A stretch of 64,000 nucleotides of DNA from positions 2,869,001 to 2,933,000 of the forward strand of contig NZ_JADBEC010000001.1 of NCBI RefSeq assembly GCF_014873945.1, written 5' to 3'. The translations under genes and the position numbers were made by a program. The stretch is from Rhizobium viscosum. Lineage in GTDB: Bacteria; Pseudomonadota; Alphaproteobacteria; Rhizobiales; Rhizobiaceae. Positions 1 to 64,000 of the stretch are shown piece by piece (position 1 is the first letter of the stretch; the number at the start of each line of letters is the position of its first letter). The notes beneath the pieces were generated by a model, which was given only the letters and a program-made list of their open reading frames with translations, did no database searches and had not been told where the DNA came from.

Positions 1-1
1 G

Positions 2-301
2 GAACTGGCTGGCGCTGATTGTCCGGATGCGATCTTCTGCACGTCAGATGCGATGGCCATGGGCATTCTCGATGTCTGCCGCGCCGATTTTCCCGGCAAC
101 CGGCCGACACGTTTCCGGCTCTATGGTTTCGACAATCTCTCGCTCACCGATTTCGACGCCTATCCGATTTCCTCGATCGGCTACGACAAGAGTGTCTATG
201 TCGAGCACATCGTGGATTTCATCGCAAATCCTGGCGATTTTCACCCCGGCCAGCCACCGGTCATCGTGCCGACAACCTATTTTCCGCGCCTGACCGCCTG
301 A
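2..301 (+). CDS. LacI-family transcriptional regulator, C-terminal part (5' end outside window)
   Basis: The reading frame is open from the first bases and ends at TGA 299-301. The visible 99 residues match the end of the periplasmic-binding-protein-like effector domain of LacI/GalR regulators: a CTSDAMAMG segment, then YGFDN, then a terminal region with VPTTYF. These correspond to the family's C(T/N)D-A-A-G and GFDD segments. The DNA-binding headpiece lies outside the window. It converges on the amino-acid ABC operon at 359-4183, whose promoter carries a LacI-type palindrome (4198-4211), so it is the natural candidate regulator of that operon. That link is inferred from position. Confidence 0.85.
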   Translation, partial: ELAGADCPDAIFCTSDAMAMGILDVCRADFPGNRPTRFRLYGFDNLSLTDFDAYPISSIGYDKSVYVEHIVDFIANPGDFHPGQPPVIVPTTYFPRLTA

Positions 302-324
302 TAGAAATGACCTCCTGATAGCAA

Positions 325-348
325 ACAGGCCGCCCGAAGGCGGCCTGT
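325..348 (-). terminator. Hairpin terminator downstream of the amino-acid ABC operon
   Basis: A perfect 10-bp inverted repeat (ACAGGCCGCC / GGCGGCCTGT) closes on a CGAA loop between the stop of the LacI gene and the stop of the binding-protein gene. On the minus strand the stem is followed by TTTGC, a short U-run, so it fits best as the terminator of the minus-strand operon. It may also insulate the convergent plus-strand gene. Confidence 0.75.
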
Positions 349-358
349 GAGGATCATC

Positions 359-1150
359 CTACCACTGCGGGTTCAGAGCCGGCGGGTTGGCTTCTGCGCC
401 CCACCACTTCTTGTAATTGGCTTCATAAGCGCCCGACTGGATGTAGTCGGAAACGAACATGTCGAGCCAGCGGACGAATTCCGGATCGCCCTTGGCGACA
501 GCCATGCCGATCGGGTCGTTGGAATAGAGGCCGGCGAGCGTAACCAGCGTCGGGTTCTTGGTGGCGAGATAGTCGAGCAGCGAGGAATCTTCGATCGCAG
601 CATCGACGCGCTTCTGCTGGAGCTGCAGTACGCCATCGGGAGCGAACTGGTCGACATAGACGAGCTGCGCATCCGGAACGGCGGACTTGAGGAATGTCTC
701 GCCCGTCGTACCACGGCCGACGACGACCTTCTTGCCCGAGAGATCCTTCAGTTCCTTGATGCCGGCGTCCTTCTGGACGATGACGCGCAGGCCGGCGCGG
801 TTATAGGGGATCGAGAAGTCGACGACCTTGGCGCGCTCGAGCGTGGCAGAGGTATTGGCGATCGCCACGTCGATCTGGCCGGAAACCAGCATGGAGATGC
901 GCGCATCGCCCGAGACGTCGGTGAATTCGACCGGTACGCCGAGCTTTTCGGCCAGACGGTTGGCGACATCGACGTCGTAACCGACGGGGTTGTTCTGCGC
1001 GTCGCGGAAACCGATCGGCTCGCCGCCAAGCGATACGCCGATGCGCACGACGCCGCGTGAGCGGATGTCGTCGAGCATGCCGGCAAAGGACGGAAGCGCA
1101 GAGCCGGCAACGACGGCCAGCGCGGCAATGGCTGTGAGAATGCGTTTCAT
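359..1150 (-). CDS. Amino-acid ABC transporter, periplasmic substrate-binding protein
   Basis: A 263-residue SBP family 3 (HisJ/GlnH type) protein. The N-terminus is a classical Sec signal peptide (MKRILTAIAALAV... ending ALPSFA, cut near residue 23). It is followed by the usual start of the binding lobe (IRSRGVVRIGVSLGGEPIGF) and YDVDVANRLAEKLG. The length is typical for polar-amino-acid receptors. It is the last gene of a five-gene minus-strand operon, 22 bp after the glycosylasparaginase-like gene. The binding protein normally comes first, so the order is somewhat unusual. The ligand cannot be read from sequence; glycosylated asparagine is a hypothesis from context. Confidence 0.93.
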   Translation of the reverse strand: MKRILTAIAALAVVAGSALPSFAGMLDDIRSRGVVRIGVSLGGEPIGFRDAQNNPVGYDVDVANRLAEKLGVPVEFTDVSGDARISMLVSGQIDVAIANTSATLERAKVVDFSIPYNRAGLRVIVQKDAGIKELKDLSGKKVVVGRGTTGETFLKSAVPDAQLVYVDQFAPDGVLQLQQKRVDAAIEDSSLLDYLATKNPTLVTLAGLYSNDPIGMAVAKGDPEFVRWLDMFVSDYIQSGAYEANYKKWWGAEANPPALNPQW

Positions 1151-1172
1151 GGTTCCATTTCCCTCTTCTTGT

Positions 1173-2090
1173 TTATGCCTGTTTCGCGGCCCGAAGTTCC
1201 GGTTCGGGCATCGAGTCCTCCCAGAGCCAGTAGCGGATTTCGCCCTCGCATCTGAAATTCACGACCTCATGGTTGCCCTTGGCATCGACAGCATGGATGA
1301 CCACGCCGGCCAGGAAACCGGAGGACAGTTCATTGAGTTCCTCGACCGCCAGCTTGACGGCGTCGGAAAGCGAATAGCCGAATTTGAGCGCCAGGACGAC
1401 GGTGCGTGCGGTCGAGCAGCGCATGGTCATCTCACCGGTATGGGTGCAGGCCGCCGCGCCATAACGGCTGTCGGCATAGAAGCCGGCGCCGGGAATAGGG
1501 CTATCGCCGAGGCGGCCGGGATATTTCCAGGCCCAGCCGGACGTGGAGGTCGCGGCGTGGATGCCGCGTGTGGGGTCGGCGGACAGGAAGACGGTCGTGT
1601 CGCGTACACGCTCCGGGTCGGTGATGGTGCGGCTGAGCGGCGCCAACGGGATATCGGGAAATTTCGCCAGTTCCTCCGGTGACAGTTCCTTTTCCAGGCG
1701 CTCCCACCAGACGCGCTTGCTGTCTTCGAAGAGCACGTCATCTTCGGAGAAACCGATTTCACTGGCAAAGCGGCGAGCGCCATCGCCGGTCAGCATCACA
1801 TGCGGCAGGCGCTTCATGACTTCGTGGGCGAGGCGAGCGACCGGCAGCGTATTCGGCACGGCGCCGACAGTGCCGACATCGCGGGTGTTGCCATCCATGA
1901 CGGCGCCGTCGAGTTCCATATTGCCGAGCATGTTCGGCCAGCCGCCGTAACCGACGCTACGGACCCGGACTTCGCTTTCCACCTTGCTGATGCCGGCGAC
2001 CATGGCGTCGAGGCTGATGGCGCCTTCGCGCAGCATCTGCACCGTCGTCGGGAACCCGGGCCAGGCTTCTTTATTGGCCAAGAGCAGCAT
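1173..2090 (-). CDS. Glycosylasparaginase-like (N4-(beta-N-acetylglucosaminyl)-L-asparaginase) Ntn hydrolase
   Basis: A 305-residue member of the asparaginase-2/aspartylglucosaminidase family. These proteins self-cleave before a Thr that becomes the N-terminal nucleophile and hydrolyse the GlcNAc-Asn bond or isoaspartyl peptides. The cleavage site reads VRDTTVF with nucleophile Thr165. It is followed by STSGWAWKYPGRLGDSPIPGAG-type residues (about 181-203) that match the substrate-binding loop of human aspartylglucosaminidase closely. There is no signal peptide, so it should act in the cytoplasm, unlike lysosomal or periplasmic relatives. It lies 8 bp after the ATPase gene of an amino-acid importer, suggesting uptake and cleavage of a glycosylated or isoaspartyl amino acid. 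An AGAGG ribosome site precedes the ATG. Confidence 0.85.
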   Translation of the reverse strand: MLLLANKEAWPGFPTTVQMLREGAISLDAMVAGISKVESEVRVRSVGYGGWPNMLGNMELDGAVMDGNTRDVGTVGAVPNTLPVARLAHEVMKRLPHVMLTGDGARRFASEIGFSEDDVLFEDSKRVWWERLEKELSPEELAKFPDIPLAPLSRTITDPERVRDTTVFLSADPTRGIHAATSTSGWAWKYPGRLGDSPIPGAGFYADSRYGAAACTHTGEMTMRCSTARTVVLALKFGYSLSDAVKLAVEELNELSSGFLAGVVIHAVDAKGNHEVVNFRCEGEIRYWLWEDSMPEPELRAAKQA

Positions 2091-2098
2091 GAATACCT

Positions 2099-2833
2099 CT
2101 AATCCTTACGCATTTTGGACAGGAACTGGGCGATACGCGGGTTGGTCATGCCGCCCTCGGCGGCGAAGAAATCCGCAGTCGGCAGATCGACGAGCAGCTT
2201 GCCCTTGTCGAGGAAGACGATGCGGTTGGAAATCTGCCGCGCGAATTCGATCTCGTGGGTGACGAAGAGCATGGTTGTGCCTTCGGCTGCGAGCTTGGCG
2301 AGGATAGCCAGCACTTCGGCCGTCATTTCCGGGTCGAGCGCGCTGGTGACTTCATCAAGCAGCAGGTAACGCGGATGCATGGCAAGCGCCCGGCAAATGC
2401 CGACGCGCTGGCGCTGGCCGCCGGAAAGCTGGGCCGGATAGGCATCGGCGCGGTCTCCGAGGCCAACAGATTGCAGCAGCGCACGGGCGGTGGCTTCGGC
2501 TTCGGCACGCGGCTTTTTCAGCACTTCGACTGGAGCCAGCGTCACGTTTCCGAGCACGGTCATGTGCGGATAGAGATTGAAGAGCTGGAAAACGGTGGCC
2601 GAGCGCTTGCGAGCTTCGGCCAATTCCTTCGGCTTGCCGACGTCGAAATCATCGACGGTGATACTGCCGCCGTTCAGCTTCTCCAGGCCGTTGATGCAAC
2701 GGATCAGCGTCGATTTGCCGGAGCCGGAGGAGCCGAGGATGGAGACGACCTCGCCGGGATTGATGGTGAGGTTGACGCCATCGAGAACGGTTGTAGGACC
2801 AAAGGCCTTTTTGACGTTTTCTACTTTGAGCAT
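2099..2833 (-). CDS. Amino-acid ABC transporter ATP-binding protein (GlnQ/HisP type)
   Basis: A 244-residue single-domain ATPase. Visible motifs are Walker A GSSGSGKST (about residues 35-43), the Q-loop, the signature LSGGQRQRVGICRAL, Walker B LLLDEVTSALDPEM and the switch His in LFVTHEIEFAR. Note that Walker B reads DEVTS, not the more common DEPTS, as seen in a minority of polar-amino-acid ATPases. It energises the two permeases encoded immediately upstream (1-bp spacing to 2835-3506) and sits on the cytoplasmic face. Length and motif order are normal for the family. Confidence 0.95.
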   Translation of the reverse strand: MLKVENVKKAFGPTTVLDGVNLTINPGEVVSILGSSGSGKSTLIRCINGLEKLNGGSITVDDFDVGKPKELAEARKRSATVFQLFNLYPHMTVLGNVTLAPVEVLKKPRAEAEATARALLQSVGLGDRADAYPAQLSGGQRQRVGICRALAMHPRYLLLDEVTSALDPEMTAEVLAILAKLAAEGTTMLFVTHEIEFARQISNRIVFLDKGKLLVDLPTADFFAAEGGMTNPRIAQFLSKMRKD

Positions 2834-2834
2834 A

Positions 2835-3506
2835 TTAGAGCCCTCTCCAGGCGGAATGCGCCCTGAGGCGGTTTTCGAAGCGGGCGCCCAGCCATGCGAG
2901 CAGCTTGGCGCAGAGGTAATAGAGCAGCCCGACCGCCGTCCAGACGATGAAGGGTTTGAGCGTGCGCAGATTCAGGATGTTGCCTATCTTGGTGAGATCG
3001 ACGACGCCTATGACCGAGATCAGCGATGTGACCTGCAGCTGGTTGACGAGCAGCGCCGTCAGCGGGCCGATGGCGAAGGCCATTGCCTGCGGCGCCACGA
3101 CATGGCGCAGCACCTGCCAACGGGTGAGGCCGAAGACGCGAGCGGCTTCGATCTGGTCGCGGCCGATGGATTCGATTGCCGAGACCGCGATGACGTAGAC
3201 GAAGGCTGCGGAATTGGCCGAAAGCGTGATGGTGGCAGCCGTCGTCGGCGTGATCCGGATGTGCAAGAGGCCGGGCAGGCCGAAGAAGACGAGGAAGAGC
3301 TGCACCAGAACAGGCGAGTTCTTCAGGAGTTCTGCAATGAAGGTGATGACCTGCGTCAGCACCGGCACGCGATAGAAGCGGCAGATTGCCCAGAGTGTAC
3401 CGATCAGGAGACCGATGAGGGACGTCGAGAGAAACAGACCGAGGCTGACGCCGAGGCCCTGTAAAAGCAGCCAGATATCGAAGGGCGTGAAATCGGAAAA
3501 ACGCAT
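2835..3506 (-). CDS. Amino-acid ABC transporter permease (HisM/HisQ type)
   Basis: A 223-residue inner-membrane protein with about five hydrophobic helices. It contains the His/Glu/Gln permease signature, seen as NSPVLVQLFLVFFGLPGL near residues 65-82 and the EAA loop SIGRDQIEAARVFGLTRWQVLRH near 115-138, which contacts the ATPase. It follows the partner permease with a 1-bp stop/start overlap at 3506 and precedes the ATPase by one base. The two permeases probably form a heterodimeric channel. Confidence 0.94.
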   Translation of the reverse strand: MRFSDFTPFDIWLLLQGLGVSLGLFLSTSLIGLLIGTLWAICRFYRVPVLTQVITFIAELLKNSPVLVQLFLVFFGLPGLLHIRITPTTAATITLSANSAAFVYVIAVSAIESIGRDQIEAARVFGLTRWQVLRHVVAPQAMAFAIGPLTALLVNQLQVTSLISVIGVVDLTKIGNILNLRTLKPFIVWTAVGLLYYLCAKLLAWLGARFENRLRAHSAWRGL

Positions 3507-4183
3507 CAGGCTACAGCCTCCATCATGTCGCGGTTCAGGCGGCGGTGGAGGAGGGCGATGCCGAGCGAGACGAGATAGGTCAGCACTGCATAGACGACGA
3601 GCAGCACGACATAGACCTCGAAGGGCCTGTAGGTCTGCGAGACGACGATCTGCGCCGAGCCGGTCAGCTCGTTCAGCGTGATCGTCGAGAGGATCGACGA
3701 TGTCAGGATCATGTTGATCAGCACGGAGCCGAGCGGGCGAACGGAGGTTCTGAGCGCGATCGGCAGCACGATCTTGGTAAAAGTCACCCGGCGCGACAGG
3801 CCGCTCACTTCGGCGGCTTCGATGATGCCGGGATCGATCGCCAGAATGCCGGCGCGGATAACGTCGGAGGCATAGGCGCCGCCGGCAATCGAGAGTGCCA
3901 CGACTCCCGTCGTGAAGGCATCGATATAGATGCCGATCTCGGGCAGGCCGTAATAGAAGAAGAACAGCTGCACGATGAAGGGCACGTTGCGGAAGATATC
4001 GACGTAGACGAAGGAGATCCTGCGCAGAACAGTTGATGATGACGTGCGCGCAATGGCAACGAATGCACCCATGATGACGCTGCCGATCAGCGCTAGAGCA
4101 CAGGCCTCTGCCGTCAGCAGCGCGCCTTGCGCGAGAAAGCCCAGATGGGGCAAGAGGATCGAAAGGTCGAACCGCACGATCAC
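3506..4183 (-). CDS. Amino-acid ABC transporter permease, first gene of the operon
   Basis: A 225-residue polar-amino-acid permease with several transmembrane segments. The family segment FRNVPFIVQLFFFYYGLPE lies near residues 63-81 and an EAA-type loop (IIEAAEVSGLSRRVTFTKIVLP) near 125-147. It opens the five-gene operon permease - permease - ATPase - glycosylasparaginase - binding protein. The start ATG at 4183 is 15 bases downstream of a perfect LacI-type palindrome that overlaps the predicted transcription start, so initiation of the whole operon is probably repressed by a LacI protein. Confidence 0.93.
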   Translation of the reverse strand: MIVRFDLSILLPHLGFLAQGALLTAEACALALIGSVIMGAFVAIARTSSSTVLRRISFVYVDIFRNVPFIVQLFFFYYGLPEIGIYIDAFTTGVVALSIAGGAYASDVIRAGILAIDPGIIEAAEVSGLSRRVTFTKIVLPIALRTSVRPLGSVLINMILTSSILSTITLNELTGSAQIVVSQTYRPFEVYVVLLVVYAVLTYLVSLGIALLHRRLNRDMMEAVA

Positions 4184-4197
4184 TCCCTATGCGTGAT

Positions 4198-4211
4198 TGA
4201 AACCGGTTTCA
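4198..4211. promoter_or_regulatory. LacI-type operator in the amino-acid ABC operon promoter
   Basis: TGAAACCGGTTTCA is a perfect 14-bp palindrome with the central CG typical of LacI/GalR operators. It sits just downstream of the predicted -10 hexamer of the minus-strand operon, where a bound repressor would block polymerase. The truncated LacI gene at the left edge is the likely partner. The palindrome is seen directly; the regulator assignment is inference. Confidence 0.75.
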
Positions 4212-4239
4212 TCGTGTCGTTTGTGTGCTCTGATGTCAA
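4211..4239 (-). promoter_or_regulatory. Sigma70-type promoter for the amino-acid ABC operon
   Basis: On the minus strand a consensus -35 TTGACA (plus coordinates 4234-4239) is followed after exactly 17 bases by CACGAT (4211-4216) as a weak -10. The weak -10 and adjoining operator fit a regulated promoter. It drives the gene starting at 4183. Confidence 0.6.
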
Positions 4240-4406
4240 GAACGCCTGATATGAAATGCTGATATATCTGTGACGAAAAGTTCGTTTTGGCCGGTTACGT
4301 TCGGCAGAATATTTTTCGTCAAAACGGGAAAAAGCTGGATGAATATGGACTGCACAATATCTCGCCACCTCGTTAGCCTTTATCGCACAAAGAAAGAGCA
4401 ATCTGC

Positions 4407-4937
4407 ATGAGCCAGCTTCCCCAGATCGATTACGAGACCGCTTCCGAAGAGATTCGCGCAGCGCATGACGAGGAAGTGCGGGTTCGCGGCAACATGACCA
4501 ACATGAAGCGAACGCTCCTGCATTCGCCTGAAGCCCACCGCATCTATGCCGAATGGTTTACGCTGAGAGCTGAGCTCAACCCCGCCATCAGTGATCGCGA
4601 GATCTGGATCTTCTCACATTCGATCTCGAAGGCACTGAAGTCCGATATCGCCGTCACCTTCTTTCGGCGGGCGCTGATCAAGAACGGGTTCAACCCGGAT
4701 GCTTTGGAACTCAGCGAGACCGAATCTCTGCTTAAACGTTTCGGCATTGCGATCGTCGCCGATTCCAAAGCCATTCCTGCCGATATCTGGGCCGAACTGA
4801 AGGCGTGCTACGACACCAAGGTGCTCGTCGATCTCGTGGCCTTCGCCGGCATCATGATTGCCACTGCCGTCTACATCAATGTTGTCGAGGTCGATTTCGA
4901 TCCCGAGCTTGAGGCCTTTGCTGAAAGCTCTAACTGA
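4407..4937 (+). CDS. Carboxymuconolactone-decarboxylase/AhpD-fold family protein
   Basis: A 176-residue soluble, mostly helical protein. The segment REIWIFSHSISKALKSDIAVTFFRRALI and the C-terminal helix VLVDLVAFAGIMIATAVYINVVEV resemble the AhpD-like/CMD fold. The CxxC redox pair of true alkylhydroperoxidases is absent, so peroxidase activity by that mechanism is unlikely. It is divergent from the amino-acid operon and lies 27 bp before a peptide-type ABC importer. CMD-fold proteins do recur beside such importers in related bacteria (family knowledge). Its actual reaction is unknown. Confidence 0.65.
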   Translation: MSQLPQIDYETASEEIRAAHDEEVRVRGNMTNMKRTLLHSPEAHRIYAEWFTLRAELNPAISDREIWIFSHSISKALKSDIAVTFFRRALIKNGFNPDALELSETESLLKRFGIAIVADSKAIPADIWAELKACYDTKVLVDLVAFAGIMIATAVYINVVEVDFDPELEAFAESSN

Positions 4938-4964
4938 ATTTTCATCACCCGAGGGGAGTTTTCC

Positions 4965-6551
4965 ATGTCCATCATTTCAAGCCGCGCCAAGCTGCTCGGC
5001 ACCGTCTTCAGCCTGGCGCTGGCTTTCAGCGCGCCGGTCGTTCACGCCGAAACGCCGCCAAACGTACTCGTCGTTGCCCAGTCGATCGACGATGCCGTCA
5101 GCTTCGACCCGGCTGAAGGCTTCGAACTGACGACCGTTCAGTCCTTCAATAATCTCTATCAGCGCCTCGTCCAGTCCAACCGCGATGACGGCACGAAGAT
5201 CGAGGCTGCGCTTGCGGCTTCCTGGGAAGCCGGCAGCGATGGCAAGAGCCTGACCTTTGCACTTGCCGATGCGAAGTTTGCGTCCGGCAATCCGGTTCGC
5301 CCTGAGGATGTGATCTTCTCGCTGACCCGTGCGGTAAAGCTCAACAAGTCGCCGGCCTTCATCCTCAACGAGCTCGGCTGGAAAGCCGACAATGTCGATG
5401 CCGCGATCACCAAGGTTGACGACAAGCACGTCAGGCTGACCTGGACGGCCGATGTCGGCTCCGGCTTTGCGCTTTCGATCCTGACGGCGCCAATCGCATC
5501 CATCGTCGACGAGCAGACGGTTTCGCCGCAGGCCAAGGACAATGATTTCGGCAATGGCTGGCTGAAGACCAATTCGGCCGGCAGCGGCGCTTACACGATC
5601 GCCACCTACACGCCGCATGAGGCGCTGGTGCTGCAGGCCAATGCCAGTTCCTCCGACAAGCCGACGCTCGAAAGCGTCATTATCCGCAACGTGCCTGACG
5701 TCGGCGCCCGCCGCCTGCTCGTCGAGCAGGGCGATGCCGATATTGCTCGCGGCCTGTCTGCCGACCAGATCGAAGCGCTGAAGGACAAGAGCGGCATCAA
5801 GGTGCTCTCCGTCCCCTCCGCCCGCCAGGACTATATCCTGCTGAACAGCAAGGCGAACCCGACGCTCGGCAAACCGGCTTTCTGGGAAGCGGCGCGTTAT
5901 CTCGTCGATTATGACGGCATCACCAAGAATCTGCTGCGCGGCCACAGCAGCGTTCACCAGGCCTTCCTGCCGAACGGCTTCCCCGGCGCGCTCAGCGACA
6001 CGCCCTTCAAGCTCGACGTCGAGAAGGCGAAGAAGATTCTTGCCGACGGCGGCATCAAGACGCCGTTCAAGATCGAATTCATCGTCTTCAACGACCAGCC
6101 GTTCCTGTCGATCGCTCAATCGCTGCAGTCCACCTTCGCTCAGGCCGGCATCACGCTCGACATCCAGCCGGGTGTTGCCAGCGACATCTATGCCCGCGGC
6201 CGCGCCGGCAAGTTCGAGATGACGCTGCGCTACTGGATCCCGGATTATTTCGACGCTCACTCCAACGCCAGCGCCTTTGCGATCAACAAGGACAACTCGG
6301 CCAATACCGTTGCCAAGCAGGCCGGCTGGGTGATCCCGGAACTGACCGACGAGACGCTTGCTGCAGTGAAGGAACAGGATGCCGCCAAGCGCGCCGCGCT
6401 CTATCAGGATCTGCAGAAGAAGATCCAGGCAAGCTCGCCCTTCGTTTTCATGCTTCAAGGCAATGACCAGGTCGTGATAAGCGACAAGGTGAAGAACTAT
6501 GCCCAGGGTCTCAATGCAGACCAGGTCTATTACGACAAGGTAGCAAAATAA
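4965..6551 (+). CDS. Peptide-type ABC transporter substrate-binding protein (SBP_bac_5)
   Basis: A 528-residue extracytoplasmic receptor. It has a Sec signal peptide (hydrophobic LLGTVFSLALAFS, cleavage after VHA near residue 27). The DppA/OppA-type core follows: LNNLYQRLV-like segment, AASWEAGSDGKSLTFAL and FASGNPVRPEDVIFSLTRAV. A GAGGGGAG ribosome site precedes the ATG. It heads a complete importer: binding protein, two permeases and two ATPases, all closely packed to 10,030. The ligand is not deducible; SBP_bac_5 receptors bind peptides, opines, nickel or sugars. Confidence 0.94.
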   Translation: MSIISSRAKLLGTVFSLALAFSAPVVHAETPPNVLVVAQSIDDAVSFDPAEGFELTTVQSFNNLYQRLVQSNRDDGTKIEAALAASWEAGSDGKSLTFALADAKFASGNPVRPEDVIFSLTRAVKLNKSPAFILNELGWKADNVDAAITKVDDKHVRLTWTADVGSGFALSILTAPIASIVDEQTVSPQAKDNDFGNGWLKTNSAGSGAYTIATYTPHEALVLQANASSSDKPTLESVIIRNVPDVGARRLLVEQGDADIARGLSADQIEALKDKSGIKVLSVPSARQDYILLNSKANPTLGKPAFWEAARYLVDYDGITKNLLRGHSSVHQAFLPNGFPGALSDTPFKLDVEKAKKILADGGIKTPFKIEFIVFNDQPFLSIAQSLQSTFAQAGITLDIQPGVASDIYARGRAGKFEMTLRYWIPDYFDAHSNASAFAINKDNSANTVAKQAGWVIPELTDETLAAVKEQDAAKRAALYQDLQKKIQASSPFVFMLQGNDQVVISDKVKNYAQGLNADQVYYDKVAK

Positions 6552-7634
6552 GTGCCGCAAAGGGCAACGCCTGATAATGCCGACATGACCAACTCCCGCC
6601 AGCGCAACAGCTGGCGGGAGTTGTCGTTCGTCTGGCCGCTTTCGAAATGGCTGTGGTCCTTTGCGCTGACGCTTTTCGGGCTGGCGCTGGTGACCTTTGC
6701 CATGACGCGGTTGTCGCCGATCGATCCGGCGCTGCAGCTTGTCGGCGACCATGCCAGCCAGTCCACCTATCAGCAGGCGCGGCTGGAGCTTGGATTGGAT
6801 CAGCCGCTGCCGGTGCAGTTTTTCCGCTATGTCGAGACGGCACTATCCGGCAATTTCGGGCAGTCGATCTCGACCGGCCAGCCGGTGGCGAAGGACATTG
6901 CCCGGACTTTTCCGGCGACGATAGAGCTTGCGACGGCGGCGATCATCCTTGGTGCCAGCGTAGGACTGGCGCTCGGCATAACCGCCGCCATGCGGCAGGG
7001 GACGTGGGTGGACGGGCTTGCTCGTTTCGTCTCGCTTTTCGGATACTCCGTACCGATCTTCTGGCTCGGCCTTTTGATGCTGCTCCTGTTCTACGCGCGG
7101 CTGCATTGGGCACCGGGGCCGGGCAGGGCGGATGTCGTCTTTCAATATACGGTCAAATCCGTCACCGGCTTTGCGCTTATCGACACCTGGATCTCGGGCA
7201 AAGCCGGCGCCTTTCGCGATGCGCTGGCGCATCTGGCGCTGCCCGCGATCGTGCTTGCCTTCCATGCGCTCGCTGCGATCTCGCGGCTGACGCGCGCTGC
7301 GATCCTCACCGAACTCGGGCAGGAATATGTGACGACGGCGCGCGCCAAGGGGGCGAACCTGCGCCGCATCGTCTTCATCCACATCCTGCCGAATATTTCA
7401 GGGACGCTGCTGACAGTGATTGCCCTTTCCTATGCGAGCCTGCTGGAGGGTGCGGTACTGACGGAGACCGTTTTCGCCTGGCCCGGCATTGGCCGGTATC
7501 TGACGACGGCGATGTTTGCCGGTGACATGCCGGCGATCCTCGGGGCGACGCTCGTCGTTGGTGCCTCCTTCGTGCTTCTGAACGCAATGACCGATCTTGG
7601 CGTGGCGCGGCTTGAATCGGGGAAGAAGCGATGA
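6552..7634 (+). CDS. Peptide-type ABC transporter permease (DppB type)
   Basis: A 360-residue membrane protein. The hydrophobic core begins with WLWSFALTLFGLALVTFAM, then has SVPIFWLGLLMLLLF and the EAA loop YVTTARAKGANLRRIVFIHIL near 260-280. It ends with the family motif ETVFAWPGIGRYL. The frame opens with GTG 6552 directly after the TAA of the binding-protein gene, with AAGG 11 bases upstream. An ATG at 6585 is also possible. The first codons overlap a 13-bp hairpin (6591-6622), so the true start is uncertain by about 12-25 residues. Confidence 0.92.
   Translation: MPQRATPDNADMTNSRQRNSWRELSFVWPLSKWLWSFALTLFGLALVTFAMTRLSPIDPALQLVGDHASQSTYQQARLELGLDQPLPVQFFRYVETALSGNFGQSISTGQPVAKDIARTFPATIELATAAIILGASVGLALGITAAMRQGTWVDGLARFVSLFGYSVPIFWLGLLMLLLFYARLHWAPGPGRADVVFQYTVKSVTGFALIDTWISGKAGAFRDALAHLALPAIVLAFHALAAISRLTRAAILTELGQEYVTTARAKGANLRRIVFIHILPNISGTLLTVIALSYASLLEGAVLTETVFAWPGIGRYLTTAMFAGDMPAILGATLVVGASFVLLNAMTDLGVARLESGKKR
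6591..6622 (+). promoter_or_regulatory. Strong hairpin at the binding-protein/permease junction
   Basis: Arms AACTCCCGCCAGC (6591-6603) and GCTGGCGGGAGTT (6610-6622) are perfect 13-bp complements with the six-base loop GCAACA. The position, 40 bases after the binding-protein stop, fits an mRNA-stabilising or attenuating hairpin that keeps receptor levels above permease levels. The 3' arm contains GGGAG, so it could also hide a ribosome site. Confidence 0.7.
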
Positions 7635-8488
7635 GCGCGATCGTCCAGGCGCCATCAGGCGGTCCGTCCTTTCTGCGGCGTGTGCTGCGCTCGCCTTCGG
7701 CGGCGGCAGGCAGCGCGGTTGTGCTCGTCATCCTGGCGCTTACGCTGCTCGCGCCTTTGATTGCGCCCTATGATCCGAACCTGCAGGAGACGGCCAATCG
7801 CCTGATGCCGCCTGATGCCGCGCACTGGTTCGGCACTGACGGGTTCGGCCGGGATATCCTGTCGCGCATCATCTATGGTGCGCGGCCGACGCTGCTTCTG
7901 GTGCTTGTCGTCGTGCTCTTGATGGCGCCGCTCGGCATTCTTGTCGGCATCGTCTCGGGCTTTTTCGGTGGCATCACCGAGCGTGTGCTGATGCGGATCA
8001 CCGATATCGTCATGTCCTTTCCGCGGCTGCTGCTGGCCTTCGCCTTCGTTGCCATCATGGGGCCGGGATTGATCAACGGTGCGCTGGCGCTGGCGCTGAC
8101 AAGCTGGCCTGCCTATGCGCGTCAGGCGCGCGTCGAGACGGCAGCGCTCAGGCGCAGCGATTATCTGGCGGCCGCCGAAATGGTTGGTATTCGCGGGGTA
8201 CGATTGCTCTGGGGGCATATTTTGCCGCTGGTTCTGCCTTCGGCGATCATCCGCCTGGCGCTTGATCTCTCGGGCATCATTCTTGCCGCGGCCGGCCTCG
8301 GCTTCCTCGGTCTCGGTGTTCGTCCGCCGACGGCGGAATGGGGTTCGATGGTCTCGGAGGGCACGCAGGTGATCTTCGATCAATGGTGGGTGGCGGCCGT
8401 GCCGGGCTTTGCCATCCTGATCACCTCCTTCGCCTTCAACCTGCTGGCCGATGGTCTGCGCGATATTCTGGATCCGCGCCATGACTGA
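7631..8488 (+). CDS. Peptide-type ABC transporter permease (DppC type)
   Basis: A 285-residue permease starting in an ATGA overlap with the DppB-type gene. It shows the DppC N-terminal pattern: one helix (AGSAVVLVILALTLLAPLIAPY), then a periplasmic segment with HWFGTDGFGRDILSRIIYGAR (about 59-79). The core helices and EAA loop (RRSDYLAAAEMVGIRGVRLLWGHILP) follow. It ends RDILDPRHD, the conserved C-terminal tag of the family. It forms the channel together with the preceding gene product. Confidence 0.94.
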   Translation: MSAIVQAPSGGPSFLRRVLRSPSAAAGSAVVLVILALTLLAPLIAPYDPNLQETANRLMPPDAAHWFGTDGFGRDILSRIIYGARPTLLLVLVVVLLMAPLGILVGIVSGFFGGITERVLMRITDIVMSFPRLLLAFAFVAIMGPGLINGALALALTSWPAYARQARVETAALRRSDYLAAAEMVGIRGVRLLWGHILPLVLPSAIIRLALDLSGIILAAAGLGFLGLGVRPPTAEWGSMVSEGTQVIFDQWWVAAVPGFAILITSFAFNLLADGLRDILDPRHD

Positions 8489-9305
8489 GCCGCTGCTTTC
8501 CGCCGAGGATCTGTCGATCGCCTTTCCATCGGAGGCGGGGCCGGTGCGCGTCGTCGATGGTATGTCTTTCTCGGTCGGCCGCGAGGTTCTTGCATTGGTC
8601 GGCGAATCCGGCTCCGGCAAGTCGATGACCGGTCGGGCGATCATGGGGCTGCTACCGCGTCGGGCGGAGGTGCGAGCAAAGCGTCTTGCCTTCGATGGCC
8701 AGGAACTGACGACGCTGTCCGCATCCGGCTGGAACAGGCTGCGCGGCAGTGGCCTGGGACTGATCCTGCAGGATCCGAAATATTCGCTAAACCCTGCCCA
8801 TAAGGTTGGCCGACAGGTGGAAGAAGCATTGCTTTTACACACCAAGCTTTCTGCTGCCGAACGGCGCGAGCAGGCGCTCGATATGCTGGAGAAGGTCGGC
8901 CTGCCCGATCCGCAGCGCGTCTATTCGAGTTATCCTGCTGCCCTCTCGGGCGGCATGGGCCAACGCGTGATGATCGCGGCCATGCTGATCAACCGACCGA
9001 AGCTGCTGATCGCAGACGAGCCGACTTCGGCGCTGGATCGCGGATTGCGGGACCAGATCCTGACGTTGCTGCGATCGCTTACGGAAGAACTCGGCATGGG
9101 GCTGCTTCTCATCAGCCACGATCTGCAGCAGGTCTCGCGTTATGCCAACCGCGTCATGGTCATGCGCCAAGGCAAGATCGAAGAGCAGATGGCGTCGGCC
9201 GATCTTGCCAATGCCAGATCGGATTACACGCGGGCGCTCTGGGCAGCACGGCCTTCGGCGGCGACTTATGGGACACGGTTGCCGGTTTATGGAGGCGAGG
9301 CATGA
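8481..9305 (+). CDS. Peptide-type ABC transporter ATP-binding protein (DppD type)
   Basis: A 274-residue ATPase. The start ATG at 8481 overlaps the end of the permease gene by 8 bases and gives the expected N-terminus MTEPLLSAEDLSIAF. Walker A is GESGSGKSM (the usual last T is M), the signature LSGGMGQRVMIAAML, and Walker B LLIADEPTSALD, then SHD with the switch His. An upstream in-frame ATG at 8451 would extend into the permease gene and is not favoured. It pairs with the next ATPase gene (overlap at 9302). Confidence 0.93.
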   Translation: MTEPLLSAEDLSIAFPSEAGPVRVVDGMSFSVGREVLALVGESGSGKSMTGRAIMGLLPRRAEVRAKRLAFDGQELTTLSASGWNRLRGSGLGLILQDPKYSLNPAHKVGRQVEEALLLHTKLSAAERREQALDMLEKVGLPDPQRVYSSYPAALSGGMGQRVMIAAMLINRPKLLIADEPTSALDRGLRDQILTLLRSLTEELGMGLLLISHDLQQVSRYANRVMVMRQGKIEEQMASADLANARSDYTRALWAARPSAATYGTRLPVYGGEA

Positions 9306-10030
9306 GTGCGCTCTCCGTTTCGGATCTTTCCGTGACCTTCCAGGGCAGCGGCAAGGGTTTTACCGCCGTGCGCGGTGTCAGCTTCAAGGTCGCGGCGGGC
9401 GAGACATTCGGACTGATCGGCCCTTCCGGCTGCGGCAAGACGACGGTGCTGCGTGCCGTTGCCGGGCTCAACACCCATTGGCAAGGCTCCATCACCGTCT
9501 TCGACGAGGCGCTGCAGCCGGGGCATAAAATCACCGGCGCGTTGCGATCCAATATCCAGATGGTGTTCCAGGATCCCTATTCCTCGCTGCATCCGCGCCA
9601 CCGCATCTCCCGCATTCTCGGTGAGCCGTTGGCGTTGCGGGGCATGCGCAATGTCGAGGACGAGGTGAGTATTGCGCTCGATCAGGTCGGCTTGCCGGCT
9701 ACTGCGGCCGTGCGTTATCCGCACCAGCTTTCCGGCGGGCAGCGGCAACGCGTGGCGATTGCCCGTGCGCTGCTTCTGAAGCCAAAGCTGCTGCTACTCG
9801 ACGAGCCCACTTCGGCGCTCGATGTCTCGGTGCAGGCCGAAATCCTGAACCTGCTGAACGACCTCAAGGCCTCGCATGGGATGACCTTCGTGCTTGTCAG
9901 CCACGATCCTGGCGTCGTCGCGCATATGTGCGACCGGGCTGTGCTGATGCGGGCCGGTCGCGTCGAAACCGAACTCGACCGCGCCGCGCTTTCGCAAGGC
10001 GGCTGGGTCGAGCAGCTTGCCGTTCGCTAG
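9302..10030 (+). CDS. Peptide-type ABC transporter ATP-binding protein (DppF type)
   Basis: A 242-residue ATPase beginning in an ATGA overlap with the DppD-type gene. Walker A is GPSGCGKTT, the Q-loop MVFQDPYSSLHPRHR is typical of the Dpp/Opp branch, the signature is LSGGQRQRVAIARAL and Walker B LLLLDEPTSALDVS. It is shorter than many DppF proteins because the C-terminal Cys/peptide extension is missing. Its TAG at 10028-10030 directly abuts the TGA of the convergent GH42 gene, leaving no intergenic base. Confidence 0.94.
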   Translation: MSALSVSDLSVTFQGSGKGFTAVRGVSFKVAAGETFGLIGPSGCGKTTVLRAVAGLNTHWQGSITVFDEALQPGHKITGALRSNIQMVFQDPYSSLHPRHRISRILGEPLALRGMRNVEDEVSIALDQVGLPATAAVRYPHQLSGGQRQRVAIARALLLKPKLLLLDEPTSALDVSVQAEILNLLNDLKASHGMTFVLVSHDPGVVAHMCDRAVLMRAGRVETELDRAALSQGGWVEQLAVR

Positions 10031-12133
10031 TCAGGCGATTGGCAGGATCAGCACGTCGCGAGCTGGCACTTCGATGCGGCTGGCATCGTAGGCATGGTTC
10101 ACCGGCCAGGCGAGTCTGCCGCCTGACAGCTTCCTATCGGCGAGCGTGACCGTCGTCGTCTGCGCCTTGCGTGTCGGGTTGACCAACCAGAGGAAGCTTC
10201 CGTTTTCGCCCTTGTGGATGCGGGCGAAGAGCGCGTCGTTGGACAGGCTCGCGTGGCGCGTCCTGCCGCTCCATTTCACCAGTTCGGCGAAGAAGGCGGC
10301 ATTCGCCTTGCCGTCGGTGCGGTAGAAGGCGACAGAGGGGTTGGTGCCGATTAGCAGGGTGCGGCCCTTGCCAAAGCGGTTTTCGACGACGGCGAGACGC
10401 CCGCCGTCAAACGTGCCGCGGCCGGTGCCGCCGGTCAGGCGATAGGACTGTAGGAGGCCACCGCCATCGACGGCCATGTCGTCGAACTTGAAGTGGATGC
10501 GGTCGCCGATATCCGGCATGAATTCCACTTCTTCCTCGCGTGCACCGAAGACCTCATCGAGCCCCATATTCGGCTGCGCCTGGCCGACATGGCCGCGGTC
10601 GCCGAAATAGCCGGGGCAAGCTTCCGCAATCAGCGTGCCGCCCTTTTTCACCCAGGCCTTCAGACGCGACGCCTGCGCGGCAGTAAACATGATCGGGTAG
10701 GGGAAATAGAGGAAGTCGTAGGCGTCAATATCCTCGATATGCACCCAATCCGGCTGCAGGCCCTGTGCGAGGAAGGCACGGTAGGCGCCCCACATGGCTT
10801 CCGGATAAGGCTTTTCCTTGCGATCGTAGTTCAGCAGGTAATCCCATTCCTGTGTTTCCGGGACAACCAGAATGCCGACCTCGCCACGAACAGGCTTTGC
10901 GTCCCAGAGCGTCTTTTGCGCTGGATCATTCGCCCATTTCGCCATGGCGCTCTGCATGTCGGAGCGTGGCGTGCGGCTGCCATCCATGCCATAGGCGCCG
11001 AAGGCGCCGAAGAGCGGGCCGTCGAGCAGCGGGCGCCAGCGCAGATTGAGGACGCCGCGCGCCCCGCCGGCAAAGGAGGTCATGCTCCAGATGCGGATGT
11101 CCTCGGGTTCAGCGACACGGCCATCTTCCTTGTCGCGGCTGATTACCTGCGGCTGCAGCCAGAGCGGGCCGCCCTGGCGCTCCGCATGCCAGAAGGGTTT
11201 GCCGCGGGCGGCGGCGCGGTTGATATCGACACCGTACCAGGTCTTCCACGGCTCCGTGCCCTTGCGGGCCTGGATCCAGGTGAAGCCGTAGATTTCCACC
11301 TTGGAGGCGGCGAGCCAGTCGTCGCAGCCATTGGCCGCCATATTGGGGATCGCGCCGGAAATGCCGTGGGCGGCGATGACGTTCTTCTGATCGACGGCGC
11401 GGATGGTGTCGATGCGCCACTGCATCTGGTCGTAGAAGTTGTCGCGCTTGAACTGCAGCCAGTCGATGCATTCAGGGTAAGGCGCCATATGGACCGGCGG
11501 CTCGACATCGTCCCATTCGGCATAGCTGTAGCGGTGCCAGGCCTTGGCGAGCACTTTCAGGCTGCCGTATTTCTTTTCCAGCCATTTGCGGAAGGCGGCC
11601 TTGGCATAGCTGCTGTAATCGACGTCGGCGGAATAGTTGACCTCGTTCCAGACGTCATAGCCGTAGATCGCCGGATGATCCTTGTAGCGGGTGGCAAGTG
11701 CGGTCAGGAATTTACCGGCGGCTTCCTTCACTTCCGGGCAGTTCAGCGTCAGTGCGCCAGCGCCGCCACCATTGTTGGAAAAGCCGCCCGTTGCGGCCGA
11801 GACGCCCATGTAGGAGCCGAGCTTGGTGCCGTCGGCATTGACCTGCAGCGCATCGGCATATTTGCGCACCGCCCAGTCCGGTACGGCATGGATGAGTTCG
11901 GCGATGACCGTCTTGATGCCGTTCTTGGCGGCGAGATCGAGCTGTCGGTCATATTCCTCCCAGTCGTAGACACCGGGGGCCACTTCGATCGCGCTCCACA
12001 TGAACCAGTGGCGGAAGATGTTGAGGCCGTCTTCGCCGGCGGTCGTGTAGTCACGCTCCCAATCGTCGCGCGGCGGATTGGACTTGCGGAAATAGACGGC
12101 GCCGAACGGGAATTGGATATCGTTTCTGAGCAT
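10031..12133 (-). CDS. Glycoside hydrolase family 42-type beta-galactosidase
   Basis: A 700-residue three-domain enzyme. The N-terminal (beta/alpha)8 barrel starts with the GH42 hallmark [19 protein letters not shown]. The acid/base Glu lies in YDVWNEVN (Glu164) and the nucleophile Glu in [11 protein letters not shown] (Glu318). Residues about 390-610 match the trimerisation domain ([37 protein letters not shown]). A small beta domain closes the protein. No signal peptide is seen, so hydrolysis of terminal beta-galactosides is expected in the cytoplasm. It is the last gene of the sugar-type operon running down from 22,050. Confidence 0.9.
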
Positions 12134-12157
12134 TGTCCTGTCCTTCTCTGTCGATGT

Positions 12158-12180
12158 CCGGACATGGCTTCGCCGTCCGG
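12158..12180 (-). promoter_or_regulatory. Bulged hairpin between the reductase and GH42 genes
   Basis: CCGGAC and GTCCGG flank an inner GGC/GCC stem with a TTC loop and a two-base bulge. It lies in the 107-bp gap between the reductase-like gene and the GH42 gene on the minus strand. There is no U-run, so RNA processing or stability is more likely than termination. Confidence 0.4.
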
Positions 12181-12240
12181 AGAAGGGCTCCGGCAGGAGG
12201 CAATCGAAGATGTCGTCCGGGTGTTCTAGGTGGTCCTGAT

Positions 12241-13116
12241 CTAGCGCGGCCCTCCGGCGAGGAGCTCGAGCGTGCGAATAAGGGCGGAATGGTCGCGTTC
12301 ACCGTCGCCATTGGCAACAGCGGCATTCATGAGCTGCTGGGTCGCGGCCGTGTTCGGCAGCGAGAGATCGAGCGCGCGCGCGGCATCGACGGCAAGCGTC
12401 ATGTCCTTACGGTGCAGGCGGATGCGGAAGCCGGGGTCGAAGGTTTCCTTGACCATGCGTTCGCCATGGACTTCCAGAATGCGCGAGGCCGCAAAGCCGC
12501 CCATCAGGGCGGCACGCACCTTGGCCGGATCGGCGCCGGCGCGTTTGGCAAAGAGCAGTGCTTCGGAGACGGCTTCAATGGTCAGCCCGACGATGATCTG
12601 GTTTGCGACCTTGGCCGTCTGGCCGTCGCCGACACCGCCGACCAGCGTGATGTTCTTGCCCATCTTCTCGAAGAGCGGCCTGGCGCGCTCGAAGGCCGCT
12701 TCCTTGCCGCCGATCATGATCGTCAGCGAGGCGGCCTTGGCGCCGACCTCGCCGCCGGAAACAGGTGCATCGAGATAGTCGCAGCCGAGCGCTTCGATCC
12801 GCTTGGCAAAACCCTTTGTGGCGACGGGGGAAATCGAGCTCATGTCGATGACCAGCTTGCCGGCGGACAGGCCCGAGGCCACGCCGTCTTCGCCGAAGAG
12901 AACGGCTTCGACGTCAGGCGTATCCGGCAGCATCAGGATGATGATGTCGGAGGCTTGCGCGACAGCCTTGGCGCTATGAGCAGCCTTGCCGCCCTTGGTG
13001 ACGAGGTGCTGGGAGGCTTCCTTCACGCGGCTCAGATGCAGGGTATGGCCTGCATCGATCAGGTGTTCCGCCATCGGGCGACCCATGACGCCCAGTCCGA
13101 TAAAACCGATATTCAT
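12241..13116 (-). CDS. 2-hydroxy-3-oxopropionate (tartronate semialdehyde) reductase-like dehydrogenase
   Basis: A 291-residue 3-hydroxyisobutyrate-dehydrogenase family protein. The Rossmann motif GFIGLGVMGRPMAEHL is at the N-terminus, DAPVSGGEVGA (about 128-138) is the substrate loop, and the catalytic Lys is in AKVANQIIVG (about 170). The close match to GarR/GlxR around DAPVSGGE supports tartronate semialdehyde to D-glycerate reduction. Other beta-hydroxyacid substrates are possible. It lies 7 bp after the hydroxypyruvate-isomerase-like gene, the pair found in glyoxylate/hydroxypyruvate routes. Confidence 0.82.
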   Translation of the reverse strand: MNIGFIGLGVMGRPMAEHLIDAGHTLHLSRVKEASQHLVTKGGKAAHSAKAVAQASDIIILMLPDTPDVEAVLFGEDGVASGLSAGKLVIDMSSISPVATKGFAKRIEALGCDYLDAPVSGGEVGAKAASLTIMIGGKEAAFERARPLFEKMGKNITLVGGVGDGQTAKVANQIIVGLTIEAVSEALLFAKRAGADPAKVRAALMGGFAASRILEVHGERMVKETFDPGFRIRLHRKDMTLAVDAARALDLSLPNTAATQQLMNAAVANGDGERDHSALIRTLELLAGGPR

Positions 13117-13123
13117 GTCACGC

Positions 13124-13903
13124 TCACTTCCGGTAGGGTTTCATCCAGCCGAGGCCTTCGCTGGTGCCGGCCTTCGGCTTGTATTCGCAGCCGACCCAGC
13201 CGTCGTAGCCGAGGCGGTCGAGTTCGGAGAGGATGAAGCCGTAGTTGATCTCGCCCGTGCCGGGCTCGTTGCGGCCGGGATTGTCGGCGATCTGCACATG
13301 GGCGATCCTGTCCTTCAGCCTTGTGAAGGTCGGGATCAGGTCGCCCTGCATGATCTGCATGTGGTAGAAATCATACTGGATGTAGAGATTGTCGGAGCCG
13401 ACCTTTTCGAGGATGCGCTCGGCGTGGTCGGTGTTCGACAGGAAGAAGCCGGGAATATCGCGCAGATTGATCGGCTCGATCAGCAGCTTCACGCCGGCGT
13501 CGGCCGCGCGCTCGGCGGCATATTTCAGGTTTTCGACCAGCACCTTTTCCAGCGTTGCGAGATCGGCTCCCTTCGGCACGAGGCCGGAGATGACGTTGAC
13601 TTGCGGGCAGGCGAGCGCCTTGGCGTAATCGAGCGCCAGCGAGATGCCGCTCCGGAACTCCTCGATGCGATCCGGCAGGCAGGCGATACCGCGCTCGCCG
13701 CCGGCCCAATCTCCCGAGGGCACGTTGAAGAGCGCCTGCTTCAGGCCGTTTGCCTGGAGAGCATCGGCGACCTTTTCCTTCGGTTCGGCATAGGGGCCAA
13801 GATATTCGAGCGCGCCGAAGCCGTCCTTCGCGGCAGCGGCGAAGCGGTCCAGAAAGGCAAGATCCTGATAGAGGAAAGAAAGATTGGCGGAAAATTTCGG
13901 CAC
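13124..13903 (-). CDS. hyi: Hydroxypyruvate isomerase-like TIM-barrel protein
   Basis: A 259-residue protein of the Hyi/AP-endonuclease-2 TIM-barrel family. The N-terminus PKFSANLSFLYQDLAFLDRF matches Hyi proteins (RFSANLS...). Further matches are LIEPINLRDIPGFFL (metal-binding Glu), YDFYHMQIMQGDL and HVQIADNPGRNEPGTGEINY. The preferred start is GTG at 13903 with GAGG eight bases upstream. ATG at 13921 would add six residues and overlap the upstream stop. It is expected to interconvert hydroxypyruvate and tartronate semialdehyde, feeding the next gene's reductase. Confidence 0.82.
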   Translation of the reverse strand: MPKFSANLSFLYQDLAFLDRFAAAAKDGFGALEYLGPYAEPKEKVADALQANGLKQALFNVPSGDWAGGERGIACLPDRIEEFRSGISLALDYAKALACPQVNVISGLVPKGADLATLEKVLVENLKYAAERAADAGVKLLIEPINLRDIPGFFLSNTDHAERILEKVGSDNLYIQYDFYHMQIMQGDLIPTFTRLKDRIAHVQIADNPGRNEPGTGEINYGFILSELDRLGYDGWVGCEYKPKAGTSEGLGWMKPYRK

Positions 13904-13913
13904 TGGAACATCC

Positions 13914-15626
13914 TCAGGCATTGGCGGGAGCGATGAAACGATGCCGGTGCAGCATGCGCTTGTCGCGGGGATCGGGATTGGGAACGGCGGAAATGAGGCT
14001 CTTCGTATAGGCTTCCTGTGGCGCGGTGCAGATCTGCTCGGCCTCGCCAAGTTCGACGATCTTGCCTCGATGCATGACGGCGACGCGGTCACAGAAGTAG
14101 CGTACCACGGAAATATCGTGGGAGATGAAGATGAAGCTCAGGTTCAGCCGCTGGCGGATATCGAGCAGCAGATCAAGGATCTGGCTGCGGATGGATACGT
14201 CGAGCGCCGAGGTTGCCTCATCGGCGATGATGATGCGTGGGTCCAGCGCAAGCGCACGGGCAATCCCGATGCGCTGACGCTGGCCGCCTGAGAAGGCGTG
14301 CGGATAGCGCTCCATTCCCATCGGATCGAGGCCGACGAGGCGCATCAGTTCGGCGACGCGATCTTCAAGCGCCTTGCCCTTGGCAAGGCCGTTGACGATG
14401 AGCGGATCGCCAATCACTTCCTTGACGGTCATGCGCGGGTTCAATGAGGCGAAGGGATCCTGGAAGACGAGGCGGACTTCGCGATGGAAGTTGCGAAGTT
14501 CTTTCTTGCCGAGCTTGGTGACATCGGTCTCACCGCCATCCCTGCCTCGATAGAGGACGCTGCCGGTCGTCGGCTCGACGGTGCGCAGGATCAGACGGCC
14601 AAGCGTCGTCTTGCCGGAACCGCTTTCGCCGACGATGCCGAGGTTTTCACCGGGATAGAGGTCAAAATTGGCGTCATCTACGGCGCGCAGCGTATTGGCA
14701 TTGCCATGCCAGCCGAAGGTCTTGCTGAGATTGCGAATCGAGAGGATCGGCTGCGGTGCTTGCGAAGATAGCGCGATGGCCGCCGGCAATCTGCCTTCGA
14801 CGTGATGTGTGAGCTTCACCGTCGAAGCCAGCAACTGGCGCGTATAGGGATGGGTCGCGGCATGATAGATCGCATCGACGGGACCCCGCTCGACGATATG
14901 GCCAAAGCGCATGACGGCGACCTCATCAGCCACTTCCGCGACGACGCCCATGTCATGGGTGATGAGCAGCATCGCCATGCCGCGATCGACCTGCAAGCGC
15001 TTGATGAGGTCGAGGATTTCAGCCTGTGTCGTCACGTCGAGAGCGGTCGTCGGCTCGTCGGCGATCAGGATATCCGGATTGCCTGATAGTGCCATGGCAA
15101 TCATGGCGCGCTGGCGCATGCCACCCGAAAATTCGAACGTGTAGCGGTCGGCCATCTTGTCGGGATTGGGGATTTCCACCTGACGCAGCAATTCGACCAT
15201 GCGGGCGCGCGCCGCCTTCTTGTCGAGATTGCTGTGCAGGCGGATCGCCTCGATGATCTGCGAGCCGATGGTGTGGACCGGCGAGAGCGAACTCATCGGC
15301 TCCTGGAAGATCAGGCCGATGCGCCGGCCGCGGATCTCGCGCATGGCGCGGCTGCCGGGTTCGAGCGTAGCAATATCGGTGATCTCGCTGCCGTTGCGCA
15401 GCAGGATGCGGCCGCCGACGATGGTGCCGGGCTTGTCGACGATCTGCAGCAGCGAGCGGGCCGTCACGCTCTTGCCGGAGCCGCTTTCACCGACGAGGCA
15501 GAGCGTCTGGCCGCGCTTGAGCTGGAAGCTCACATTCTCTACGGCATGCAGGATATGCGTGCGCAGCCGGAAATCGATCGAGAGGTTTTCAACCGAGAGA
15601 ACGACGTCATCAGGAAGATCGGTCAT
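13914..15626 (-). CDS. Fused double ATP-binding protein of a peptide-type ABC importer (DppD-DppF fusion)
   Basis: A 570-residue protein with two complete ABC cassettes. The first (about 1-265) has [24 protein letters not shown] and [11 protein letters not shown]. The second (about 300-570) has [24 protein letters not shown] and [11 protein letters not shown]; the last Walker B has DEATS. Such fusions occur in oligopeptide, glutathione and some oligosaccharide importers. The start ATG at 15626 has a strong GAGGAGGA ribosome site; upstream in-frame ATGs would overlap the permease gene. It powers the permeases encoded just upstream and the binding protein at 20,125. Confidence 0.93.
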
Positions 15627-15636
15627 GGCTTCCTCC

Positions 15637-16824
15637 TCAATTGTCATAGGGATCGGCTGCATCGCGCAGACCGTCACCGAAGAAGTTGAAGGACAGGACG
15701 GCGATGACGACTGCCAGAGACGGCCAGATCAGCAGCCAGGGTGCGGTTGCGACCGTGCGGATATTCTGGGCGTCCTGCAGCAGCACGCCCCAGCTGACGA
15801 CCGGTGGCTTGAGGCCGATGCCGAGGAAGGAGAGCGAGGTTTCGGCGACGATCATCGTCGGCACTGCAAGGGTGACGACGGCGAGGATATGGCTCGTCAG
15901 CGAGGGCAGGATATGCCGGAAGATCAGCCGCGCCTCGCTCGACCCATCGAGCTTTGCGGCGGTGACGAAATCCTCGCTGCGTAGCGCCAGGAAACGACCG
16001 CGCACCTCACGGGCAAGGCTGGTCCAGCCGAGCAGCGAGACGATGATGGTGATGACGAAATAGACGATCACCGGCGACCATGTGAGCGGGATCGCCGCTG
16101 CAAGGCCGAGCCAGAGCGGGATGGTCGGCATGGCGCTGACCACTTCGATGACACGCTGGATGAGTGTGTCGACCCAACCACCGTAGAAGCCGGAGATGGA
16201 GCCGAGGACGACCCCAAGCACCAGTGACATGGCGACGCCGACGAGGCCGATCGACATGGAAATGCGGGTGCCGTAGATCAGCCGCGTAAGCACATCACGG
16301 CCGAGGCGGTCGGCGCCGAGCAGGTACATGGGATCATTGGGATTGATCGGGCCGAAGAAATGCGTGGTCATCGGGATCAGGCCCCAGAGATAATAGGCCG
16401 GACCTTTGACGAAGAAGCCGACCGGCACGACCTTTGTGTTGTCGACGACGAAGGTACGCCTCAGCGCCACCTTGTCGATCTCCACCTTGTAGCCCTTCAC
16501 ATGGAAGTTGAATTCGGAGCTGCCATCCGGCTTGGTGACGAAGAAGCTGAGGCCCTGCGGTGGCGCATAGGTATATTGCGGCTTCGAGGTTGCGGGCAGG
16601 GAAGGCGCCAGGAATTCGGCGAAGAGGCCGATGAGATAGAGGAGGAGGATGATCACGCCGGCGACCATCGCCACCTTCTGGCGGATGAGCTTGCCGGCAA
16701 TCAGCCGCCACGGGCCGATGGCGGCCGTCGAGACGGTCTTGCCCTGTTTCAGCGGGCTGATCGAGGGGCCGTCGGCGACCACGTTCAGGGGACCGGTATG
16801 GGTTCCGAATGTTTCGTGCGTCAT
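15637..16824 (-). CDS. Peptide-type ABC transporter permease (DppC type) with long N-terminal periplasmic insertion
   Basis: A 395-residue permease starting at ATG 16824 behind GAGGAGG. After a cytoplasmic lead and the first helix (MVAGVIILLLYLIGLFAEFLAP), a periplasmic segment of about 100 residues precedes the DppC motif LLGADRLGRDVLTRLIYGTR. This is longer than standard DppC and resembles permeases of oligosaccharide-type importers. The EAA loop is SEDFVTAAKLDGSSEARLIFRHILP and the end is GLRDAADPYDN. The stop lies 10 bp before the double-ATPase start. Confidence 0.93.
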   Translation of the reverse strand: MTHETFGTHTGPLNVVADGPSISPLKQGKTVSTAAIGPWRLIAGKLIRQKVAMVAGVIILLLYLIGLFAEFLAPSLPATSKPQYTYAPPQGLSFFVTKPDGSSEFNFHVKGYKVEIDKVALRRTFVVDNTKVVPVGFFVKGPAYYLWGLIPMTTHFFGPINPNDPMYLLGADRLGRDVLTRLIYGTRISMSIGLVGVAMSLVLGVVLGSISGFYGGWVDTLIQRVIEVVSAMPTIPLWLGLAAAIPLTWSPVIVYFVITIIVSLLGWTSLAREVRGRFLALRSEDFVTAAKLDGSSEARLIFRHILPSLTSHILAVVTLAVPTMIVAETSLSFLGIGLKPPVVSWGVLLQDAQNIRTVATAPWLLIWPSLAVVIAVLSFNFFGDGLRDAADPYDN

Positions 16825-16834
16825 CGGCGCCTCC

Positions 16835-17821
16835 TCAGTTGAACCGGATGCGCGGATCGAGCAGCGCAAGCAGCAGGTCCGAAAGGAGCATGCCGACGAG
16901 GGTCAGCGCCGAGAGCAGAAGGATGAAGCTGCCGGCGAGATACATGTCCTGCGAGACCAGCGCGCGGAAGAGCAGGGGACCGGCGGTCGGCAGGTTCAGC
17001 ACGATCGCGGTGATCGTGACACCCGAGACGAGATGCGGCAGCACCCAGCCGATTGCCGAGACGAAGGGGTTCAGCGCAATGCGCACCGGATATTTCATGA
17101 TCACCTTGTATTCCGGCAGGCCTTTGGCGCGGGCGGTGATGACATAGGGCTTGTGCAATTCGTCCGTCAGGTTGGCGCGCAGGATGCGGATCAGAGCGGC
17201 CGTGCCCGAAGCGCCGATGATGATGATCGGGATCCAGAGATGGGCGAGGAAGTCGCCGACCTTGGCGAGGCTCCAGGGCGCTTCGGCAAATTCGGGAGAG
17301 TTGAGGCCGCCGACGCTTTGGCCGAGGTAGCGGTAGGCGATGTACATCAGCGTCAACGCCAGAATGAAGTTCGGCACGGCAAGGCCGATGAAGCCGAAGA
17401 AGGTGAAGACATGATCGCCGACCGAATGGCGGCGCACGGCCGAATAGATGCCTATCGGCAAGGCAACGATCCAGACGAAGAGAAGGCTCAAGAGCGAGAT
17501 CACCAGCGTCGATCCCATGCGCGCCCAGATGAGGCCGGAGACGGGCTGGTTCCACTCGAACGACCAGCCGAAATCGCCACGGCTGACGATGCCCCACATC
17601 CATTTCAAATACTGGATGTAGAAGGGATCATCGAAACCGTAGATCTCTTTCAGCCGCTCGATCTGCGCGGGATCGACGGCCTGGCCGCTGTCGCTCATCG
17701 TCGCGATCATCGAGGTCAGATAGTCACCTGGCGGCAACTGGATGATCAGGAACGAGATCAGCGACATGCCGATCAACGTCGGGATCATGTAAAGCACGCG
17801 CTTGAAGATGTAGCCAAGCAT
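16835..17821 (-). CDS. Peptide-type ABC transporter permease (DppB type)
   Basis: A 328-residue membrane protein beginning MLGYIFKRVLYMIPTLIGMSLISF, the standard DppB start. It continues with AVPNFILALTLMYIAYRYLG, the EAA loop KPYVITARAKGLPEYKVIMKYPV and a C-terminal helix ending in LALLDPRIRFN. It is spaced 10 bp from the following permease. In the 107 bp before its start there is an 11-bp hairpin separating it from the upstream GHL6-like gene. Confidence 0.93.
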   Translation of the reverse strand: MLGYIFKRVLYMIPTLIGMSLISFLIIQLPPGDYLTSMIATMSDSGQAVDPAQIERLKEIYGFDDPFYIQYLKWMWGIVSRGDFGWSFEWNQPVSGLIWARMGSTLVISLLSLLFVWIVALPIGIYSAVRRHSVGDHVFTFFGFIGLAVPNFILALTLMYIAYRYLGQSVGGLNSPEFAEAPWSLAKVGDFLAHLWIPIIIIGASGTAALIRILRANLTDELHKPYVITARAKGLPEYKVIMKYPVRIALNPFVSAIGWVLPHLVSGVTITAIVLNLPTAGPLLFRALVSQDMYLAGSFILLLSALTLVGMLLSDLLLALLDPRIRFN

Positions 17822-17880
17822 CGGAATGTTTCTCCTCCCGTTGAGAGCACCGGGTCAGGCGCTTCCTTCGGATCTCCATC

Positions 17881-17908
17881 CGCTTTCGGCCCCTCCAGGC
17901 CGAAAGCG
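17881..17908 (-). promoter_or_regulatory. Intra-operon hairpin between the GHL6-like and permease genes
   Basis: Arms CGCTTTCGGCC (17881-17891) and GGCCGAAAGCG (17898-17908) are perfect 11-bp complements with a six-base loop. No U-run follows on the minus strand, so it looks like an RNA-stability or processing element inside the operon. Confidence 0.6.
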
Positions 17909-17928
17909 CTCCTCTTAGCCTCGTCACC

Positions 17929-20046
17929 TCATTTCCAGGTGAGGTGCAGAACCTCCAGCCGTTCAATGCCCGGCACCTCCACCAGTGCACGACCGTCCTT
18001 GACGCTGAAGTTTGCGGCGCGGTCAGTAACAACAAGCCAAGCCCTGGCCACCGACTTGCCCTGAGGAATTTCCACTGAAACCGTCTGGGCCGCCAGAGGG
18101 TAATTTTCGCGTATCGGCCCCTTCATCATCATCGGGTTGGTGAGGTTGAAGAGGCTGACGGCGATCCCTTCGGCATTTTCGCGCAAGGCCATGTCGATGA
18201 CACCGGGGCCTTCGATGGTGACGCGCGAGGTCTTGCCGAGTGCCCAGCGGACAGCATTGGCGATCAGCCTGCCATGATCGACGGCAAAGACTTCCCAGAA
18301 GATTTCGCCGATATTCCAGGGGATATAGGCCGTGCGGCCACCCTTGCCGGTTTCGCGGGTGATGACGCCAGCCCCTTCAGGAGCCTTGCGCGGGTAGACT
18401 TCCTCCATCGGCAGATCCGGGAAATCGGGCACATAGAGGAAAGGCGTCGTCGCATTGCCAGTCGGATCGGCATGGATCAGGCGCGTGCCGCCCATGATGC
18501 GTTCGGCACCCTCATAGCCCTGATTGATGGGATGATCGCCCGACAGCGCCACATAGGTGTTCTTGACGATGCCGCGCGGGCCGGAGACGAATTTGGCGCC
18601 CAGCACGTCAGAGAGGCCGAACTCGCTGCGCTTCTTGCCGAATTCGTCGCGCAGCGACGTTTCGTAGGAGGCGACAATGCTGCCGCCGCGCTCCACATAG
18701 GTGCGGAGCGCCTCGTTTTGAGCATCCGAAAGGCAGGAAGCGTTGGCGAGAATGATCAGCTTGAAGCGGTCGAGATTTTCCTTCGTCAGAACCTGATCGG
18801 AGACAAGCTCGAAGGGCAAGCGGGCTTCGACGAGGGCGTGGTAGAAACCGAGATCGTGCTTTTCGGCACTATGGCGCTCCTCCGGCGCCCAGTGGCGGAG
18901 CGTCGTCGAGGGGTCGATGACGGCGATTTCCGCCGTCGGATGCATGCTTTCGAGAACGGGCTCGACGGCAGCCTGCAGGGCGAAAGCGTCGGCGACCGGC
19001 TCCACCCAACGCTTGTCGGGTACGACGCCGTTGAACTTGGTAAACCAGGCATAGAGGCCGTGGGCCGTGCCGTCATTGATCCAGAGCTGCATTTCCTCGC
19101 CAGAGGTAACGGCATCCTTCCAGCGATATTCCTCTTCCGGGCCGATCGAGGTGATGAGCACGACCGGACGGTCGGGGAAGGTGGCGCGGATGCGCTTGCC
19201 ATTGCGGCCGGCCGACCAGCCCAGCTCCAGACCTTTGCGGCCCTGATGATCGACGACGAGGAAGGGGCAGTGTTTGGCGATGACCGAGAGGTCGAATTCC
19301 ATCAGCGAGGCGCCGCCCATGTTGGGGATGAAGCTCGCATGCGGGCGGATCGCTTTGACCGCATCGTCCCACTGGGCGATCATGTCGGTCAGCACACGGC
19401 GGCGCCACTGCACCCAGGCCTGCCAGGCCGGATCCTCGGCATCCGCCTTCTTCGGCAAAGCGTGGCCGAACATATCCTTGAATCGGCGGGCGCTGTCTTC
19501 GCTGTAATCGACGCCGTGACCCTGCCAGCGATTGGCGAAGACGGCATCGATATCGTATTTGCGGACGATTTCCTTGACGACCTCAGGCATGAAGACCGTG
19601 TTGTAATCGCCATAAGCATTGGTGACCCAGACATCGGGATAGGCCCAGTGGCGGCGCGGCGTACCATCGGCATTGATCATGACCCATTCGGGATGCGCCT
19701 TGGCGGCATCGTCGTGGATCGCATGCGGATCGACACGGGCCATGACATGCATGTCGAGCTTGCGGGCAGCATCGACGAGCGCTCCGAAAATATCCTTATC
19801 ACCCAGATATTTGCTCACATAGTGATAGGGCACTTCGCTCGGATAATAGGCGATGTAGCCGCCGGCGCTGAGGCAGACGGCATTGGATTTCGTGCGCTTG
19901 AAGACATCGACCCAGAAGGCCGGATCGTATTTCTCCGGATCGTCCTCCACGAAGGTTAGCTGGGTCCAGCGCGTTGCGGTCTTGAACCAGTACGGCGTGC
20001 GCAGCGTGTCGGTGTTCTGTCTTCTGGCGTCGAGCATCGTCTTCAT
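17929..20046 (-). CDS. Putative glycosidase, GHL6-like barrel plus beta-galactosidase trimerisation-like domain
   Basis: A 705-residue cytoplasmic-looking protein (no signal peptide). The N-terminal half reads as a TIM barrel: WTQLTFVEDDPEKYD, VCLSAGGYIAYYPSEVPYHY, LDMHVMARVDPHAI, HPEWVMINADGTPRRHW and AVFANRWQGHGVDYSEDSARRF. This is the pattern of the hypothetical glycosyl hydrolase 6/alpha-amylase-like group. Residues about 395-600 (RLPFELVSDQVLT, ALRTYVERGGSIVASYETS) match the GH42-type trimerisation domain. Catalytic residues are not assigned. It sits between binding-protein and permease genes, so it probably acts on the imported glycoside. Substrate unknown. Confidence 0.7.
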   Translation of the reverse strand: MKTMLDARRQNTDTLRTPYWFKTATRWTQLTFVEDDPEKYDPAFWVDVFKRTKSNAVCLSAGGYIAYYPSEVPYHYVSKYLGDKDIFGALVDAARKLDMHVMARVDPHAIHDDAAKAHPEWVMINADGTPRRHWAYPDVWVTNAYGDYNTVFMPEVVKEIVRKYDIDAVFANRWQGHGVDYSEDSARRFKDMFGHALPKKADAEDPAWQAWVQWRRRVLTDMIAQWDDAVKAIRPHASFIPNMGGASLMEFDLSVIAKHCPFLVVDHQGRKGLELGWSAGRNGKRIRATFPDRPVVLITSIGPEEEYRWKDAVTSGEEMQLWINDGTAHGLYAWFTKFNGVVPDKRWVEPVADAFALQAAVEPVLESMHPTAEIAVIDPSTTLRHWAPEERHSAEKHDLGFYHALVEARLPFELVSDQVLTKENLDRFKLIILANASCLSDAQNEALRTYVERGGSIVASYETSLRDEFGKKRSEFGLSDVLGAKFVSGPRGIVKNTYVALSGDHPINQGYEGAERIMGGTRLIHADPTGNATTPFLYVPDFPDLPMEEVYPRKAPEGAGVITRETGKGGRTAYIPWNIGEIFWEVFAVDHGRLIANAVRWALGKTSRVTIEGPGVIDMALRENAEGIAVSLFNLTNPMMMKGPIRENYPLAAQTVSVEIPQGKSVARAWLVVTDRAANFSVKDGRALVEVPGIERLEVLHLTWK

Positions 20047-20072
20047 CCAATCATTGGCAAAAGAAGGGCCGC

Positions 20073-20097
20073 GGCGCCGGCCGGTGGGGCCGGCGCC
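20073..20097 (-). promoter_or_regulatory. GC-rich hairpin downstream of the binding-protein gene
   Basis: GGCGCCGGCC (20073-20082) and GGCCGGCGCC (20088-20097) pair perfectly around a five-base loop. It lies in the 78-bp gap after the binding-protein stop. This is the classical position for a hairpin that raises receptor expression relative to downstream genes of an importer operon. Confidence 0.65.
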
Positions 20098-20124
20098 TGC
20101 AATGCATCAAGCTGTCTCAGGCCA

Positions 20125-22050
20125 TCATACCTTGTAGAACTGCTCCGGCATGGTGGGAGCAGGCGTCGGCCAGCCGAAGGAATTCGGCATGGTCTTGGTG
20201 ATGTTCTTCATATTGTTCTTGACGATCCCGTAGCCATCCGGCGGCAGGGAAATGCCGAAGACATAGAAGTTGTCGGCAGCACCCTGCAGGATCTGTTTCA
20301 TGATCCCCTGCTGGCCGGCTGGATCGGAGGTCGATTTCAGCTTGTCGTAGAGCTCAAGCTGCTTCTTCGTTTCTTCCGGCGGCTCTTCCGCATTGGCATT
20401 GTTGCGGTCGAGATACCAGAGCTGCCAGGCCGGAGCGTACATGGCGTTCGAATCCGTCGGCACGTAGTAACGCGGGTCGAGCATGGCGGCGACGCCGCCA
20501 TTGGCGCCGAATTGGTGGGCCGTGGCATCGAAATCGCGGCCCTGGCGAACACGGGTTTCCCAGAGCGAGCGGTCCATGGTGCGCATCTGTGCATCGATAC
20601 CGACCGCCTGGAACATCGGAATGACCAGCTGGAAGAGATCGAGGAAGACGGCGCGTGCCTGGTCGATCTCGAAGATCACCGTCAGGCGGCGGCCCTTCTC
20701 GTCCAGACGGAAGTTCTGGTCGTCACGCTTCGGAATGAGCGTGTCGAGCATTGCGTTCGCCTTGTCGACATCGTAGCTCGTGAACTGTGTGGCGAGTTGC
20801 TCGTTGTAGAGCGGATCGCTCTGTTTGATCGAAGGCTGGGCAGGCGCACCCTGGCCGACGAGTACGGCGTCGATCAGTGCCTGGCGATCAAGTGCCATAG
20901 AGAGTGCTGCGCGGAAATCCTTGTTCCGGAAGAGCTTGCGCTTGGTCTCGTCATTGTGGTTCAGGTTGAAGATGAAATTCATCACATTGGCTTCGGTCGA
21001 AGTCAGTGTGTAGAAATCATATTTGCCCTGCTCGCGCGCATCGTAGAGCACCGACTTGTTGTTCGGCGTGGCGATATACTGGTCCATCAAGTCGACTTCA
21101 CCCTGCATGGCCTTCAGGAGCAGCACCTGCGGGTCGGCGACCATCTGGTAGACGATGCGGTCCATATAGGGCAGCTGGTTACCCTCGGTATCGACCTTCC
21201 AATAGAAGGGATTGCGTTCGGCCACGGCCCGCTCGGTGTTCTCGCCGGGCGCGATCGTGAACATCCAGGCATGTAGGCAAGGCTTCTTCGAGGAGTTCAG
21301 GAAGAAGGCATTGTCGTCCCGGAAGCCGGAAGCGGTCTGGAAAGCCACGATCCAGCTTTCGAAGCCCTGCTGCTTGGCAAGTTCGTCGGCCTTCGGGTTG
21401 TAGTCGATGTGGAATTGCTCGAGATAGTGCTTCGGGCAGCGCGTCGTCTGGTCGTTATTGGCCCAGGCGACCTGCAGAGGAAACATACCGTTAGGTTTGT
21501 CGAAGATTACTTTAAACGTCTGTTCGTCGACGACTTCGAGCTTGGCAGGTTGGCCGCCGCTTTTCCAATGGCCCTGGCCGGTGGCGGCGACACGCTTGTC
21601 AGTGAGGATGGTGTCGTACCAGAATTTCACGTCGGCGGTGGTATAGGGCTGACCGTCTGACCACTTCATACCCTTGCGCAGGCGGATGGTATATTCGGTG
21701 GAATCCGCATTGCCATCGAAAGCTTCGGCGACGTTCAGCGTCACGCCGGACCAGTCCGGCGTATAGCGCAGCAGCGGTTCATAGGCCTGATAACGGAACA
21801 GCATCGATAGCGAGCCGCCGCCCACGAGGGCCATGTTCCAGTCGCCACCATGTTTGCCGACGCTTTCGACCGGCTTGATGACAAGCGGGTTTTCCGGCAG
21901 CCGGTCCTTCAGGGCCGGCAGCGTGCCGCTTGAAACTTTCTCCTTCAGAATGTCCGCTTCCTTGAAGTCGGCGGCGAAGGCCGGCAGAGCCGGCAGGATC
22001 AGAACGGCCGAAGTCCCGGCCAGAAACGCACGACGTTTCAGCTTGATCAT
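20125..22050 (-). CDS. ABC transporter substrate-binding protein (SBP_bac_5), Tat-type signal
   Basis: A 641-residue receptor starting at ATG 22050 behind GGAGGAGAA. The N-terminus MIKLKRRAFLAGTSAVLI followed by PALPAFA is a twin-arginine signal, so export is probably as a folded protein. Core motifs are LNVAEAFDGNADSTEYTIRLRKGMKWSDGQPYT-like residues (about 95-130) and FRAALSMALDRQALIDAVL. The long (over 600-residue) version of this family is common among receptors for oligosaccharides in rhizobia and thermophiles (family knowledge). It is the first gene of the glycosidase/importer operon and faces a LacI regulator. Confidence 0.92.
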   Translation of the reverse strand: MIKLKRRAFLAGTSAVLILPALPAFAADFKEADILKEKVSSGTLPALKDRLPENPLVIKPVESVGKHGGDWNMALVGGGSLSMLFRYQAYEPLLRYTPDWSGVTLNVAEAFDGNADSTEYTIRLRKGMKWSDGQPYTTADVKFWYDTILTDKRVAATGQGHWKSGGQPAKLEVVDEQTFKVIFDKPNGMFPLQVAWANNDQTTRCPKHYLEQFHIDYNPKADELAKQQGFESWIVAFQTASGFRDDNAFFLNSSKKPCLHAWMFTIAPGENTERAVAERNPFYWKVDTEGNQLPYMDRIVYQMVADPQVLLLKAMQGEVDLMDQYIATPNNKSVLYDAREQGKYDFYTLTSTEANVMNFIFNLNHNDETKRKLFRNKDFRAALSMALDRQALIDAVLVGQGAPAQPSIKQSDPLYNEQLATQFTSYDVDKANAMLDTLIPKRDDQNFRLDEKGRRLTVIFEIDQARAVFLDLFQLVIPMFQAVGIDAQMRTMDRSLWETRVRQGRDFDATAHQFGANGGVAAMLDPRYYVPTDSNAMYAPAWQLWYLDRNNANAEEPPEETKKQLELYDKLKSTSDPAGQQGIMKQILQGAADNFYVFGISLPPDGYGIVKNNMKNITKTMPNSFGWPTPAPTMPEQFYKV

Positions 22051-22132
22051 AGGGTTCTCCTCCAAAAATCCCCAGCCTTATCGTTATTTTTGCTTTGAGG
22101 CTGGGATAACAGAAAGAATGCATTTGAATATT

Positions 22133-22183
22133 GTTAGGTAAAGCGTTATGTTCTGTTAGTGCAAGAATTTGCAATTTCGTTAG
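22133..22183. promoter_or_regulatory. Divergent control region with repeated GTTAG and a TGCAA dyad
   Basis: The 182-bp gap between the LacI gene and the importer operon contains three GTTAG copies (22133, 22155, 22179; spacing 22 and 24 bp). It also holds a TGCAAGAATTTGCA dyad (22160-22173) and TAACAGAA/TTCTGTTA flanking arms. These are plausible operator elements for the adjacent LacI protein. No perfect central-CG LacI palindrome was found, so the assignment is weak. Confidence 0.35.
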
Positions 22184-22232
22184 GGCGGTGTAGCGGAAGC
22201 GTTCCGAATGCCTGGGAACATCGAGGTGTAGA

Positions 22233-23288
22233 GTGGGAAGCAGGGGGCGAGTTACCTTACAGACGATCGCGCGGGAGGTTGGCCTCTCGAAATATGCGGT
22301 GTCGCGCTCGCTGGCAGGCAAGAGCGGCGTCAGTGAGGAGACGCGCGCGCTGATCCGGGAGGCGGCCGAGCGGCTGGGCTATACGCGTCCTGCCGGCCAA
22401 TCGCAGACGAACGATATCGCTGTCGTTTTCCACGATCTCGATGCCGTCAACAGTGAACTCTATATGCAGATCCAGAATGGCGTGCAGCGTGAGGCACACA
22501 GGCTGGGCATGGCGCTACGCATCCGCTGGACACATAGCGCCGGTCAGCTTGAGGAATTGGCGCGTTCCTGCGCCGGGTTGCTGCTTGTCGGCCCGCATGA
22601 CCGGGGGGCAATCGCCGCAGCAACGGCAATCGGGGTGCCGATCGTGCGTTTCGGCTGGGTTGATCCTCTGGAGCAGGCGGATCAGATCACCGGCACGGAC
22701 CATGAGGCGGGCCAGGCCGTGCTTCAATATCTGATCGGGCTTGGCCACCGGTCGATCTGCTATGTCAACGGCACGCCCGGTTTCCGAGGCCGGCGCGAAC
22801 GCTTCTACGGGGCGCGGGAGATTGCCGAACGCTGCGAGGATGTTGCGCTGCATGTGCTGCGTTTCGACGAGCAGGTCGGTTTCGGCGAGGTTTTCAAGGA
22901 CCTCAAGGCAAAGGGCATTCACCCGACGGCCTTCTTCTGTGCCCATGACGGACTGGCGCTGACGGTGGTTTCCGAGCTGCTGGGCCAGGGCTATCGCATT
23001 CCCGATGACGTCTCGGTCGTCGGCTTCGGCGATTTCTCTCCGGCCACGCAGATTTCGCCGCCATTGACGACGGTGAAAATGGAAGGACAGGAGGGCGGGG
23101 CCGTCGGTCTCCGGCTGCTCCTGGAGCGGATAGAAAATCCGCGTCTGCCCGGCATGCCTGCCCGCCGCGTCATGATCGCGTCACGCATCGTCGAGCGCCG
23201 GTCTGCCGGTCCGTGCAAGGTCACGGCAGCGACCGATCCAGTAAAGCTGCAATCGGAAATCGCTGAGAACAACGCGCTCGTGAAGTGA
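22233..23288 (+). CDS. LacI-family transcriptional regulator
   Basis: A 351-residue regulator with GTG start. The N-terminal helix-turn-helix reads VTLQTIAREVGLSKYAVSRSLAGKSGVSEETRALI with the hinge region LGYTRP. The effector domain has DIAVVFHDLDAVNS, LIGLGHRSICYVNG, FFCAHDGLALTVVSELL and VVGFGDFSPATQISPPLTTV. It is divergent from the glycoside importer operon, the standard arrangement for a local repressor responding to a sugar or its product. It probably controls that operon and possibly the isomerase/SDR genes downstream. Confidence 0.93.
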   Translation: MGSRGRVTLQTIAREVGLSKYAVSRSLAGKSGVSEETRALIREAAERLGYTRPAGQSQTNDIAVVFHDLDAVNSELYMQIQNGVQREAHRLGMALRIRWTHSAGQLEELARSCAGLLLVGPHDRGAIAAATAIGVPIVRFGWVDPLEQADQITGTDHEAGQAVLQYLIGLGHRSICYVNGTPGFRGRRERFYGAREIAERCEDVALHVLRFDEQVGFGEVFKDLKAKGIHPTAFFCAHDGLALTVVSELLGQGYRIPDDVSVVGFGDFSPATQISPPLTTVKMEGQEGGAVGLRLLLERIENPRLPGMPARRVMIASRIVERRSAGPCKVTAATDPVKLQSEIAENNALVK

Positions 23289-23335
23289 TTGGGCTGGTGC
23301 TGCCGGGTGGCGGCAGAAGCTGAGTGTCAGCCCAA
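23289..23335. terminator. Possible bidirectional hairpin between LacI and isomerase-like genes
   Basis: TTGGGCTG (23289-23296) pairs with CAGCCCAA (23328-23335), with an inner CTGCC/GGCAG stem. It spans the 38-bp gap of two convergent genes and the end of the minus-strand gene. No T-run follows on either strand, so terminator function is uncertain. Confidence 0.4.
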
Positions 23336-24094
23336 CCTCGCAATAGCCGCCTTCACCGCATCGGCACCCGGTGCTATCGGCTTGTATTCCAGGCCGACAG
23401 CGCCGGTGTAGCCGTTGGCGAAGATCCAGTTGAGGCGGTGAACGAGATCGATCTTGCCGGTGCCAGGTTCGTTGCGGCCTGGGTGATCGGCTACGTGGAC
23501 GTGAAACACGCGGTCTATGCGGCCAGCCAGAACATCTTCCGTGCGCTCGTCCATGACGGCGGAATGATAGATATCATAGACGATACCGATTTCCGGACGG
23601 GCGACATCATCGACGATATCCAGCCCCTCGCGGGTGGAATCGAGAAAATAGCCGACATGGTCGATGCGGATGTTCAGCGGTTCGACACCGAGGCGCACGC
23701 CGCTGCCATCAAGAATATCGGCGCCGGCCCGCAGTGTTTCGGTGAGCGACTTGCGTTGTTCGTCCCGCGCGAAGCCCGCGAGGTCGTCGCCCGCCTGTGC
23801 GATCAGCACCGGCGCGCCGAGACGCTTTGCGACGGCAACGGAATCGGCAAGGCCCTTCAGCCAGGTTTCGCGATTGGTGGCGTTTGTAAGCGCGATCATC
23901 GGTTCGGCGACGAGGCTCGTCACCTTGAGGCCGGTTTCCTTCAATGCGGCTTCGATCGTGTCGAGGTCCTTGTCCGTCCAGCGCCAAAACTCGATGGCCT
24001 TGAGGCCGGCGGCATGGGCGCGGCGGACGCGATCGGCGAAATGATCGCCTTCCTCGGCAAACAGCCATTCAATGCAAGCTGAATAAAGGCGCAT
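23327..24094 (-). CDS. Second hydroxypyruvate isomerase-like TIM-barrel protein
   Basis: A 255-residue AP-endonuclease-2-type TIM barrel of the Hyi group. It has the metal-site Glu in VRLGVEPLNIRIDHVGYFL, YDIYHSAVMDERT and the Hyi-like HVHVADHPGRNEPGTGKIDL. It is clearly paralogous to 13124-13903 (shared DHPGRNEPGTG-type motif) but diverged elsewhere. It is convergent with the LacI gene and divergent from an SDR gene. Its substrate could be hydroxypyruvate or another small keto-sugar. Confidence 0.8.
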   Translation of the reverse strand: MRLYSACIEWLFAEEGDHFADRVRRAHAAGLKAIEFWRWTDKDLDTIEAALKETGLKVTSLVAEPMIALTNATNRETWLKGLADSVAVAKRLGAPVLIAQAGDDLAGFARDEQRKSLTETLRAGADILDGSGVRLGVEPLNIRIDHVGYFLDSTREGLDIVDDVARPEIGIVYDIYHSAVMDERTEDVLAGRIDRVFHVHVADHPGRNEPGTGKIDLVHRLNWIFANGYTGAVGLEYKPIAPGADAVKAAIARLG

Positions 24095-24225
24095 GAAAAT
24101 TCCTCCACTATGCCAGCAGGCATGCGACAGATCGCGACTTGCGGCAAGAGGGACCAGCTAACGGCACCGATGATTTTCCGTCACGGCTTGACGGGCAGAA
24201 CCAATGCCGGAAGAGTTGGCGGAGC

Positions 24226-24240
24226 GGCCGGACGCCGGCC
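24226..24240 (+). promoter_or_regulatory. Short GC hairpin in the leader of the SDR gene
   Basis: GGCCGG and CCGGCC flank an ACG loop, ending 16 bases before the ATG at 24257 and just upstream of its GGGAGG ribosome site. It may modulate translation; only the inverted repeat is observed. Confidence 0.3.
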
Positions 24241-24256
24241 GGATTGGGAGGATTTC

Positions 24257-25045
24257 ATGGATCTTGGATTGAAGGGAAAGACCGCCGTCATCACAGGTGG
24301 TTCGGTCGGTATCGGGCTGGCGATCGCCGAAGGGCTGGCGGCTGAGGGCGCCAACCTCATTTTGTCTGCGCGTGGACGCGAGCGGCTGGATGCCGAAGCC
24401 GTGCGCATCGCTGAAAAATACGGCGTCAGCGCCATTGCGGTCGAAAGCGATGTGGCGACTGTCGAAGGCACGGAGGCGATCATCGCGGCGGCAGCCGAAC
24501 GCGGTGGAGCGGATATTCTCATCAACAATGCCGGCACCGGCTCGAACGAGACGGTCATGGAGGCGCCCGACGAGAAGTGGCAGGCGTATTTTGATCTGCA
24601 TGTGATGGCCGCCGTGCGCCTTGCCCGCGGAATTGCGCCGCAGATGAAGAAGCGCGGCGGCGGCGTAATCCTCCACAATGCCTCGATCTGTGCTGTGCAG
24701 CCGCTCTGGTATGAGCCGATCTACAACGTCACCAAGGCGGCGCTGATGATGTTTTCCAAGACGCTGTCCGTCGAGCTCGTGAAGGACAAGATCCGCGTCA
24801 ACTGCATCAATGCCGGCCTTATCCTGACGCCGGACTGGATCAAGACCGCCAAGCAACTGACGGCGGAGACCGGTGGCGATTGGGAGGGCTATCTGCAGAG
24901 CGTGGCAGATGAGCATGCCTCGTCCAAGCGTTTCGGCACGCCGGAGGAGCTCGCGAATTTCTTCGTCTTCCTCTGCTCCGACCGGTCGAGCTATAGCATC
25001 GGCTCTACCTATTTCGTCGATGGCGGGATGCTGAAAACGGTATAG
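24257..25045 (+). CDS. SDR-family NAD(P)-dependent oxidoreductase
   Basis: A 262-residue classical short-chain dehydrogenase. It has cofactor motif TGGSVGIG (about 13-20), NNAGTG, catalytic Ser in LHNASICAV and the active pair YNVTK. The ATG at 24257 has a GGGAGG site; an earlier in-frame ATG at 24110 would add 49 unrelated residues. It is divergent from the second isomerase-like gene and beside the LacI-controlled glycoside locus, so it may oxidise a sugar or polyol released there. The substrate is unknown. Confidence 0.88.
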   Translation: MDLGLKGKTAVITGGSVGIGLAIAEGLAAEGANLILSARGRERLDAEAVRIAEKYGVSAIAVESDVATVEGTEAIIAAAAERGGADILINNAGTGSNETVMEAPDEKWQAYFDLHVMAAVRLARGIAPQMKKRGGGVILHNASICAVQPLWYEPIYNVTKAALMMFSKTLSVELVKDKIRVNCINAGLILTPDWIKTAKQLTAETGGDWEGYLQSVADEHASSKRFGTPEELANFFVFLCSDRSSYSIGSTYFVDGGMLKTV

Positions 25046-25153
25046 TTCGTGTTTCCGGTCTCGCTTAGGCTTGCCCAAGACGGGACCGGCACATCAATCT
25101 TGCTGGGGCTCAGGAGACTTGAAGGCGCGGTTTTACGGCAACATAGATAGCCG

Positions 25154-25179
25154 AAATAACCTATAAAAACGGGTTATTT
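25154..25179. promoter_or_regulatory. AAATAACC/GGTTATTT inverted repeat upstream of the Rrf2 gene
   Basis: A perfect 8-bp dyad (25154-25161 and 25172-25179) with a 10-base AT-rich spacer sits 78 bp upstream of the Rrf2-type regulator's ATG. Size and AT-rich arms suit an Rrf2 autoregulatory operator. A TTGACT hexamer at 25198 lies just downstream but has no good matching -10. Confidence 0.45.
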
Positions 25180-25256
25180 TGTTGTCTCTTCATGGTTTTG
25201 ACTCTATTTGCCTGCTATTACAGAAGCATAATGCCGCAAAGTGCAGGGCGACCGAG

Positions 25257-25718
25257 ATGTTGACGAAAAAGGGAAAATACGGATTGAAGGCGCTGGTCGA
25301 TCTGGCGCGGCTTGCGCCGGGCGAGACCGCCTTCATCAACGATATCGCCTCGCGCAACAATATTCCGAAGAAGTTTCTCGATACGATCCTGCTCGAACTG
25401 CGCAATGTCGGTATCCTGCGATCAAAGAAGGGGCCGGGCGGTGGCTATTCGCTGTCGCGGCCAGCGTCGGAGATCCGCATCGGTCATGTCATCCGCACGC
25501 TGGACGGGCCGCTCGCGCCGATCCGGTGTGCCAGCCGCACGGCCTATGAGGCCTGCGACGATTGTGCGGATCCCGAGACCTGTCAGGTGCGGCGCTCGAT
25601 GACCGAAGTCCGGGACGCGATCGCCGCCATTCTCGACAACATGACGCTCGAACAGTTCGTTGTCGGCGGGGGCATCGAAACGGTAGAGGAAAAGGTTCCG
25701 GTTTCCGCCGCGAGCTGA
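25257..25718 (+). CDS. Rrf2-family transcriptional regulator with four-cysteine sensor loop
   Basis: A 153-residue regulator. The winged helix spans LTKKGKYGLKALVDLARL to KKGPGGGYSLSRP (residues 2-69), the Rrf2 signature. The sensor loop carries Cys91, Cys100, Cys103 and Cys109, in the region where IscR/NsrR/RsrR bind Fe-S clusters. A metal or cluster cofactor sensing redox or sulfur status is therefore plausible but not proven. The ATG at 25257 follows ACCGAG; an upstream TTG/ATG extension is less likely. It is convergent with an SfnB-like oxidoreductase. Confidence 0.88.
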   Translation: MLTKKGKYGLKALVDLARLAPGETAFINDIASRNNIPKKFLDTILLELRNVGILRSKKGPGGGYSLSRPASEIRIGHVIRTLDGPLAPIRCASRTAYEACDDCADPETCQVRRSMTEVRDAIAAILDNMTLEQFVVGGGIETVEEKVPVSAAS

Positions 25719-25783
25719 TCCGCGCTCCCTTTATTTCACGCAATTCCGAACGCAGACCGCGGCACAGCTTTGCTGGAATTGCT

Positions 25784-26908
25784 TCAGCTTTCCCTGATTT
25801 TCAGAATATACGCGCCCGCTGCGTTCAACAGCGGCTCGCGCTGGATTGCCATGTCATGGATGCGGGCGTTACGCCAGTGACGGTCGAGGTTGAGCGCTAT
25901 GCTGCCGGTCGCGCCCCGGGCCAGTTCGAATAGAGCATTTGCCGTGTCCAGCGCCACCTCGATTGCAGCGAGGCAGGCGGATGAGGCGCAGAAATAGGCT
26001 TCCGCCATGGCTGCCTCGGCGGGACTTACCTGGGCGATATCCAGTTTGCGGCCTGCCTGTTCCAGCGCGCCGGTCGCGATTTCGATGCGGATGGCGCGCT
26101 CACCGATTTTGCCAAAGAGGGCAGAAGGCTCCTTCGCCATGACGAGCAGGTCGGCAAAGGCTGCACGGGCGATACCGAGGCTGACGGCTGCCTGCAGCAG
26201 AAGGCCCAAGGACTTTTCCGTCGTGTGATCGCCGGGCAGAGCGGCGATGACAGTATCGGCATTCACATGCAGCTTGCCGGCAATCAGCGTTGCTGTGCCG
26301 TTCGTGCGCAGCCCGAAAGCATCCCAGTCATCCACTGCCTGCAGTTCGTCGCTGTCACGCTGCAGATGCAACATCACCCTGCGGCCGCCGGGATCGATCG
26401 CTGCTGCGGCGATCCAGTCGGAGAAAAGGATGGCGGCTGCCTGTTCCGACCGGCCTGTCAGGCGAAGGCCGGAGCCTTCGGCGACGAGGCTTGCCTGATC
26501 GGCAAAACGGGTTGCCGCGAAACGGTCGCCGTCGAGCGCACGGGTGAAAAGGACGATCTTCAGCTCTTCCGAGGGCTGGTTACGCAGCCCTTCCAGCACG
26601 CGGAAGTGAGATGCCAGCACGTTGCCGATCGAGGCATCGCTTTCGGCGACGATGGCGACGATCTCGGCGAGCAGGGCGTTGGAAATATCGAGCCCGGTAT
26701 ATTCAGGGGGGACGGTGATTGCTGTGAGGCCGGATTGCGAGAGTGCGTCGAGCTCGATATTCGGCATGAGGCGGTTAATGTCGCGCTCACTTGCCTGCCG
26801 GCGAAAGCCGACCGCAAGCTCGCGCGCCGCGGAGATGGCCTCTTCCTCGGTCTCGATGCGGTGCGCCGGAGGACGCACGTTGTCGTGCAGTTGCGATACT
26901 GTGCCCAT
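25784..26908 (-). CDS. Acyl-CoA-dehydrogenase-fold monooxygenase, SfnB/DszC-like
   Basis: A 374-residue flavin enzyme of the acyl-CoA dehydrogenase superfamily. The helical N-terminal domain, beta middle domain and C-terminal helices are present. The tail HWRNARIHDMA is characteristic of the DszC/SfnB group that uses reduced flavin and O2 on sulfur or nitrogen compounds. The acyl-CoA dehydrogenase catalytic Glu is not evident. SfnB relatives function in organosulfur scavenging. The nearby cysteine-rich Rrf2 regulator fits a sulfur-related role, but no transporter or flavin reductase gene is adjacent. Confidence 0.75.
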   Translation of the reverse strand: MGTVSQLHDNVRPPAHRIETEEEAISAARELAVGFRRQASERDINRLMPNIELDALSQSGLTAITVPPEYTGLDISNALLAEIVAIVAESDASIGNVLASHFRVLEGLRNQPSEELKIVLFTRALDGDRFAATRFADQASLVAEGSGLRLTGRSEQAAAILFSDWIAAAAIDPGGRRVMLHLQRDSDELQAVDDWDAFGLRTNGTATLIAGKLHVNADTVIAALPGDHTTEKSLGLLLQAAVSLGIARAAFADLLVMAKEPSALFGKIGERAIRIEIATGALEQAGRKLDIAQVSPAEAAMAEAYFCASSACLAAIEVALDTANALFELARGATGSIALNLDRHWRNARIHDMAIQREPLLNAAGAYILKIRES

Positions 26909-27070
26909 CTGCCACTCTTTCCTAGCGCTAAAAAAGTGCGTGATTGCATCGACTTGCGTAAGGCCGCTTTTTCCACAAAAGCCCGGCCGGCGGAATTTTC
27001 TTACCAGCTTGATCGCCTTGCCGTATGCTCTACGTATGGTTAAGGGACGGCGAACTGATCAGGAATGATG

Positions 27071-27847
27071 ATGAGTGATTCTCTTGCACGAAGCCGCGAG
27101 GGTTCGAAGGCTGGACGTCAGCCGCGCCCGCGCGTGAGCATGGATATAGCTGACATCCCCACTTATGCCATCGGCGACGTGCATGGTCGTCTCGACCTCC
27201 TGCAGAAAGCGGAAGAAGCGATCATCCGCGATGCAGAGCATATACCGGGCACCAAACTCATCGTCATGCTTGGCGACTATATCGACCGCGGTCCGCAATC
27301 GGCGCATGTCATCAGCCATATCATGGACCCGGCGCCCGAGGGTTTCGAGCGCATCTGCCTTGCCGGCAACCATGAGATCGTCATGCTCGACTATATCGAC
27401 GGCTGGGCATCCTATGACGACTGGATGACCATGGGTGCCGCCGAGCTTCTGCGATCCTACGGTCTCGATCCCGATCACCTGCCGCTCGTTTTCCGTTCCG
27501 GTGCGCAGCTCGACGCCTTCATCCGCCAGTCGCTGCCGCATACCCATATCGATTTCATCCGCTCCCTGCCGATCATGCTCGATACGCCCAATGTAGCCTT
27601 CGTGCATGCGGGTATCGACCCGCGAGTGCCGCTCGAAGAGCAGGCCGACGACGATCTGGCTTTCATTCGCCAGCGTTTCCTGGAAAGCCCGCTGCCATTG
27701 CCGAAGCTCATCGTGCATGGTCATACGCCCGGCGACCAGCCGGATGTGCAGCCGATGCGGCTGAACCTCGATACCCGCGCCTTCAGGAGCGGCAGGCTCT
27801 CCGTCGCCCGCTTCTGGCAGGGACAGGTTTACCTGTTTTCCACCTGA
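27071..27847 (+). CDS. PPP-type serine/threonine phosphatase (metallophosphoesterase)
   Basis: A 258-residue cytoplasmic phosphatase with all metal-site motifs: GDVHG (35-39), GDYIDRG (68-74), GNHE (99-102) and a later VHGHTPG. This composition matches bacterial PrpA/PrpE and diadenosine-tetraphosphatase-like enzymes. Three consecutive ATGs occur (27065, 27068, 27071); the third is best spaced from AGGA. The 3' end overlaps the 3' end of the convergent RND pump gene by 19 bases. Confidence 0.88.
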   Translation: MSDSLARSREGSKAGRQPRPRVSMDIADIPTYAIGDVHGRLDLLQKAEEAIIRDAEHIPGTKLIVMLGDYIDRGPQSAHVISHIMDPAPEGFERICLAGNHEIVMLDYIDGWASYDDWMTMGAAELLRSYGLDPDHLPLVFRSGAQLDAFIRQSLPHTHIDFIRSLPIMLDTPNVAFVHAGIDPRVPLEEQADDDLAFIRQRFLESPLPLPKLIVHGHTPGDQPDVQPMRLNLDTRAFRSGRLSVARFWQGQVYLFST

Positions 27848-30800
27848 ACTTCCGCTAAGGCGCCGTTTTCCTCCGCATCGATCTCAGCCGGCGCTTCGGC
27901 CGGCTTTTTGCGCCAGCGGCGCAGCACGACGTAAAAGACCGGCGTCAGGAACAGGCCGAAGATCGTCACACCCAACATGCCCGAGAACACTGCCGTGCCG
28001 AGCGACTGGCGCATTTCAGCACCTGGGCCGGTGGCGATCGCAAGCGGCAGAACGCCGAAGATGAAGGCGAAGGCCGTCATCAGGATCGGGCGCAGGCGAA
28101 GGTGGCTTGCCTCGATTGCGGCATCCACGACGCTTTTCCCTTCTTCTTCTGCCTGTCGTGCAAACTCGACGATCAGAATGGCGTTCTTGGCCGCAAGGCC
28201 GATCAGGACGATCAGGCCGATCTGGGTGAGGACGTTGTTGTCCATTCCCCTCAGCGATACGCCGATCAACGCGGCGAGCACCGCCAGCGGAACGATGAGG
28301 ATGATCGCCAGAGGCAGGACCCAGCTTTCATATTGTGCCGCAAGCGCAAGGAAGACGAAAATGACAGACAGAGCGAAGATGTAGATGGCGGTATTGCCGG
28401 TGTGGGTTTCCTGATAGGCAAGCTCGGTCCACTCGAAGGTTGTTCCCGGCGGCAAGATCTGCGCAGCCAGACCTTCCATCTTCTGGATGGCGTCGCCGGT
28501 CGATGTGCCGGGCGTCGGATTGCCCTGAAGCGGCACCGAGACATACATGTTGTAGCGCTGGACAAGTGCCGGACCGCTGGAGTCCTGGATGTCCATCAGA
28601 GTGCCGAGCGGAACCAATGCGCCGGTTGCCGATCGAACCTTCAGAGCGAGGATATCGTCCCTATCCATGCGGTATTGCCGGTCGGCCTGGGCACGAACCT
28701 GGTAGACGCGGCCGAACGCATTGAAGTCGTTCACATAGGCAACGCCGAGGTTGATGGAGAGCGCGTTGAAGATATTGGGGATCGGCACGTTCAGGAAACG
28801 TGCCTTGTCGCGATCGATCGCAAGGAAATATTGCGGGCTTGCATCCGAGAATGTCGTGAAGACGCCTGTTAGCCCCGGGGTCGTGGCAGCGGCACCCATC
28901 ATCTGGCGGGCCAGACCAAGGACGCGCGTCATATCCGCGTTTTCAAGATCCAAAATCTGCATCTTGAAGCCACCGGAATTGCCGACGCCGCGCACGGATG
29001 GCGGCGGGATGGCAATGATGAAGGCCTCCTGGATGCTCTGCAGCTTGCCGTAGAGTTCGCCGATGATCTTGTTGGCGGTTTCGCCGCCTTCCTCACGCTC
29101 GGCAAAGGATTTGAACGGGACGAAGACGACGCCTGCATTCGAGGCATTGGTAAAGGTCGCCCCACTGAAACCGGCAAACTGCACGGCATTGCCGACGCCT
29201 GGCACCGTGCGGGCGATGTCACCCACCTGTTTGACGACGGCGTCGGTACGCGCCAGTGAGGCACCGTCCGGAAGCTGGATGACGACGATCGCATAACCCT
29301 GGTCCATAGTCGGGATGAAGCCGGAGGGAACCTTCTGTCCCATATACCAGGTCGCGCCCAGCAGGCCTGCGAAGACAATAAGCGAAGCTGTCAATCCTAC
29401 CCAACTGCTGACGAGGTGCCGGACGATCCAGGAATAGCCAGAGCTCATTCGATCGAATCCGCGATTGAAGCCATTCGCAAGCCCGCTTCCCAACTGGGAG
29501 AAGATATTCTTGCGCTTCGTCTCGTGATCGTGGGCTTTCAGCAATATGCCTGCAAGCGCGGGCGAAAGCGTCAGCGAATTCAGCGCGGAAATCGCCGTCG
29601 TGACTGAAATCGTCACCGCGAACTGTTTGTAGAACTGTCCGGAAATGCCGGGAATGAAGGCTGTCGGCACGAATACTGCGATCAGCACCAGCGAAATGGC
29701 GACCACGGCGGTCCCGACTTCGTCCATCGTGACGTGCGCCGCCTGTTTCGGGGTCATGCCGCGCGCCAGGTTTCGCTCGACGTTCTCCACCACCACGATC
29801 GCATCGTCGACGACAATACCGATCGCAAGGACGAGGCCGAACAGCGTCAGCATATTGAGCGAGAAGCCGAAGGCGAGCAGCACGGCGAAAGTGCCGATCA
29901 GCGATACGGGGATGGCGATGATCGGAATGATCGCGGTTCGCCAGGATTGGAGGAAGACGAGAACGACGATCGCCACGAGGATCGCCGCCTCGGCGATGGT
30001 TCTGTAGACTTCATTGATCGAATCCGAGATGAATTCGGTCGTATCGTAGACGATGCGATATTCCAGACCCTGCGGGAAGTTCTGCGAAAGATCCTTCATG
30101 ATGCCCTGGACCTGATGGGCCGTATCCAGCGCATTGGTTCCCGGCCGGGCGAAGATGCCGAGGGCAACTGCCGGGTCATTATTCAGATAGCTGTTGGTGA
30201 CGTAGTCCTGTGCGCCGAGTTCGATACGGGCGACATCCTGCAGGGCCACGAGCCGGCCGCTGGCCGTCGATTTCACGATAACATAGCGGAACTGGCGCAC
30301 ATCCGAGAAACGCCCGTCCGTTCGTACCGTATATTCGAACGCATTCTTGCCGGTGACGGGTGGGGCGCCGATCTTGCCGCCTGACACCTGGACGTTCTGG
30401 TCTCTCAATGCGGCGACGACGTCATCGGATGTCATTCCGTAGGCAGAGAGCTTTTCCGGATCGAGCCAGATTCGCATCGAATACTGGCGCTCGCCGAAGA
30501 GCTGCACGTCGCCGACGCCGTCAAGGCGCACGAGAACGTCGCGTATGCGGTTGCGGGCGTAGTTCGAGACGTAGAGCTGGTCATAGCGGTGCGACGGCGA
30601 CAAGAGGTGCACCACCATCATCAGGTCAGGCGAGCTCTTGTCTGTCGTTACGCCGAGTCGCTGGACCTCCTCCGGAAGCCGGGGCAGGGCGATGGAGACG
30701 CGGTTCTGGACAAGAACCTGGACCTTGTCGAGATCGGTGCCGAGCTTGAAGGTGATCGTCAGCGACATGGCGCCATCGGCGCTGGAGTAGGAAGACATGT

Positions 30801-31035
30801 AGAGCATGTCTTCGACGCCGTTGATCTGTTGCTCGAGCGGGGTCGAAACCGTATCGGCGATCGTCTGCGGGTCGGCGCCCGGATAGGAGGTGCGCACGAC
30901 GATGGTCGGCGGTGCGATCTCCGGGTATTGGGAGACCGGCAATTGCGTATAGGCGATGCCGCCGACGACGAGGAGAACGATCGAGATGACGGCCGCAAAG
31001 ATCGGCCGATCTACGAAGAAATGGGCAAATCTCAT
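27829..31035 (-). CDS. RND multidrug efflux pump, inner-membrane transporter (AcrB/MexF type)
   Basis: A 1068-residue HAE1-type RND protein of normal length. It begins MRFAHFFVDRPIFAAVISIV. The proton-relay pair lies in GIVVDDAIVVVENVER (helix 4) and the matching Lys in GLAAKNAILIVEFARQ (helix 10). Two large periplasmic loops carry porter-domain sequence, including the Ser-rich YMSSYSSADG segment. It is exported with the adaptor encoded upstream (ATGA overlap at 31032-31035). No outer-membrane channel gene is adjacent, so it would rely on a TolC-like protein elsewhere. Confidence 0.96.
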   Translation of the reverse strand: MRFAHFFVDRPIFAAVISIVLLVVGGIAYTQLPVSQYPEIAPPTIVVRTSYPGADPQTIADTVSTPLEQQINGVEDMLYMSSYSSADGAMSLTITFKLGTDLDKVQVLVQNRVSIALPRLPEEVQRLGVTTDKSSPDLMMVVHLLSPSHRYDQLYVSNYARNRIRDVLVRLDGVGDVQLFGERQYSMRIWLDPEKLSAYGMTSDDVVAALRDQNVQVSGGKIGAPPVTGKNAFEYTVRTDGRFSDVRQFRYVIVKSTASGRLVALQDVARIELGAQDYVTNSYLNNDPAVALGIFARPGTNALDTAHQVQGIMKDLSQNFPQGLEYRIVYDTTEFISDSINEVYRTIAEAAILVAIVVLVFLQSWRTAIIPIIAIPVSLIGTFAVLLAFGFSLNMLTLFGLVLAIGIVVDDAIVVVENVERNLARGMTPKQAAHVTMDEVGTAVVAISLVLIAVFVPTAFIPGISGQFYKQFAVTISVTTAISALNSLTLSPALAGILLKAHDHETKRKNIFSQLGSGLANGFNRGFDRMSSGYSWIVRHLVSSWVGLTASLIVFAGLLGATWYMGQKVPSGFIPTMDQGYAIVVIQLPDGASLARTDAVVKQVGDIARTVPGVGNAVQFAGFSGATFTNASNAGVVFVPFKSFAEREEGGETANKIIGELYGKLQSIQEAFIIAIPPPSVRGVGNSGGFKMQILDLENADMTRVLGLARQMMGAAATTPGLTGVFTTFSDASPQYFLAIDRDKARFLNVPIPNIFNALSINLGVAYVNDFNAFGRVYQVRAQADRQYRMDRDDILALKVRSATGALVPLGTLMDIQDSSGPALVQRYNMYVSVPLQGNPTPGTSTGDAIQKMEGLAAQILPPGTTFEWTELAYQETHTGNTAIYIFALSVIFVFLALAAQYESWVLPLAIILIVPLAVLAALIGVSLRGMDNNVLTQIGLIVLIGLAAKNAILIVEFARQAEEEGKSVVDAAIEASHLRLRPILMTAFAFIFGVLPLAIATGPGAEMRQSLGTAVFSGMLGVTIFGLFLTPVFYVVLRRWRKKPAEAPAEIDAEENGALAEVQVENR

Positions 31036-32207
31036 TGGCCGCTCTCCGCACCGGCGGTTTCCGGCGGCGCGTCTGTCCGCTCCTTCGGCAGTTCGGTCAT
31101 CTGAGGTGTTACCTTTGCGCCGGGCCGGGCGCGTATCAGGCCGTTGACAATGATCGTCTCGGTGCCGTCGAGGCCTTCGCGAATGACGCGGTAGCCGTAG
31201 AGCCGCGGGCCGGGCCGGACGGGCTTGGTCGAAACCGTGCCGTCTGGTGCGACAACATAAACGACGCGCTCATTCTGGTCGGAACCGATTGCCTCGTCGG
31301 GGACGAGAATGGCCTGATAGGTGTTAGAAGCTTCGACCTGGATGCGGCCGAAGAGGCCGGGCTGAAGGACGAGATCGGGATTGGGGAAGCGGGCACGCAG
31401 ACGAATGGTGCCGCTCTCGTTGTCGATCCGGTTCTCGGCGAAATCGAGTTTTCCCTGGAATGGCTTGGCATTGGGATCCGAGATCGTGACGGTTACATCC
31501 AGTCCGCCGCCGCCCTGCTGGAGAGCCTTGCCCAGTTTGCGCGCCGTGTCGGCGAAGTTCAGCAGGCGGCGCTCGTCGACATCGAAATAGAAATCGATCG
31601 GATCGAGCGAGACGATCGTCGTCAGCACGGTCTGATCTGTCTGCACGAGGTTGCCGGCAGAGATCAGGCGCCGGTCGATGCGGCCGCTAAGCGGCGCGGT
31701 GATCTCCGTATATTCCATGTCGAGAGCCGCGCGATCGGCTGCAGCCTGAGCGCCGCGGACATTGGCTTGCGCCGAATCGAATTCACGGCGGCGATCGTCC
31801 AGCGTCTGCGCCGACTGGCTGCCGCTCGAAGCAAGCGACTGGGCGCGCTTATATTGCGCATCGGCAAAGACCAGAGCTGATTTCGACGCTTCGAGCGCAG
31901 CATTGGCCTGATTGAGTGCGGTGACAAACGGGCGCTGATCGATAACGAAGAGCCGGTCGCCTTGTTTCACCAGAGCGCCGTCGGTGAAGTCAATTTCCTG
32001 CAGGTAACCACCGACGCGTGAGCGGACGGAGACCTCATCGACAGGTTCAAAACGGCCGATGAACTCATCATTGTCGACCACGTCACGCACGACGGGTTTG
32101 GCGACGGTGACGGGCGGGGGGGCGGGCGCCTGCTGCGCCTCCGCAATGAGCGGCAGGAAGGCCGCAAAGCAACCGAGCGCCAGTGTCTGTCGAAGCGAAT
32201 AAGCCAT
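31032..32207 (-). CDS. RND efflux periplasmic adaptor (membrane fusion protein)
   Basis: A 391-residue adaptor starting at ATG 32207 behind AAGGGGGA. The N-terminus is a Sec signal peptide (LALGCFAAFLPLIAEA). It is followed by a lipoyl-like half motif (VRSRVGGYLQEIDFTDGALVKQGDRLFVID), an alpha-helical hairpin (about 100-165), the second lipoyl half (TAPLSGRIDRRLISAGNLV) and beta-barrel domains. There is no lipobox Cys. It couples the pump to an outer-membrane channel. The 497-bp gap upstream separates it from the divergent MarR operon. Confidence 0.95.
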   Translation of the reverse strand: MAYSLRQTLALGCFAAFLPLIAEAQQAPAPPPVTVAKPVVRDVVDNDEFIGRFEPVDEVSVRSRVGGYLQEIDFTDGALVKQGDRLFVIDQRPFVTALNQANAALEASKSALVFADAQYKRAQSLASSGSQSAQTLDDRRREFDSAQANVRGAQAAADRAALDMEYTEITAPLSGRIDRRLISAGNLVQTDQTVLTTIVSLDPIDFYFDVDERRLLNFADTARKLGKALQQGGGGLDVTVTISDPNAKPFQGKLDFAENRIDNESGTIRLRARFPNPDLVLQPGLFGRIQVEASNTYQAILVPDEAIGSDQNERVVYVVAPDGTVSTKPVRPGPRLYGYRVIREGLDGTETIIVNGLIRARPGAKVTPQMTELPKERTDAPPETAGAESGQ

Positions 32208-32704
32208 TCCGGTCCCCCTTGCGGGCGGCCGAACGCAGCCGCCTGAACCTATGCCTAAAGATAAGCTGTTCATGTCTGCTGGAACGAAAGCATGAGCCTT
32301 CGTCCTAAGTCCGAATTCTACTCATGCTTGGCTGCCGGGAAGATGACAGGTGCAAGCCAGCACCTCGAAATCAACCGGAGGGAGAAAATCCTGCTTCCCC
32401 CTAACTCTATGAAGGCAGACTATAAACGGGAGAATCCAAAAATTGCAAACGTCAATTGATTGCATTGATTTGGAGTTCCCCAAACCCCGGCATTTCCGCC
32501 GATGTGTCGCTTTATCACATTGCTGTGACGAGTTCCGGCCGCTGCTTGGATCTTTCGAAAGACCGGATCGAAGGCTCCCCTTAGTGCCGGCTGCGGCATT
32601 TTGGCCGCAGGTGCGGAATCTTGAGGCTGCATCCTTGTGCGCTGCCTATGCTCAATATATCTACCAATATTATAAGGATGCTTATTACTAGCCGGCGAAG
32701 GTAT
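32208..32704. other. 497-bp intergenic region between the RND operon and the MarR operon
   Basis: The region carries the divergent promoters of two drug-efflux operons. It contains a 9-bp inverted repeat AAGCATGAG/CTCATGCTT (32288-32296 and 32321-32329) and an AT-rich stretch near 32650-32700. I see no convincing gene; a 39-codon frame from about 32343 lacks a ribosome site and family features. Confidence 0.6.
32672..32685. promoter_or_regulatory. ATAAG-N4-CTTAT dyad in front of the MarR gene
   Basis: A 5-4-5 palindrome in a strongly AT-rich segment, ending 19 bases before the MarR-type ATG. Position and symmetry suit an autoregulatory MarR operator; a second AT-rich CAATAT pair lies just upstream. 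Confidence 0.4.
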
Positions 32705-33169
32705 ATGACCAACAATCCGACACTCGGTTTTCTTCTGCACGACGTTGCCCGTCTGCTTCGCAAGCGGTTCGAGCAGCGCGCAAAGGACCTTGGGCTGACG
32801 CGGTCTCAGTGGCAGACGCTTGCCTATCTCGCCAATAATGAGGGCATCCATCAGAGCGGGCTTGCCGAAATCCTCGAAATCGAGCCGATCACGCTGGTCC
32901 GCATCCTCGACAAGCTTGCCGAGCGCGGCCTGATCGAGCGCCGCCAGCACCCGACCGACCGGCGCATCTGGCTACTCTATATGCGTGAAGCAGCTCATCC
33001 GATTCTCGCCGAAATGCGAGAGATCGGCGACGTGACCCGCGGTGAGGCGCTGGAAAGCGTCACGCCCGAACAGCGCGAGCAGCTTTTCCATGTCCTATCC
33101 GTAATGAAGACGAATCTAGTGCAGGCGTGCCGGTCCCCGATCGCCGAGAATGAGACGAAACATGGCTGA
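32705..33169 (+). CDS. MarR-family transcriptional regulator
   Basis: A 154-residue regulator. The winged helix-turn-helix spans about 28-100: LGLTRSQWQTLAYLAN, QSGLAEILEIEPITLVRILDKLAERGLIERR and the wing HPTDRRIWLLY with the conserved DxR. It overlaps the EmrA-like gene by 8 bases, making a marR-emrA-emrB type operon in which MarR normally represses itself and the exporter until a lipophilic ligand binds. A GAAGG ribosome site precedes ATG 32705. Confidence 0.93.
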   Translation: MTNNPTLGFLLHDVARLLRKRFEQRAKDLGLTRSQWQTLAYLANNEGIHQSGLAEILEIEPITLVRILDKLAERGLIERRQHPTDRRIWLLYMREAAHPILAEMREIGDVTRGEALESVTPEQREQLFHVLSVMKTNLVQACRSPIAENETKHG

Positions 33170-34385
33170 CCAATCCTCCCTGCGCGTCGTGTCCGACGCG
33201 AATGCCAAGAACCCTCTGGAAGAAAAAGACATTCCCCAACAACCGGAAACGGTAGCTGAGGCGCCTTCATCCAATTCAGCGCCCGCGGCTGCCGCGGTGG
33301 CTGCGCCTGGCGGCAACAAGGTCCGCCGCCGGCGCAGCTTCACCCGCCCCGTCCTCTTTGCCCTGCTGCCCGTGGCGCTCGTCGCCGGTGGCTACTATTA
33401 CGTCAATGGCGGCCAGATCATGTCGACCGACAACGCCTATATCCAGGCGGACATGGTGGGCATCACCACCGACGTTTCCGGTATCGTCGACAAGATCAAC
33501 GTGCATGAGAACGAGCAGGTCAAGGCAGGACAGGTGCTCTTCAGCCTGCAGTCGGATTCCTTCAAGATCGCGCTCGATGGCGCCAAGGCGCAGCTCGGCG
33601 CACAGCGCAACCAGATCATGAATATGCAGGCCAGCTACCGGCAGTCGCTTGCGGAGATCACGCAGGCCGAAGCCGATCTGCCCTATTTCCAGGATCAGTT
33701 CGACCGGCAGCAGAATCTCGTCAACAACGGCAGCGCGACGCAGTCGGCCTATGACGAAGCCAAGCACAACCTCGAAGCTGCGCAGCAGAAGGTTTCCGTC
33801 GCCAAGGCGGAGGCAGCAACCACGCTTGCGCAGCTCGGCGGCAGCGCCGACCAGCCGGTCGAGGAAAATCCCCTCTACCTGCAGGCCAAATCGCAGGTCG
33901 ACAACGATCAGCGCGAGTTCGACCACAGCGTTGTCAAGGCGCCCTTCGACGGCATCGTCACCAATGTGAACGCGCTGCAGGTCGGCTCCTACCTGCAGGC
34001 TTCGCAGCAGGCCTTCTCGCTGGTTTCGACCTCGCATCTGTGGATCGCCGCAAGCCCGAAGGAAACCGAACTTACTTACGTCAAGCCCGGCCAGTCGGTC
34101 GATATCTACGTCGACACCTATCCGGGCGTCCTATGGAAGGGCAAGGTCGAGAGCATCAGTCCGGCATCGGGTTCCTCCTTCTCGCTGCTGCCGGCACAGA
34201 ATACGACCGGCAACTGGGTGAAGGTCGTGCAGCGCATTCCGATGCGCGTCAGCATCGATGACTCTCAGGGCAAGCCGCCGCTTCGCGTCGGCATGAGCAC
34301 GGTCGTCGATGTCGATACCGGTCATGCGCGCGGGCTGCCTGATTTTGTCAACAACCTTCTGGGCTACGGCAACAGCCACGAGTAA
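33162..34385 (+). CDS. EmrA-like membrane fusion protein of an MFS efflux system
   Basis: A 407-residue HlyD-family protein. It has a Pro/Ala-rich cytoplasmic lead (1-60), one transmembrane helix (PVLFALLPVALVAGGYYYV), then STDNAYIQADMVGITTDVSGIV, typical of EmrA. A coiled-coil hairpin (about 115-230) and the barrel domain (VKAPFDGIVTNVNALQVGSYL) follow. It links the EmrB-like MFS transporter (5-bp downstream) to the periplasm or outer-membrane channel. The ATG overlaps the MarR stop, indicating translational coupling. Confidence 0.94.
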   Translation: MADQSSLRVVSDANAKNPLEEKDIPQQPETVAEAPSSNSAPAAAAVAAPGGNKVRRRRSFTRPVLFALLPVALVAGGYYYVNGGQIMSTDNAYIQADMVGITTDVSGIVDKINVHENEQVKAGQVLFSLQSDSFKIALDGAKAQLGAQRNQIMNMQASYRQSLAEITQAEADLPYFQDQFDRQQNLVNNGSATQSAYDEAKHNLEAAQQKVSVAKAEAATTLAQLGGSADQPVEENPLYLQAKSQVDNDQREFDHSVVKAPFDGIVTNVNALQVGSYLQASQQAFSLVSTSHLWIAASPKETELTYVKPGQSVDIYVDTYPGVLWKGKVESISPASGSSFSLLPAQNTTGNWVKVVQRIPMRVSIDDSQGKPPLRVGMSTVVDVDTGHARGLPDFVNNLLGYGNSHE

Positions 34386-34390
34386 CGGCC

Positions 34391-35932
34391 ATGAGCAATG
34401 CTCCTGCATCACCGGCAACCCCGGTTGCCAATCGCGGCGCGATCACGGCCTGCGTTATTCTCGCCGTCATCATGCAGGCGCTCGATACGACGATCGCCAA
34501 CGTGGCGCTGCCCTATATTCAGGGCAGCGTTTCGGCTTCAGCCGACCAGATCAACTGGGTTTTGACCTCCTATATCGTCGCTGCTGCGATCATGACGCCG
34601 CCGTCGGGCTTCCTTGCTGCCAAGTTCGGCCGCAAGCGCGTGCTGCTGGCGGCGATCGTCGGCTTCGTCGTCGCCTCCGTGCTCTGCGGTCTGGCGCAGT
34701 CACTGCCGCAGATCGTTGCCTTCCGCCTGCTGCAGGGCCTGTTCGGGGCCTCGCTGGTTCCGCTTTCCCAGGGCATCCTCCTCGACATCTATTCCGTCGA
34801 GGAGCGCGGCTCGGCCATGGCCCTATTCGGCGTCTCGGTCATGGTCGGGCCGGTTCTGGGTCCTGTCATCGGGGGCTGGCTGACCGACAATATCAGCTGG
34901 CGCTGGGTCTTTTACATCAACATTCCGATCGGCGCGCTCGCCTTTGCCGGCATCGTCATATTCGTCTCGGAGACGAAGAGGGATGCGTTTGCCAAGCTCG
35001 ACTGGTTCGGCTTCGGGATGATGAGCCTGTTCATCGCCGCGCTTCAGCTTTTCCTCGACCGAGGCGAGCAGCTCGACTGGTTTTCCTCCGGCGAGATCAT
35101 GATCGAAGCGATCGTCTGCGCCGCGGCCTTCTATCTGCTCCTAGTGCATACGCTGACGGCGGAGAAATCCTTCGTCAATCCGCGGCTGTTCCTCGACCAG
35201 AATTTCACCGTCAGCATGATCTTCATCTTCGTGATCGGCATCACCTATCTCGCCTCGCTGGCGTTGATGACGCCGTATCTGCAGACGTTAATGGGCTATC
35301 CGGTCGTCACGGCTGGTATCGTCATGGGGCCACGCGGGCTCGGCACCATGCTCTGCATGTTCATTGTCGGCCGGTTGATCGGCAAGGTGGATACGCGCTG
35401 GCTGCTGTTGCTCGGCCTTGGTCTGACGGCCTGGGCAATGTATGACATGACCGGCTGGACGCCTGACGTTTCGCAGTGGACGATCGTGTCGGTCGGCTTC
35501 ATCCAGGGCGCCGGTCTCGGCTTCCTGTTCGTGCCGCTGACGACGATCGCCTTTGCGACGCTGCCGGCGCAGATGCGCGGCGACGGGACCGGCCTCTACA
35601 ACCTGTCGCGTAATATCGGGTCCTCTGTTGGCATCTCGATCGTCTCGGCGCTGATCGTCGAGAACACGCAGAGCAATCACGAGTCGATTGCAGCCTATGT
35701 GACGCCGTTCAACCACGCTTTCAATGCGACGGCGGCACAAGGCCTCAGCCCGCTGACGGCGGTCGGCCGCGCGGCGCTTAACGACGTCATCACGCTGCAG
35801 TCGACCATCATTGCCTATATGGACGACTTCAAATTGCTGATGCTGATGTCGCTTGCCGTCATGCCGCTGGTCCTGCTGCTGCGCAAGCCGAAGGCCGCGC
35901 CGGCCATGGACCATAGTGCCGTCATGGAATGA
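34391..35932 (+). CDS. EmrB/QacA-type (DHA2) MFS multidrug exporter
   Basis: A 513-residue transporter with about 14 predicted helices. Motif C-like LDTTIANVALPYIQGSV is at helix 1, the DHA motif A loop AAKFGRKRVLLAAIVGF between helices 2 and 3, and MVGPVLGPVIGGWLTD is the antiporter motif C in helix 5. These are standard for proton-driven drug exporters of the EmrB group. It is the last gene of the marR-emrA-emrB type operon and converges with the DNA glycosylase gene 16 bp away. Confidence 0.95.
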   Translation: MSNAPASPATPVANRGAITACVILAVIMQALDTTIANVALPYIQGSVSASADQINWVLTSYIVAAAIMTPPSGFLAAKFGRKRVLLAAIVGFVVASVLCGLAQSLPQIVAFRLLQGLFGASLVPLSQGILLDIYSVEERGSAMALFGVSVMVGPVLGPVIGGWLTDNISWRWVFYINIPIGALAFAGIVIFVSETKRDAFAKLDWFGFGMMSLFIAALQLFLDRGEQLDWFSSGEIMIEAIVCAAAFYLLLVHTLTAEKSFVNPRLFLDQNFTVSMIFIFVIGITYLASLALMTPYLQTLMGYPVVTAGIVMGPRGLGTMLCMFIVGRLIGKVDTRWLLLLGLGLTAWAMYDMTGWTPDVSQWTIVSVGFIQGAGLGFLFVPLTTIAFATLPAQMRGDGTGLYNLSRNIGSSVGISIVSALIVENTQSNHESIAAYVTPFNHAFNATAAQGLSPLTAVGRAALNDVITLQSTIIAYMDDFKLLMLMSLAVMPLVLLLRKPKAAPAMDHSAVME

Positions 35933-35948
35933 CGTTGAAGATTCCCAT

Positions 35949-36545
35949 TCAGCGGAATGGCTTGCTCACATACCGCGATCCCTGAATGCCGAAGCGCCAT
36001 GGTGCTTCGGCATTTTTCGTAATGCCGATCCGCTTGCCCGAGACGACGGGCACAGGCGCGGAAGGCGAGATCGCATAGGGTGGCTGGTCGAGCGTCCGGT
36101 CGTTGATGGCGATATCGATACCGAGCGCCTGGCAAAGCTTGCCGGGGCCGCTGCAGAGCTGGGTCAACACATCAGTGCCGCGCCGTTCCATCATGACCGG
36201 CAGGCCTGTTTCCGGCTCCAGCGCACGGATCAGCACCGCCGAGCCCGGCGTGCAGACGAAGTTCAGGCACCAGTACATGCCGTAGATACGGTAGATATAG
36301 ACGTTGCCCGGACGGCCATACATGGCGCCGTTTCGCTTCGTCGGGCCGCGGAAACTGTGGGAGGCCTCATCGTCAGGATAATAGGCTTCCGTCTCTGAGA
36401 TCCGCCCGCCTGCACCGTTGACCATCAGATGGCAGCCAAGCAAGTCGCGGGCGACCTCGATCGCATCGCGTTCGAAGAAATGGCGCAGACTTTTCCCGGC
36501 AAGCGGGTCGGCGCCGATCGCGCCATTGATCATATCGGTCGTCAT
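35949..36545 (-). CDS. DNA-3-methyladenine glycosylase (AAG/MPG type)
   Basis: A 198-residue base-excision repair enzyme that removes alkylated purines. The family motifs are ARDLLGCHLM, ISETEAYYPDDEASHS with the predicted general base Glu53, RNGAMYGRPGNVYIYRIYGMYWCLNFV and the C-terminal GKRIGITKNAEAPWRFG. I chose ATG 36545 (MTTDMINGAIG); an in-frame ATG at 36533 would be four residues shorter. The stop region overlaps a small CCATTC-AGCG-GAATGG hairpin shared with the convergent exporter gene. Confidence 0.92.
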   Translation of the reverse strand: MTTDMINGAIGADPLAGKSLRHFFERDAIEVARDLLGCHLMVNGAGGRISETEAYYPDDEASHSFRGPTKRNGAMYGRPGNVYIYRIYGMYWCLNFVCTPGSAVLIRALEPETGLPVMMERRGTDVLTQLCSGPGKLCQALGIDIAINDRTLDQPPYAISPSAPVPVVSGKRIGITKNAEAPWRFGIQGSRYVSKPFR

Positions 36546-36646
36546 GGAGAATGCCGATAGCATCCTCTTTGCGCATCCACCACCCGGAACAATGATTTGC
36601 CGGCTGGCGTTTGGAACGCAAGCCAACAATCGTAAGGAAATGGATC

Positions 36647-38212
<1,566 letters not shown>

Positions 38213-38332
38213 TTTATTTGTTCGTATTTTCCGGATACTGATGCCGGATAATGGCTGATTATCCGCCAAATGGAAAGGGACATCTTCTTCTCATCGAAAG
38301 GGCGCTGCGGCGCCGAACCAAAGGAGAAGAAA

Positions 38333-39073
38333 ATGTCTGCCAATCAAAACAAGGTCGCTCTCGTTACAGGCGCTTCCCGTGGCATCGGTGCTTCGATTGC
38401 GGAACGTCTCGCAAAGGATGGCTTCACTGTCGTCATCAACTACGCTGGCAATGCGGCACTTGCCGAAGAACTGGCCCAGAAGATCGAGAAGGTCGGCGGC
38501 AAGGCGCTGACCGCACAAGCCGACGTTGCCGATGCAGAGGCCGTGCGCCGCATGTTCGATGCTGCGGAAGCTGCCTTTGGCGGCGTCGACGTCCTCGTCA
38601 ACAATGCCGGCATCATGCTGCTCTCCCGCCTTGCCGATGTGGACGATGCCACCTTCGACCGTCAGATCAACGTCAACCTCAAGGGCACGTTCAACACGTT
38701 GCGCGAAGCTGCCAAGCGTCTGCGTGACGGTGGCCGGGTCATCAACTTCTCGAGTTCGGTCGTCGGCCTGAAGCCGGAAACTTACAGCGTCTACGCCGCC
38801 ACCAAGGCTGCCGTCGAGACGATGAGCGCCATCATGTCCAAGGAAATGCGCGGCCGCCAGATCACCGTCAATTCGATCGCCCCCGGTCCGACCGGCACCG
38901 ACCTCTTCCTCAACGGCAAGTCCGATGAACTGATCGACCGCCTTGCCAAGGCAAACCCGCTGGAACGTCTCGGCACGCCAGAGGACATTGCTGGTGTCGT
39001 TGCCTTCCTCGCCGGCCCTGATGGTGCCTGGGTCAACGGTCAGGTGCTGCGCGCCAATGGCGGCATGGTCTGA
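38333..39073 (+). CDS. SDR-family oxidoreductase (3-ketoacyl-ACP-reductase-like)
   Basis: A 246-residue short-chain dehydrogenase with TGASRGIGASIA (cofactor), NNAGIML, INFSSSVVG (catalytic Ser) and YAATK (catalytic pair). The C-terminal VAFLAGPDGAWVNGQVLRANGGM matches the FabG-like branch. The ribosome site AAGGAGAAG is strong. It is the first of three genes divergent from a LysR regulator, so it is probably part of its regulon. The physiological substrate is not evident. Confidence 0.9.
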   Translation: MSANQNKVALVTGASRGIGASIAERLAKDGFTVVINYAGNAALAEELAQKIEKVGGKALTAQADVADAEAVRRMFDAAEAAFGGVDVLVNNAGIMLLSRLADVDDATFDRQINVNLKGTFNTLREAAKRLRDGGRVINFSSSVVGLKPETYSVYAATKAAVETMSAIMSKEMRGRQITVNSIAPGPTGTDLFLNGKSDELIDRLAKANPLERLGTPEDIAGVVAFLAGPDGAWVNGQVLRANGGMV

Positions 39074-39155
39074 AGCAAACTCGTGGCAGTGTCGCGCCGC
39101 CACACTCTTTCCCCGCATTCTTTCAATCGCCCGCTCTCATAGAAGGAACAGGATC

Positions 39156-40058
39156 ATGTGCAGACAAGTCATCGTCATCACCGGCGCTTCCAGCGGTTTC
39201 GGCGCTCTTACCGCCCGCGCACTCGCCAAGGCCGGTCACATCGTTTATGCCTCGATGCGTGAAACCGAAGGCCGTAACCGGCCGCAGGTCGAGGCTGTCG
39301 AAGCCTTCTCAAGAGAAAACCGCGTCGATCTGAAGGCCGTCGAACTGGATGTCGCCTCCGATGTTTCGGTTGAGGCAGGTATTGCCAAGGTGATCGCTGC
39401 CGAGGGCCATATCGACACAATCATCCACAATGCCGGCCACATGTCCTTCGGTCCGGCCGAAGCCTTTACGCCGGAGCAATATGCCGAGCTTTTCGACATC
39501 AACGTGCTGTCGACCCAGCGTGTGAACCGTGCAGTGCTGCCGCATCTGCGCAAGCAGGGCAAGGGCCTGGTTGTCTGGGTTTCTTCCTCCAGCACCCGCG
39601 GCGGTACGCCTCCATACCTTGCTCCCTATTTCGCCGCCAAGGCTGCCATGGACTCGCTCGCCGTCTCCTATGCCAGTGAACTGACCCGCTGGGGCATCGA
39701 AACGGCGATCATCGTTCCCGGAGCCTTCACCAAGGGTACGAACCACTTCGCCCATTCCGGTTCGCCTGCCGATACGGCCCGCGCTGGGGAATATAACGAA
39801 GGCCCCTACAAGGATCTGCCGGAACAGGCACTGAAGGGGCTCGCCTCGCTTGAACCTGCCGATGCAGATGCGGCTTCCGTTGCGACCGCCATCGTCGATG
39901 TGGTGAATATGCCTTTCGGCAAACGGCCGTTCCGCACCCATATCGATCCGTCGGAAGACGGTGCTGAAATCGTCAACGTCGTCGCGGACCGCGTTCGTGC
40001 CGAGCTCTTCCGCCGCATCGGCATCGAGGATCTGCTGAAGCCGGTCATCAATAATTGA
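39156..40058 (+). CDS. SDR-family oxidoreductase, second copy
   Basis: A 300-residue short-chain dehydrogenase of the longer subgroup. It starts at ATG 39156 with AAGGAACAGG upstream. Motifs are VITGASSGFGALTARAL, HNAGHM, WVSSSSTRG and YFAAK. The substrate region is larger than that of its neighbour (about 200-270, with NHFAHSGSPADTARAGEYNEGP). It follows the first SDR by 82 bp and precedes the DUF1097 membrane gene by 71 bp. The long open frame upstream of 39156 runs through the previous gene and is not coding. Confidence 0.9.
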   Translation: MCRQVIVITGASSGFGALTARALAKAGHIVYASMRETEGRNRPQVEAVEAFSRENRVDLKAVELDVASDVSVEAGIAKVIAAEGHIDTIIHNAGHMSFGPAEAFTPEQYAELFDINVLSTQRVNRAVLPHLRKQGKGLVVWVSSSSTRGGTPPYLAPYFAAKAAMDSLAVSYASELTRWGIETAIIVPGAFTKGTNHFAHSGSPADTARAGEYNEGPYKDLPEQALKGLASLEPADADAASVATAIVDVVNMPFGKRPFRTHIDPSEDGAEIVNVVADRVRAELFRRIGIEDLLKPVINN

Positions 40059-40129
40059 CCCCTGTCAATGTCGGCCAGCGCTTCGAATGAGGTTCTGGCC
40101 TTTCACTCGAAACCTGAAGGAGAAAGACG

Positions 40130-40633
40130 ATGACTTCGCAAACCAAGGCTGCGCCGGTCCCGACTTCAGTGCAGTTTAATCTTTTGACACTTGCGGCCGC
40201 TGTTACGGCAGCCGTCGCCGCCACAACGTCTGCCGGTCTTGGGTGGCCGGTTTGGGCGATGTTCATGGGTTGGGTGGGGTTTTTCACGCGCGGTCACTCG
40301 GCAAAAGAGGCGCTGTTCAGCTATCTCTGCCTGACAATCGGCATTGCTTTCGGTGTCGGCGCGGCTGCTTGCGTCGGTGCTCTTATGCCCTTTGTCGGGC
40401 ATTATGCGTTTGGCATCGTCGTCTTTGCTGTGGCGCTCGTCGTTGTATCGCTACGAGCGCTTGCGCCGATCAACAACATCCCTGCTTATTTTCTCGGGCT
40501 GATTACCTTCTTCGCCGCACATGTCGAGCCGGGAGTTCTGGCTCTGTCGGAACTTGCAGCGGTCAGCGGACTCGGTTCCTTCGCCGCATGGGTCGCCCAT
40601 CAGTGGCAAGGCAGGATCAAGAGCCGGTTCTAA
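40130..40633 (+). CDS. DUF1097-type inner-membrane protein
   Basis: A 167-residue hydrophobic protein with about five membrane helices, e.g. FNLLTLAAAVTAAVAATTS, WPVWAMFMGWVGFF and GIVVFAVALVVVSLRAL. The sequence WAMFMGWVGFFTRG and PAYFLGLITFFAAH fit the DUF1097 (YcaP-like) family of unknown function. AAGGAGAAA lies before the ATG. It ends the SDR cluster, followed by a terminator hairpin at 40818. Possible roles include small-molecule permeation; nothing firmer can be said. Confidence 0.75.
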   Translation: MTSQTKAAPVPTSVQFNLLTLAAAVTAAVAATTSAGLGWPVWAMFMGWVGFFTRGHSAKEALFSYLCLTIGIAFGVGAAACVGALMPFVGHYAFGIVVFAVALVVVSLRALAPINNIPAYFLGLITFFAAHVEPGVLALSELAAVSGLGSFAAWVAHQWQGRIKSRF

Positions 40634-40817
40634 AAATGCTGCCTCATTTCGGCAACGCAGAAATGCAGAAGCGTAGCCTTTAAATCGAATAAGCAGGCCC
40701 CTACATCTCATCTTGAAGGTAAGCGAACTTCATGAGCTTGCCCGACCTCCACTCCAGGGCCTGCCGCGCCTTTCCTGCGGTGCGACAGGCCTTCAAGTCT
40801 CAGACATCAGATCAAGG

Positions 40818-40857
40818 CCCGTGACGGTTATCCCTCCCATCACGGGTCACTTTTTTT
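40818..40857 (+). terminator. Rho-independent terminator after the SDR/DUF1097 cluster
   Basis: CCCGTGA (40818-40824) pairs with TCACGGG (40840-40846), followed by TCAC and seven T residues. It lies 185 bp downstream of the DUF1097 stop and next to the convergent LysR gene end, so it stops plus-strand transcription. Confidence 0.7.
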
Positions 40858-40873
40858 CGCCAGCGGCTCCGTG

Positions 40874-41785
40874 TCAGCGGGCGTTGAGTTTGGCGTCTGC
40901 CAGCAGTTTCACCAGCCAGTCGACGAAGACGCGGACCTTGTTGCTGAGATGCCGGTTCGGCGGATAGACGACGTAGAGCGGCAGCGACTCGCGGCTCCAT
41001 TCCGTCAGGGTCTGAACCAGTTCTCCCTTCGCCAGCGGCTCACGGGCCATGAAGATCGGGATCTGGGCGAGGCCGAGGCCGGCGAGTGCCGCGGTCATAT
41101 AGGTGCGGCTGTCGTTGACGGAGACGATATAGCGCGGATTGACCTCAATGGTCTCGTTACCCTTGCGGAATTCGAAAGGCACCGTGCGATTGTTCTGAGC
41201 GCGGAAGTAATTGACCGAATAGTGTTCCGTTTCAAGCTCTTCCGGCCGCTGCGGCAGGCCGAATTTCTCCACGTAGAGCGGTGCGGCGCAGGTGATCATT
41301 TCGATTTCCGAGACGCGCCTGGCGATCAGGGACTGATCGGCCGGCGTGCCGGCGCGCAACGCGCAGTCAACGTTTTCGGCGAGATAGTCGACGGTGCGGT
41401 CGCCGACGCCGAGGTCGATGCGGATATCGGGATAACGCTCGTAGAAATCACAGAGCGCGGGCACCAGGATGGAATCGGCAAAGGCGCCGGCCATCTCGAC
41501 GCGCAGCCTGCCCGTCGGCAGGCTCTGTGAGTTCGAGAGGCTGCCGTCCAGCTCCTCGAGCTCGGAAATGATCTGCGCAGCGCGTTCGTAGTAAAGCGCG
41601 CCGTCCGTCGTCACCATGACGCGGCGGGTGGTGCGGTTGAGGAGCTTGGTACGCAGGTGCGCTTCCAGCCCCTGAATGAGATTGGTCACCGTCGCCTTGG
41701 GCATGGCGAGCATGTCGGCGGCGCGGGTGAAATTGCCCGTCTCCACCACGCGGATGAAGACGCGCATTGCCGAGAGCTGATCCAT
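40874..41785 (-). CDS. LysR-family transcriptional regulator (divergent to RND operon 2)
   Basis: A 303-residue LysR protein. It starts MDQLSAMRVFIRVVETGNFTRAADMLAMP and has the HTH KATVTNLIQGLEAHLRTKLLNRTTRR, then a normal effector domain and a C-terminal VFVDWLVKLLADA. It resembles the LysR at 37298 (shared MRVF-RVVE and FVDWLVK segments), suggesting the same subfamily. It is divergent from the hydrolase-like/adaptor/RND operon and probably controls it through the repeat-rich gap 41786-41941. Confidence 0.93.
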   Translation of the reverse strand: MDQLSAMRVFIRVVETGNFTRAADMLAMPKATVTNLIQGLEAHLRTKLLNRTTRRVMVTTDGALYYERAAQIISELEELDGSLSNSQSLPTGRLRVEMAGAFADSILVPALCDFYERYPDIRIDLGVGDRTVDYLAENVDCALRAGTPADQSLIARRVSEIEMITCAAPLYVEKFGLPQRPEELETEHYSVNYFRAQNNRTVPFEFRKGNETIEVNPRYIVSVNDSRTYMTAALAGLGLAQIPIFMAREPLAKGELVQTLTEWSRESLPLYVVYPPNRHLSNKVRVFVDWLVKLLADAKLNAR

Positions 41786-41822
41786 CGGTTCAAGTCCGCA
41801 GTTTGCGTTGCAACATTGTTCG

Positions 41823-41874
41823 GGATTTGGAATAGTGTTATCGCGATATCGCTTCTTATTCCCGGATTTGAATA
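41823..41874. promoter_or_regulatory. Repeat-rich control region between LysR and the second RND operon
   Basis: Direct repeats GGATTTGGAATA (41823-41834) and GGATTTGAATA (41864-41874) are offset by 41 bp, about four helical turns. Between them lie overlapping palindromes TATCGCGATA (41839-41848) and GCGATATCGC (41843-41852). This is a plausible LysR recognition and activation region. The repeats are observed; binding is inferred. Confidence 0.55.
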
Positions 41875-41941
41875 ACAATATCTTTTTGGTTCAAAATGCA
41901 AGAGGCGGACGTTATCCGTCATATGCAAAGAGATAGAGACG

Positions 41942-42754
41942 ATGGTGCCCGAGATCAAAGACATGGTGCTGGAAAAGGTGGCCGCTGGCCCCGTTTCTGC
42001 GCGCGTCTATATGGGCGCCGATTTCGGCAAGGGTCCGCCGATCGTGCTTTATCTGCATGGCGGGGCGTTTCTTGACAGTGACCCTAAGGCCGACCGCCCG
42101 ATTGCGCAGAGCCTGGCAAAGGCCGGCGCGATCGTCGTTTCCGCCGACTACAGCACGCTTTCGGGCAATGTCTTTCCGAAGGCGCTCGAAGTCTCCTTCT
42201 CGATCTTTTCCTACCTCGCACTCAAGAAGGCCGGCCTCGGCGACCGCAAGTCGCTGCTTTTCGTCGCCGGCGAAGAGGCGGGCGGTAATGTCGCCGCCGG
42301 CGTTGCGCTGAAAGCCCGTGACCAGATGCCGGATGCGCTTGACGGCCAGATCCTGCTTTCTCCTCTTCTCGATCCTTTCATGGGCACTTCTTCTATCCGC
42401 AAGGCGGATAGGATCGGCATGCGCCAGCGGTGGACTGAAGGCTGGAGCCATTACCTGAGCGGCGGCGGCTGTCATCCCTATGCTGCGCCTTGCCTATGCT
42501 CGCGGATTTCGGGTGTTGCACCGGCTCTGATTTTTACGGCGGAAGACGATCCGCTGCACGACGAGACTATCGGTTACGCCGCTCGCCTAAAGAAGGCAGG
42601 CGTTGGCGTGCGCCAGCATGTCCTTCCCGCCGGGACAGGTTGGCCATCCATTTATGGCGGAAAATCTGAGGGGACTTCCACGTGGCAGGGCAACGTCAGC
42701 CGCCACTTCGGAGATTTCCTTCAGGACGTGAGCGTTCAGCCACAATTGCATTGA
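41942..42754 (+). CDS. Alpha/beta-hydrolase-fold protein with degenerate catalytic triad (HSL-like)
   Basis: A 270-residue protein of the hormone-sensitive-lipase-like alpha/beta-hydrolase group. The oxyanion HGGAF motif (39-43) and the acid region EDDPLHDE (Asp203) are intact. The nucleophile elbow is GEEAGG instead of GDSAGG, so Glu112 replaces the catalytic Ser. The catalytic His segment (expected HGF) reads GTGW, without His. It is therefore probably not a normal esterase. It is the first gene of an operon with an RND adaptor (48 bp) and pump, and could have a binding or scaffold role. Confidence 0.75.
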   Translation: MVPEIKDMVLEKVAAGPVSARVYMGADFGKGPPIVLYLHGGAFLDSDPKADRPIAQSLAKAGAIVVSADYSTLSGNVFPKALEVSFSIFSYLALKKAGLGDRKSLLFVAGEEAGGNVAAGVALKARDQMPDALDGQILLSPLLDPFMGTSSIRKADRIGMRQRWTEGWSHYLSGGGCHPYAAPCLCSRISGVAPALIFTAEDDPLHDETIGYAARLKKAGVGVRQHVLPAGTGWPSIYGGKSEGTSTWQGNVSRHFGDFLQDVSVQPQLH

Positions 42755-42802
42755 AGACGAACTGATTTTTTACGGCCATTCAGGGCCGCAAGGAGAGTAC
42801 CG

Positions 42803-43993
42803 ATGACGTCCAGAAATAAGCGCTGGGCCCTGGTGGGCGCCGGTCTGGGTGTTGCTGCGTCCGTTTCGGCCGCTGCCATCTTTTTCGAACTGCCGATGAG
42901 CGCAACCGCCACGGCCGCCTCTGAACCTGCGCAGCCTCCCGCTGTGCCGGTGACGGTTGCCGTCGTCGCCAGCCGTGATGTGACGAACTGGGAGAATTTC
43001 TCCGGTCGCCTCGAGGCCATCGACCGCGTGCAGATTCGACCCCGCGTTGGGGGGGCCATCCAGTCCGTGCATTTCCGCGAAGGTGCCTTGGTGAAACAGG
43101 GCGACCTGCTTTTCGCAATCGATCCGGCCCCCTATCAGGCGGCTGTCTCCCAAGCACAAGGCCAGGTCGCTTCGGCCGAAGCCAAGGTCAGCCTGGCGCA
43201 GACGGAACTCGACCGTGGTCGCCGTCTCTCAGACAACCGGACAATCTCGCAGAGCGATCTCGATCAGCGCCAGAGCACGTTGGCTGAGGCCCAGGCAAGC
43301 CTGCGTTCGGCACAGGCGGCCCTTCAGTCTGCACAACTGGATCTCGATTACACGCAGGTTCAGGCGCCGGTTTCCGGCCGTATCGGCAAGATCGAGGTCA
43401 CCGTTGGCAACATTGTGGCGGCCGGTTCGGCCTCGCCTGAGCTGACGACTCTCGTCTCCGTCGATCCGATCTATGCAAGCTTCAATGCAAGCGAAGAGAT
43501 GGTCACCAAGGCTCTCTCGGAACTTCCGGCAACCGACGCGGCTCTGCCGGCCGTCGAACAGATCCCGGTCGAAATCGGTACGCTTGCCGATGAAGGAACG
43601 CCGATCAAGGGCAAGCTTCAGCTCGTCGACAACGAAGTCGATGCTGCCAGCGGCACCATTGCCGTGCGGGCAGTCTTCGACAATCCCGGCGGCAAACTCA
43701 TCCCCGGCCAGTTCGTTCGGGTGCGTATGGGCCAGCCGAAGGCCGAGAACAAGATCGTCATCAGTGACCGCGCCGTCGGAACCGACCAGGACAAGAAATT
43801 CGTCTTCGTCGTCGACGGTGAGAACAAGGTCAATTACCGGCAGATCAAGCTCGGTTCGCTGTTCGATGGTCAGCGCGTGGTCGAAGGCGGCCTCGAAGTC
43901 GGCGACAAGATCGTCGTCAACGGCCTTCAGCGTATCCGTCCGGGTGCAGTCGTAGCACCCCAGATGGAAGAGAAGGTCGCCACCGCTCAGTAG
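42803..43993 (+). CDS. RND efflux periplasmic adaptor (membrane fusion protein), second system
   Basis: A 396-residue adaptor with an N-terminal membrane/signal segment (WALVGAGLGVAASVSAAAIFF). The first lipoyl half is RVQIRPRVGGAIQSVHFREGALVKQGDLLFAID. An alpha-hairpin (about 105-175) and second lipoyl half VQAPVSGRIGKIEVTVGNIV follow, then the barrel and proximal domains. No lipobox Cys is seen. It resembles MexE/AcrA-type adaptors, as does the first adaptor in this window. It is followed after 121 bp by its RND pump. Confidence 0.95.
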   Translation: MTSRNKRWALVGAGLGVAASVSAAAIFFELPMSATATAASEPAQPPAVPVTVAVVASRDVTNWENFSGRLEAIDRVQIRPRVGGAIQSVHFREGALVKQGDLLFAIDPAPYQAAVSQAQGQVASAEAKVSLAQTELDRGRRLSDNRTISQSDLDQRQSTLAEAQASLRSAQAALQSAQLDLDYTQVQAPVSGRIGKIEVTVGNIVAAGSASPELTTLVSVDPIYASFNASEEMVTKALSELPATDAALPAVEQIPVEIGTLADEGTPIKGKLQLVDNEVDAASGTIAVRAVFDNPGGKLIPGQFVRVRMGQPKAENKIVISDRAVGTDQDKKFVFVVDGENKVNYRQIKLGSLFDGQRVVEGGLEVGDKIVVNGLQRIRPGAVVAPQMEEKVATAQ

Positions 43994-44114
43994 GAGTTGA
44001 GCCTCCTTCCCTCGGGGAGGCGGCCGTTACCCCAGATAACATGACCTGCCGGTGCGCCTTCAAGCCGCCGGCGAGGGACTTTGCATCCATGTTCACCCCG
44101 GAGAGGGCGCTAAA

Positions 44115-47100
44115 ATGAACATATCCAGATTCTTTATCGACCGCCCGGTCTTTGCCGGTGTTCTTTCGGTCCTCATCGTGGTCGCAGGCCTCATTGGCCT
44201 CCGGGCATTGCCGATCTCCGAATATCCGGAGGTCGTGCCACCGTCGATCGTCGTGCATGCCACCTATCCCGGCGCAAACCCGTCCGTCATCGCAGAAACG
44301 GTGGCCACGCCGCTCGAAGAACAGATCAACGGCGTCGAAGGCATGCTCTACATGTCCAGCCAGGCGACGTCCGACGGCGCCTTGAACGTCACCGTCACCT
44401 TCAAGCTCGGTACCGACCCGGACAAGGCGCAGCAGCTCGTGCAGAACCGCGTGTCGCAGGCCGAACCGCGCCTGCCGGCGGAAGTTCGCGCGCTCGGCAT
44501 TACCACGGTCAAGAGCTCGCCCGACTTCATCATGGTCGTCAACCTCGTCTCCGACGGGAACAGCCATGACATCACCTATCTGCGCAACTATGCGACGCTG
44601 AACGTCAAGGACCGGCTTGCCCGTATTGCCGGTGTCGGCCAGGTGCAGGTCTTCGGTGCCGGCGACTATTCCATGCGTGTGTGGATCGATCCGCAGAAGG
44701 CAGCCGAGCATAATCTTGCCGCAAGCGACATCAGCAATGCGATCAGCTCGCAGAACGTCCAGGCCGCTGCCGGCATCATCGGCGCTTCGCCGAGCCAGCC
44801 GGGTGTCGATCTTCAGCTCAACGTGAACGCTCAAGGTCGTCTGCGCACGCCCGAGGAATTCGGCAGCATCATCGTGAAGACGGGCGCCAATGGCGAGATC
44901 ACCCGTCTGCGCGACGTTGCCCGGATCGAACTGGGTGCCGCCGACTATACGCTGCGTTCGCTGCTCGACGGCAAGCCGGCTGTCGCCGTTGCCGTTCTCC
45001 AGGCGCCGGGCTCGAACGCCATCGAGATCGCCGACAATGTCCGCGCGACGATGGACGAGCTGCAGTTGGCTATGCCTTCAGGCGTGAAGTACGAGATCGT
45101 CTACGACACGACGAAGTTCGTTCGCGCCTCGATCGAGAAGGTCATCGACACGCTGCTCGAAGCCATCGCGCTCGTCGTTCTCGTCGTCATCCTGTTCCTG
45201 CAGACATGGCGTGCCTCGATCATCCCGCTGATTGCCGTTCCGGTATCGATCATCGGTACATTCGCGGTCATGTACATGTTCGGCTTCTCGATCAATGCAC
45301 TCAGCCTTTTCGGCCTGGTGCTGGCGATCGGTATCGTCGTGGATGACGCGATCGTCGTTGTTGAAAACGTCGAACGCAACATCGAGGCCGGGCTCAGTCC
45401 GCGTCAGGCGACTTACAAGGCCATGAAGGAAGTCTCCGGCCCGATCATCGCGATCGCGCTGGTGCTTGTCGCGGTCTTCGTGCCACTCGCCTTCATCTCC
45501 GGACTGTCGGGTCAGTTCTATCGCCAGTTCGCCCTGACGATCGCGATCTCGACCGTCATTTCGGCCTTCAATTCGCTGACGCTGTCTCCGGCGCTCGCCG
45601 CCCTTCTGCTGAAGGGTCACCATGCGCCGAAGGACTGGCTGACGCGATTCATGGATGCGATCTTCGGCTGGTTCTTCCGTGGCTTCAACCGCGCTTTCGG
45701 CGCCGGGTCGAATGCCTATGGCAAGGGCGTCGGCGGTCTGGTATCGCGCAAGAGCATCGTCATGGTGATCTACCTTGCGCTGGTCGGAGCGACCTACGGC
45801 ATCTTCAATACGGTACCGGGCGGCTTCGTACCGTCGCAGGACAAGCAGTATCTGATCGGCTTTGCCCAGTTGCCGGATGCTGCAAGCCTCGACCGTACGG
45901 AAGACGTCATCAAGCGCATGACCGACATCGCCTTGAAGCAGCCGGGCGTTGCCAATGCGATCGCCTTCCCGGGCCTGTCGATCAACGGCTTCACCAACTC
46001 TTCGAATGCCGGCATCGTCTTCGTGACGCTGAAGGATTTCGAGGAACGCAAGACGCCTGATCTTTCGGGCGGGGCGATTGCCATGGCCCTGAACCAGAAA
46101 TTCGGCGCCATCCAGGATGCCTTCATCGCCATGTTCCCGCCGCCGCCGGTCAACGGTCTCGGCACGACAGGCGGTTTCAAGCTGCAGATCGAGGATCGCG
46201 CAGGCTTGGGTAACCAGGCTCTCGACGAAGCGACCAAGGCCGTGCTTGCCAAGGCCTATCAGACGCCTGAACTCGCCGGCCTGTTCTCCAGCTTTCAGAT
46301 CAACGTGCCGCAGCTCTATGCCGATCTCGACCGCGCCAAGGCCGAGCAGCTCGGAGTCTCCGTCACCGACGTCTTCCAGACGCTGCAGATCTATCTCGGT
46401 TCGCTCTATGTGAACGACTTCAACGCCTTCGGCCGCACCTACAGCGTCCGTGTGCAGGCCGATGCCAAGTTCCGCGCCCAGCCGGAAGATATCGGTCAGT
46501 TGAAGGTTCGCTCGGCATCGGGCCAGATGATCCCGCTTGCAGCTCTTCTGAAGGTGGATGCCAGCACCGGTCCTGAGCGTGCGAACCGCTACAACGGCTT
46601 CCTCGCTGCCGATATCAACGGCGGTCCGGCTCCGGGCTTCTCGTCCGGCCAGGCCCAGGCGGCAATCGAGAAGATCCTGCATGAAACGCTGCCCTCGGGC
46701 ATCGACTTCGAGTGGACGGACCTGACCTACCAGCAGATCCTTGCCGGCAACTCCAGCGTCGTCGTTTTCCCGCTGGCGCTGCTGCTCGTCTTCCTCGTGC
46801 TCGCTGCCCAGTATGAGAGCCTGACGCTGCCGCTTGCGATCATCATGATCGTGCCGATGGGTGTTCTGGCCGCCCTGACCGGCGTCTGGCTCACCGGTGG
46901 AGACAACAACATCTTCACGCAGATCGGCCTCGTCGTCCTTGTCGGTCTATCGGCCAAGAACGCGATCCTGATCGTGGAATTTGCCCGTGAACTGGAGTTC
47001 GAAGGCAGGACGCCGCGTGAAGCCGCGATCGAGGCCAGCCGCCTGCGTCTGCGCCCGATCCTGATGACCTCGATGGCCTTCATCATGGGTGTCGTGCCGC

Positions 47101-47312
47101 TCGTCACCTCGACCGGTGCCGGTTCGGAAATGCGCGCCGCGATGGGTGTCGCGGTGTTTTCGGGCATGATCGGCGTCACCTTCTTCGGCATCTTCATGAC
47201 GCCGGTATTCTACGTGCTTCTGCGCCGGATGACGGGCAACCGTCCGCTCATTCAGCACAACGACAATCATCCGCAGGACGAAGACGACCATATGAAGGTC
47301 GCTGCAGAGTAA
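44115..47312 (+). CDS. RND multidrug efflux pump, inner-membrane transporter, second system
   Basis: A 1065-residue HAE1-type RND protein starting at ATG 44115 behind GGAGAGGG. The N-terminus is MNISRFFIDRPVFAGVLSVL. The proton-relay Asp pair is in IGIVVDDAIVVVENVERN and the helix-10 Lys in GLSAKNAILIVEFARE. It is a paralogue of 27829-31035 with the same domain order. It is expected to export toxic or plant-derived compounds in a tripartite complex; no outer-membrane factor gene is present. A terminator follows at 47334. Confidence 0.96.
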   Translation: MNISRFFIDRPVFAGVLSVLIVVAGLIGLRALPISEYPEVVPPSIVVHATYPGANPSVIAETVATPLEEQINGVEGMLYMSSQATSDGALNVTVTFKLGTDPDKAQQLVQNRVSQAEPRLPAEVRALGITTVKSSPDFIMVVNLVSDGNSHDITYLRNYATLNVKDRLARIAGVGQVQVFGAGDYSMRVWIDPQKAAEHNLAASDISNAISSQNVQAAAGIIGASPSQPGVDLQLNVNAQGRLRTPEEFGSIIVKTGANGEITRLRDVARIELGAADYTLRSLLDGKPAVAVAVLQAPGSNAIEIADNVRATMDELQLAMPSGVKYEIVYDTTKFVRASIEKVIDTLLEAIALVVLVVILFLQTWRASIIPLIAVPVSIIGTFAVMYMFGFSINALSLFGLVLAIGIVVDDAIVVVENVERNIEAGLSPRQATYKAMKEVSGPIIAIALVLVAVFVPLAFISGLSGQFYRQFALTIAISTVISAFNSLTLSPALAALLLKGHHAPKDWLTRFMDAIFGWFFRGFNRAFGAGSNAYGKGVGGLVSRKSIVMVIYLALVGATYGIFNTVPGGFVPSQDKQYLIGFAQLPDAASLDRTEDVIKRMTDIALKQPGVANAIAFPGLSINGFTNSSNAGIVFVTLKDFEERKTPDLSGGAIAMALNQKFGAIQDAFIAMFPPPPVNGLGTTGGFKLQIEDRAGLGNQALDEATKAVLAKAYQTPELAGLFSSFQINVPQLYADLDRAKAEQLGVSVTDVFQTLQIYLGSLYVNDFNAFGRTYSVRVQADAKFRAQPEDIGQLKVRSASGQMIPLAALLKVDASTGPERANRYNGFLAADINGGPAPGFSSGQAQAAIEKILHETLPSGIDFEWTDLTYQQILAGNSSVVVFPLALLLVFLVLAAQYESLTLPLAIIMIVPMGVLAALTGVWLTGGDNNIFTQIGLVVLVGLSAKNAILIVEFARELEFEGRTPREAAIEASRLRLRPILMTSMAFIMGVVPLVTSTGAGSEMRAAMGVAVFSGMIGVTFFGIFMTPVFYVLLRRMTGNRPLIQHNDNHPQDEDDHMKVAAE

Positions 47313-47333
47313 CCTCTCCTTTGTCGGGTAAAT

Positions 47334-47369
47334 CGGGCGGGGGCTTGGGTCCTCGCCCGTTTCGTTTTT
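47334..47369 (+). terminator. Rho-independent terminator after RND operon 2
   Basis: CGGGCG (47334-47339) pairs with CGCCCG (47354-47359), extended by inner G-C and G-U pairs, and is followed by TTTCGTTTTT. It lies 22 bp after the pump stop. Confidence 0.75.
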
Positions 47370-47544
47370 AGGCGATGCGACAAAAATGCGTTACGTCCAT
47401 CAAAACGGTTGCATGCTGAGGTGAGGGGGATATCAAGGGCAGGCAACAGTTCGGGAGGGCTGGGTGACGCATGCTTGGCGAGACGGATCACAGCGCCTTG
47501 CTGCTCCATCTCGAAGACAGGAATGCCCGATTGGGAGGAAAGAA

Positions 47545-49329
47545 ATGACCGACAGCAAGACCGCCAAGCGCCGCCTGCGTTCACAGGACTGGTTCGATAA
47601 CCCCGATCATATCGACATGACGGCGCTCTATCTGGAGCGCTTCATGAATTACGGGGTAACGCCGGAGGAGCTGCGGTCCGGCAAGCCGATCATTGGCATC
47701 GCCCAGAGCGGCAGCGATCTGACCCCCTGCAACCGCGTCCATATCGAGTTGGCAAAGCGCGTACGTGACGGCATCCGCGACGCAGGCGGCATCCCGATCG
47801 AATTTCCGACGCACCCGATCTTCGAGAACTGCAAGCGCCCGACGGCAGCGCTCGACCGCAATCTCGCCTATCTCGGCCTTGTCGAAATTCTCTACGGATA
47901 TCCGCTCGACGGCGTTGTGTTGACGACTGGCTGCGACAAGACCACGCCTTCGGCGATCATGGCGGCTTCCACGGTCGATATTCCCGCGATCGTTCTCTCG
48001 GGCGGGCCGATGCTCGACGGCTGGCATGAAGGAAAACTCGCCGGTTCAGGCATGGCGATCTGGCAGTCGCGCCGGAAGCTCGCGGCAGGCGAGATCGACG
48101 AAGAGGAATTCCTGCAGACGGCGCTCGATTCGGCACCCTCCGTCGGCCATTGCAACACGATGGGCACGGCCTCGACCATGAATGCGCTGGCTGAGGCGCT
48201 CGGCCTGTCGCTGACAGGCTGCGGCAATATTCCGGCTGCCTATCGCGAGCGTGGTCAGATGGCCTATCGCACTGGCCGTCGCGCCGTGGAGATCGTGTTC
48301 GAAGACCTGAAGCCGTCGGATATCCTGACGCGCGAAGCCTTCCTCAATGCCATCAAGACCAATTCTGCGATTGGCGGCTCGACGAACGCCCAGCCGCATC
48401 TTGCAGCCATGGCGAAGCATGCGGGGGTCGAGCTGTATCCCGAGGATTGGCAGGTTCATGGTTTCGATATTCCGCTGCTGGCCAATGTGCAGCCGGCGGG
48501 TGTTTATCTCGGCGAGAAGTTCCATCGTGCCGGCGGCACCCCTGCTGTCATGTGGGAATTGCTGCAGGCCGGCAAGCTCGATGGTGACTGTCGCACCGTC
48601 ACCGGCAGGACCATGGCGGAGAATCTCAGAGGACGTGAGTCACGTGACCGCGACGTCATCAAACCCTACAGCGCCCCCCTGAAAGAACGTGCAGGCTTCC
48701 TCGTGCTCAAGGGCAACCTTTTCGATTTCGCTATCATGAAGATGAGCGTCGTATCTGAGGATTTCCGCAAGCGTTATCTGCAGGAGCCGGGCCGGGAGGG
48801 CGTCTTCGAGGGCAAGGCTGTCGTCTTCGACGGTTCGGAGGATTACCACAAGCGCATCAACGATCCGGAGCTCGGCATCGACGAGAACACGATCCTCGCC
48901 ATCCGTGGCGCGGGTCCGCTCGGCTGGCCGGGCTCTGCGGAAGTGGTCAACATGCAGCCGCCGGATCATATTCTGAAGCGCGGCATCAAGAGCCTGCCGA
49001 CGATCGGTGACGGGCGCCAGTCCGGCACTTCGGACAGCCCCTCGATCCTCAATGCCTCGCCGGAAAGTGCGGCAGGTGGGGGGCTCGCGTGGCTCAGGAC
49101 CGGCGACATCATTCGCATCGATTTCAATCAGGGGCGTTGCGACATGCTGGTTGACGAGGTTGAAATCGAGCGGCGCAAGGGCGATGGAATCCCGCCGGTG
49201 CCGGCCGATGCGACGCCATGGCAGCGCATCTACCGCAAAACGGTGACGCAGCTGTCAGATGGTGCGGTCATCGAGGGGGCAGCTGAGTTCCGGCAGATTG
49301 CCGGAAATCCACCGCGACACAATCACTGA
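47545..49329 (+). CDS. xylD: Xylonate dehydratase-type IlvD/Edd family enzyme
   Basis: A 594-residue dehydratase of the IlvD/Edd family, very close in recalled sequence to Caulobacter D-xylonate dehydratase ([18 protein letters not shown] at 16-33; [14 protein letters not shown]). It should convert D-xylonate to 2-keto-3-deoxy-xylonate. Candidate [2Fe-2S] ligands are Cys62 (TPCNR), Cys130 (TTGCDKTTP) and Cys203 (GHCNTMG). The start ATG 47545 follows GGGAGGA. The gene stands alone, without other xylose-pathway genes, so related sugar-acid substrates are possible. Confidence 0.88.
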
Positions 49330-49470
49330 TTAAAACAATACTGATCGAAAGGAAGGCAGTCGCAACGAACAGTTCACCTGGTAACTAGTTCGGTACTTAC
49401 GAAAAGGCTTCATTAATGAAGGCTTACGACTATATTATGAGTTTTTGCAGGCTTCGAAGGCTGAAACGAA

Positions 49471-51255
49471 TTGCCCGAGAATAAACCAACGCGATCAGAG
49501 CGAGAGTTCCAGGATCTTCTTCGGCGACTGGAGCTGGCGCTTGATGCTTCGCAAATTGGTGTGTGGGAGCACAGCATCAATAAGGGTTCTATTCTCTGGG
49601 ATGCACAGATGCACCGCCTCTACGGCAGCCGTCAGACAAATCGAGAGGTGTCGACCCGTATCTGGTCGAACGCCATACATCCTGACGACAGGGAACAGGC
49701 CGAGCGGGATTTCGAAAAAGCTGTTGCCACCCGCGGCGCCTATAATTCTCAGTTTCGCATCATTCTCCCAAGCGGCGAGATCCGCTACCTGCGGTCACGT
49801 GCGCATTTCTATGTCGATGAGGAGGGCACTCCCTCCTTCATCGGTGCCGAATGGGACGTGACATCCGATGTGCTGCTGAATGCCGAGCTTGGCAAGCAGA
49901 AGATGATGGCCGAGGCCCGAGCGCTGGCGCTTGAAGAAAGCAATGCGCGGATCGAGCATGTCGCCAATCATGATTATCTGACCGGCATGCCGAACCGGCG
50001 CCTGCTCGACAGGCGGCTGGCAGCGCTGCTGGCGGACAAGAGCGTGTCGACGCTTGCCGTTCTGCATCTCGATCTCGACCAGTTCAAACAGATCAACGAC
50101 AGTCACGGTCACGCCGCCGGTGACGCCGTGTTGCGCACCGCATCACTCAGAATTGCCGCAGCCATTCCCTCGGATGGCATGGCTGCCCGTGTCGGCGGCG
50201 ACGATTTCGTCATTGTGCTGGTCAATTTCGCCGGCCTCGACGCGCTGAAGGCAATCGTTGAGGATGTGCAGCGGCGACTGCGGAAGAAAATCCGCTTCGG
50301 ACAGGAGATGCTGCAGTCCGGCGCGTCGATCGGTGTATCCTGGAGCAGCGACAAAAGGGCGCGCAACCTGCTCGCCGAATCCGATCTGGCGCTCTACCAG
50401 GCAAAAAAGCTTGGCCGCAACCGCGTAGAGTTCTTCAGCCGACAGCTTCAGGATGACTTGCGCGGCAAGCGTCGCCTCGCCGAGGATCTCGCCCAAGCCC
50501 TGGAACAGGGCGAGATCATCCCTTATTATCAGGTGCAGCTCGATGCGCGCACCCGCGAGATCACCGGGCTGGAAGCGCTGGCGCGCTGGAACCATCCGGA
50601 AAGGGGCGTGCTTGCACCAGGCGCCTTCCTGCGCATTGCGGATGAATACGGACTTTCGGCGGAGATCGATGCCGCGGTCCTTCAGCGCGCGCTTGAAGAT
50701 CGCGTTGCCTGGCAGGTCCTGGGCTACCATGTGCCGCGCATCGCAGTGAATATCTCGCCCGGGCGCCTTGCCGATCCCGCTCTGCTAGACAAGCTGCGCC
50801 GGCTCGCCATTCCGCCGGGCGCCATCGTCTTCGAGCTCGTGGAAACGATCTTCCTCGACGATTGCGATGAGAAATTCCTCGCCAATATCGACCTCATCAA
50901 GCAGATGGGCATCGATATCGAGATCGATGACTTCGGTTCCGGCCATGCTTCGCTCATCGGGCTCGTGCGACTGAAGCCGAAGCGGCTGAAAATCGACCGC
51001 CAGCTCGTCACCGATGTCGTGGAATCGGCTGAGCAGAGGCGCGTGGTCGGATCGATCGTCGAGATCGCCAAGGCTCTCGATGTGGAAGTGATTGCCGAAG
51101 GGGTGGAAACCGAAGCCCACGCCGTGACGCTGTCATGGCTCGGCTGCGACAGCCTGCAGGGTTTTGCGCTTGGCTATCCCTCCAATGCCGCCGATACGGG
51201 GCGCCTTCTTGCGTCAACCGGCCACGACGGCAAATCTCGAAGTGTAGCCGGCTGA
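49471..51255 (+). CDS. PAS-GGDEF-EAL cyclic-di-GMP protein, GGDEF site altered to GGDDF
   Basis: A 594-residue cytoplasmic protein without membrane helices. A PAS/PAC sensor (about 20-135) precedes a GGDEF domain (160-325) whose active motif is GGDDF (242-246). The I-site RxxD is absent. The EAL domain (335-590) looks complete: EAL at 368-370 in GLEALARWNHP, NISPGRL, ELVETIF, DDFGSGHASL, KIDRQLV and EGVETE. It is likely a phosphodiesterase with a weak or regulatory cyclase domain. The start is TTG 49471 with AAGG ten bases upstream, as no better start is in frame. Confidence 0.88.
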   Translation: MPENKPTRSEREFQDLLRRLELALDASQIGVWEHSINKGSILWDAQMHRLYGSRQTNREVSTRIWSNAIHPDDREQAERDFEKAVATRGAYNSQFRIILPSGEIRYLRSRAHFYVDEEGTPSFIGAEWDVTSDVLLNAELGKQKMMAEARALALEESNARIEHVANHDYLTGMPNRRLLDRRLAALLADKSVSTLAVLHLDLDQFKQINDSHGHAAGDAVLRTASLRIAAAIPSDGMAARVGGDDFVIVLVNFAGLDALKAIVEDVQRRLRKKIRFGQEMLQSGASIGVSWSSDKRARNLLAESDLALYQAKKLGRNRVEFFSRQLQDDLRGKRRLAEDLAQALEQGEIIPYYQVQLDARTREITGLEALARWNHPERGVLAPGAFLRIADEYGLSAEIDAAVLQRALEDRVAWQVLGYHVPRIAVNISPGRLADPALLDKLRRLAIPPGAIVFELVETIFLDDCDEKFLANIDLIKQMGIDIEIDDFGSGHASLIGLVRLKPKRLKIDRQLVTDVVESAEQRRVVGSIVEIAKALDVEVIAEGVETEAHAVTLSWLGCDSLQGFALGYPSNAADTGRLLASTGHDGKSRSVAG

Positions 51256-51356
51256 AATTTGCGGCTGGAGTCTAGTCGATGAATGGAATGTGAGGCCGAT
51301 TTCAGTCCGAGCCGTCCCGTCGGCGAGCACGTTAGGGTTACTCCCGATGCACTGAC

Positions 51357-51386
51357 ACGGCACGCGTTGGGTGCGTGCCGTATTTT
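51357..51386. terminator. Bidirectional terminator between the GGDEF-EAL and KTSC genes
   Basis: ACGGCACGC (51357-51365) and GCGTGCCGT (51373-51381) form a perfect 9-bp stem with a 7-base loop, followed by ATTTTT on the plus strand. It lies between convergent genes, 102 bp after the GGDEF-EAL stop. Confidence 0.75.
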
Positions 51387-51587
51387 TCAGGTAGTGCGGA
51401 AGCGGCCTCGGATCTGGCTCATGTAGAAGTCGCCAGGAGATGCTGCTGCGGTCAGTCCGACGACGATGCCTTCAGGGACATCTTCGTAATGACGGCGTTG
51501 GCCGTTGGTCAGATAGAGCGTGAGGTGTCGAGTCTCGCGCTGGTAATCGATCGCTTCAATCAGTTTGGACTGCAGTCTAGTTTCCAT
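51387..51587 (-). CDS. KTSC-domain mini-protein
   Basis: A 66-residue protein that is essentially one KTSC domain. It has a short N-terminal strand (SKLIEAIDYQRETRHLTLYLTNG), then YEDVPEGIVVGLTAAASPGDFYMSQIRGRF. The VPxxxxxx-SPGxFY-xxIRxRF pattern matches KTSC. The ATG has GGGGAG upstream. KTSC domains occur alone or fused to nucleic-acid-related enzymes and phage proteins; function is not established. It is a paralogue of 52893-53102. Confidence 0.78.
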   Translation of the reverse strand: METRLQSKLIEAIDYQRETRHLTLYLTNGQRRHYEDVPEGIVVGLTAAASPGDFYMSQIRGRFRTT

Positions 51588-51924
51588 GCGGACTCCCCGA
51601 TGTGTTTCGCGCGAGAGAGGTGGCTGCTGGATCCGACGAGCGGTTCAAGGCAGCCTCAAAGCTAATCCCTGGTCGATTCAAGTCAAGGATCCAAAGAGTG
51701 GAGCCCTACCTATTTTGAGTTAAATGCGTCTGAAGTTTGACGCTCTAAATTAGCCCGAAAGTGCTATGACAATTAAGCACAACCTGCAGCGGAACAATGC
51801 CCGCTCAGCGAGCACTCAAAAGCGTTTCGTCCAGTCTTGAAATGGGGATGCTCGGGACGGCCAGGATCTCGCCGGTTTGCTTAATGACACACCAAGGCTG
51901 CCGCTCGTTGCCGGCGCGAAGTGA
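51588..51924. other. 337-bp intergenic region upstream of the KTSC gene
   Basis: It carries the leader of the minus-strand KTSC gene and otherwise shows no supported gene. A plus-strand frame from 51797 runs into the next gene without a ribosome site or recognisable motif. Base composition is less GC-rich around 51700-51780. Confidence 0.5.
51659..51686 (-). promoter_or_regulatory. Possible promoter of the first KTSC gene
   Basis: On the minus strand TTGACT (plus 51681-51686) is followed after 16 bases by TAGCTT (51659-51664). This would place transcription start about 65 bases before the ATG at 51587. The -35 is good and the -10 weak. Confidence 0.3.
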
Positions 51925-52764
51925 TCAGGCGCGTCGCCAGAAGATGAGTTCCGGCACCTGCCAGGAGGGGTCGGGCGCGGGCAGCCAGGTCTTCGGGGAG
52001 AAGTAATCCTTCGTGCGGCGCTGTTGGGGGGAGGTCTCCTGAAGCAGGAGCGTGAAGTTGAAGGCGCCCGGTCGTGAAAATTCCTGGGTGAAGTTGATGA
52101 GGGCGCCGAAGCCTTCCTCCTTCACATCCTTAAGATTGCGGATCGCCGCCAGCGTATCATGAAAATCCAGCCAGGCCGGCTGCGTCAGCATGGTTTCGAA
52201 GATGCGCATTGTTCCGGCATCGAGCTGCCCGTTGCTGTTGGTCGCCGGCCCGACCAGTTTCACGCGCATGTTTGATATCGCGCCATTGCCGTTGCCACGA
52301 ACGACGAGGAAAAGCGAGCTGACAACGTGCTCCTTATCTTTCTTGAAAATCTGTTCGTGGGAGCATTCGAAAGTATCGGAATTAAAGGCGGTTTCCTTCC
52401 ATTCGCTGGTTTCGATGCCTGCCGAGCGCAGCGCTTCGCACATGGCCGGGCCGGAAATCCGCCAGGTGCGCAGGAAAACGCTCGCAAGTACCGGCTGTGG
52501 CGGGTCGAACATGCGCGGTGCGATCTTGATGCTGATGGGTTCGGTGCGGCGGAAGACCTTGGGCGGCGGGGGAGGCGGAGGTGTCGCGGGCGGGAAAAGC
52601 TCTATGCCGAAGGAGTGGGCCAGCGACTTCAGGTGCCGCATGTCGTTCGACAACAGCACTGTTGCGCCAACAATTGAAAGGGACAGGACGATCAGCAGCC
52701 ACATGACGGCGCGGCCCTTTTTCGGCTGCGGCGCCAGTTTCATATTCTGATCGGACGATGGCAT
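51925..52764 (-). CDS. Membrane-anchored hypothetical protein (DUF6030-like)
   Basis: A 279-residue protein. A short cytoplasmic lead is followed by one transmembrane helix (AVMWLLIVLSLSIVGATVLL, about 21-40) and a Pro-rich linker (FPPATPPPPPPPK). The remaining domain, about 200 residues, is predicted periplasmic, with FLRTWRISGPAMCEALRSAG and two Cys that could pair (CEAL... FECSHEQ). The sequence resembles a Rhizobiales-restricted family, possibly DUF6030; this is from memory. It lies between the two KTSC genes, all on the minus strand. The function is unknown. Confidence 0.65.
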   Translation of the reverse strand: MPSSDQNMKLAPQPKKGRAVMWLLIVLSLSIVGATVLLSNDMRHLKSLAHSFGIELFPPATPPPPPPPKVFRRTEPISIKIAPRMFDPPQPVLASVFLRTWRISGPAMCEALRSAGIETSEWKETAFNSDTFECSHEQIFKKDKEHVVSSLFLVVRGNGNGAISNMRVKLVGPATNSNGQLDAGTMRIFETMLTQPAWLDFHDTLAAIRNLKDVKEEGFGALINFTQEFSRPGAFNFTLLLQETSPQQRRTKDYFSPKTWLPAPDPSWQVPELIFWRRA

Positions 52765-52892
52765 CGTCAGTTCGCGAGACCTCGGACAATGGAAGTCATC
52801 ATTTATAAGGCTGGCGTTGATGTGGCAATCGATCTCGACCGGAGCATGGCACAATCGATTTAAGGTTGCTCCGGTGAAACGATCGAAGCCTG

Positions 52893-53102
52893 TCAGGCCG
52901 CGATACGGCGATACCGTGTCCTGATGCGGTCGATATAATACTGGCCCGGCGAGGGCGCCGTCACCATGGTGCTGACGTCGTCGACCGGTACGCCTTCGAA
53001 CAGTCGTTCTTGGCCGTTGCGGAAGCAGATGCGCAGGCGCCCGTCTTCCTGGCTGAAATAGACGTTCTGGATAATCCTGGATTTGACTGGAACTTCGTGC
53101 AT
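52893..53102 (-). CDS. KTSC-like mini-protein, second copy
   Basis: A 69-residue single-domain protein with the same layout as 51387-51587: VYFSQEDGRLRICFRNGQER, FEGVPVDDVSTMVTAPSPGQYYIDRIRTRYRR. The shared VP...SPGxYY..IR.RY core supports paralogy and a KTSC assignment. The first Met at 53102 has only a weak ribosome site. It is separated from the sister gene by the membrane-anchored hypothetical gene. Confidence 0.75.
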   Translation of the reverse strand: MHEVPVKSRIIQNVYFSQEDGRLRICFRNGQERLFEGVPVDDVSTMVTAPSPGQYYIDRIRTRYRRIAA

Positions 53103-53367
53103 CGTATTTTTGTCCCTGTTTCGTTTTGAGGCATCTTAAAAGTAAGGATGCGAAGATACCGTCAAGGCGTATGGTAAAGATTGTTTCCCGCCCAAACAGG
53201 CACAGTCTAAAAAGTCGCGTTTCAATAAAATTGTATGGATCGGCTTAAAAAGCCTGCAAATACTGGCATGTAGAGTGACCCTCATGAAAGCGGCCGGGCA
53301 TGGACAGATGCGACCGGCGCTGCGGCCAGGCGGAAATAGCCGGCCGGCTGGAAACGGGGACTTCAAG

Positions 53368-53706
53368 ATGAGCAGACTTCTTCTTGCCGCGACGCTCGCA
53401 ATCACGATATCGGCTGCAAGCCAGCCGGCTTTCGCCTTTGGCCCGGGCGGTTTCGGCCGCGATCTCATGTACACCTCGGCCATCGGCCGTTTGTCCGAGG
53501 AGCCGTTGACGACGAGCGTCGGCTTCGTTCGCCCGAACGTTCCCTTTGCCCTTAGCGCTCCGGCACAGGTCGAAGGCGAGGGCTATCAGCTCAAGGCCTA
53601 TTCGCGGCAGCTGACCATCGTCATCGGCTTCGTTTTCGACAGCGTTCTCGGCCAGGCTTCCCAGACCATCGGTGCTGCCGAGGCGCTGGGTCCGTTTCTG
53701 CGCTAG
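53368..53706 (+). CDS. Small secreted hypothetical protein
   Basis: A 112-residue protein with a clear Sec signal peptide (MSRLLLAATLAITISAASQPAFA, cleavage about residue 23). The mature part is about 89 residues with GPGGFGRDLMYTSAIGRL and a hydrophobic LTIVIGFVFDSVLG stretch. There are no Cys residues. The ATG at 53368 follows GGGGA; a longer frame from 53275 would bury the signal peptide. A very strong terminator follows. The family is not recognised. Confidence 0.65.
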   Translation: MSRLLLAATLAITISAASQPAFAFGPGGFGRDLMYTSAIGRLSEEPLTTSVGFVRPNVPFALSAPAQVEGEGYQLKAYSRQLTIVIGFVFDSVLGQASQTIGAAEALGPFLR

Positions 53707-53739
53707 GGCCCGAATGCCCGCTACAGCCGTCATTTGGTC

Positions 53740-53769
53740 TGCGCCCGCCGGAAGGATCCGGCGGGCGCA
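53740..53769 (+). terminator. Very strong hairpin terminator after the secreted-protein gene
   Basis: TGCGCCCGCCGGA (53740-53752) and TCCGGCGGGCGCA (53757-53769) form a perfect 13-bp stem on an AGGA loop, followed by GTAATTTTC. It lies 33 bp after the stop. Confidence 0.75.
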
Positions 53770-53974
53770 GTAATTTTCTTGAGATTGCAATTACATTGTT
53801 TCATGGTAAGGCGAGATCGAAGTTCTTTTGCATTGCATTTCAAAACGACGACACGCATCGTTCAAGCCGTGAACGTGAGTTCATCATGACCGGTCTGAGC
53901 GCAGGGACAATCGACTTGACGGTTGCTTGGCGCATGACGGAATGGACTTGCGGGTTTCAATCTGGGAAGGTTGC

Positions 53975-54823
53975 ATGAATTCGGAATTTGCCGTTCGTTC
54001 CATGCGGCCCGGCGAACTGGAGCTTGCGCTGGAATGGGCACGTCAGGAGGGATGGAATCCCGGTCTCGACGATGCGATCGCATTCCACGAAGCCGATCCT
54101 TCCGGATTTTTCGTCGGCGCCATCGGTGAGGTGCCGGTCGGCTCCATCTCGGTTGTCAAATATGGCGACAATTTTGCCTTCCTCGGTCTTTACATCGTGC
54201 ATCCCGATTTCCGCGGCCGGGGCTTCGGCAAGGCGATCTGGAACGCCGGCATCGCTTCGGCGGGAGACCGCACGATCGGTCTCGATGGGGTTGCCGCTCA
54301 ACAGGCAGTCTATCGCAAGGCCGGTTTCGAGGTCGCTTACAACACGATTCGCTATGGCGGCGTACCGACATCGATGCCGGATTCGTCACTCGTCGCGCAG
54401 CCGGTACCGGATGCACGGCTCGAAGGCCTGCTTCGCTACGACAGCGGCATTTTCCCGCAGCCCCGCGCAGCTTTCCTTGCCGCCTGGTGCACGGCGCGAA
54501 AGGGGCGCAGCTCGGTCGTCGTGCGCAAGAGCGGAAAGATCCGCGGTTACGGCACGATCCGCCGCTGTTACGAGGGCTACAAGATCGGCCCGCTTTTTGC
54601 CAATGATACGGATAGCGCCGCCGCCCTTCTGACAGGCCTCATTCCCCAGGCACATGGTGCGTCGATCTATATCGATATCCCCACCGTCAATGCCGAGGCG
54701 ATTACGCTTGCTGAAAGCGTAGGGCTCGAGCCAGTCATGGAAACCGCGCGCATGTATCGCGGTCCGGCTCCGGAAATTCCGCTGAAGAACGTCTATGGCG
54801 TGACGACGCTGGAGCTTGGTTAG
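53975..54823 (+). CDS. GNAT-family N-acetyltransferase with C-terminal extension
   Basis: A 282-residue acetyltransferase. The GNAT core (about 5-135) includes LYIVHPDFRGRGFGKAIW, with the acetyl-CoA-binding R-x-x-G-x-G loop. The second half (about 150-280) is another GNAT-like/YitI-type region: LLRYDSGIFPQPRAAFLAAWC, GKIRGYGTIRRCYEGYKIGPLFA and SIYIDIPTVNAEA. ATG 53975 has GGGAAGG upstream. Its TAG overlaps the TAA of the convergent transporter gene. The acceptor substrate is unknown. Confidence 0.88.
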   Translation: MNSEFAVRSMRPGELELALEWARQEGWNPGLDDAIAFHEADPSGFFVGAIGEVPVGSISVVKYGDNFAFLGLYIVHPDFRGRGFGKAIWNAGIASAGDRTIGLDGVAAQQAVYRKAGFEVAYNTIRYGGVPTSMPDSSLVAQPVPDARLEGLLRYDSGIFPQPRAAFLAAWCTARKGRSSVVVRKSGKIRGYGTIRRCYEGYKIGPLFANDTDSAAALLTGLIPQAHGASIYIDIPTVNAEAITLAESVGLEPVMETARMYRGPAPEIPLKNVYGVTTLELG

Positions 54824-55737
54824 TCGATCGGCGAAGCCGGTACGGTGGACGCAGCCGTTTTGGGGCGGCCCTTTTCGGCGATAGCGATGCCGCCGAGCGT
54901 CAACACCAGCGCAATCATGTGGAAATGCTGCAGCGTTTCGCCGAGCAAGGCGACAGAGAGCAGCGTGCCGAAAACCGGGACGAGATTGATGAACAGGCCA
55001 GCGCGATTGGCGCCGATTTCCTCGACGCCCCTGATATAAAGTATCTGCGCCAGCAGGGAGGCGAAGATTGCCGTGTAGAAGGTAATCGCCCAGCCTTTTG
55101 CATCAGGCCATTGGGCCGCGCCACGTGAAGCCTCCCATAGAAGCAGCGGCAGGGCAGTCAGCGCCGCGCCGAGCGCTGGGATCGCCATCAGCGTGCGCCA
55201 GTCGACGATGGGTTTCCAGCGCAGGAAGATCGTATAGACGGCATAGGCGGCGACAGCGATCAGCATCAATCCATCGCCGCGGTTGAGGCTGAGCCGCAGC
55301 AGGGTTGCAAGATCGCCATGGGCAGCCGTCAGCGCGACACCGACAAGCGTCATGCCGAAGCCGAGGACCTGGGCCAGCGAAACGCCGGTGCGGAAAAAGA
55401 CGAAATTCAGCAGGAAAATCAGCATGGGAATGCCGGCCTGCTCGATCGCGACATTGATTGCCGTCGTGTACTGCACGGCCGAATAGAGCATGGCATTGAA
55501 GGTCGTGTAGCCGATCACGCCATAGAAGAAGAGGAGGGGCAGGTTCTTGCGCACCACCGGCCAGTCCTTCTTCAACTGCGGCAGCGAGATGGCGGCGATC
55601 AGCACGACCGCCAGGAACCAGCGCAGGAAGGTCAGCATCATCGGGCTGACATGGCCGAGCGCCAGTTTGCCTGCTACGGCATTGCCGCCCCAGCACAGAG
55701 TTGCAACGACAAGGCAGATATAGGCTGTAGCTTGCAA
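54820..55737 (-). CDS. DMT-superfamily (EamA) transporter
   Basis: A 305-residue protein with ten predicted helices in two EamA repeats: helices 1-5 start AYICLVVATLCWGGNAVAGKLAL, and the second half starts GDGLMLIAVAAYAVYTIFL. The motif PVFGTLLSVALLGETLQ is typical of the second repeat. These proteins export or exchange small metabolites such as amino acids or nucleobases. It is divergent from purA (187-bp gap), though divergence alone does not prove a purine link. Its stop overlaps the convergent acetyltransferase stop. Confidence 0.92.
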   Translation of the reverse strand: MQATAYICLVVATLCWGGNAVAGKLALGHVSPMMLTFLRWFLAVVLIAAISLPQLKKDWPVVRKNLPLLFFYGVIGYTTFNAMLYSAVQYTTAINVAIEQAGIPMLIFLLNFVFFRTGVSLAQVLGFGMTLVGVALTAAHGDLATLLRLSLNRGDGLMLIAVAAYAVYTIFLRWKPIVDWRTLMAIPALGAALTALPLLLWEASRGAAQWPDAKGWAITFYTAIFASLLAQILYIRGVEEIGANRAGLFINLVPVFGTLLSVALLGETLQHFHMIALVLTLGGIAIAEKGRPKTAASTVPASPID

Positions 55738-55924
55738 GGGGATCTTCCTGTCTTTGTCGTCTCTGGCAGGCGTTTGTGACCGGGCTTAGCCTGCTGGCGG
55801 CTGATTTGTCACGTAAAAAGCCGAATCTGCTGTGATAACAGGGTCGCTTTCCCAAAAACAAAGCTTTATAGATGCGCGGGTTTGAGCAGGTGTGCGGTTC
55901 TCCGCCGGTAACAGGAAGAGTTTG

Positions 55925-57223
55925 ATGACGAACGTGGTCGTGGTCGGTTCGCAGTGGGGCGACGAAGGCAAGGGCAAGATTGTCGATTGGCTTTCGGAAC
56001 GTGCTGACATCGTTGTGCGCTATCAGGGCGGACACAATGCCGGCCATACGCTCGTCATCGACGGCACGAGCTACAAGCTCTCGCTGCTGCCCTCCGGCGT
56101 CGTACGCCCCGGCAAGATGGCTGTCATAGGCAACGGTGTCGTCGTTGATCCGCATGCGCTGATCGCCGAGATCGGTCGGCTGGAAGCGCAGGGCGTGAAA
56201 GTTACGCCGGAAAATCTGCGCATCGCCGACAACGCGACCCTCATCCTTTCCCTGCACCGCGAGCTCGATGCCTACCGCGAAGATGCAGCTTCCAACAGCG
56301 GCACGAAGATCGGCACGACCCGCCGCGGCATCGGCCCGGCCTATGAAGACAAGGTCGGCCGGCGCGCCATCCGCGTCATGGATCTTGCGGACCTCGAAGC
56401 CTTGCCGGGCAAGGTCGACCGCATCCTGACGCACCACAATGCTCTTCGCCGCGGCCTCGGCGTTGCCGAAGTCAGCCATCAGACGATCATGGACGAACTG
56501 ACATCGATCGCCGACCGCGTATTGCCTTTCCGTGATACTGTCTGGCTGTTCCTCGACAAGGAGCGCCGCAAGGGCGCTCGTATCCTCTTCGAAGGTGCGC
56601 AGGGCAGCCTGCTCGATATCGATCATGGTACCTATCCCTTCGTGACCTCGTCCAACACGGTGGCCGGCCAGGCCGCTGCCGGTTCGGGCATGGGTCCGGG
56701 TTCGCTCGGCTATATCCTCGGCATCACCAAAGCCTATACGACGCGCGTTGGCGAAGGCCCGTTCCCGACAGAACTGACGGACGAGATCGGTCAGTTCCTC
56801 GGCGAGAAGGGCCATGAATTCGGCACGGTGACGGGGCGCAAGCGCCGTTGCGGCTGGTTTGACGCTGCACTGGTGCGCCAGTCGGTCGCCACTAACGGCA
56901 TCAGCGGCATTGCGTTGACAAAGCTCGATGTGCTCGATGGTCTCGACGAACTGAAGATCTGCGTCGGCTACAAGCTCGATGGCGAACAGATCGATCATCT
57001 TCCGGCAAGCCAGGCGGCTCAAGCTCGGGTTGAGCCGATTTACGTCACGCTGGAGGGCTGGAAGGAATCGACGGTCGGCGCTCGCAGCTGGGCGGATCTG
57101 CCGGCGCAGGCGATTAAATATGTTCGCCAGGTCGAAGAGCTGATCGGCGCACCTGTTGCGCTTCTTTCCACCAGCCCCGAGCGTGACGACACCATACTTG
57201 TGACCGATCCGTTTGAGGATTAA
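55925..57223 (+). CDS. purA: Adenylosuccinate synthetase
   Basis: A 432-residue enzyme that condenses IMP and aspartate using GTP, the first committed step of AMP synthesis. The P-loop-like catalytic motif [12 protein letters not shown] (Asp13) and the second catalytic residue His41 in GGHNAGHT are present. Further matches are the IMP loop [13 protein letters not shown] and the GTP-binding TKLDVLDG near 340. Length is normal for the family. ATG 55925 ([15 protein letters not shown]) is the conserved start. Confidence 0.98.
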
Positions 57224-57283
57224 TGTCGCGGGTCACTTAAGGCGACCGTTCGGGAGTGTGCCGGACTTCTTGAGAAAGTACTG

Positions 57284-59668
57284 ATGGCGGATTTTATTGC
57301 AGTTATTCGGCGGGCAGTCGACGGCCTGTCTGAAAATACGCCCGAGATGCGGGTGAAGGTCTACGAGCGCGCGCGCGGCGCAGTGCAACGGCAGCTCGAG
57401 AACATGAAGCCGCGTCCGCCGGAAGCCATGTTGCAACGCCAGCTCGAAAAGCTCGAGGCCGCAATTCGCGAAGTCGAGGGCGAGCATTCGGAAGCCGTGC
57501 CTGTCGAGGAACCGGCCGCAGCCGCTCCGGAGCCTGAAGTCCATGAGGAGCCTGCGCTTGAGCATGAGCCTGTTGCAGAGACGGCCCCTGTTGCTGAGGA
57601 ATCCGTCCCCGAAGGCCAAGAAGAGCAGCAGGACGTAGAACATCCCGTCTACGAGCAGCCTGCTGAGCCGGAGGAGGTTGCTCAGGCTGCTGCCGCCTCC
57701 GAAGAGGCGGTGCCTGAGCACGCTGAATGGCATCCGCCTCATGAGGAAGAAGCGCCTGCAGAAGAATGGCGCGCGCCGGAGCAGGCAGAGGTTCATGCCG
57801 AGCCCGAGAGCTCTCATGAGCCGGTAGAGGAATATTATCCGGAAGAACCACAGCCGGAAGAGGTCGTTGCCGAGCCGGTAGCCGAAACCACCCATGAGGT
57901 GGAAGAAGAGCTTCAGCGCGAGGAGGTTCATCAGCCGGCTCCGCGCGGCATAGACCGTGCGTCCAATCGGCTTGTCGAGCCGATGGCCGATTTCGAACCG
58001 CAATCGCAGACACAAACCAGCGACTTCATCGAGCACACGCGCGAAGAACCGGTTGCAATGGATGCGGCAGCGCATTTCGATCGCATGTGGTCCGAGCCGG
58101 CTGCCGAAACACCGGCTCCTGTACCGCAGGAAGCCGAGACCGAATGGGCGCGCGAAGAACTCCACTCGTATGCCGAGGCCACGCCCGCCGTTCCCGCCGA
58201 TGCTTCGGCACGCGCTTTCGATGAGGTCTCGACGCTCGGAAACAGCGCTTCGCCGGCGGTCATGCCGGCCGCCAAGGGAAACTTCTCCTGGGAAGCTGCC
58301 GCTTTCGATGATCTGCCGCCGATCGAGGCTGGCACGGACAAGAAGACACCAGCTTCCGCGCATTTCGACGACGTCGATATCTTTGCGGAAGTGCATGCTG
58401 GCAACGGTTCCGGTTCTGCAGCTCCCGCACCGGCCGCAGCGCCAAGCGAAGGCTGGCGTGAGGCGCGGACGCTGCGTGGTTATGACCGCCGCAATGCTGC
58501 GACCGATGACGACGACAGCAATCCGCCGATGGATCTGGATCAGATCGTTGCCTCGAAGATGCAGGGCAAGAGTTTCCGTATGGAACCGAAGCGCCGGCGC
58601 TTCGGCATCGGCACCATTCTGGCGATCCTCGCTACGCTCGGCATTCTCGGTGGCGGCGCTTATGCGGGCTGGATGAACCGCGAAGCGGTGATGGAAATGG
58701 TCGATGGTCTCGTCAGTTCCGCGCCGTCACAGGCTGCACGCGACGAGACGGTGACGCCGGGGGCAGCGCCTCCGGTGCAGGAAAACAGCACGCCGGCCCC
58801 GGCCCAGCCGGCAGATCAGAGTGCTACTACGCCGCCGACGCGACCCAACCAGGAAGTTGCCTCGCTGGACGGTTCGGCTGCCAATACCAAGTTTACCCAG
58901 CGGCTGCTCGCCGATGGTACCGAAGTCAATAACGGCCCCGCAGCAGTGCCGGGAACGCCGACGGCGGAAGGCAAGTCGGTTGCCGCGCAGAACGTTGCTG
59001 CAGCCGATACCAGCACGCCGAGCGTCCAGTCCGATGCTGCGCCTGCCGAAAACCTGACACCGAACGGCCCTGCCGCAGCACCTGCAGCGCAGAACACGCC
59101 TATCGGTGCCACCGAAAAGATGTTCCTCTATGAGGAGCGGATCGGCGAAAGCTCGCCGACGGCAATCGAGGGATCGGTCATCTGGACCGTTCAGCATGAA
59201 GCCGGACAGGACGGACGCCAGGAAGCCACCGTGCAGGGCAACGTCACCGTGCCGGAGCGCAATCTTTCGGCGCTCGTGACCTTCAAGCGCAATTCCGATC
59301 CGTCGCTGCCGGCAAGCCATCTTGTCGAGATCGTCTTCTCCGTGCCGCCGAATTTCGAAGGCGGCAGCATCGATAGCGTTCAGCGCATCTCGATGAAGCG
59401 TACGGAGCAGGATCGCGGCGATCCGCTGATTGCGGTGCCGGCCAAGATCACCGACGATTTTCACATGATCGCTCTCAACGACTATCCCGATGCGCGCAAG
59501 GCCAATCTGGACCTGCTTGCCACGCGCGACTGGATCGACATTCCGGTCACCTACCGCAACGGCCGCCGTGCGCTGCTGACCATGCAAAAGGGAGCCACGG
59601 GCGGCAATGCCTTCAACACGGCGATCAAGGAATGGACGGCGCTCGGAGATCTCTCGACCAGCCAGTAA
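57284..59668 (+). CDS. Large Glu/Pro-rich single-pass membrane protein, hypothetical
   Basis: A 794-residue protein. An N-terminal helical segment (ADFIAVIRRAVDGLSENTPEMR; QRQLEKLEAAIREVEGE) is followed by a long acidic Glu/Pro/Ala region (about 65-240) and further disordered sequence. One transmembrane helix is at about 443-462 (IGTILAILATLGILGGGAYAG). A low-complexity Pro/Ala/Thr linker leads to a folded C-terminal domain (about 610-790; MFLYEERIGES, SLPASHLVEIVFSVPPNF). The layout suggests a cytoplasmic tail, an envelope-spanning anchor and a periplasmic domain. It lies between purA and rpoH. Family and function are not recognised. Confidence 0.75.
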   Translation: MADFIAVIRRAVDGLSENTPEMRVKVYERARGAVQRQLENMKPRPPEAMLQRQLEKLEAAIREVEGEHSEAVPVEEPAAAAPEPEVHEEPALEHEPVAETAPVAEESVPEGQEEQQDVEHPVYEQPAEPEEVAQAAAASEEAVPEHAEWHPPHEEEAPAEEWRAPEQAEVHAEPESSHEPVEEYYPEEPQPEEVVAEPVAETTHEVEEELQREEVHQPAPRGIDRASNRLVEPMADFEPQSQTQTSDFIEHTREEPVAMDAAAHFDRMWSEPAAETPAPVPQEAETEWAREELHSYAEATPAVPADASARAFDEVSTLGNSASPAVMPAAKGNFSWEAAAFDDLPPIEAGTDKKTPASAHFDDVDIFAEVHAGNGSGSAAPAPAAAPSEGWREARTLRGYDRRNAATDDDDSNPPMDLDQIVASKMQGKSFRMEPKRRRFGIGTILAILATLGILGGGAYAGWMNREAVMEMVDGLVSSAPSQAARDETVTPGAAPPVQENSTPAPAQPADQSATTPPTRPNQEVASLDGSAANTKFTQRLLADGTEVNNGPAAVPGTPTAEGKSVAAQNVAAADTSTPSVQSDAAPAENLTPNGPAAAPAAQNTPIGATEKMFLYEERIGESSPTAIEGSVIWTVQHEAGQDGRQEATVQGNVTVPERNLSALVTFKRNSDPSLPASHLVEIVFSVPPNFEGGSIDSVQRISMKRTEQDRGDPLIAVPAKITDDFHMIALNDYPDARKANLDLLATRDWIDIPVTYRNGRRALLTMQKGATGGNAFNTAIKEWTALGDLSTSQ

Positions 59669-59703
59669 GGCCGGCATCGCGGGCCACGGAAATCACACAA
59701 AAT

Positions 59704-59734
59704 AAAAGGCGGGCCGCAAGGACCCGCCTTTTTT
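59704..59734. terminator. Bidirectional terminator between the hypothetical gene and rpoH
   Basis: AAAAGGCGGG (59704-59713) pairs with CCCGCCTTTT (59723-59732), with A-runs and T-runs on both sides, so it can act in both directions for the two convergent genes. Confidence 0.85.
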
Positions 59735-59754
59735 GATTTCGGATGACGACCAGC

Positions 59755-60663
59755 TTATGCCGTAGCTTCAACTACACGCACGGCCTTGGCACGCTCCAGC
59801 GCTTCCTTGCGGACCGCGTCCTGCACCTTTTCAAAGGCGCGGACTTCGATCTGCCGGACACGCTCGCGGCTGATGTCGAACTCGGCCGAAAGATCTTCCA
59901 GCGTTACCGGATCTTCAGCGAGGCGGCGAGCCTCGAAGATGCGGCGTTCGCGGTCGTTCAGCACGCTCATGGCCTTTGACAGCATACGCCGACGAGTATC
60001 GAGTTCATCCTGCTCGATCAGCACGTCTTCCTGGCTGTCGTGGTCGTCCACGAGCCAGTCCTGCCACTGGCCGCTGTCGCCTTCGGAGGCTTTGATGGGG
60101 GCGTTCAGCGATGCGTCGCCGGAAAGGCGGCGGTTCATCGAAACGACCTCCTCCTCGGAGACGTTCAGCTTTGTCGCGATCTCGGTCACATGCTCCGGCT
60201 TCAGGTCGCCATCATCGATGGCCTGGATACGGCCCTTCAGGCGGCGCAGGTTGAAGAACAGGCGCTTCTGGTTCGCGGTCGTGCCCATCTTCACCAGAGA
60301 CCACGAGCGCAGGATATATTCCTGGATCGAGGCCTTGATCCACCACATGGCGTATGTGGCGAGGCGGAAACCGCGTTCCGGATCGAACTTTTTGACGGCC
60401 TGCATGAGGCCGACGTTACCTTCTGATACAACTTCGCCGATCGGCAGGCCGTAGCCGCGATAGCCCATGGCGATCTTCGCCACGAGACGCAGGTGGCTGG
60501 TGACGAGCCTGTGCGCAGCATCGCGATCGCCATGCTCGGAGTAACGCTTGGCGAGCATGTACTCTTCCTGCGGCTCCAGCATCGGGAATTTGCGGATTTC
60601 GTCGAGGTAACGATTGAGACCGGCTTCGCCGGCGGTAATGGACGGCAAGTTATTTCGGGCCAT
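59755..60663 (-). CDS. rpoH: RNA polymerase heat-shock sigma factor (sigma-32)
   Basis: A 302-residue group 3 sigma-70-type factor directing transcription of heat-shock genes. Region 2 includes YLAKRYSEHGD-like 2.1 sequence, GNVGLMQAVKKFDPERGFRLATYAMWWIKASIQEYIL (2.2-2.4). The diagnostic RpoH box QKRLFFNLR is at 132-140. Region 4 ends with the HTH LEDLSAEFDISRERVRQIEVRAFEKV. Rhizobia often carry two rpoH copies; only one is in this window. ATG 60663 has GGAGGG upstream. Confidence 0.96.
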   Translation of the reverse strand: MARNNLPSITAGEAGLNRYLDEIRKFPMLEPQEEYMLAKRYSEHGDRDAAHRLVTSHLRLVAKIAMGYRGYGLPIGEVVSEGNVGLMQAVKKFDPERGFRLATYAMWWIKASIQEYILRSWSLVKMGTTANQKRLFFNLRRLKGRIQAIDDGDLKPEHVTEIATKLNVSEEEVVSMNRRLSGDASLNAPIKASEGDSGQWQDWLVDDHDSQEDVLIEQDELDTRRRMLSKAMSVLNDRERRIFEARRLAEDPVTLEDLSAEFDISRERVRQIEVRAFEKVQDAVRKEALERAKAVRVVEATA

Positions 60664-60932
60664 GATGCACCCTCCTTATATGGATTCCGGTTCCCGATGG
60701 AACGCGCCCTCGCGTTAAAGGCAAACCGGGACATGCGGCTCTCTCCAAGCCCGCAATAAGTCTATTTACAAATAAGTATGGCGAAACAGGGATTCAAGGT
60801 CGCCTCGGGCGTTCACGAGGGCGTTATCCGGCCTTTGCCAGAGCCAACCAGAGGCATTGATTTTACCGACATCTGCCGCATTTTTCCAGTGGCGGTGGCA
60901 CTCTTGCCCAGCCGCCCTATGAGGGGAACCAG

Positions 60933-61094
60933 ATGATCAGACCAGCCCTTGCCGTCATCCTGCTGCTTTCGCTTTCGGCCGCTCTTTCATCTTGCGGGAA
61001 CACCGCTAGGGGACTGGCACAGGACGGGCGCGACACCAGCCACGCTCTCGACAATGCCACGCATCGGGTCCTGAGTGCCGGCTCCAAGAAGTAG
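60933..61094 (+). CDS. Entericidin A/B-like small lipoprotein
   Basis: A 53-residue protein. The lipoprotein signal MIRPALAVILLLSLSAALSSC ends in a lipobox (LSSC, lipidated Cys about residue 21). It is followed by GNTARGLAQDGRDTSHALDNA, matching the C-N-T-x-x-G-x-x-x-D pattern of entericidins. Entericidins are small membrane lipoproteins, in E. coli linked to stationary-phase antidote/toxin behaviour. AGGGG lies six bases before the ATG. It is convergent with rluD (13-bp gap) and divergent from rpoH. Confidence 0.82.
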   Translation: MIRPALAVILLLSLSAALSSCGNTARGLAQDGRDTSHALDNATHRVLSAGSKK

Positions 61095-61107
61095 CAGCCG
61101 CCATTTC

Positions 61108-62133
61108 TCATCCGCGCAGTGCGTCAGCTAGCTCCACCATGTCATCCGGCAGCGGCACTTCGAAATGCATCACCTCGCCGGTGCGCGGATGCTCGAATTG
61201 CAGCATATAGGCATGCAGCGCCTGACGGTCGAAAGCCTTGACGACCTTGCGGGCCTCGTCGGGCAGAAGATTGGCCTTGGTCTTGAAGCCGGCGCCGTAG
61301 ACGGCGTCGCCCAACAGCGGATGGCCGATATGGGCCATGTGGACGCGGATCTGGTGCGTGCGGCCGGTTTCCAGGTGGCATTCGACGAGCGAGGCAAGCG
61401 CGCTCGCATCCGGGCTTTCATGGAAGCGCTCGAGCACTTCGTAATGGGTGATCGCCTCATCGGCATTCTCGTTTTCGGGGCGCTTGACGGCACGGCGGGT
61501 GCGGTCGCCGGTGGCGCGGCCGAGCGGCGCGTCGATCGTTCCCGAGAGCGAGCGTGGACGGCCCCAGACGATCGCCTGATAGGCGCGTTCCAGCGGCATG
61601 GTGCGACCGTGATCGGCGAACTGCAGCGAGAGATGGCGATGCGCCATATCGTTCTTGGCGACGACCATGACACCGGTCGTATCCTTGTCGAGCCGATGAA
61701 CGATGCCGGGGCGGCGCACGCCGCCGATGCCGGAGAGGGTATCGCCGCAATGGTAGATGAGCGCGTTGACGAGCGTGCCTGTCCAATTGCCGGGGCCGGG
61801 ATGGACGACGAGGCCAGCCGGCTTGGAAATAACGATGACGTCTTCATCCTCGTAGAGGATGTCGAGCGGAATATCCTCACCCTTCGGGGTCGGATCCTCG
61901 GGCTCGGGCAGGGTGATCTCGTAGCTGTCGCCGGCTCGCACCTTCCGTTGTGGATCGGTAATCGGCGCGCCCTTCAAAAAGACCTGCCCATCCTTGATCA
62001 GCGCCTTGATGCGGCTGCGAGAAAATTCCTCGCCGACCTGCGCGGTCAGCCAGGCGTCGAGGCGGCCTTCGGCTGTCTCATCGGCGGTCAGGACTTTTCT
62101 ATTGTCATCTGCTTGTTTAAAGGGGTCGCTCAA
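61108..62133 (-). CDS. rluD: 23S rRNA pseudouridine synthase (RluD type)
   Basis: A 341-residue RluA/RluD-family pseudouridine synthase. An S4 RNA-binding domain occupies about 20-75 (RLDAWLTAQVGEEFSRSRIKALIKDGQVFL-type residues). The catalytic motif is GIVHRLDKDTTG with the catalytic Asp149. Later come LVECHLETGRTHQIRVHMAHIGHPLLGD and AYGAGF-like conserved residues. The start is TTG 62133 (LSDPFK) with GGAG ten bases upstream; longer frames lack this conserved start. It modifies uridines in helix 69 of 23S rRNA. Confidence 0.93.
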   Translation of the reverse strand: MSDPFKQADDNRKVLTADETAEGRLDAWLTAQVGEEFSRSRIKALIKDGQVFLKGAPITDPQRKVRAGDSYEITLPEPEDPTPKGEDIPLDILYEDEDVIVISKPAGLVVHPGPGNWTGTLVNALIYHCGDTLSGIGGVRRPGIVHRLDKDTTGVMVVAKNDMAHRHLSLQFADHGRTMPLERAYQAIVWGRPRSLSGTIDAPLGRATGDRTRRAVKRPENENADEAITHYEVLERFHESPDASALASLVECHLETGRTHQIRVHMAHIGHPLLGDAVYGAGFKTKANLLPDEARKVVKAFDRQALHAYMLQFEHPRTGEVMHFEVPLPDDMVELADALRG

Positions 62134-62175
62134 GACGCTTCTTCTCCGACGTATTTTTAGAACGGGACGCCATAG

Positions 62176-62568
62176 ATGACGAAATTCGAGCCAGCCGACG
62201 ACGAGCAGGAAGAAAAGCCCCTTGATCCGGCGATGGAAAATGTCCGGCGCAAGATGGTTCGCCTGCAGATCGTCTCGGGCGCCATCATGTTCGTGAGCCT
62301 TATGGCGGTCTTCGGCGCTGTTGTCTACAAGGTGACGCGTACGGAGCCCTCGCAGACCACCGCGACCGCAGGCTCTTCCGGTGTTCCCTCCGACGCGCCG
62401 ATGAATTCGACGGCCTCGCTGCCGCTCGGCTTCAAGATCGAGCAGACATCGCTTTCGGGCGGACAGATCCTGTTTTACGGCACAGCGGTCGACGGCAAGC
62501 GCAAGGCCCTGGTCTTCGATATCAAAGCGGGCCGCATCGTGGCTGACATCACGTTGTCGGGCAACTGA
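62176..62568 (+). CDS. Small single-pass inner-membrane protein (DUF6476-like)
   Basis: A 130-residue protein with an acidic cytoplasmic N-terminus, one transmembrane helix (LQIVSGAIMFVSLMAVFGAVVY, about 30-51) and a periplasmic domain ending LVFDIKAGRIVADITLSG. The tail resembles the DUF6476 family found in alphaproteobacteria. It is divergent from rluD and 7 bp upstream of the trmH-type gene, so the latter two are probably cotranscribed. Function unknown. Confidence 0.7.
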   Translation: MTKFEPADDEQEEKPLDPAMENVRRKMVRLQIVSGAIMFVSLMAVFGAVVYKVTRTEPSQTTATAGSSGVPSDAPMNSTASLPLGFKIEQTSLSGGQILFYGTAVDGKRKALVFDIKAGRIVADITLSGN

Positions 62569-62575
62569 GGCCGGC

Positions 62576-63400
62576 ATGGCCGGACAGCCCCTCACGATCG
62601 AAACCCCGGACGATCTACGGATCGCGGAGTTTCGCGATATCCGCGAGCGCGACCTGACGGGCCGGCAGAACCGCTTCATCGCCGAGGGCACCGTTGTGCT
62701 GCGCATGCTCGCCGATGCGCATGCGGCGGGTAGGGGATTTTCGGCCGAAAAGATCTTGCTGCTCCGCAATCGGCTCGACGGTGTGGCGGAGATCCTCGAC
62801 CGCTTTCCGAAAGACGTACCTGTCTATGTGGCCGATGCCGATGTTCTTGACGGTATCGTCGGCTTCAACATGCATCGCGGTGTGCTTGCGCTCGGTCGCC
62901 GCGAGCAGGCGACGGAAACCATCCTTCTCGATGCACTGCCCGAGCAGGCGCTGGTCCTCGTCGGCTGCGGTATTTCCAATCACGACAATGCCGGGTCGAT
63001 GTTCCGCAATGCCGCTGCCTTCAGGGCGGATGCGATCCTCCTTGATGAGACCTGCTGCGATCCGCTCTATCGCAAGGCGCTGCGCGTTTCGGTCGGCTCG
63101 GTCCTGAGCATGCCCTATCATCGCGGTGGCGATGCACTCGCTCTTCTTTCTGGTCTTGCCGAGCGCGGCTTTGCAATCTGGACGCTTTCGCCACGCGGCG
63201 AGACGGATATCCGACAGATATCGGCTTCCGATCGTATGGCGCTCGTCGTCGGCACTGAAGGCGAGGGACTGCCGGAAGCGGTGCTTTCCCGTTTCCGTAG
63301 TGCGCGCATTCCGCAGTCTGAAGGGCTGGACAGTCTCAACGTGGCGACGGCGACAGGTATTGCGCTCTTTGCCATATCGTCGGCGATGGCGCGGATCTGA
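62576..63400 (+). CDS. SpoU/TrmH-family RNA 2'-O-methyltransferase
   Basis: A 274-residue SPOUT methyltransferase. An N-terminal substrate-binding part (RNRFIAEGTVVLRMLADA) is followed by the trefoil-knot SAM domain with motif 1 NHDNAGSMFRNAAAF, motif 2 LVVGTEGEGLP and motif 3 SLNVATATGIALF. Target nucleotide (tRNA or rRNA) cannot be read from the sequence. It follows the small membrane protein gene by 7 bp and converges with the coiled-coil gene at the right edge. Confidence 0.92.
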   Translation: MAGQPLTIETPDDLRIAEFRDIRERDLTGRQNRFIAEGTVVLRMLADAHAAGRGFSAEKILLLRNRLDGVAEILDRFPKDVPVYVADADVLDGIVGFNMHRGVLALGRREQATETILLDALPEQALVLVGCGISNHDNAGSMFRNAAAFRADAILLDETCCDPLYRKALRVSVGSVLSMPYHRGGDALALLSGLAERGFAIWTLSPRGETDIRQISASDRMALVVGTEGEGLPEAVLSRFRSARIPQSEGLDSLNVATATGIALFAISSAMARI

Positions 63401-63412
63401 TGGGGCTCAGCG

Positions 63413-64000
63413 CTACGGATCGGCGATGATCGCAGCTGCGCGGTCGGCGAGGTTCACGCGGTCGTTTGCGCCCTTCTTCTCCCCGCCGTCCGGCAGGAGG
63501 GACAGGATCGGAGAGGACGGGCCTTCCTTGAGCGCCGTGAGCGCCACCATGTTGGCGGCGATCGAGGTGATTTCCTCGCGAAGCGCGCCATCGCGACCGG
63601 TGTTGTTTCTTGCCTTCTGAAGGTGGTCGGCAAGTGCTGCGCTGCGCCGGCGCACATTGTCGCTCATCTGCGCTGTGATAGCAGCGAGATCGAGTTCAGA
63701 GGTTTCTGCTTCGCTGGTCGCTTCGGCGGGCAGATCGGCAATGGCCTTGGAGAGGCCGGCATCACGCAGCACCTTGGTGACCTTGCGCAGCTCGGCATTG
63801 GTCGCTTTCAGCTGGTCCTTCAGCTTGGCGATTTCCTGTTGCCGGCGGCCGAGCAGTGCTTCCTTGTCGGCAGCAGAGGCAGCCTCACGGGCGGCCTTGT
63901 CTTCCAGGCGAATGACCATGTGCTGCTGCTGGCTAAGCTTCTGTTCGGCATCCTTGGCGCGCTTCTGCAGGACAGTCACGTCCTGGCGCATCGTATCGCG
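63413..64000 (-). CDS. Coiled-coil protein, C-terminal part (5' end outside window)
   Basis: A 195-residue visible C-terminal piece; the frame stays open through position 64000, so the start is unknown (an internal Met lies at 63991). Heptad-rich sequence such as DAEQKLSQQQHMVIRLEDKAAREA and QEIAKLKDQLKATNAELRKVTKVL indicates a long coiled coil. An Ala-rich tail ends in DRAAAIIADP. No enzymatic motif is visible. It is convergent with the SpoU/TrmH gene, 12 bp apart. Confidence 0.6.
   Translation of the reverse strand, partial: RDTMRQDVTVLQKRAKDAEQKLSQQQHMVIRLEDKAAREAASAADKEALLGRRQQEIAKLKDQLKATNAELRKVTKVLRDAGLSKAIADLPAEATSEAETSELDLAAITAQMSDNVRRRSAALADHLQKARNNTGRDGALREEITSIAANMVALTALKEGPSSPILSLLPDGGEKKGANDRVNLADRAAAIIADP

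Follow-up and report, generated by a model that had tools for sequence, protein, structure and literature searches.

A LacI-controlled operon of Rhizobium viscosum with a proposed role in the scavenging of GlcNAc-asparagine

Which compound is taken up by an ABC importer of the polar amino acid type (PAAT) when a glycosylasparaginase-type hydrolase is encoded in the same operon? The question is raised by a five-gene operon on the minus strand (positions 359-4183) of a 64,000-nucleotide stretch of the R. viscosum genome, referred to below as the window. Its products are a pair of PAAT permeases with their ATPase, a hydrolase of the Ntn type (PF01112) and a binding protein of family 3 (SBP); successive genes overlap by 1 bp or are separated by gaps of 1-22 bp. 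We propose, with a probability of roughly 0.74 and on the basis of sequence comparisons and structure models, that the operon serves the LacI-controlled scavenging of N4-(beta-N-acetylglucosaminyl)-L-asparagine (GlcNAc-Asn).

The operon and its LacI-type operator

The features discussed below are the following:

1..301, plus strand: 3' end of a LacI-family regulator gene, convergent with the operon (in the genome the whole gene runs from window position -700 to 301)
325..348, no strand assigned: hairpin in the gap that separates the SBP gene from the convergent LacI gene, without a T-run (folding of 301-360)
359..1150, minus strand: SBP_bac_3-family periplasmic binding protein, 263 aa, last operon gene (PF00497, 119.9 bits)
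1173..2090, minus strand: glycosylasparaginase-type Ntn-hydrolase, 305 aa, without signal peptide (PF01112, 180.3 bits, cut-off 27)
1748..1761, no strand assigned: putative additional operator O2 (2 mismatches here), lying within the hydrolase gene at a distance of 2.45 kb from O1
2099..2833, minus strand: ABC ATPase of the PAAT importer (PF00005, 121.3 bits)
2835..3506, minus strand: PAAT permease 1 (PF00528; TIGR01726, 70.5 bits, cut-off 42.2)
3506..4183, minus strand: PAAT permease 2, first operon gene (PF00528; TIGR01726, 99.9 bits, cut-off 42.2)
4198..4211, no strand assigned: operator O1, a perfect 14-bp palindrome, TGAAACCGGTTTCA, abutting the promoter
4211..4239, minus strand: promoter as read from the sequence (TTGACA at 4234-4239, 17-bp spacer, CACGAT at 4211-4216)

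With an SBP_bac_3 receptor, two HEQRo-type permeases and one ATPase, all scoring over their cut-offs, the transport system has the full composition of a PAAT importer. Translation of permease 2 likely starts at the GTG at 4177, which follows GGGAG. At the other end of the operon, the folding energies of 301-360 are -27.5 kcal/mol for one strand and -29.3 kcal/mol for the other, and the strong hairpin at 325-348 is probably a two-way terminator; the terminator scan reported none.

The locus was compared with 80 related loci from alpha- and beta-proteobacteria. These loci are not independent, given that the hydrolase served to retrieve them and that they have a common ancestry. The five operon genes are kept in 78 of them and the LacI gene in 75. 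The CMD and dipeptide-ABC genes further upstream (4407 onwards) were rejected as members of the system, being present in only 12 and 8 of the 80 loci, respectively. The sequence-only reading had held that importers of this type rarely occur with such a hydrolase; the few loci examined agree with this, in that no relative of an importer gene was detected (tblastn, 1e-8) in 19 other PF01112 loci, which were chosen rather than randomly drawn (L097-L116 minus L111).

The convergent regulator carries a LacI-type HTH (PF00356, 51 bits, cut-off 27). The palindrome TGAAACCGGTTTCA at 4198-4211 is its sole exact copy in the 7.07-Mb genome and overlaps the hexamer CACGAT by one base; the consensus promoter scan reported no promoter at 4211-4239. 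An O1-type operator is found upstream of the permease 2 gene in exact form in 64 of 78 loci and with at most one mismatch in 74, and most columns of its flanks vary among the loci. As a control, at most one mismatch was found in 34 of 1560 random windows from the same loci, some of which could overlap the real site. One of the four non-matching loci has only 3 upstream bases in its stretch (L058), and counting only loci with an upstream region gives 74 of 77. In the remaining three (L068, L082 and L083, with 2, 3 and 6 mismatches, respectively) the importer is present but the stretch shows no match to LacI, and they are precisely the untruncated loci in which an importer occurs without LacI. 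In a locus that lacks the importer (L069) the operator lies 38 bp before the hydrolase gene, with LacI just upstream and a ROK-CutC pair divergent. Joint conservation and joint loss, as traced across these loci, show that the LacI gene and the O1-type palindrome at the promoter are coupled. Gene calls, profiles, palindrome and co-conservation thus bear out the initial description of an amino-acid importer combined with a glycosylasparaginase-type hydrolase and a LacI-type operator. As an argument for a substrate with a sugar part, the operator is weak when taken alone, because LacI-family regulators also respond to purines and nucleosides.

At the candidate O2, Jeongeupia and the majority of the Devosia loci show one mismatch; the site is present within two mismatches in 29 of the 80 loci in addition to the window. 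It is absent (more than two mismatches) from the other 51, including all loci from Phyllobacterium, Aminobacter, Massilia and Duganella. For the window a synonymous redraw gave P = 0.023; the P values for O2 are conditional, since the eight sequences computed were picked for having it. Upstream of the LacI gene, where autoregulation was considered, the sole candidate site, 105 bp before the start, has 3 mismatches.

Linked kinase, hexosaminidase and NagA genes

A NagK-like ROK kinase gene and a CutC gene accompany the operon in many relatives. They are nearly always paired: both are present in 42 of the 80 loci, ROK alone in one (at a contig end), CutC alone in one, and neither in 36, so that the kinase occurs in 43 in total. 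These counts are from tblastn; counts from ORF clusters are lower (ROK 40/80, CutC 29/80) as genes were missed, and in L097 and L101 CutC was likewise seen by tblastn though missed by the ORF caller. The best NCBIfam match of the kinase is the N-acetylglucosamine kinase model, with 201 bits where the cut-off is 380; the fructokinase model gives 164 bits, and a named NagK is its second-best PDB match (163 bits). In one locus (L086) a GH20 hexosaminidase gene (310 bits) directly precedes the hydrolase gene.

In R. viscosum itself the ROK kinase and CutC genes are not part of the operon. The nearest ROK homologue, 62% identical, is encoded elsewhere, and a GH20 gene (373.6 bits) lies convergent to it; the genome also encodes NagA (300.8 bits, over cut-off). 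Stretches of 9 and 11 kb surrounding the ROK and CutC homologues contained no operator within three mismatches, so that co-regulation with the operon is not supported in this genome.

The hydrolase, the receptor and their likely substrate

The family PF01112 comprises both glycosylasparaginases (AGAs) and isoaspartyl peptidases. The profile of the hydrolase clade (A1) scored 146 bits to the Flavobacterium AGA versus 104 to the best isoaspartyl-type enzyme, and the hydrolase reached 107.5 bits on the beta-aspartyl-peptidase equivalog (IaaA, NF007589), of which the cut-off is 567. Its structure model (pLDDT 77.8, pTM 0.82; pLDDT below 50 at 155-163 and 186-202, segments that contain part of the active site) matched seven full-length AGA precursor entries with Z 28.4-29.5 (1p4k: 29.5; 251-267 residues, rmsd 2.1-2.5 A), compared with at most 25.8 for other families. 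In the tree the protein is grouped with the AGAs, opposite the isoaspartyl branch (split support 100/97). By profile, modelled fold and tree it sides with the glycosylasparaginases.

Residues D164-T165, T183, R193, D196 and T216 are invariant in 31 of 31 clade members and align with those of the Flavobacterium enzyme. Following the AGA literature, we take these to be the autoproteolysis site, the catalytic threonines, and the Arg and Asp that hold the asparagine end; T165 is the predicted nucleophile, after autoproteolysis at D164/T165. There is no signal peptide, given that residue 1 of the model is matched to residue 5 of the Flavobacterium enzyme chain, and this favours the earlier suggestion that cleavage occurs in the cytoplasm.

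A role in taking up and hydrolysing beta-aspartyl (isoaspartyl) dipeptides, e.g. from damaged proteins or cyanophycin, appears unlikely given the equivalog score, the position in the tree, and the NagK-like kinase and GH20 neighbours, which would have no role in dipeptide use. The shared Pfam family, an amino-acid type of receptor fold and the example of E. coli, where iaaA adjoins the gsiABCD importer genes, would nevertheless suit such a function. Moreover, passages of PMC10206079 describe cyanophycin-scavenging clusters that couple isoaspartyl dipeptidases with amino-acid transporters, and allow for low beta-aspartyl dipeptidase activity in AGAs.

The hydrolase clade forms a long branch (2.82 changes per column). 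The Thr-Gly (or Ser-Gly) oxyanion-hole pair of classical AGAs is replaced by Thr216-His217, with His in 31 of 31 A1 rows and Gly in all 21 non-clade rows, and the N-terminal TW motif is missing: all 15 clade rows compared start with variants of ANxEAWPGF, not S/T/A-T-W. Because of the long branch, the missing motif and His217, the substrate could be a different one. W51, W186 and W188 are invariant as well (31/31); at these positions most or all of the non-clade rows have another residue. The receptor scored too low for each of the 17 NCBIfam models listed to reach its cut-off, so that no amino-acid specificity is assigned; all 29 aligned rows share E44, R106, N117, T149 and D188. Its fold matches are generic amino-acid binders, the best being a glutamate binder (Z 26.4). 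Agrobacterium SocA (PDB 5l9o and 6hqh), a receptor for deoxyfructosyl-amino acids, has the same fold (Z 22.5 and 22.3) but other substrates, and this match too is generic for the fold.

The clade-specific residues, together with the binding of deoxyfructosyl-amino acids by receptors of this family, would suit a different N4-substituted asparagine or sugar-asparagine, either another glycosyl-asparagine or a compound of the Amadori type, e.g. fructosyl-asparagine, with specificity shifted in the His217 clade. We consider this quite improbable, since the linked kinase most resembles GlcNAc kinases, GH20 enzymes act on GlcNAc-type linkages and no Amadori deglycase occurs among the family-identified neighbours that were scanned. 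A plain importer of asparagine or polar amino acids, with a side-activity asparaginase and an unrelated LacI neighbour, is highly improbable despite the free amino-acid systems among its nearest NCBIfam models and the Pfam name Asparaginase, as LacI and operator are kept and lost together, the operator precedes the hydrolase even without the importer (L069) and sugar-pathway genes are linked.

Scavenging of GlcNAc-Asn, as first proposed from the sequence, is thus the best-supported reading in view of the AGA-side placement, the ROK-CutC linkage, the GH20 gene of L086 and the kinase, GH20 and NagA genes of this genome. Import and cytoplasmic cleavage are well supported by these comparisons and models, with GlcNAc-Asn as the presumed substrate. 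This compound is the stub left from trimmed, proteolysed N-glycoproteins. The SBP would hold it by its alpha-amino/alpha-carboxyl end, in the manner of family-3 receptors, and the importer would bring the glyco-amino acid into the cell. There the hydrolase, self-cleaved at D164/T165, would split the amide into aspartate and 1-amino-GlcNAc. Loss of ammonia would yield GlcNAc, which could enter amino-sugar catabolism by way of a NagK-like ROK kinase and NagA; the gene of such a kinase adjoins the GH20 gene in this genome and accompanies the operon in many relatives. The LacI protein would repress at O1, touching the -10 hexamer, with the putative O2 perhaps aiding by looping; the inducer is presumably related to the substrate pathway. 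If so, plant- and soil-associated proteobacteria have a regulated pathway devoted to drawing carbon and nitrogen from decaying glycoproteins, and annotations of a transporter class usually read as "polar amino acids" would be corrected.

Related systems and a possible role for CutC

This type of pathway is already known from Lactobacillus casei and from Enterococcus faecalis, a member of another phylum, and it looks as if the proteobacterial PAAT/LacI version is new; the open-licence literature searched contained no description of it. According to PMC6960285, AsnA2 and the ROK kinase SugK of L. casei use GlcNAc-Asn formed intracellularly. The alf-2 cluster described there (AsnA2, SugK, AlfR2, AlfHC) resembles our system in its cytoplasmic glycosylasparaginase, dedicated regulator and proposed reaction (GlcNAc-Asn to aspartate and 1-amino-GlcNAc). 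It also includes a ROK sugar kinase, of which the counterpart lies near the operon in 43 of the 80 relatives and elsewhere in the genome of R. viscosum. It differs in having an MFS permease that requires fucose on the substrate, a GntR-family regulator, a fucosidase and an aspartate decarboxylase; as listed, it includes no ABC importer, and CutC is absent from the main text of that paper. The E. faecalis glycosylasparaginase locus (Combret 2024) combines, going by the title, catabolic and transport enzymes for GlcNAc-L-Asn use. In the Xanthomonas nix cluster, as covered in sections of PMC6718126 and PMC5700972, the asparaginase XAC3092 and cutC (XAC3091) have consecutive locus tags in or near the N-glycan degradation region. 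Unlike the operon described here, that system has secreted or periplasmic glycosidases and TonB-dependent uptake, and those sections mention neither a PAAT importer nor a LacI operator.

The "copper" label of CutC, also given to the nix gene ("resistance to copper") in part of PMC6718126, is doubtful: according to a passage of PMC6538781, it is the sRNA MicL that accounts for the copper-sensitive phenotype of cutC mutants in E. coli. Among 21 CutC proteins there is no invariant cysteine; E5, R24, E26, H121, R122 and D125 (E. coli numbering) are invariant. CutC is linked to two AGA clades. Of 23 genomes with both families, 6 have CutC at most ~2 kb away from a classical AGA (five of these within 320 bp; three of the six come from one family), versus 0.04 expected within 3 kb, and in L102 a single cluster contains genes for a classical AGA, CutC, a GH85 endoglycosidase, GH92, a GH2 mannosidase and a BadF-type kinase. 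From these observations and the near-constant pairing with ROK, we tentatively suggest that CutC might be an enzyme of the glycosylasparaginase pathway, acting on AGA-derived 1-amino-GlcNAc or its ROK-made 6-phosphate. The glycosylamine breaks down at acid pH and might persist in the neutral cytoplasm. No role for CutC in glycosylamine handling is described in the open-licence literature searched. The linkage makes the function of CutC proteins, one of them human (PDB 3iwp), directly testable with one substrate and one product.

Operon, regulator and operators

A polar amino acid importer encoded together with a glycosylasparaginase-type hydrolase, as proposed by the sequence-only reading, is borne out by five minus-strand genes at 359-4183. 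The features concerned are as follows.

359-4183, minus strand: operon of a family-3 binding protein, a PF01112 hydrolase, an ABC ATPase and two PAAT permeases
-700 to 301: LacI-family gene, in convergent orientation to the operon
4198-4211: palindromic operator O1, TGAAACCGGTTTCA
1748-1761: O2, a near-copy of O1 within hydrolase codons 110-115

Folding places a strong hairpin between the operon and the LacI gene. The palindrome TGAAACCGGTTTCA occurs as a single exact copy genome-wide. Read from the sequence, a TTGACA and a 17-bp spacer precede a hexamer in contact with it; a consensus promoter scan at the operon reported none. The closest hydrolases by identity come from Rhizobiales isolates and Rhizobium species. 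Divergent from the operon across the operator region lies a gene (4407-4937) for a 176-aa protein, which matches no Pfam or NCBIfam family and is present in 12 of 80 related loci.

These 80 loci, from alpha- and beta-proteobacteria, were kept out of 379 encoding relatives in a hydrolase scan with one genome per species. By tblastn all five operon genes are found in 78 and LacI in 75, counts that are not independent events because of shared ancestry and selection by the hydrolase. The gene order of the window with a convergent LacI recurs in 71; the other arrangements (tblastn) have LacI on the opposite strand (three), no LacI (four), LacI and hydrolase only (one) or the hydrolase only (one). 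Upstream of PERM2, the permease gene at 3506-4183, O1 is exact in 64 of 78 loci and within one mismatch in 74. The remaining four are L058, where the contig end cuts it, and L068, L082 and L083, with 2, 3 and 6 mismatches respectively; along the whole stretch of these last three no match to LacI was found. The proposed LacI-type operator is supported, being kept within one mismatch at 74 of 78 loci and degenerate in three with no LacI match. In L029 the operator is kept and the contig stops before the expected LacI position. L069 lacks the importer, and there the operator lies 38 bp ahead of the hydrolase. Three genes immediately 3' of that hydrolase (L069 8078-9887) matched no Pfam family. 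Among 75 aligned O1 sites most flanking columns vary and the 14-bp core is nearly fixed, the latter due to the choice of sites with at most one mismatch.

The candidate second operator O2, 2.45 kb from O1, occurs with at most two mismatches in the window and in 29 of the 80 loci (Rhizobium, Devosia, Labrys, a Rhizobiales MAG and the beta-proteobacterium Jeongeupia) and is missing in 51. It is composed of rare synonymous codons: glycine is GGT at O2 in 37 of 61 alignable sequences (20 of 81 did not fit the search motif and are omitted), versus 218 of 1689 glycine codons elsewhere in the gene. Redrawing synonymous codons gave P values of 0.00075-0.023 for eight sequences, picked because they carry O2. 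The lac O2 has a looping role, and a similar function as looping operator is plausible here.

Affiliation of the hydrolase

A profile of the window-type hydrolase clade (31 rows) scored 146 bits against the Flavobacterium glycosylasparaginase (AGA) versus 104 against the best isoaspartyl-type enzyme. The AlphaFold model (pLDDT 77.8, below 50 at residues 155-163 and 186-202; pTM 0.82) matched full-length AGA precursors with Z 28.4-29.5 and other families with at most 25.8; mature AGA chains taken separately gave Z 14-15, because they are half as long. In a 36-row tree the clade groups with AGAs (branch support 100/97), where it forms a separate long branch. Its sister there is the pair of PTS-linked AGAs L104 and L105 (88/68), possibly a false join according to a program warning, so that this exact position is uncertain. 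The predicted catalytic and substrate-end residues D164, T165, T183, R193, D196 and T216 are retained, and the position after T216 is His in 31/31 clade rows versus Gly in 21/21 others. In the Flavobacterium chain the counterpart of model residue 1 is residue 5, which leaves no space for a signal peptide, unlike most classical AGA relatives compared, which carry N-terminal extensions.

Predicted GlcNAc-asparagine pathway

The operon most likely serves the import of GlcNAc-Asn, its cytoplasmic cleavage and the phosphorylation of GlcNAc under LacI repression. The importer would take up GlcNAc-Asn, and the cytoplasmic hydrolase would split it into aspartate and 1-amino-GlcNAc, from which GlcNAc would be set free and phosphorylated by a NagK-like ROK kinase; LacI would repress the operon at the promoter. 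Fold comparison did not discern the ligand of the binding protein. GlcNAc-Asn use is reportedly also found in E. faecalis. Bacterial use of this compound is already known from L. casei, where the same cleavage chemistry is described and 1-amino-GlcNAc is noted as not metabolisable and unstable at acid pH (PMC6960285). A dedicated enzyme, perhaps CutC, would therefore be sensible in a neutral cytoplasm. The PAAT importer, the LacI operator and the distinct His-217 hydrolase clade appear to set this operon apart from the known systems; no published account of such a PAAT/LacI operon was found in searches of the open-licence literature.

AGA genes also lie among PTS EIIC genes (L104 3401-7098, with an M17 aminopeptidase gene; L105 3753-7816, with a lactose/cellobiose-type PTS IIB gene), a possible other import route for glycosyl-asparagine.

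A ROK kinase and CutC are both close to the operon in 42 of 80 loci and both absent in 36; the kinase stands alone in one (contig end), as does CutC in another. The top curated family of the kinase is N-acetylglucosamine kinase (201 bits, below the model cut-off of 380). In L086 a GH20 hexosaminidase immediately precedes the hydrolase, and a sugar-type binding protein (PF01547) is encoded close by. The window's own genome encodes NagA, a nearest ROK kinase (62%) convergent with a GH20 gene, and a single CutC, away from the operon. A 454-aa protein (L014 9931-11295 and 13 other loci, 14/80), M24 peptidase-like by eye, has no Pfam or NCBIfam match; 13 of its 14 loci are without ROK-CutC.

CutC and classical glycosylasparaginases

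CutC genes were located at L067 10889-11611, in L097-L102 and, in the window's own genome, at L096 5114-5866. Among 299 genomes sampled from the phylum, PF01112 is found in 63, PF03932 (CutC) in 42 and both in 23; six of these 23 have the two genes no more than about 2 kb apart, five of them at most 320 bp apart, versus 0.04 expected within 3 kb under independence. Three of the six are from one family, giving four families in all. All six partners are classical AGAs, and the CutC link is thus present in a second AGA clade. Seven further AGA-type loci (L103-L105, L107-L109, L112; 10-11 kb each) contained no CutC. GH85-family endoglycosidases leave GlcNAc on Asn, and L102 (1-10018) is an N-glycan cluster of AGA, CutC, GH85 (259.8 bits), GH92, a GH2-mannosidase, a sodium symporter and a BadF-type ATPase/kinase. 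In Xanthomonas, XAC3091 is cutC and XAC3092 the asparaginase (PMC6718126, PMC5700972).

The "copper homeostasis" label of CutC looks wrong. In a set of 21 CutC proteins that includes one truncated row (L023), E5, R24, E26, H121, R122 and D125 are fully conserved, and no cysteine is. In E. coli, the copper-sensitive phenotype of cutC mutants is attributed to the sRNA MicL (PMC6538781).
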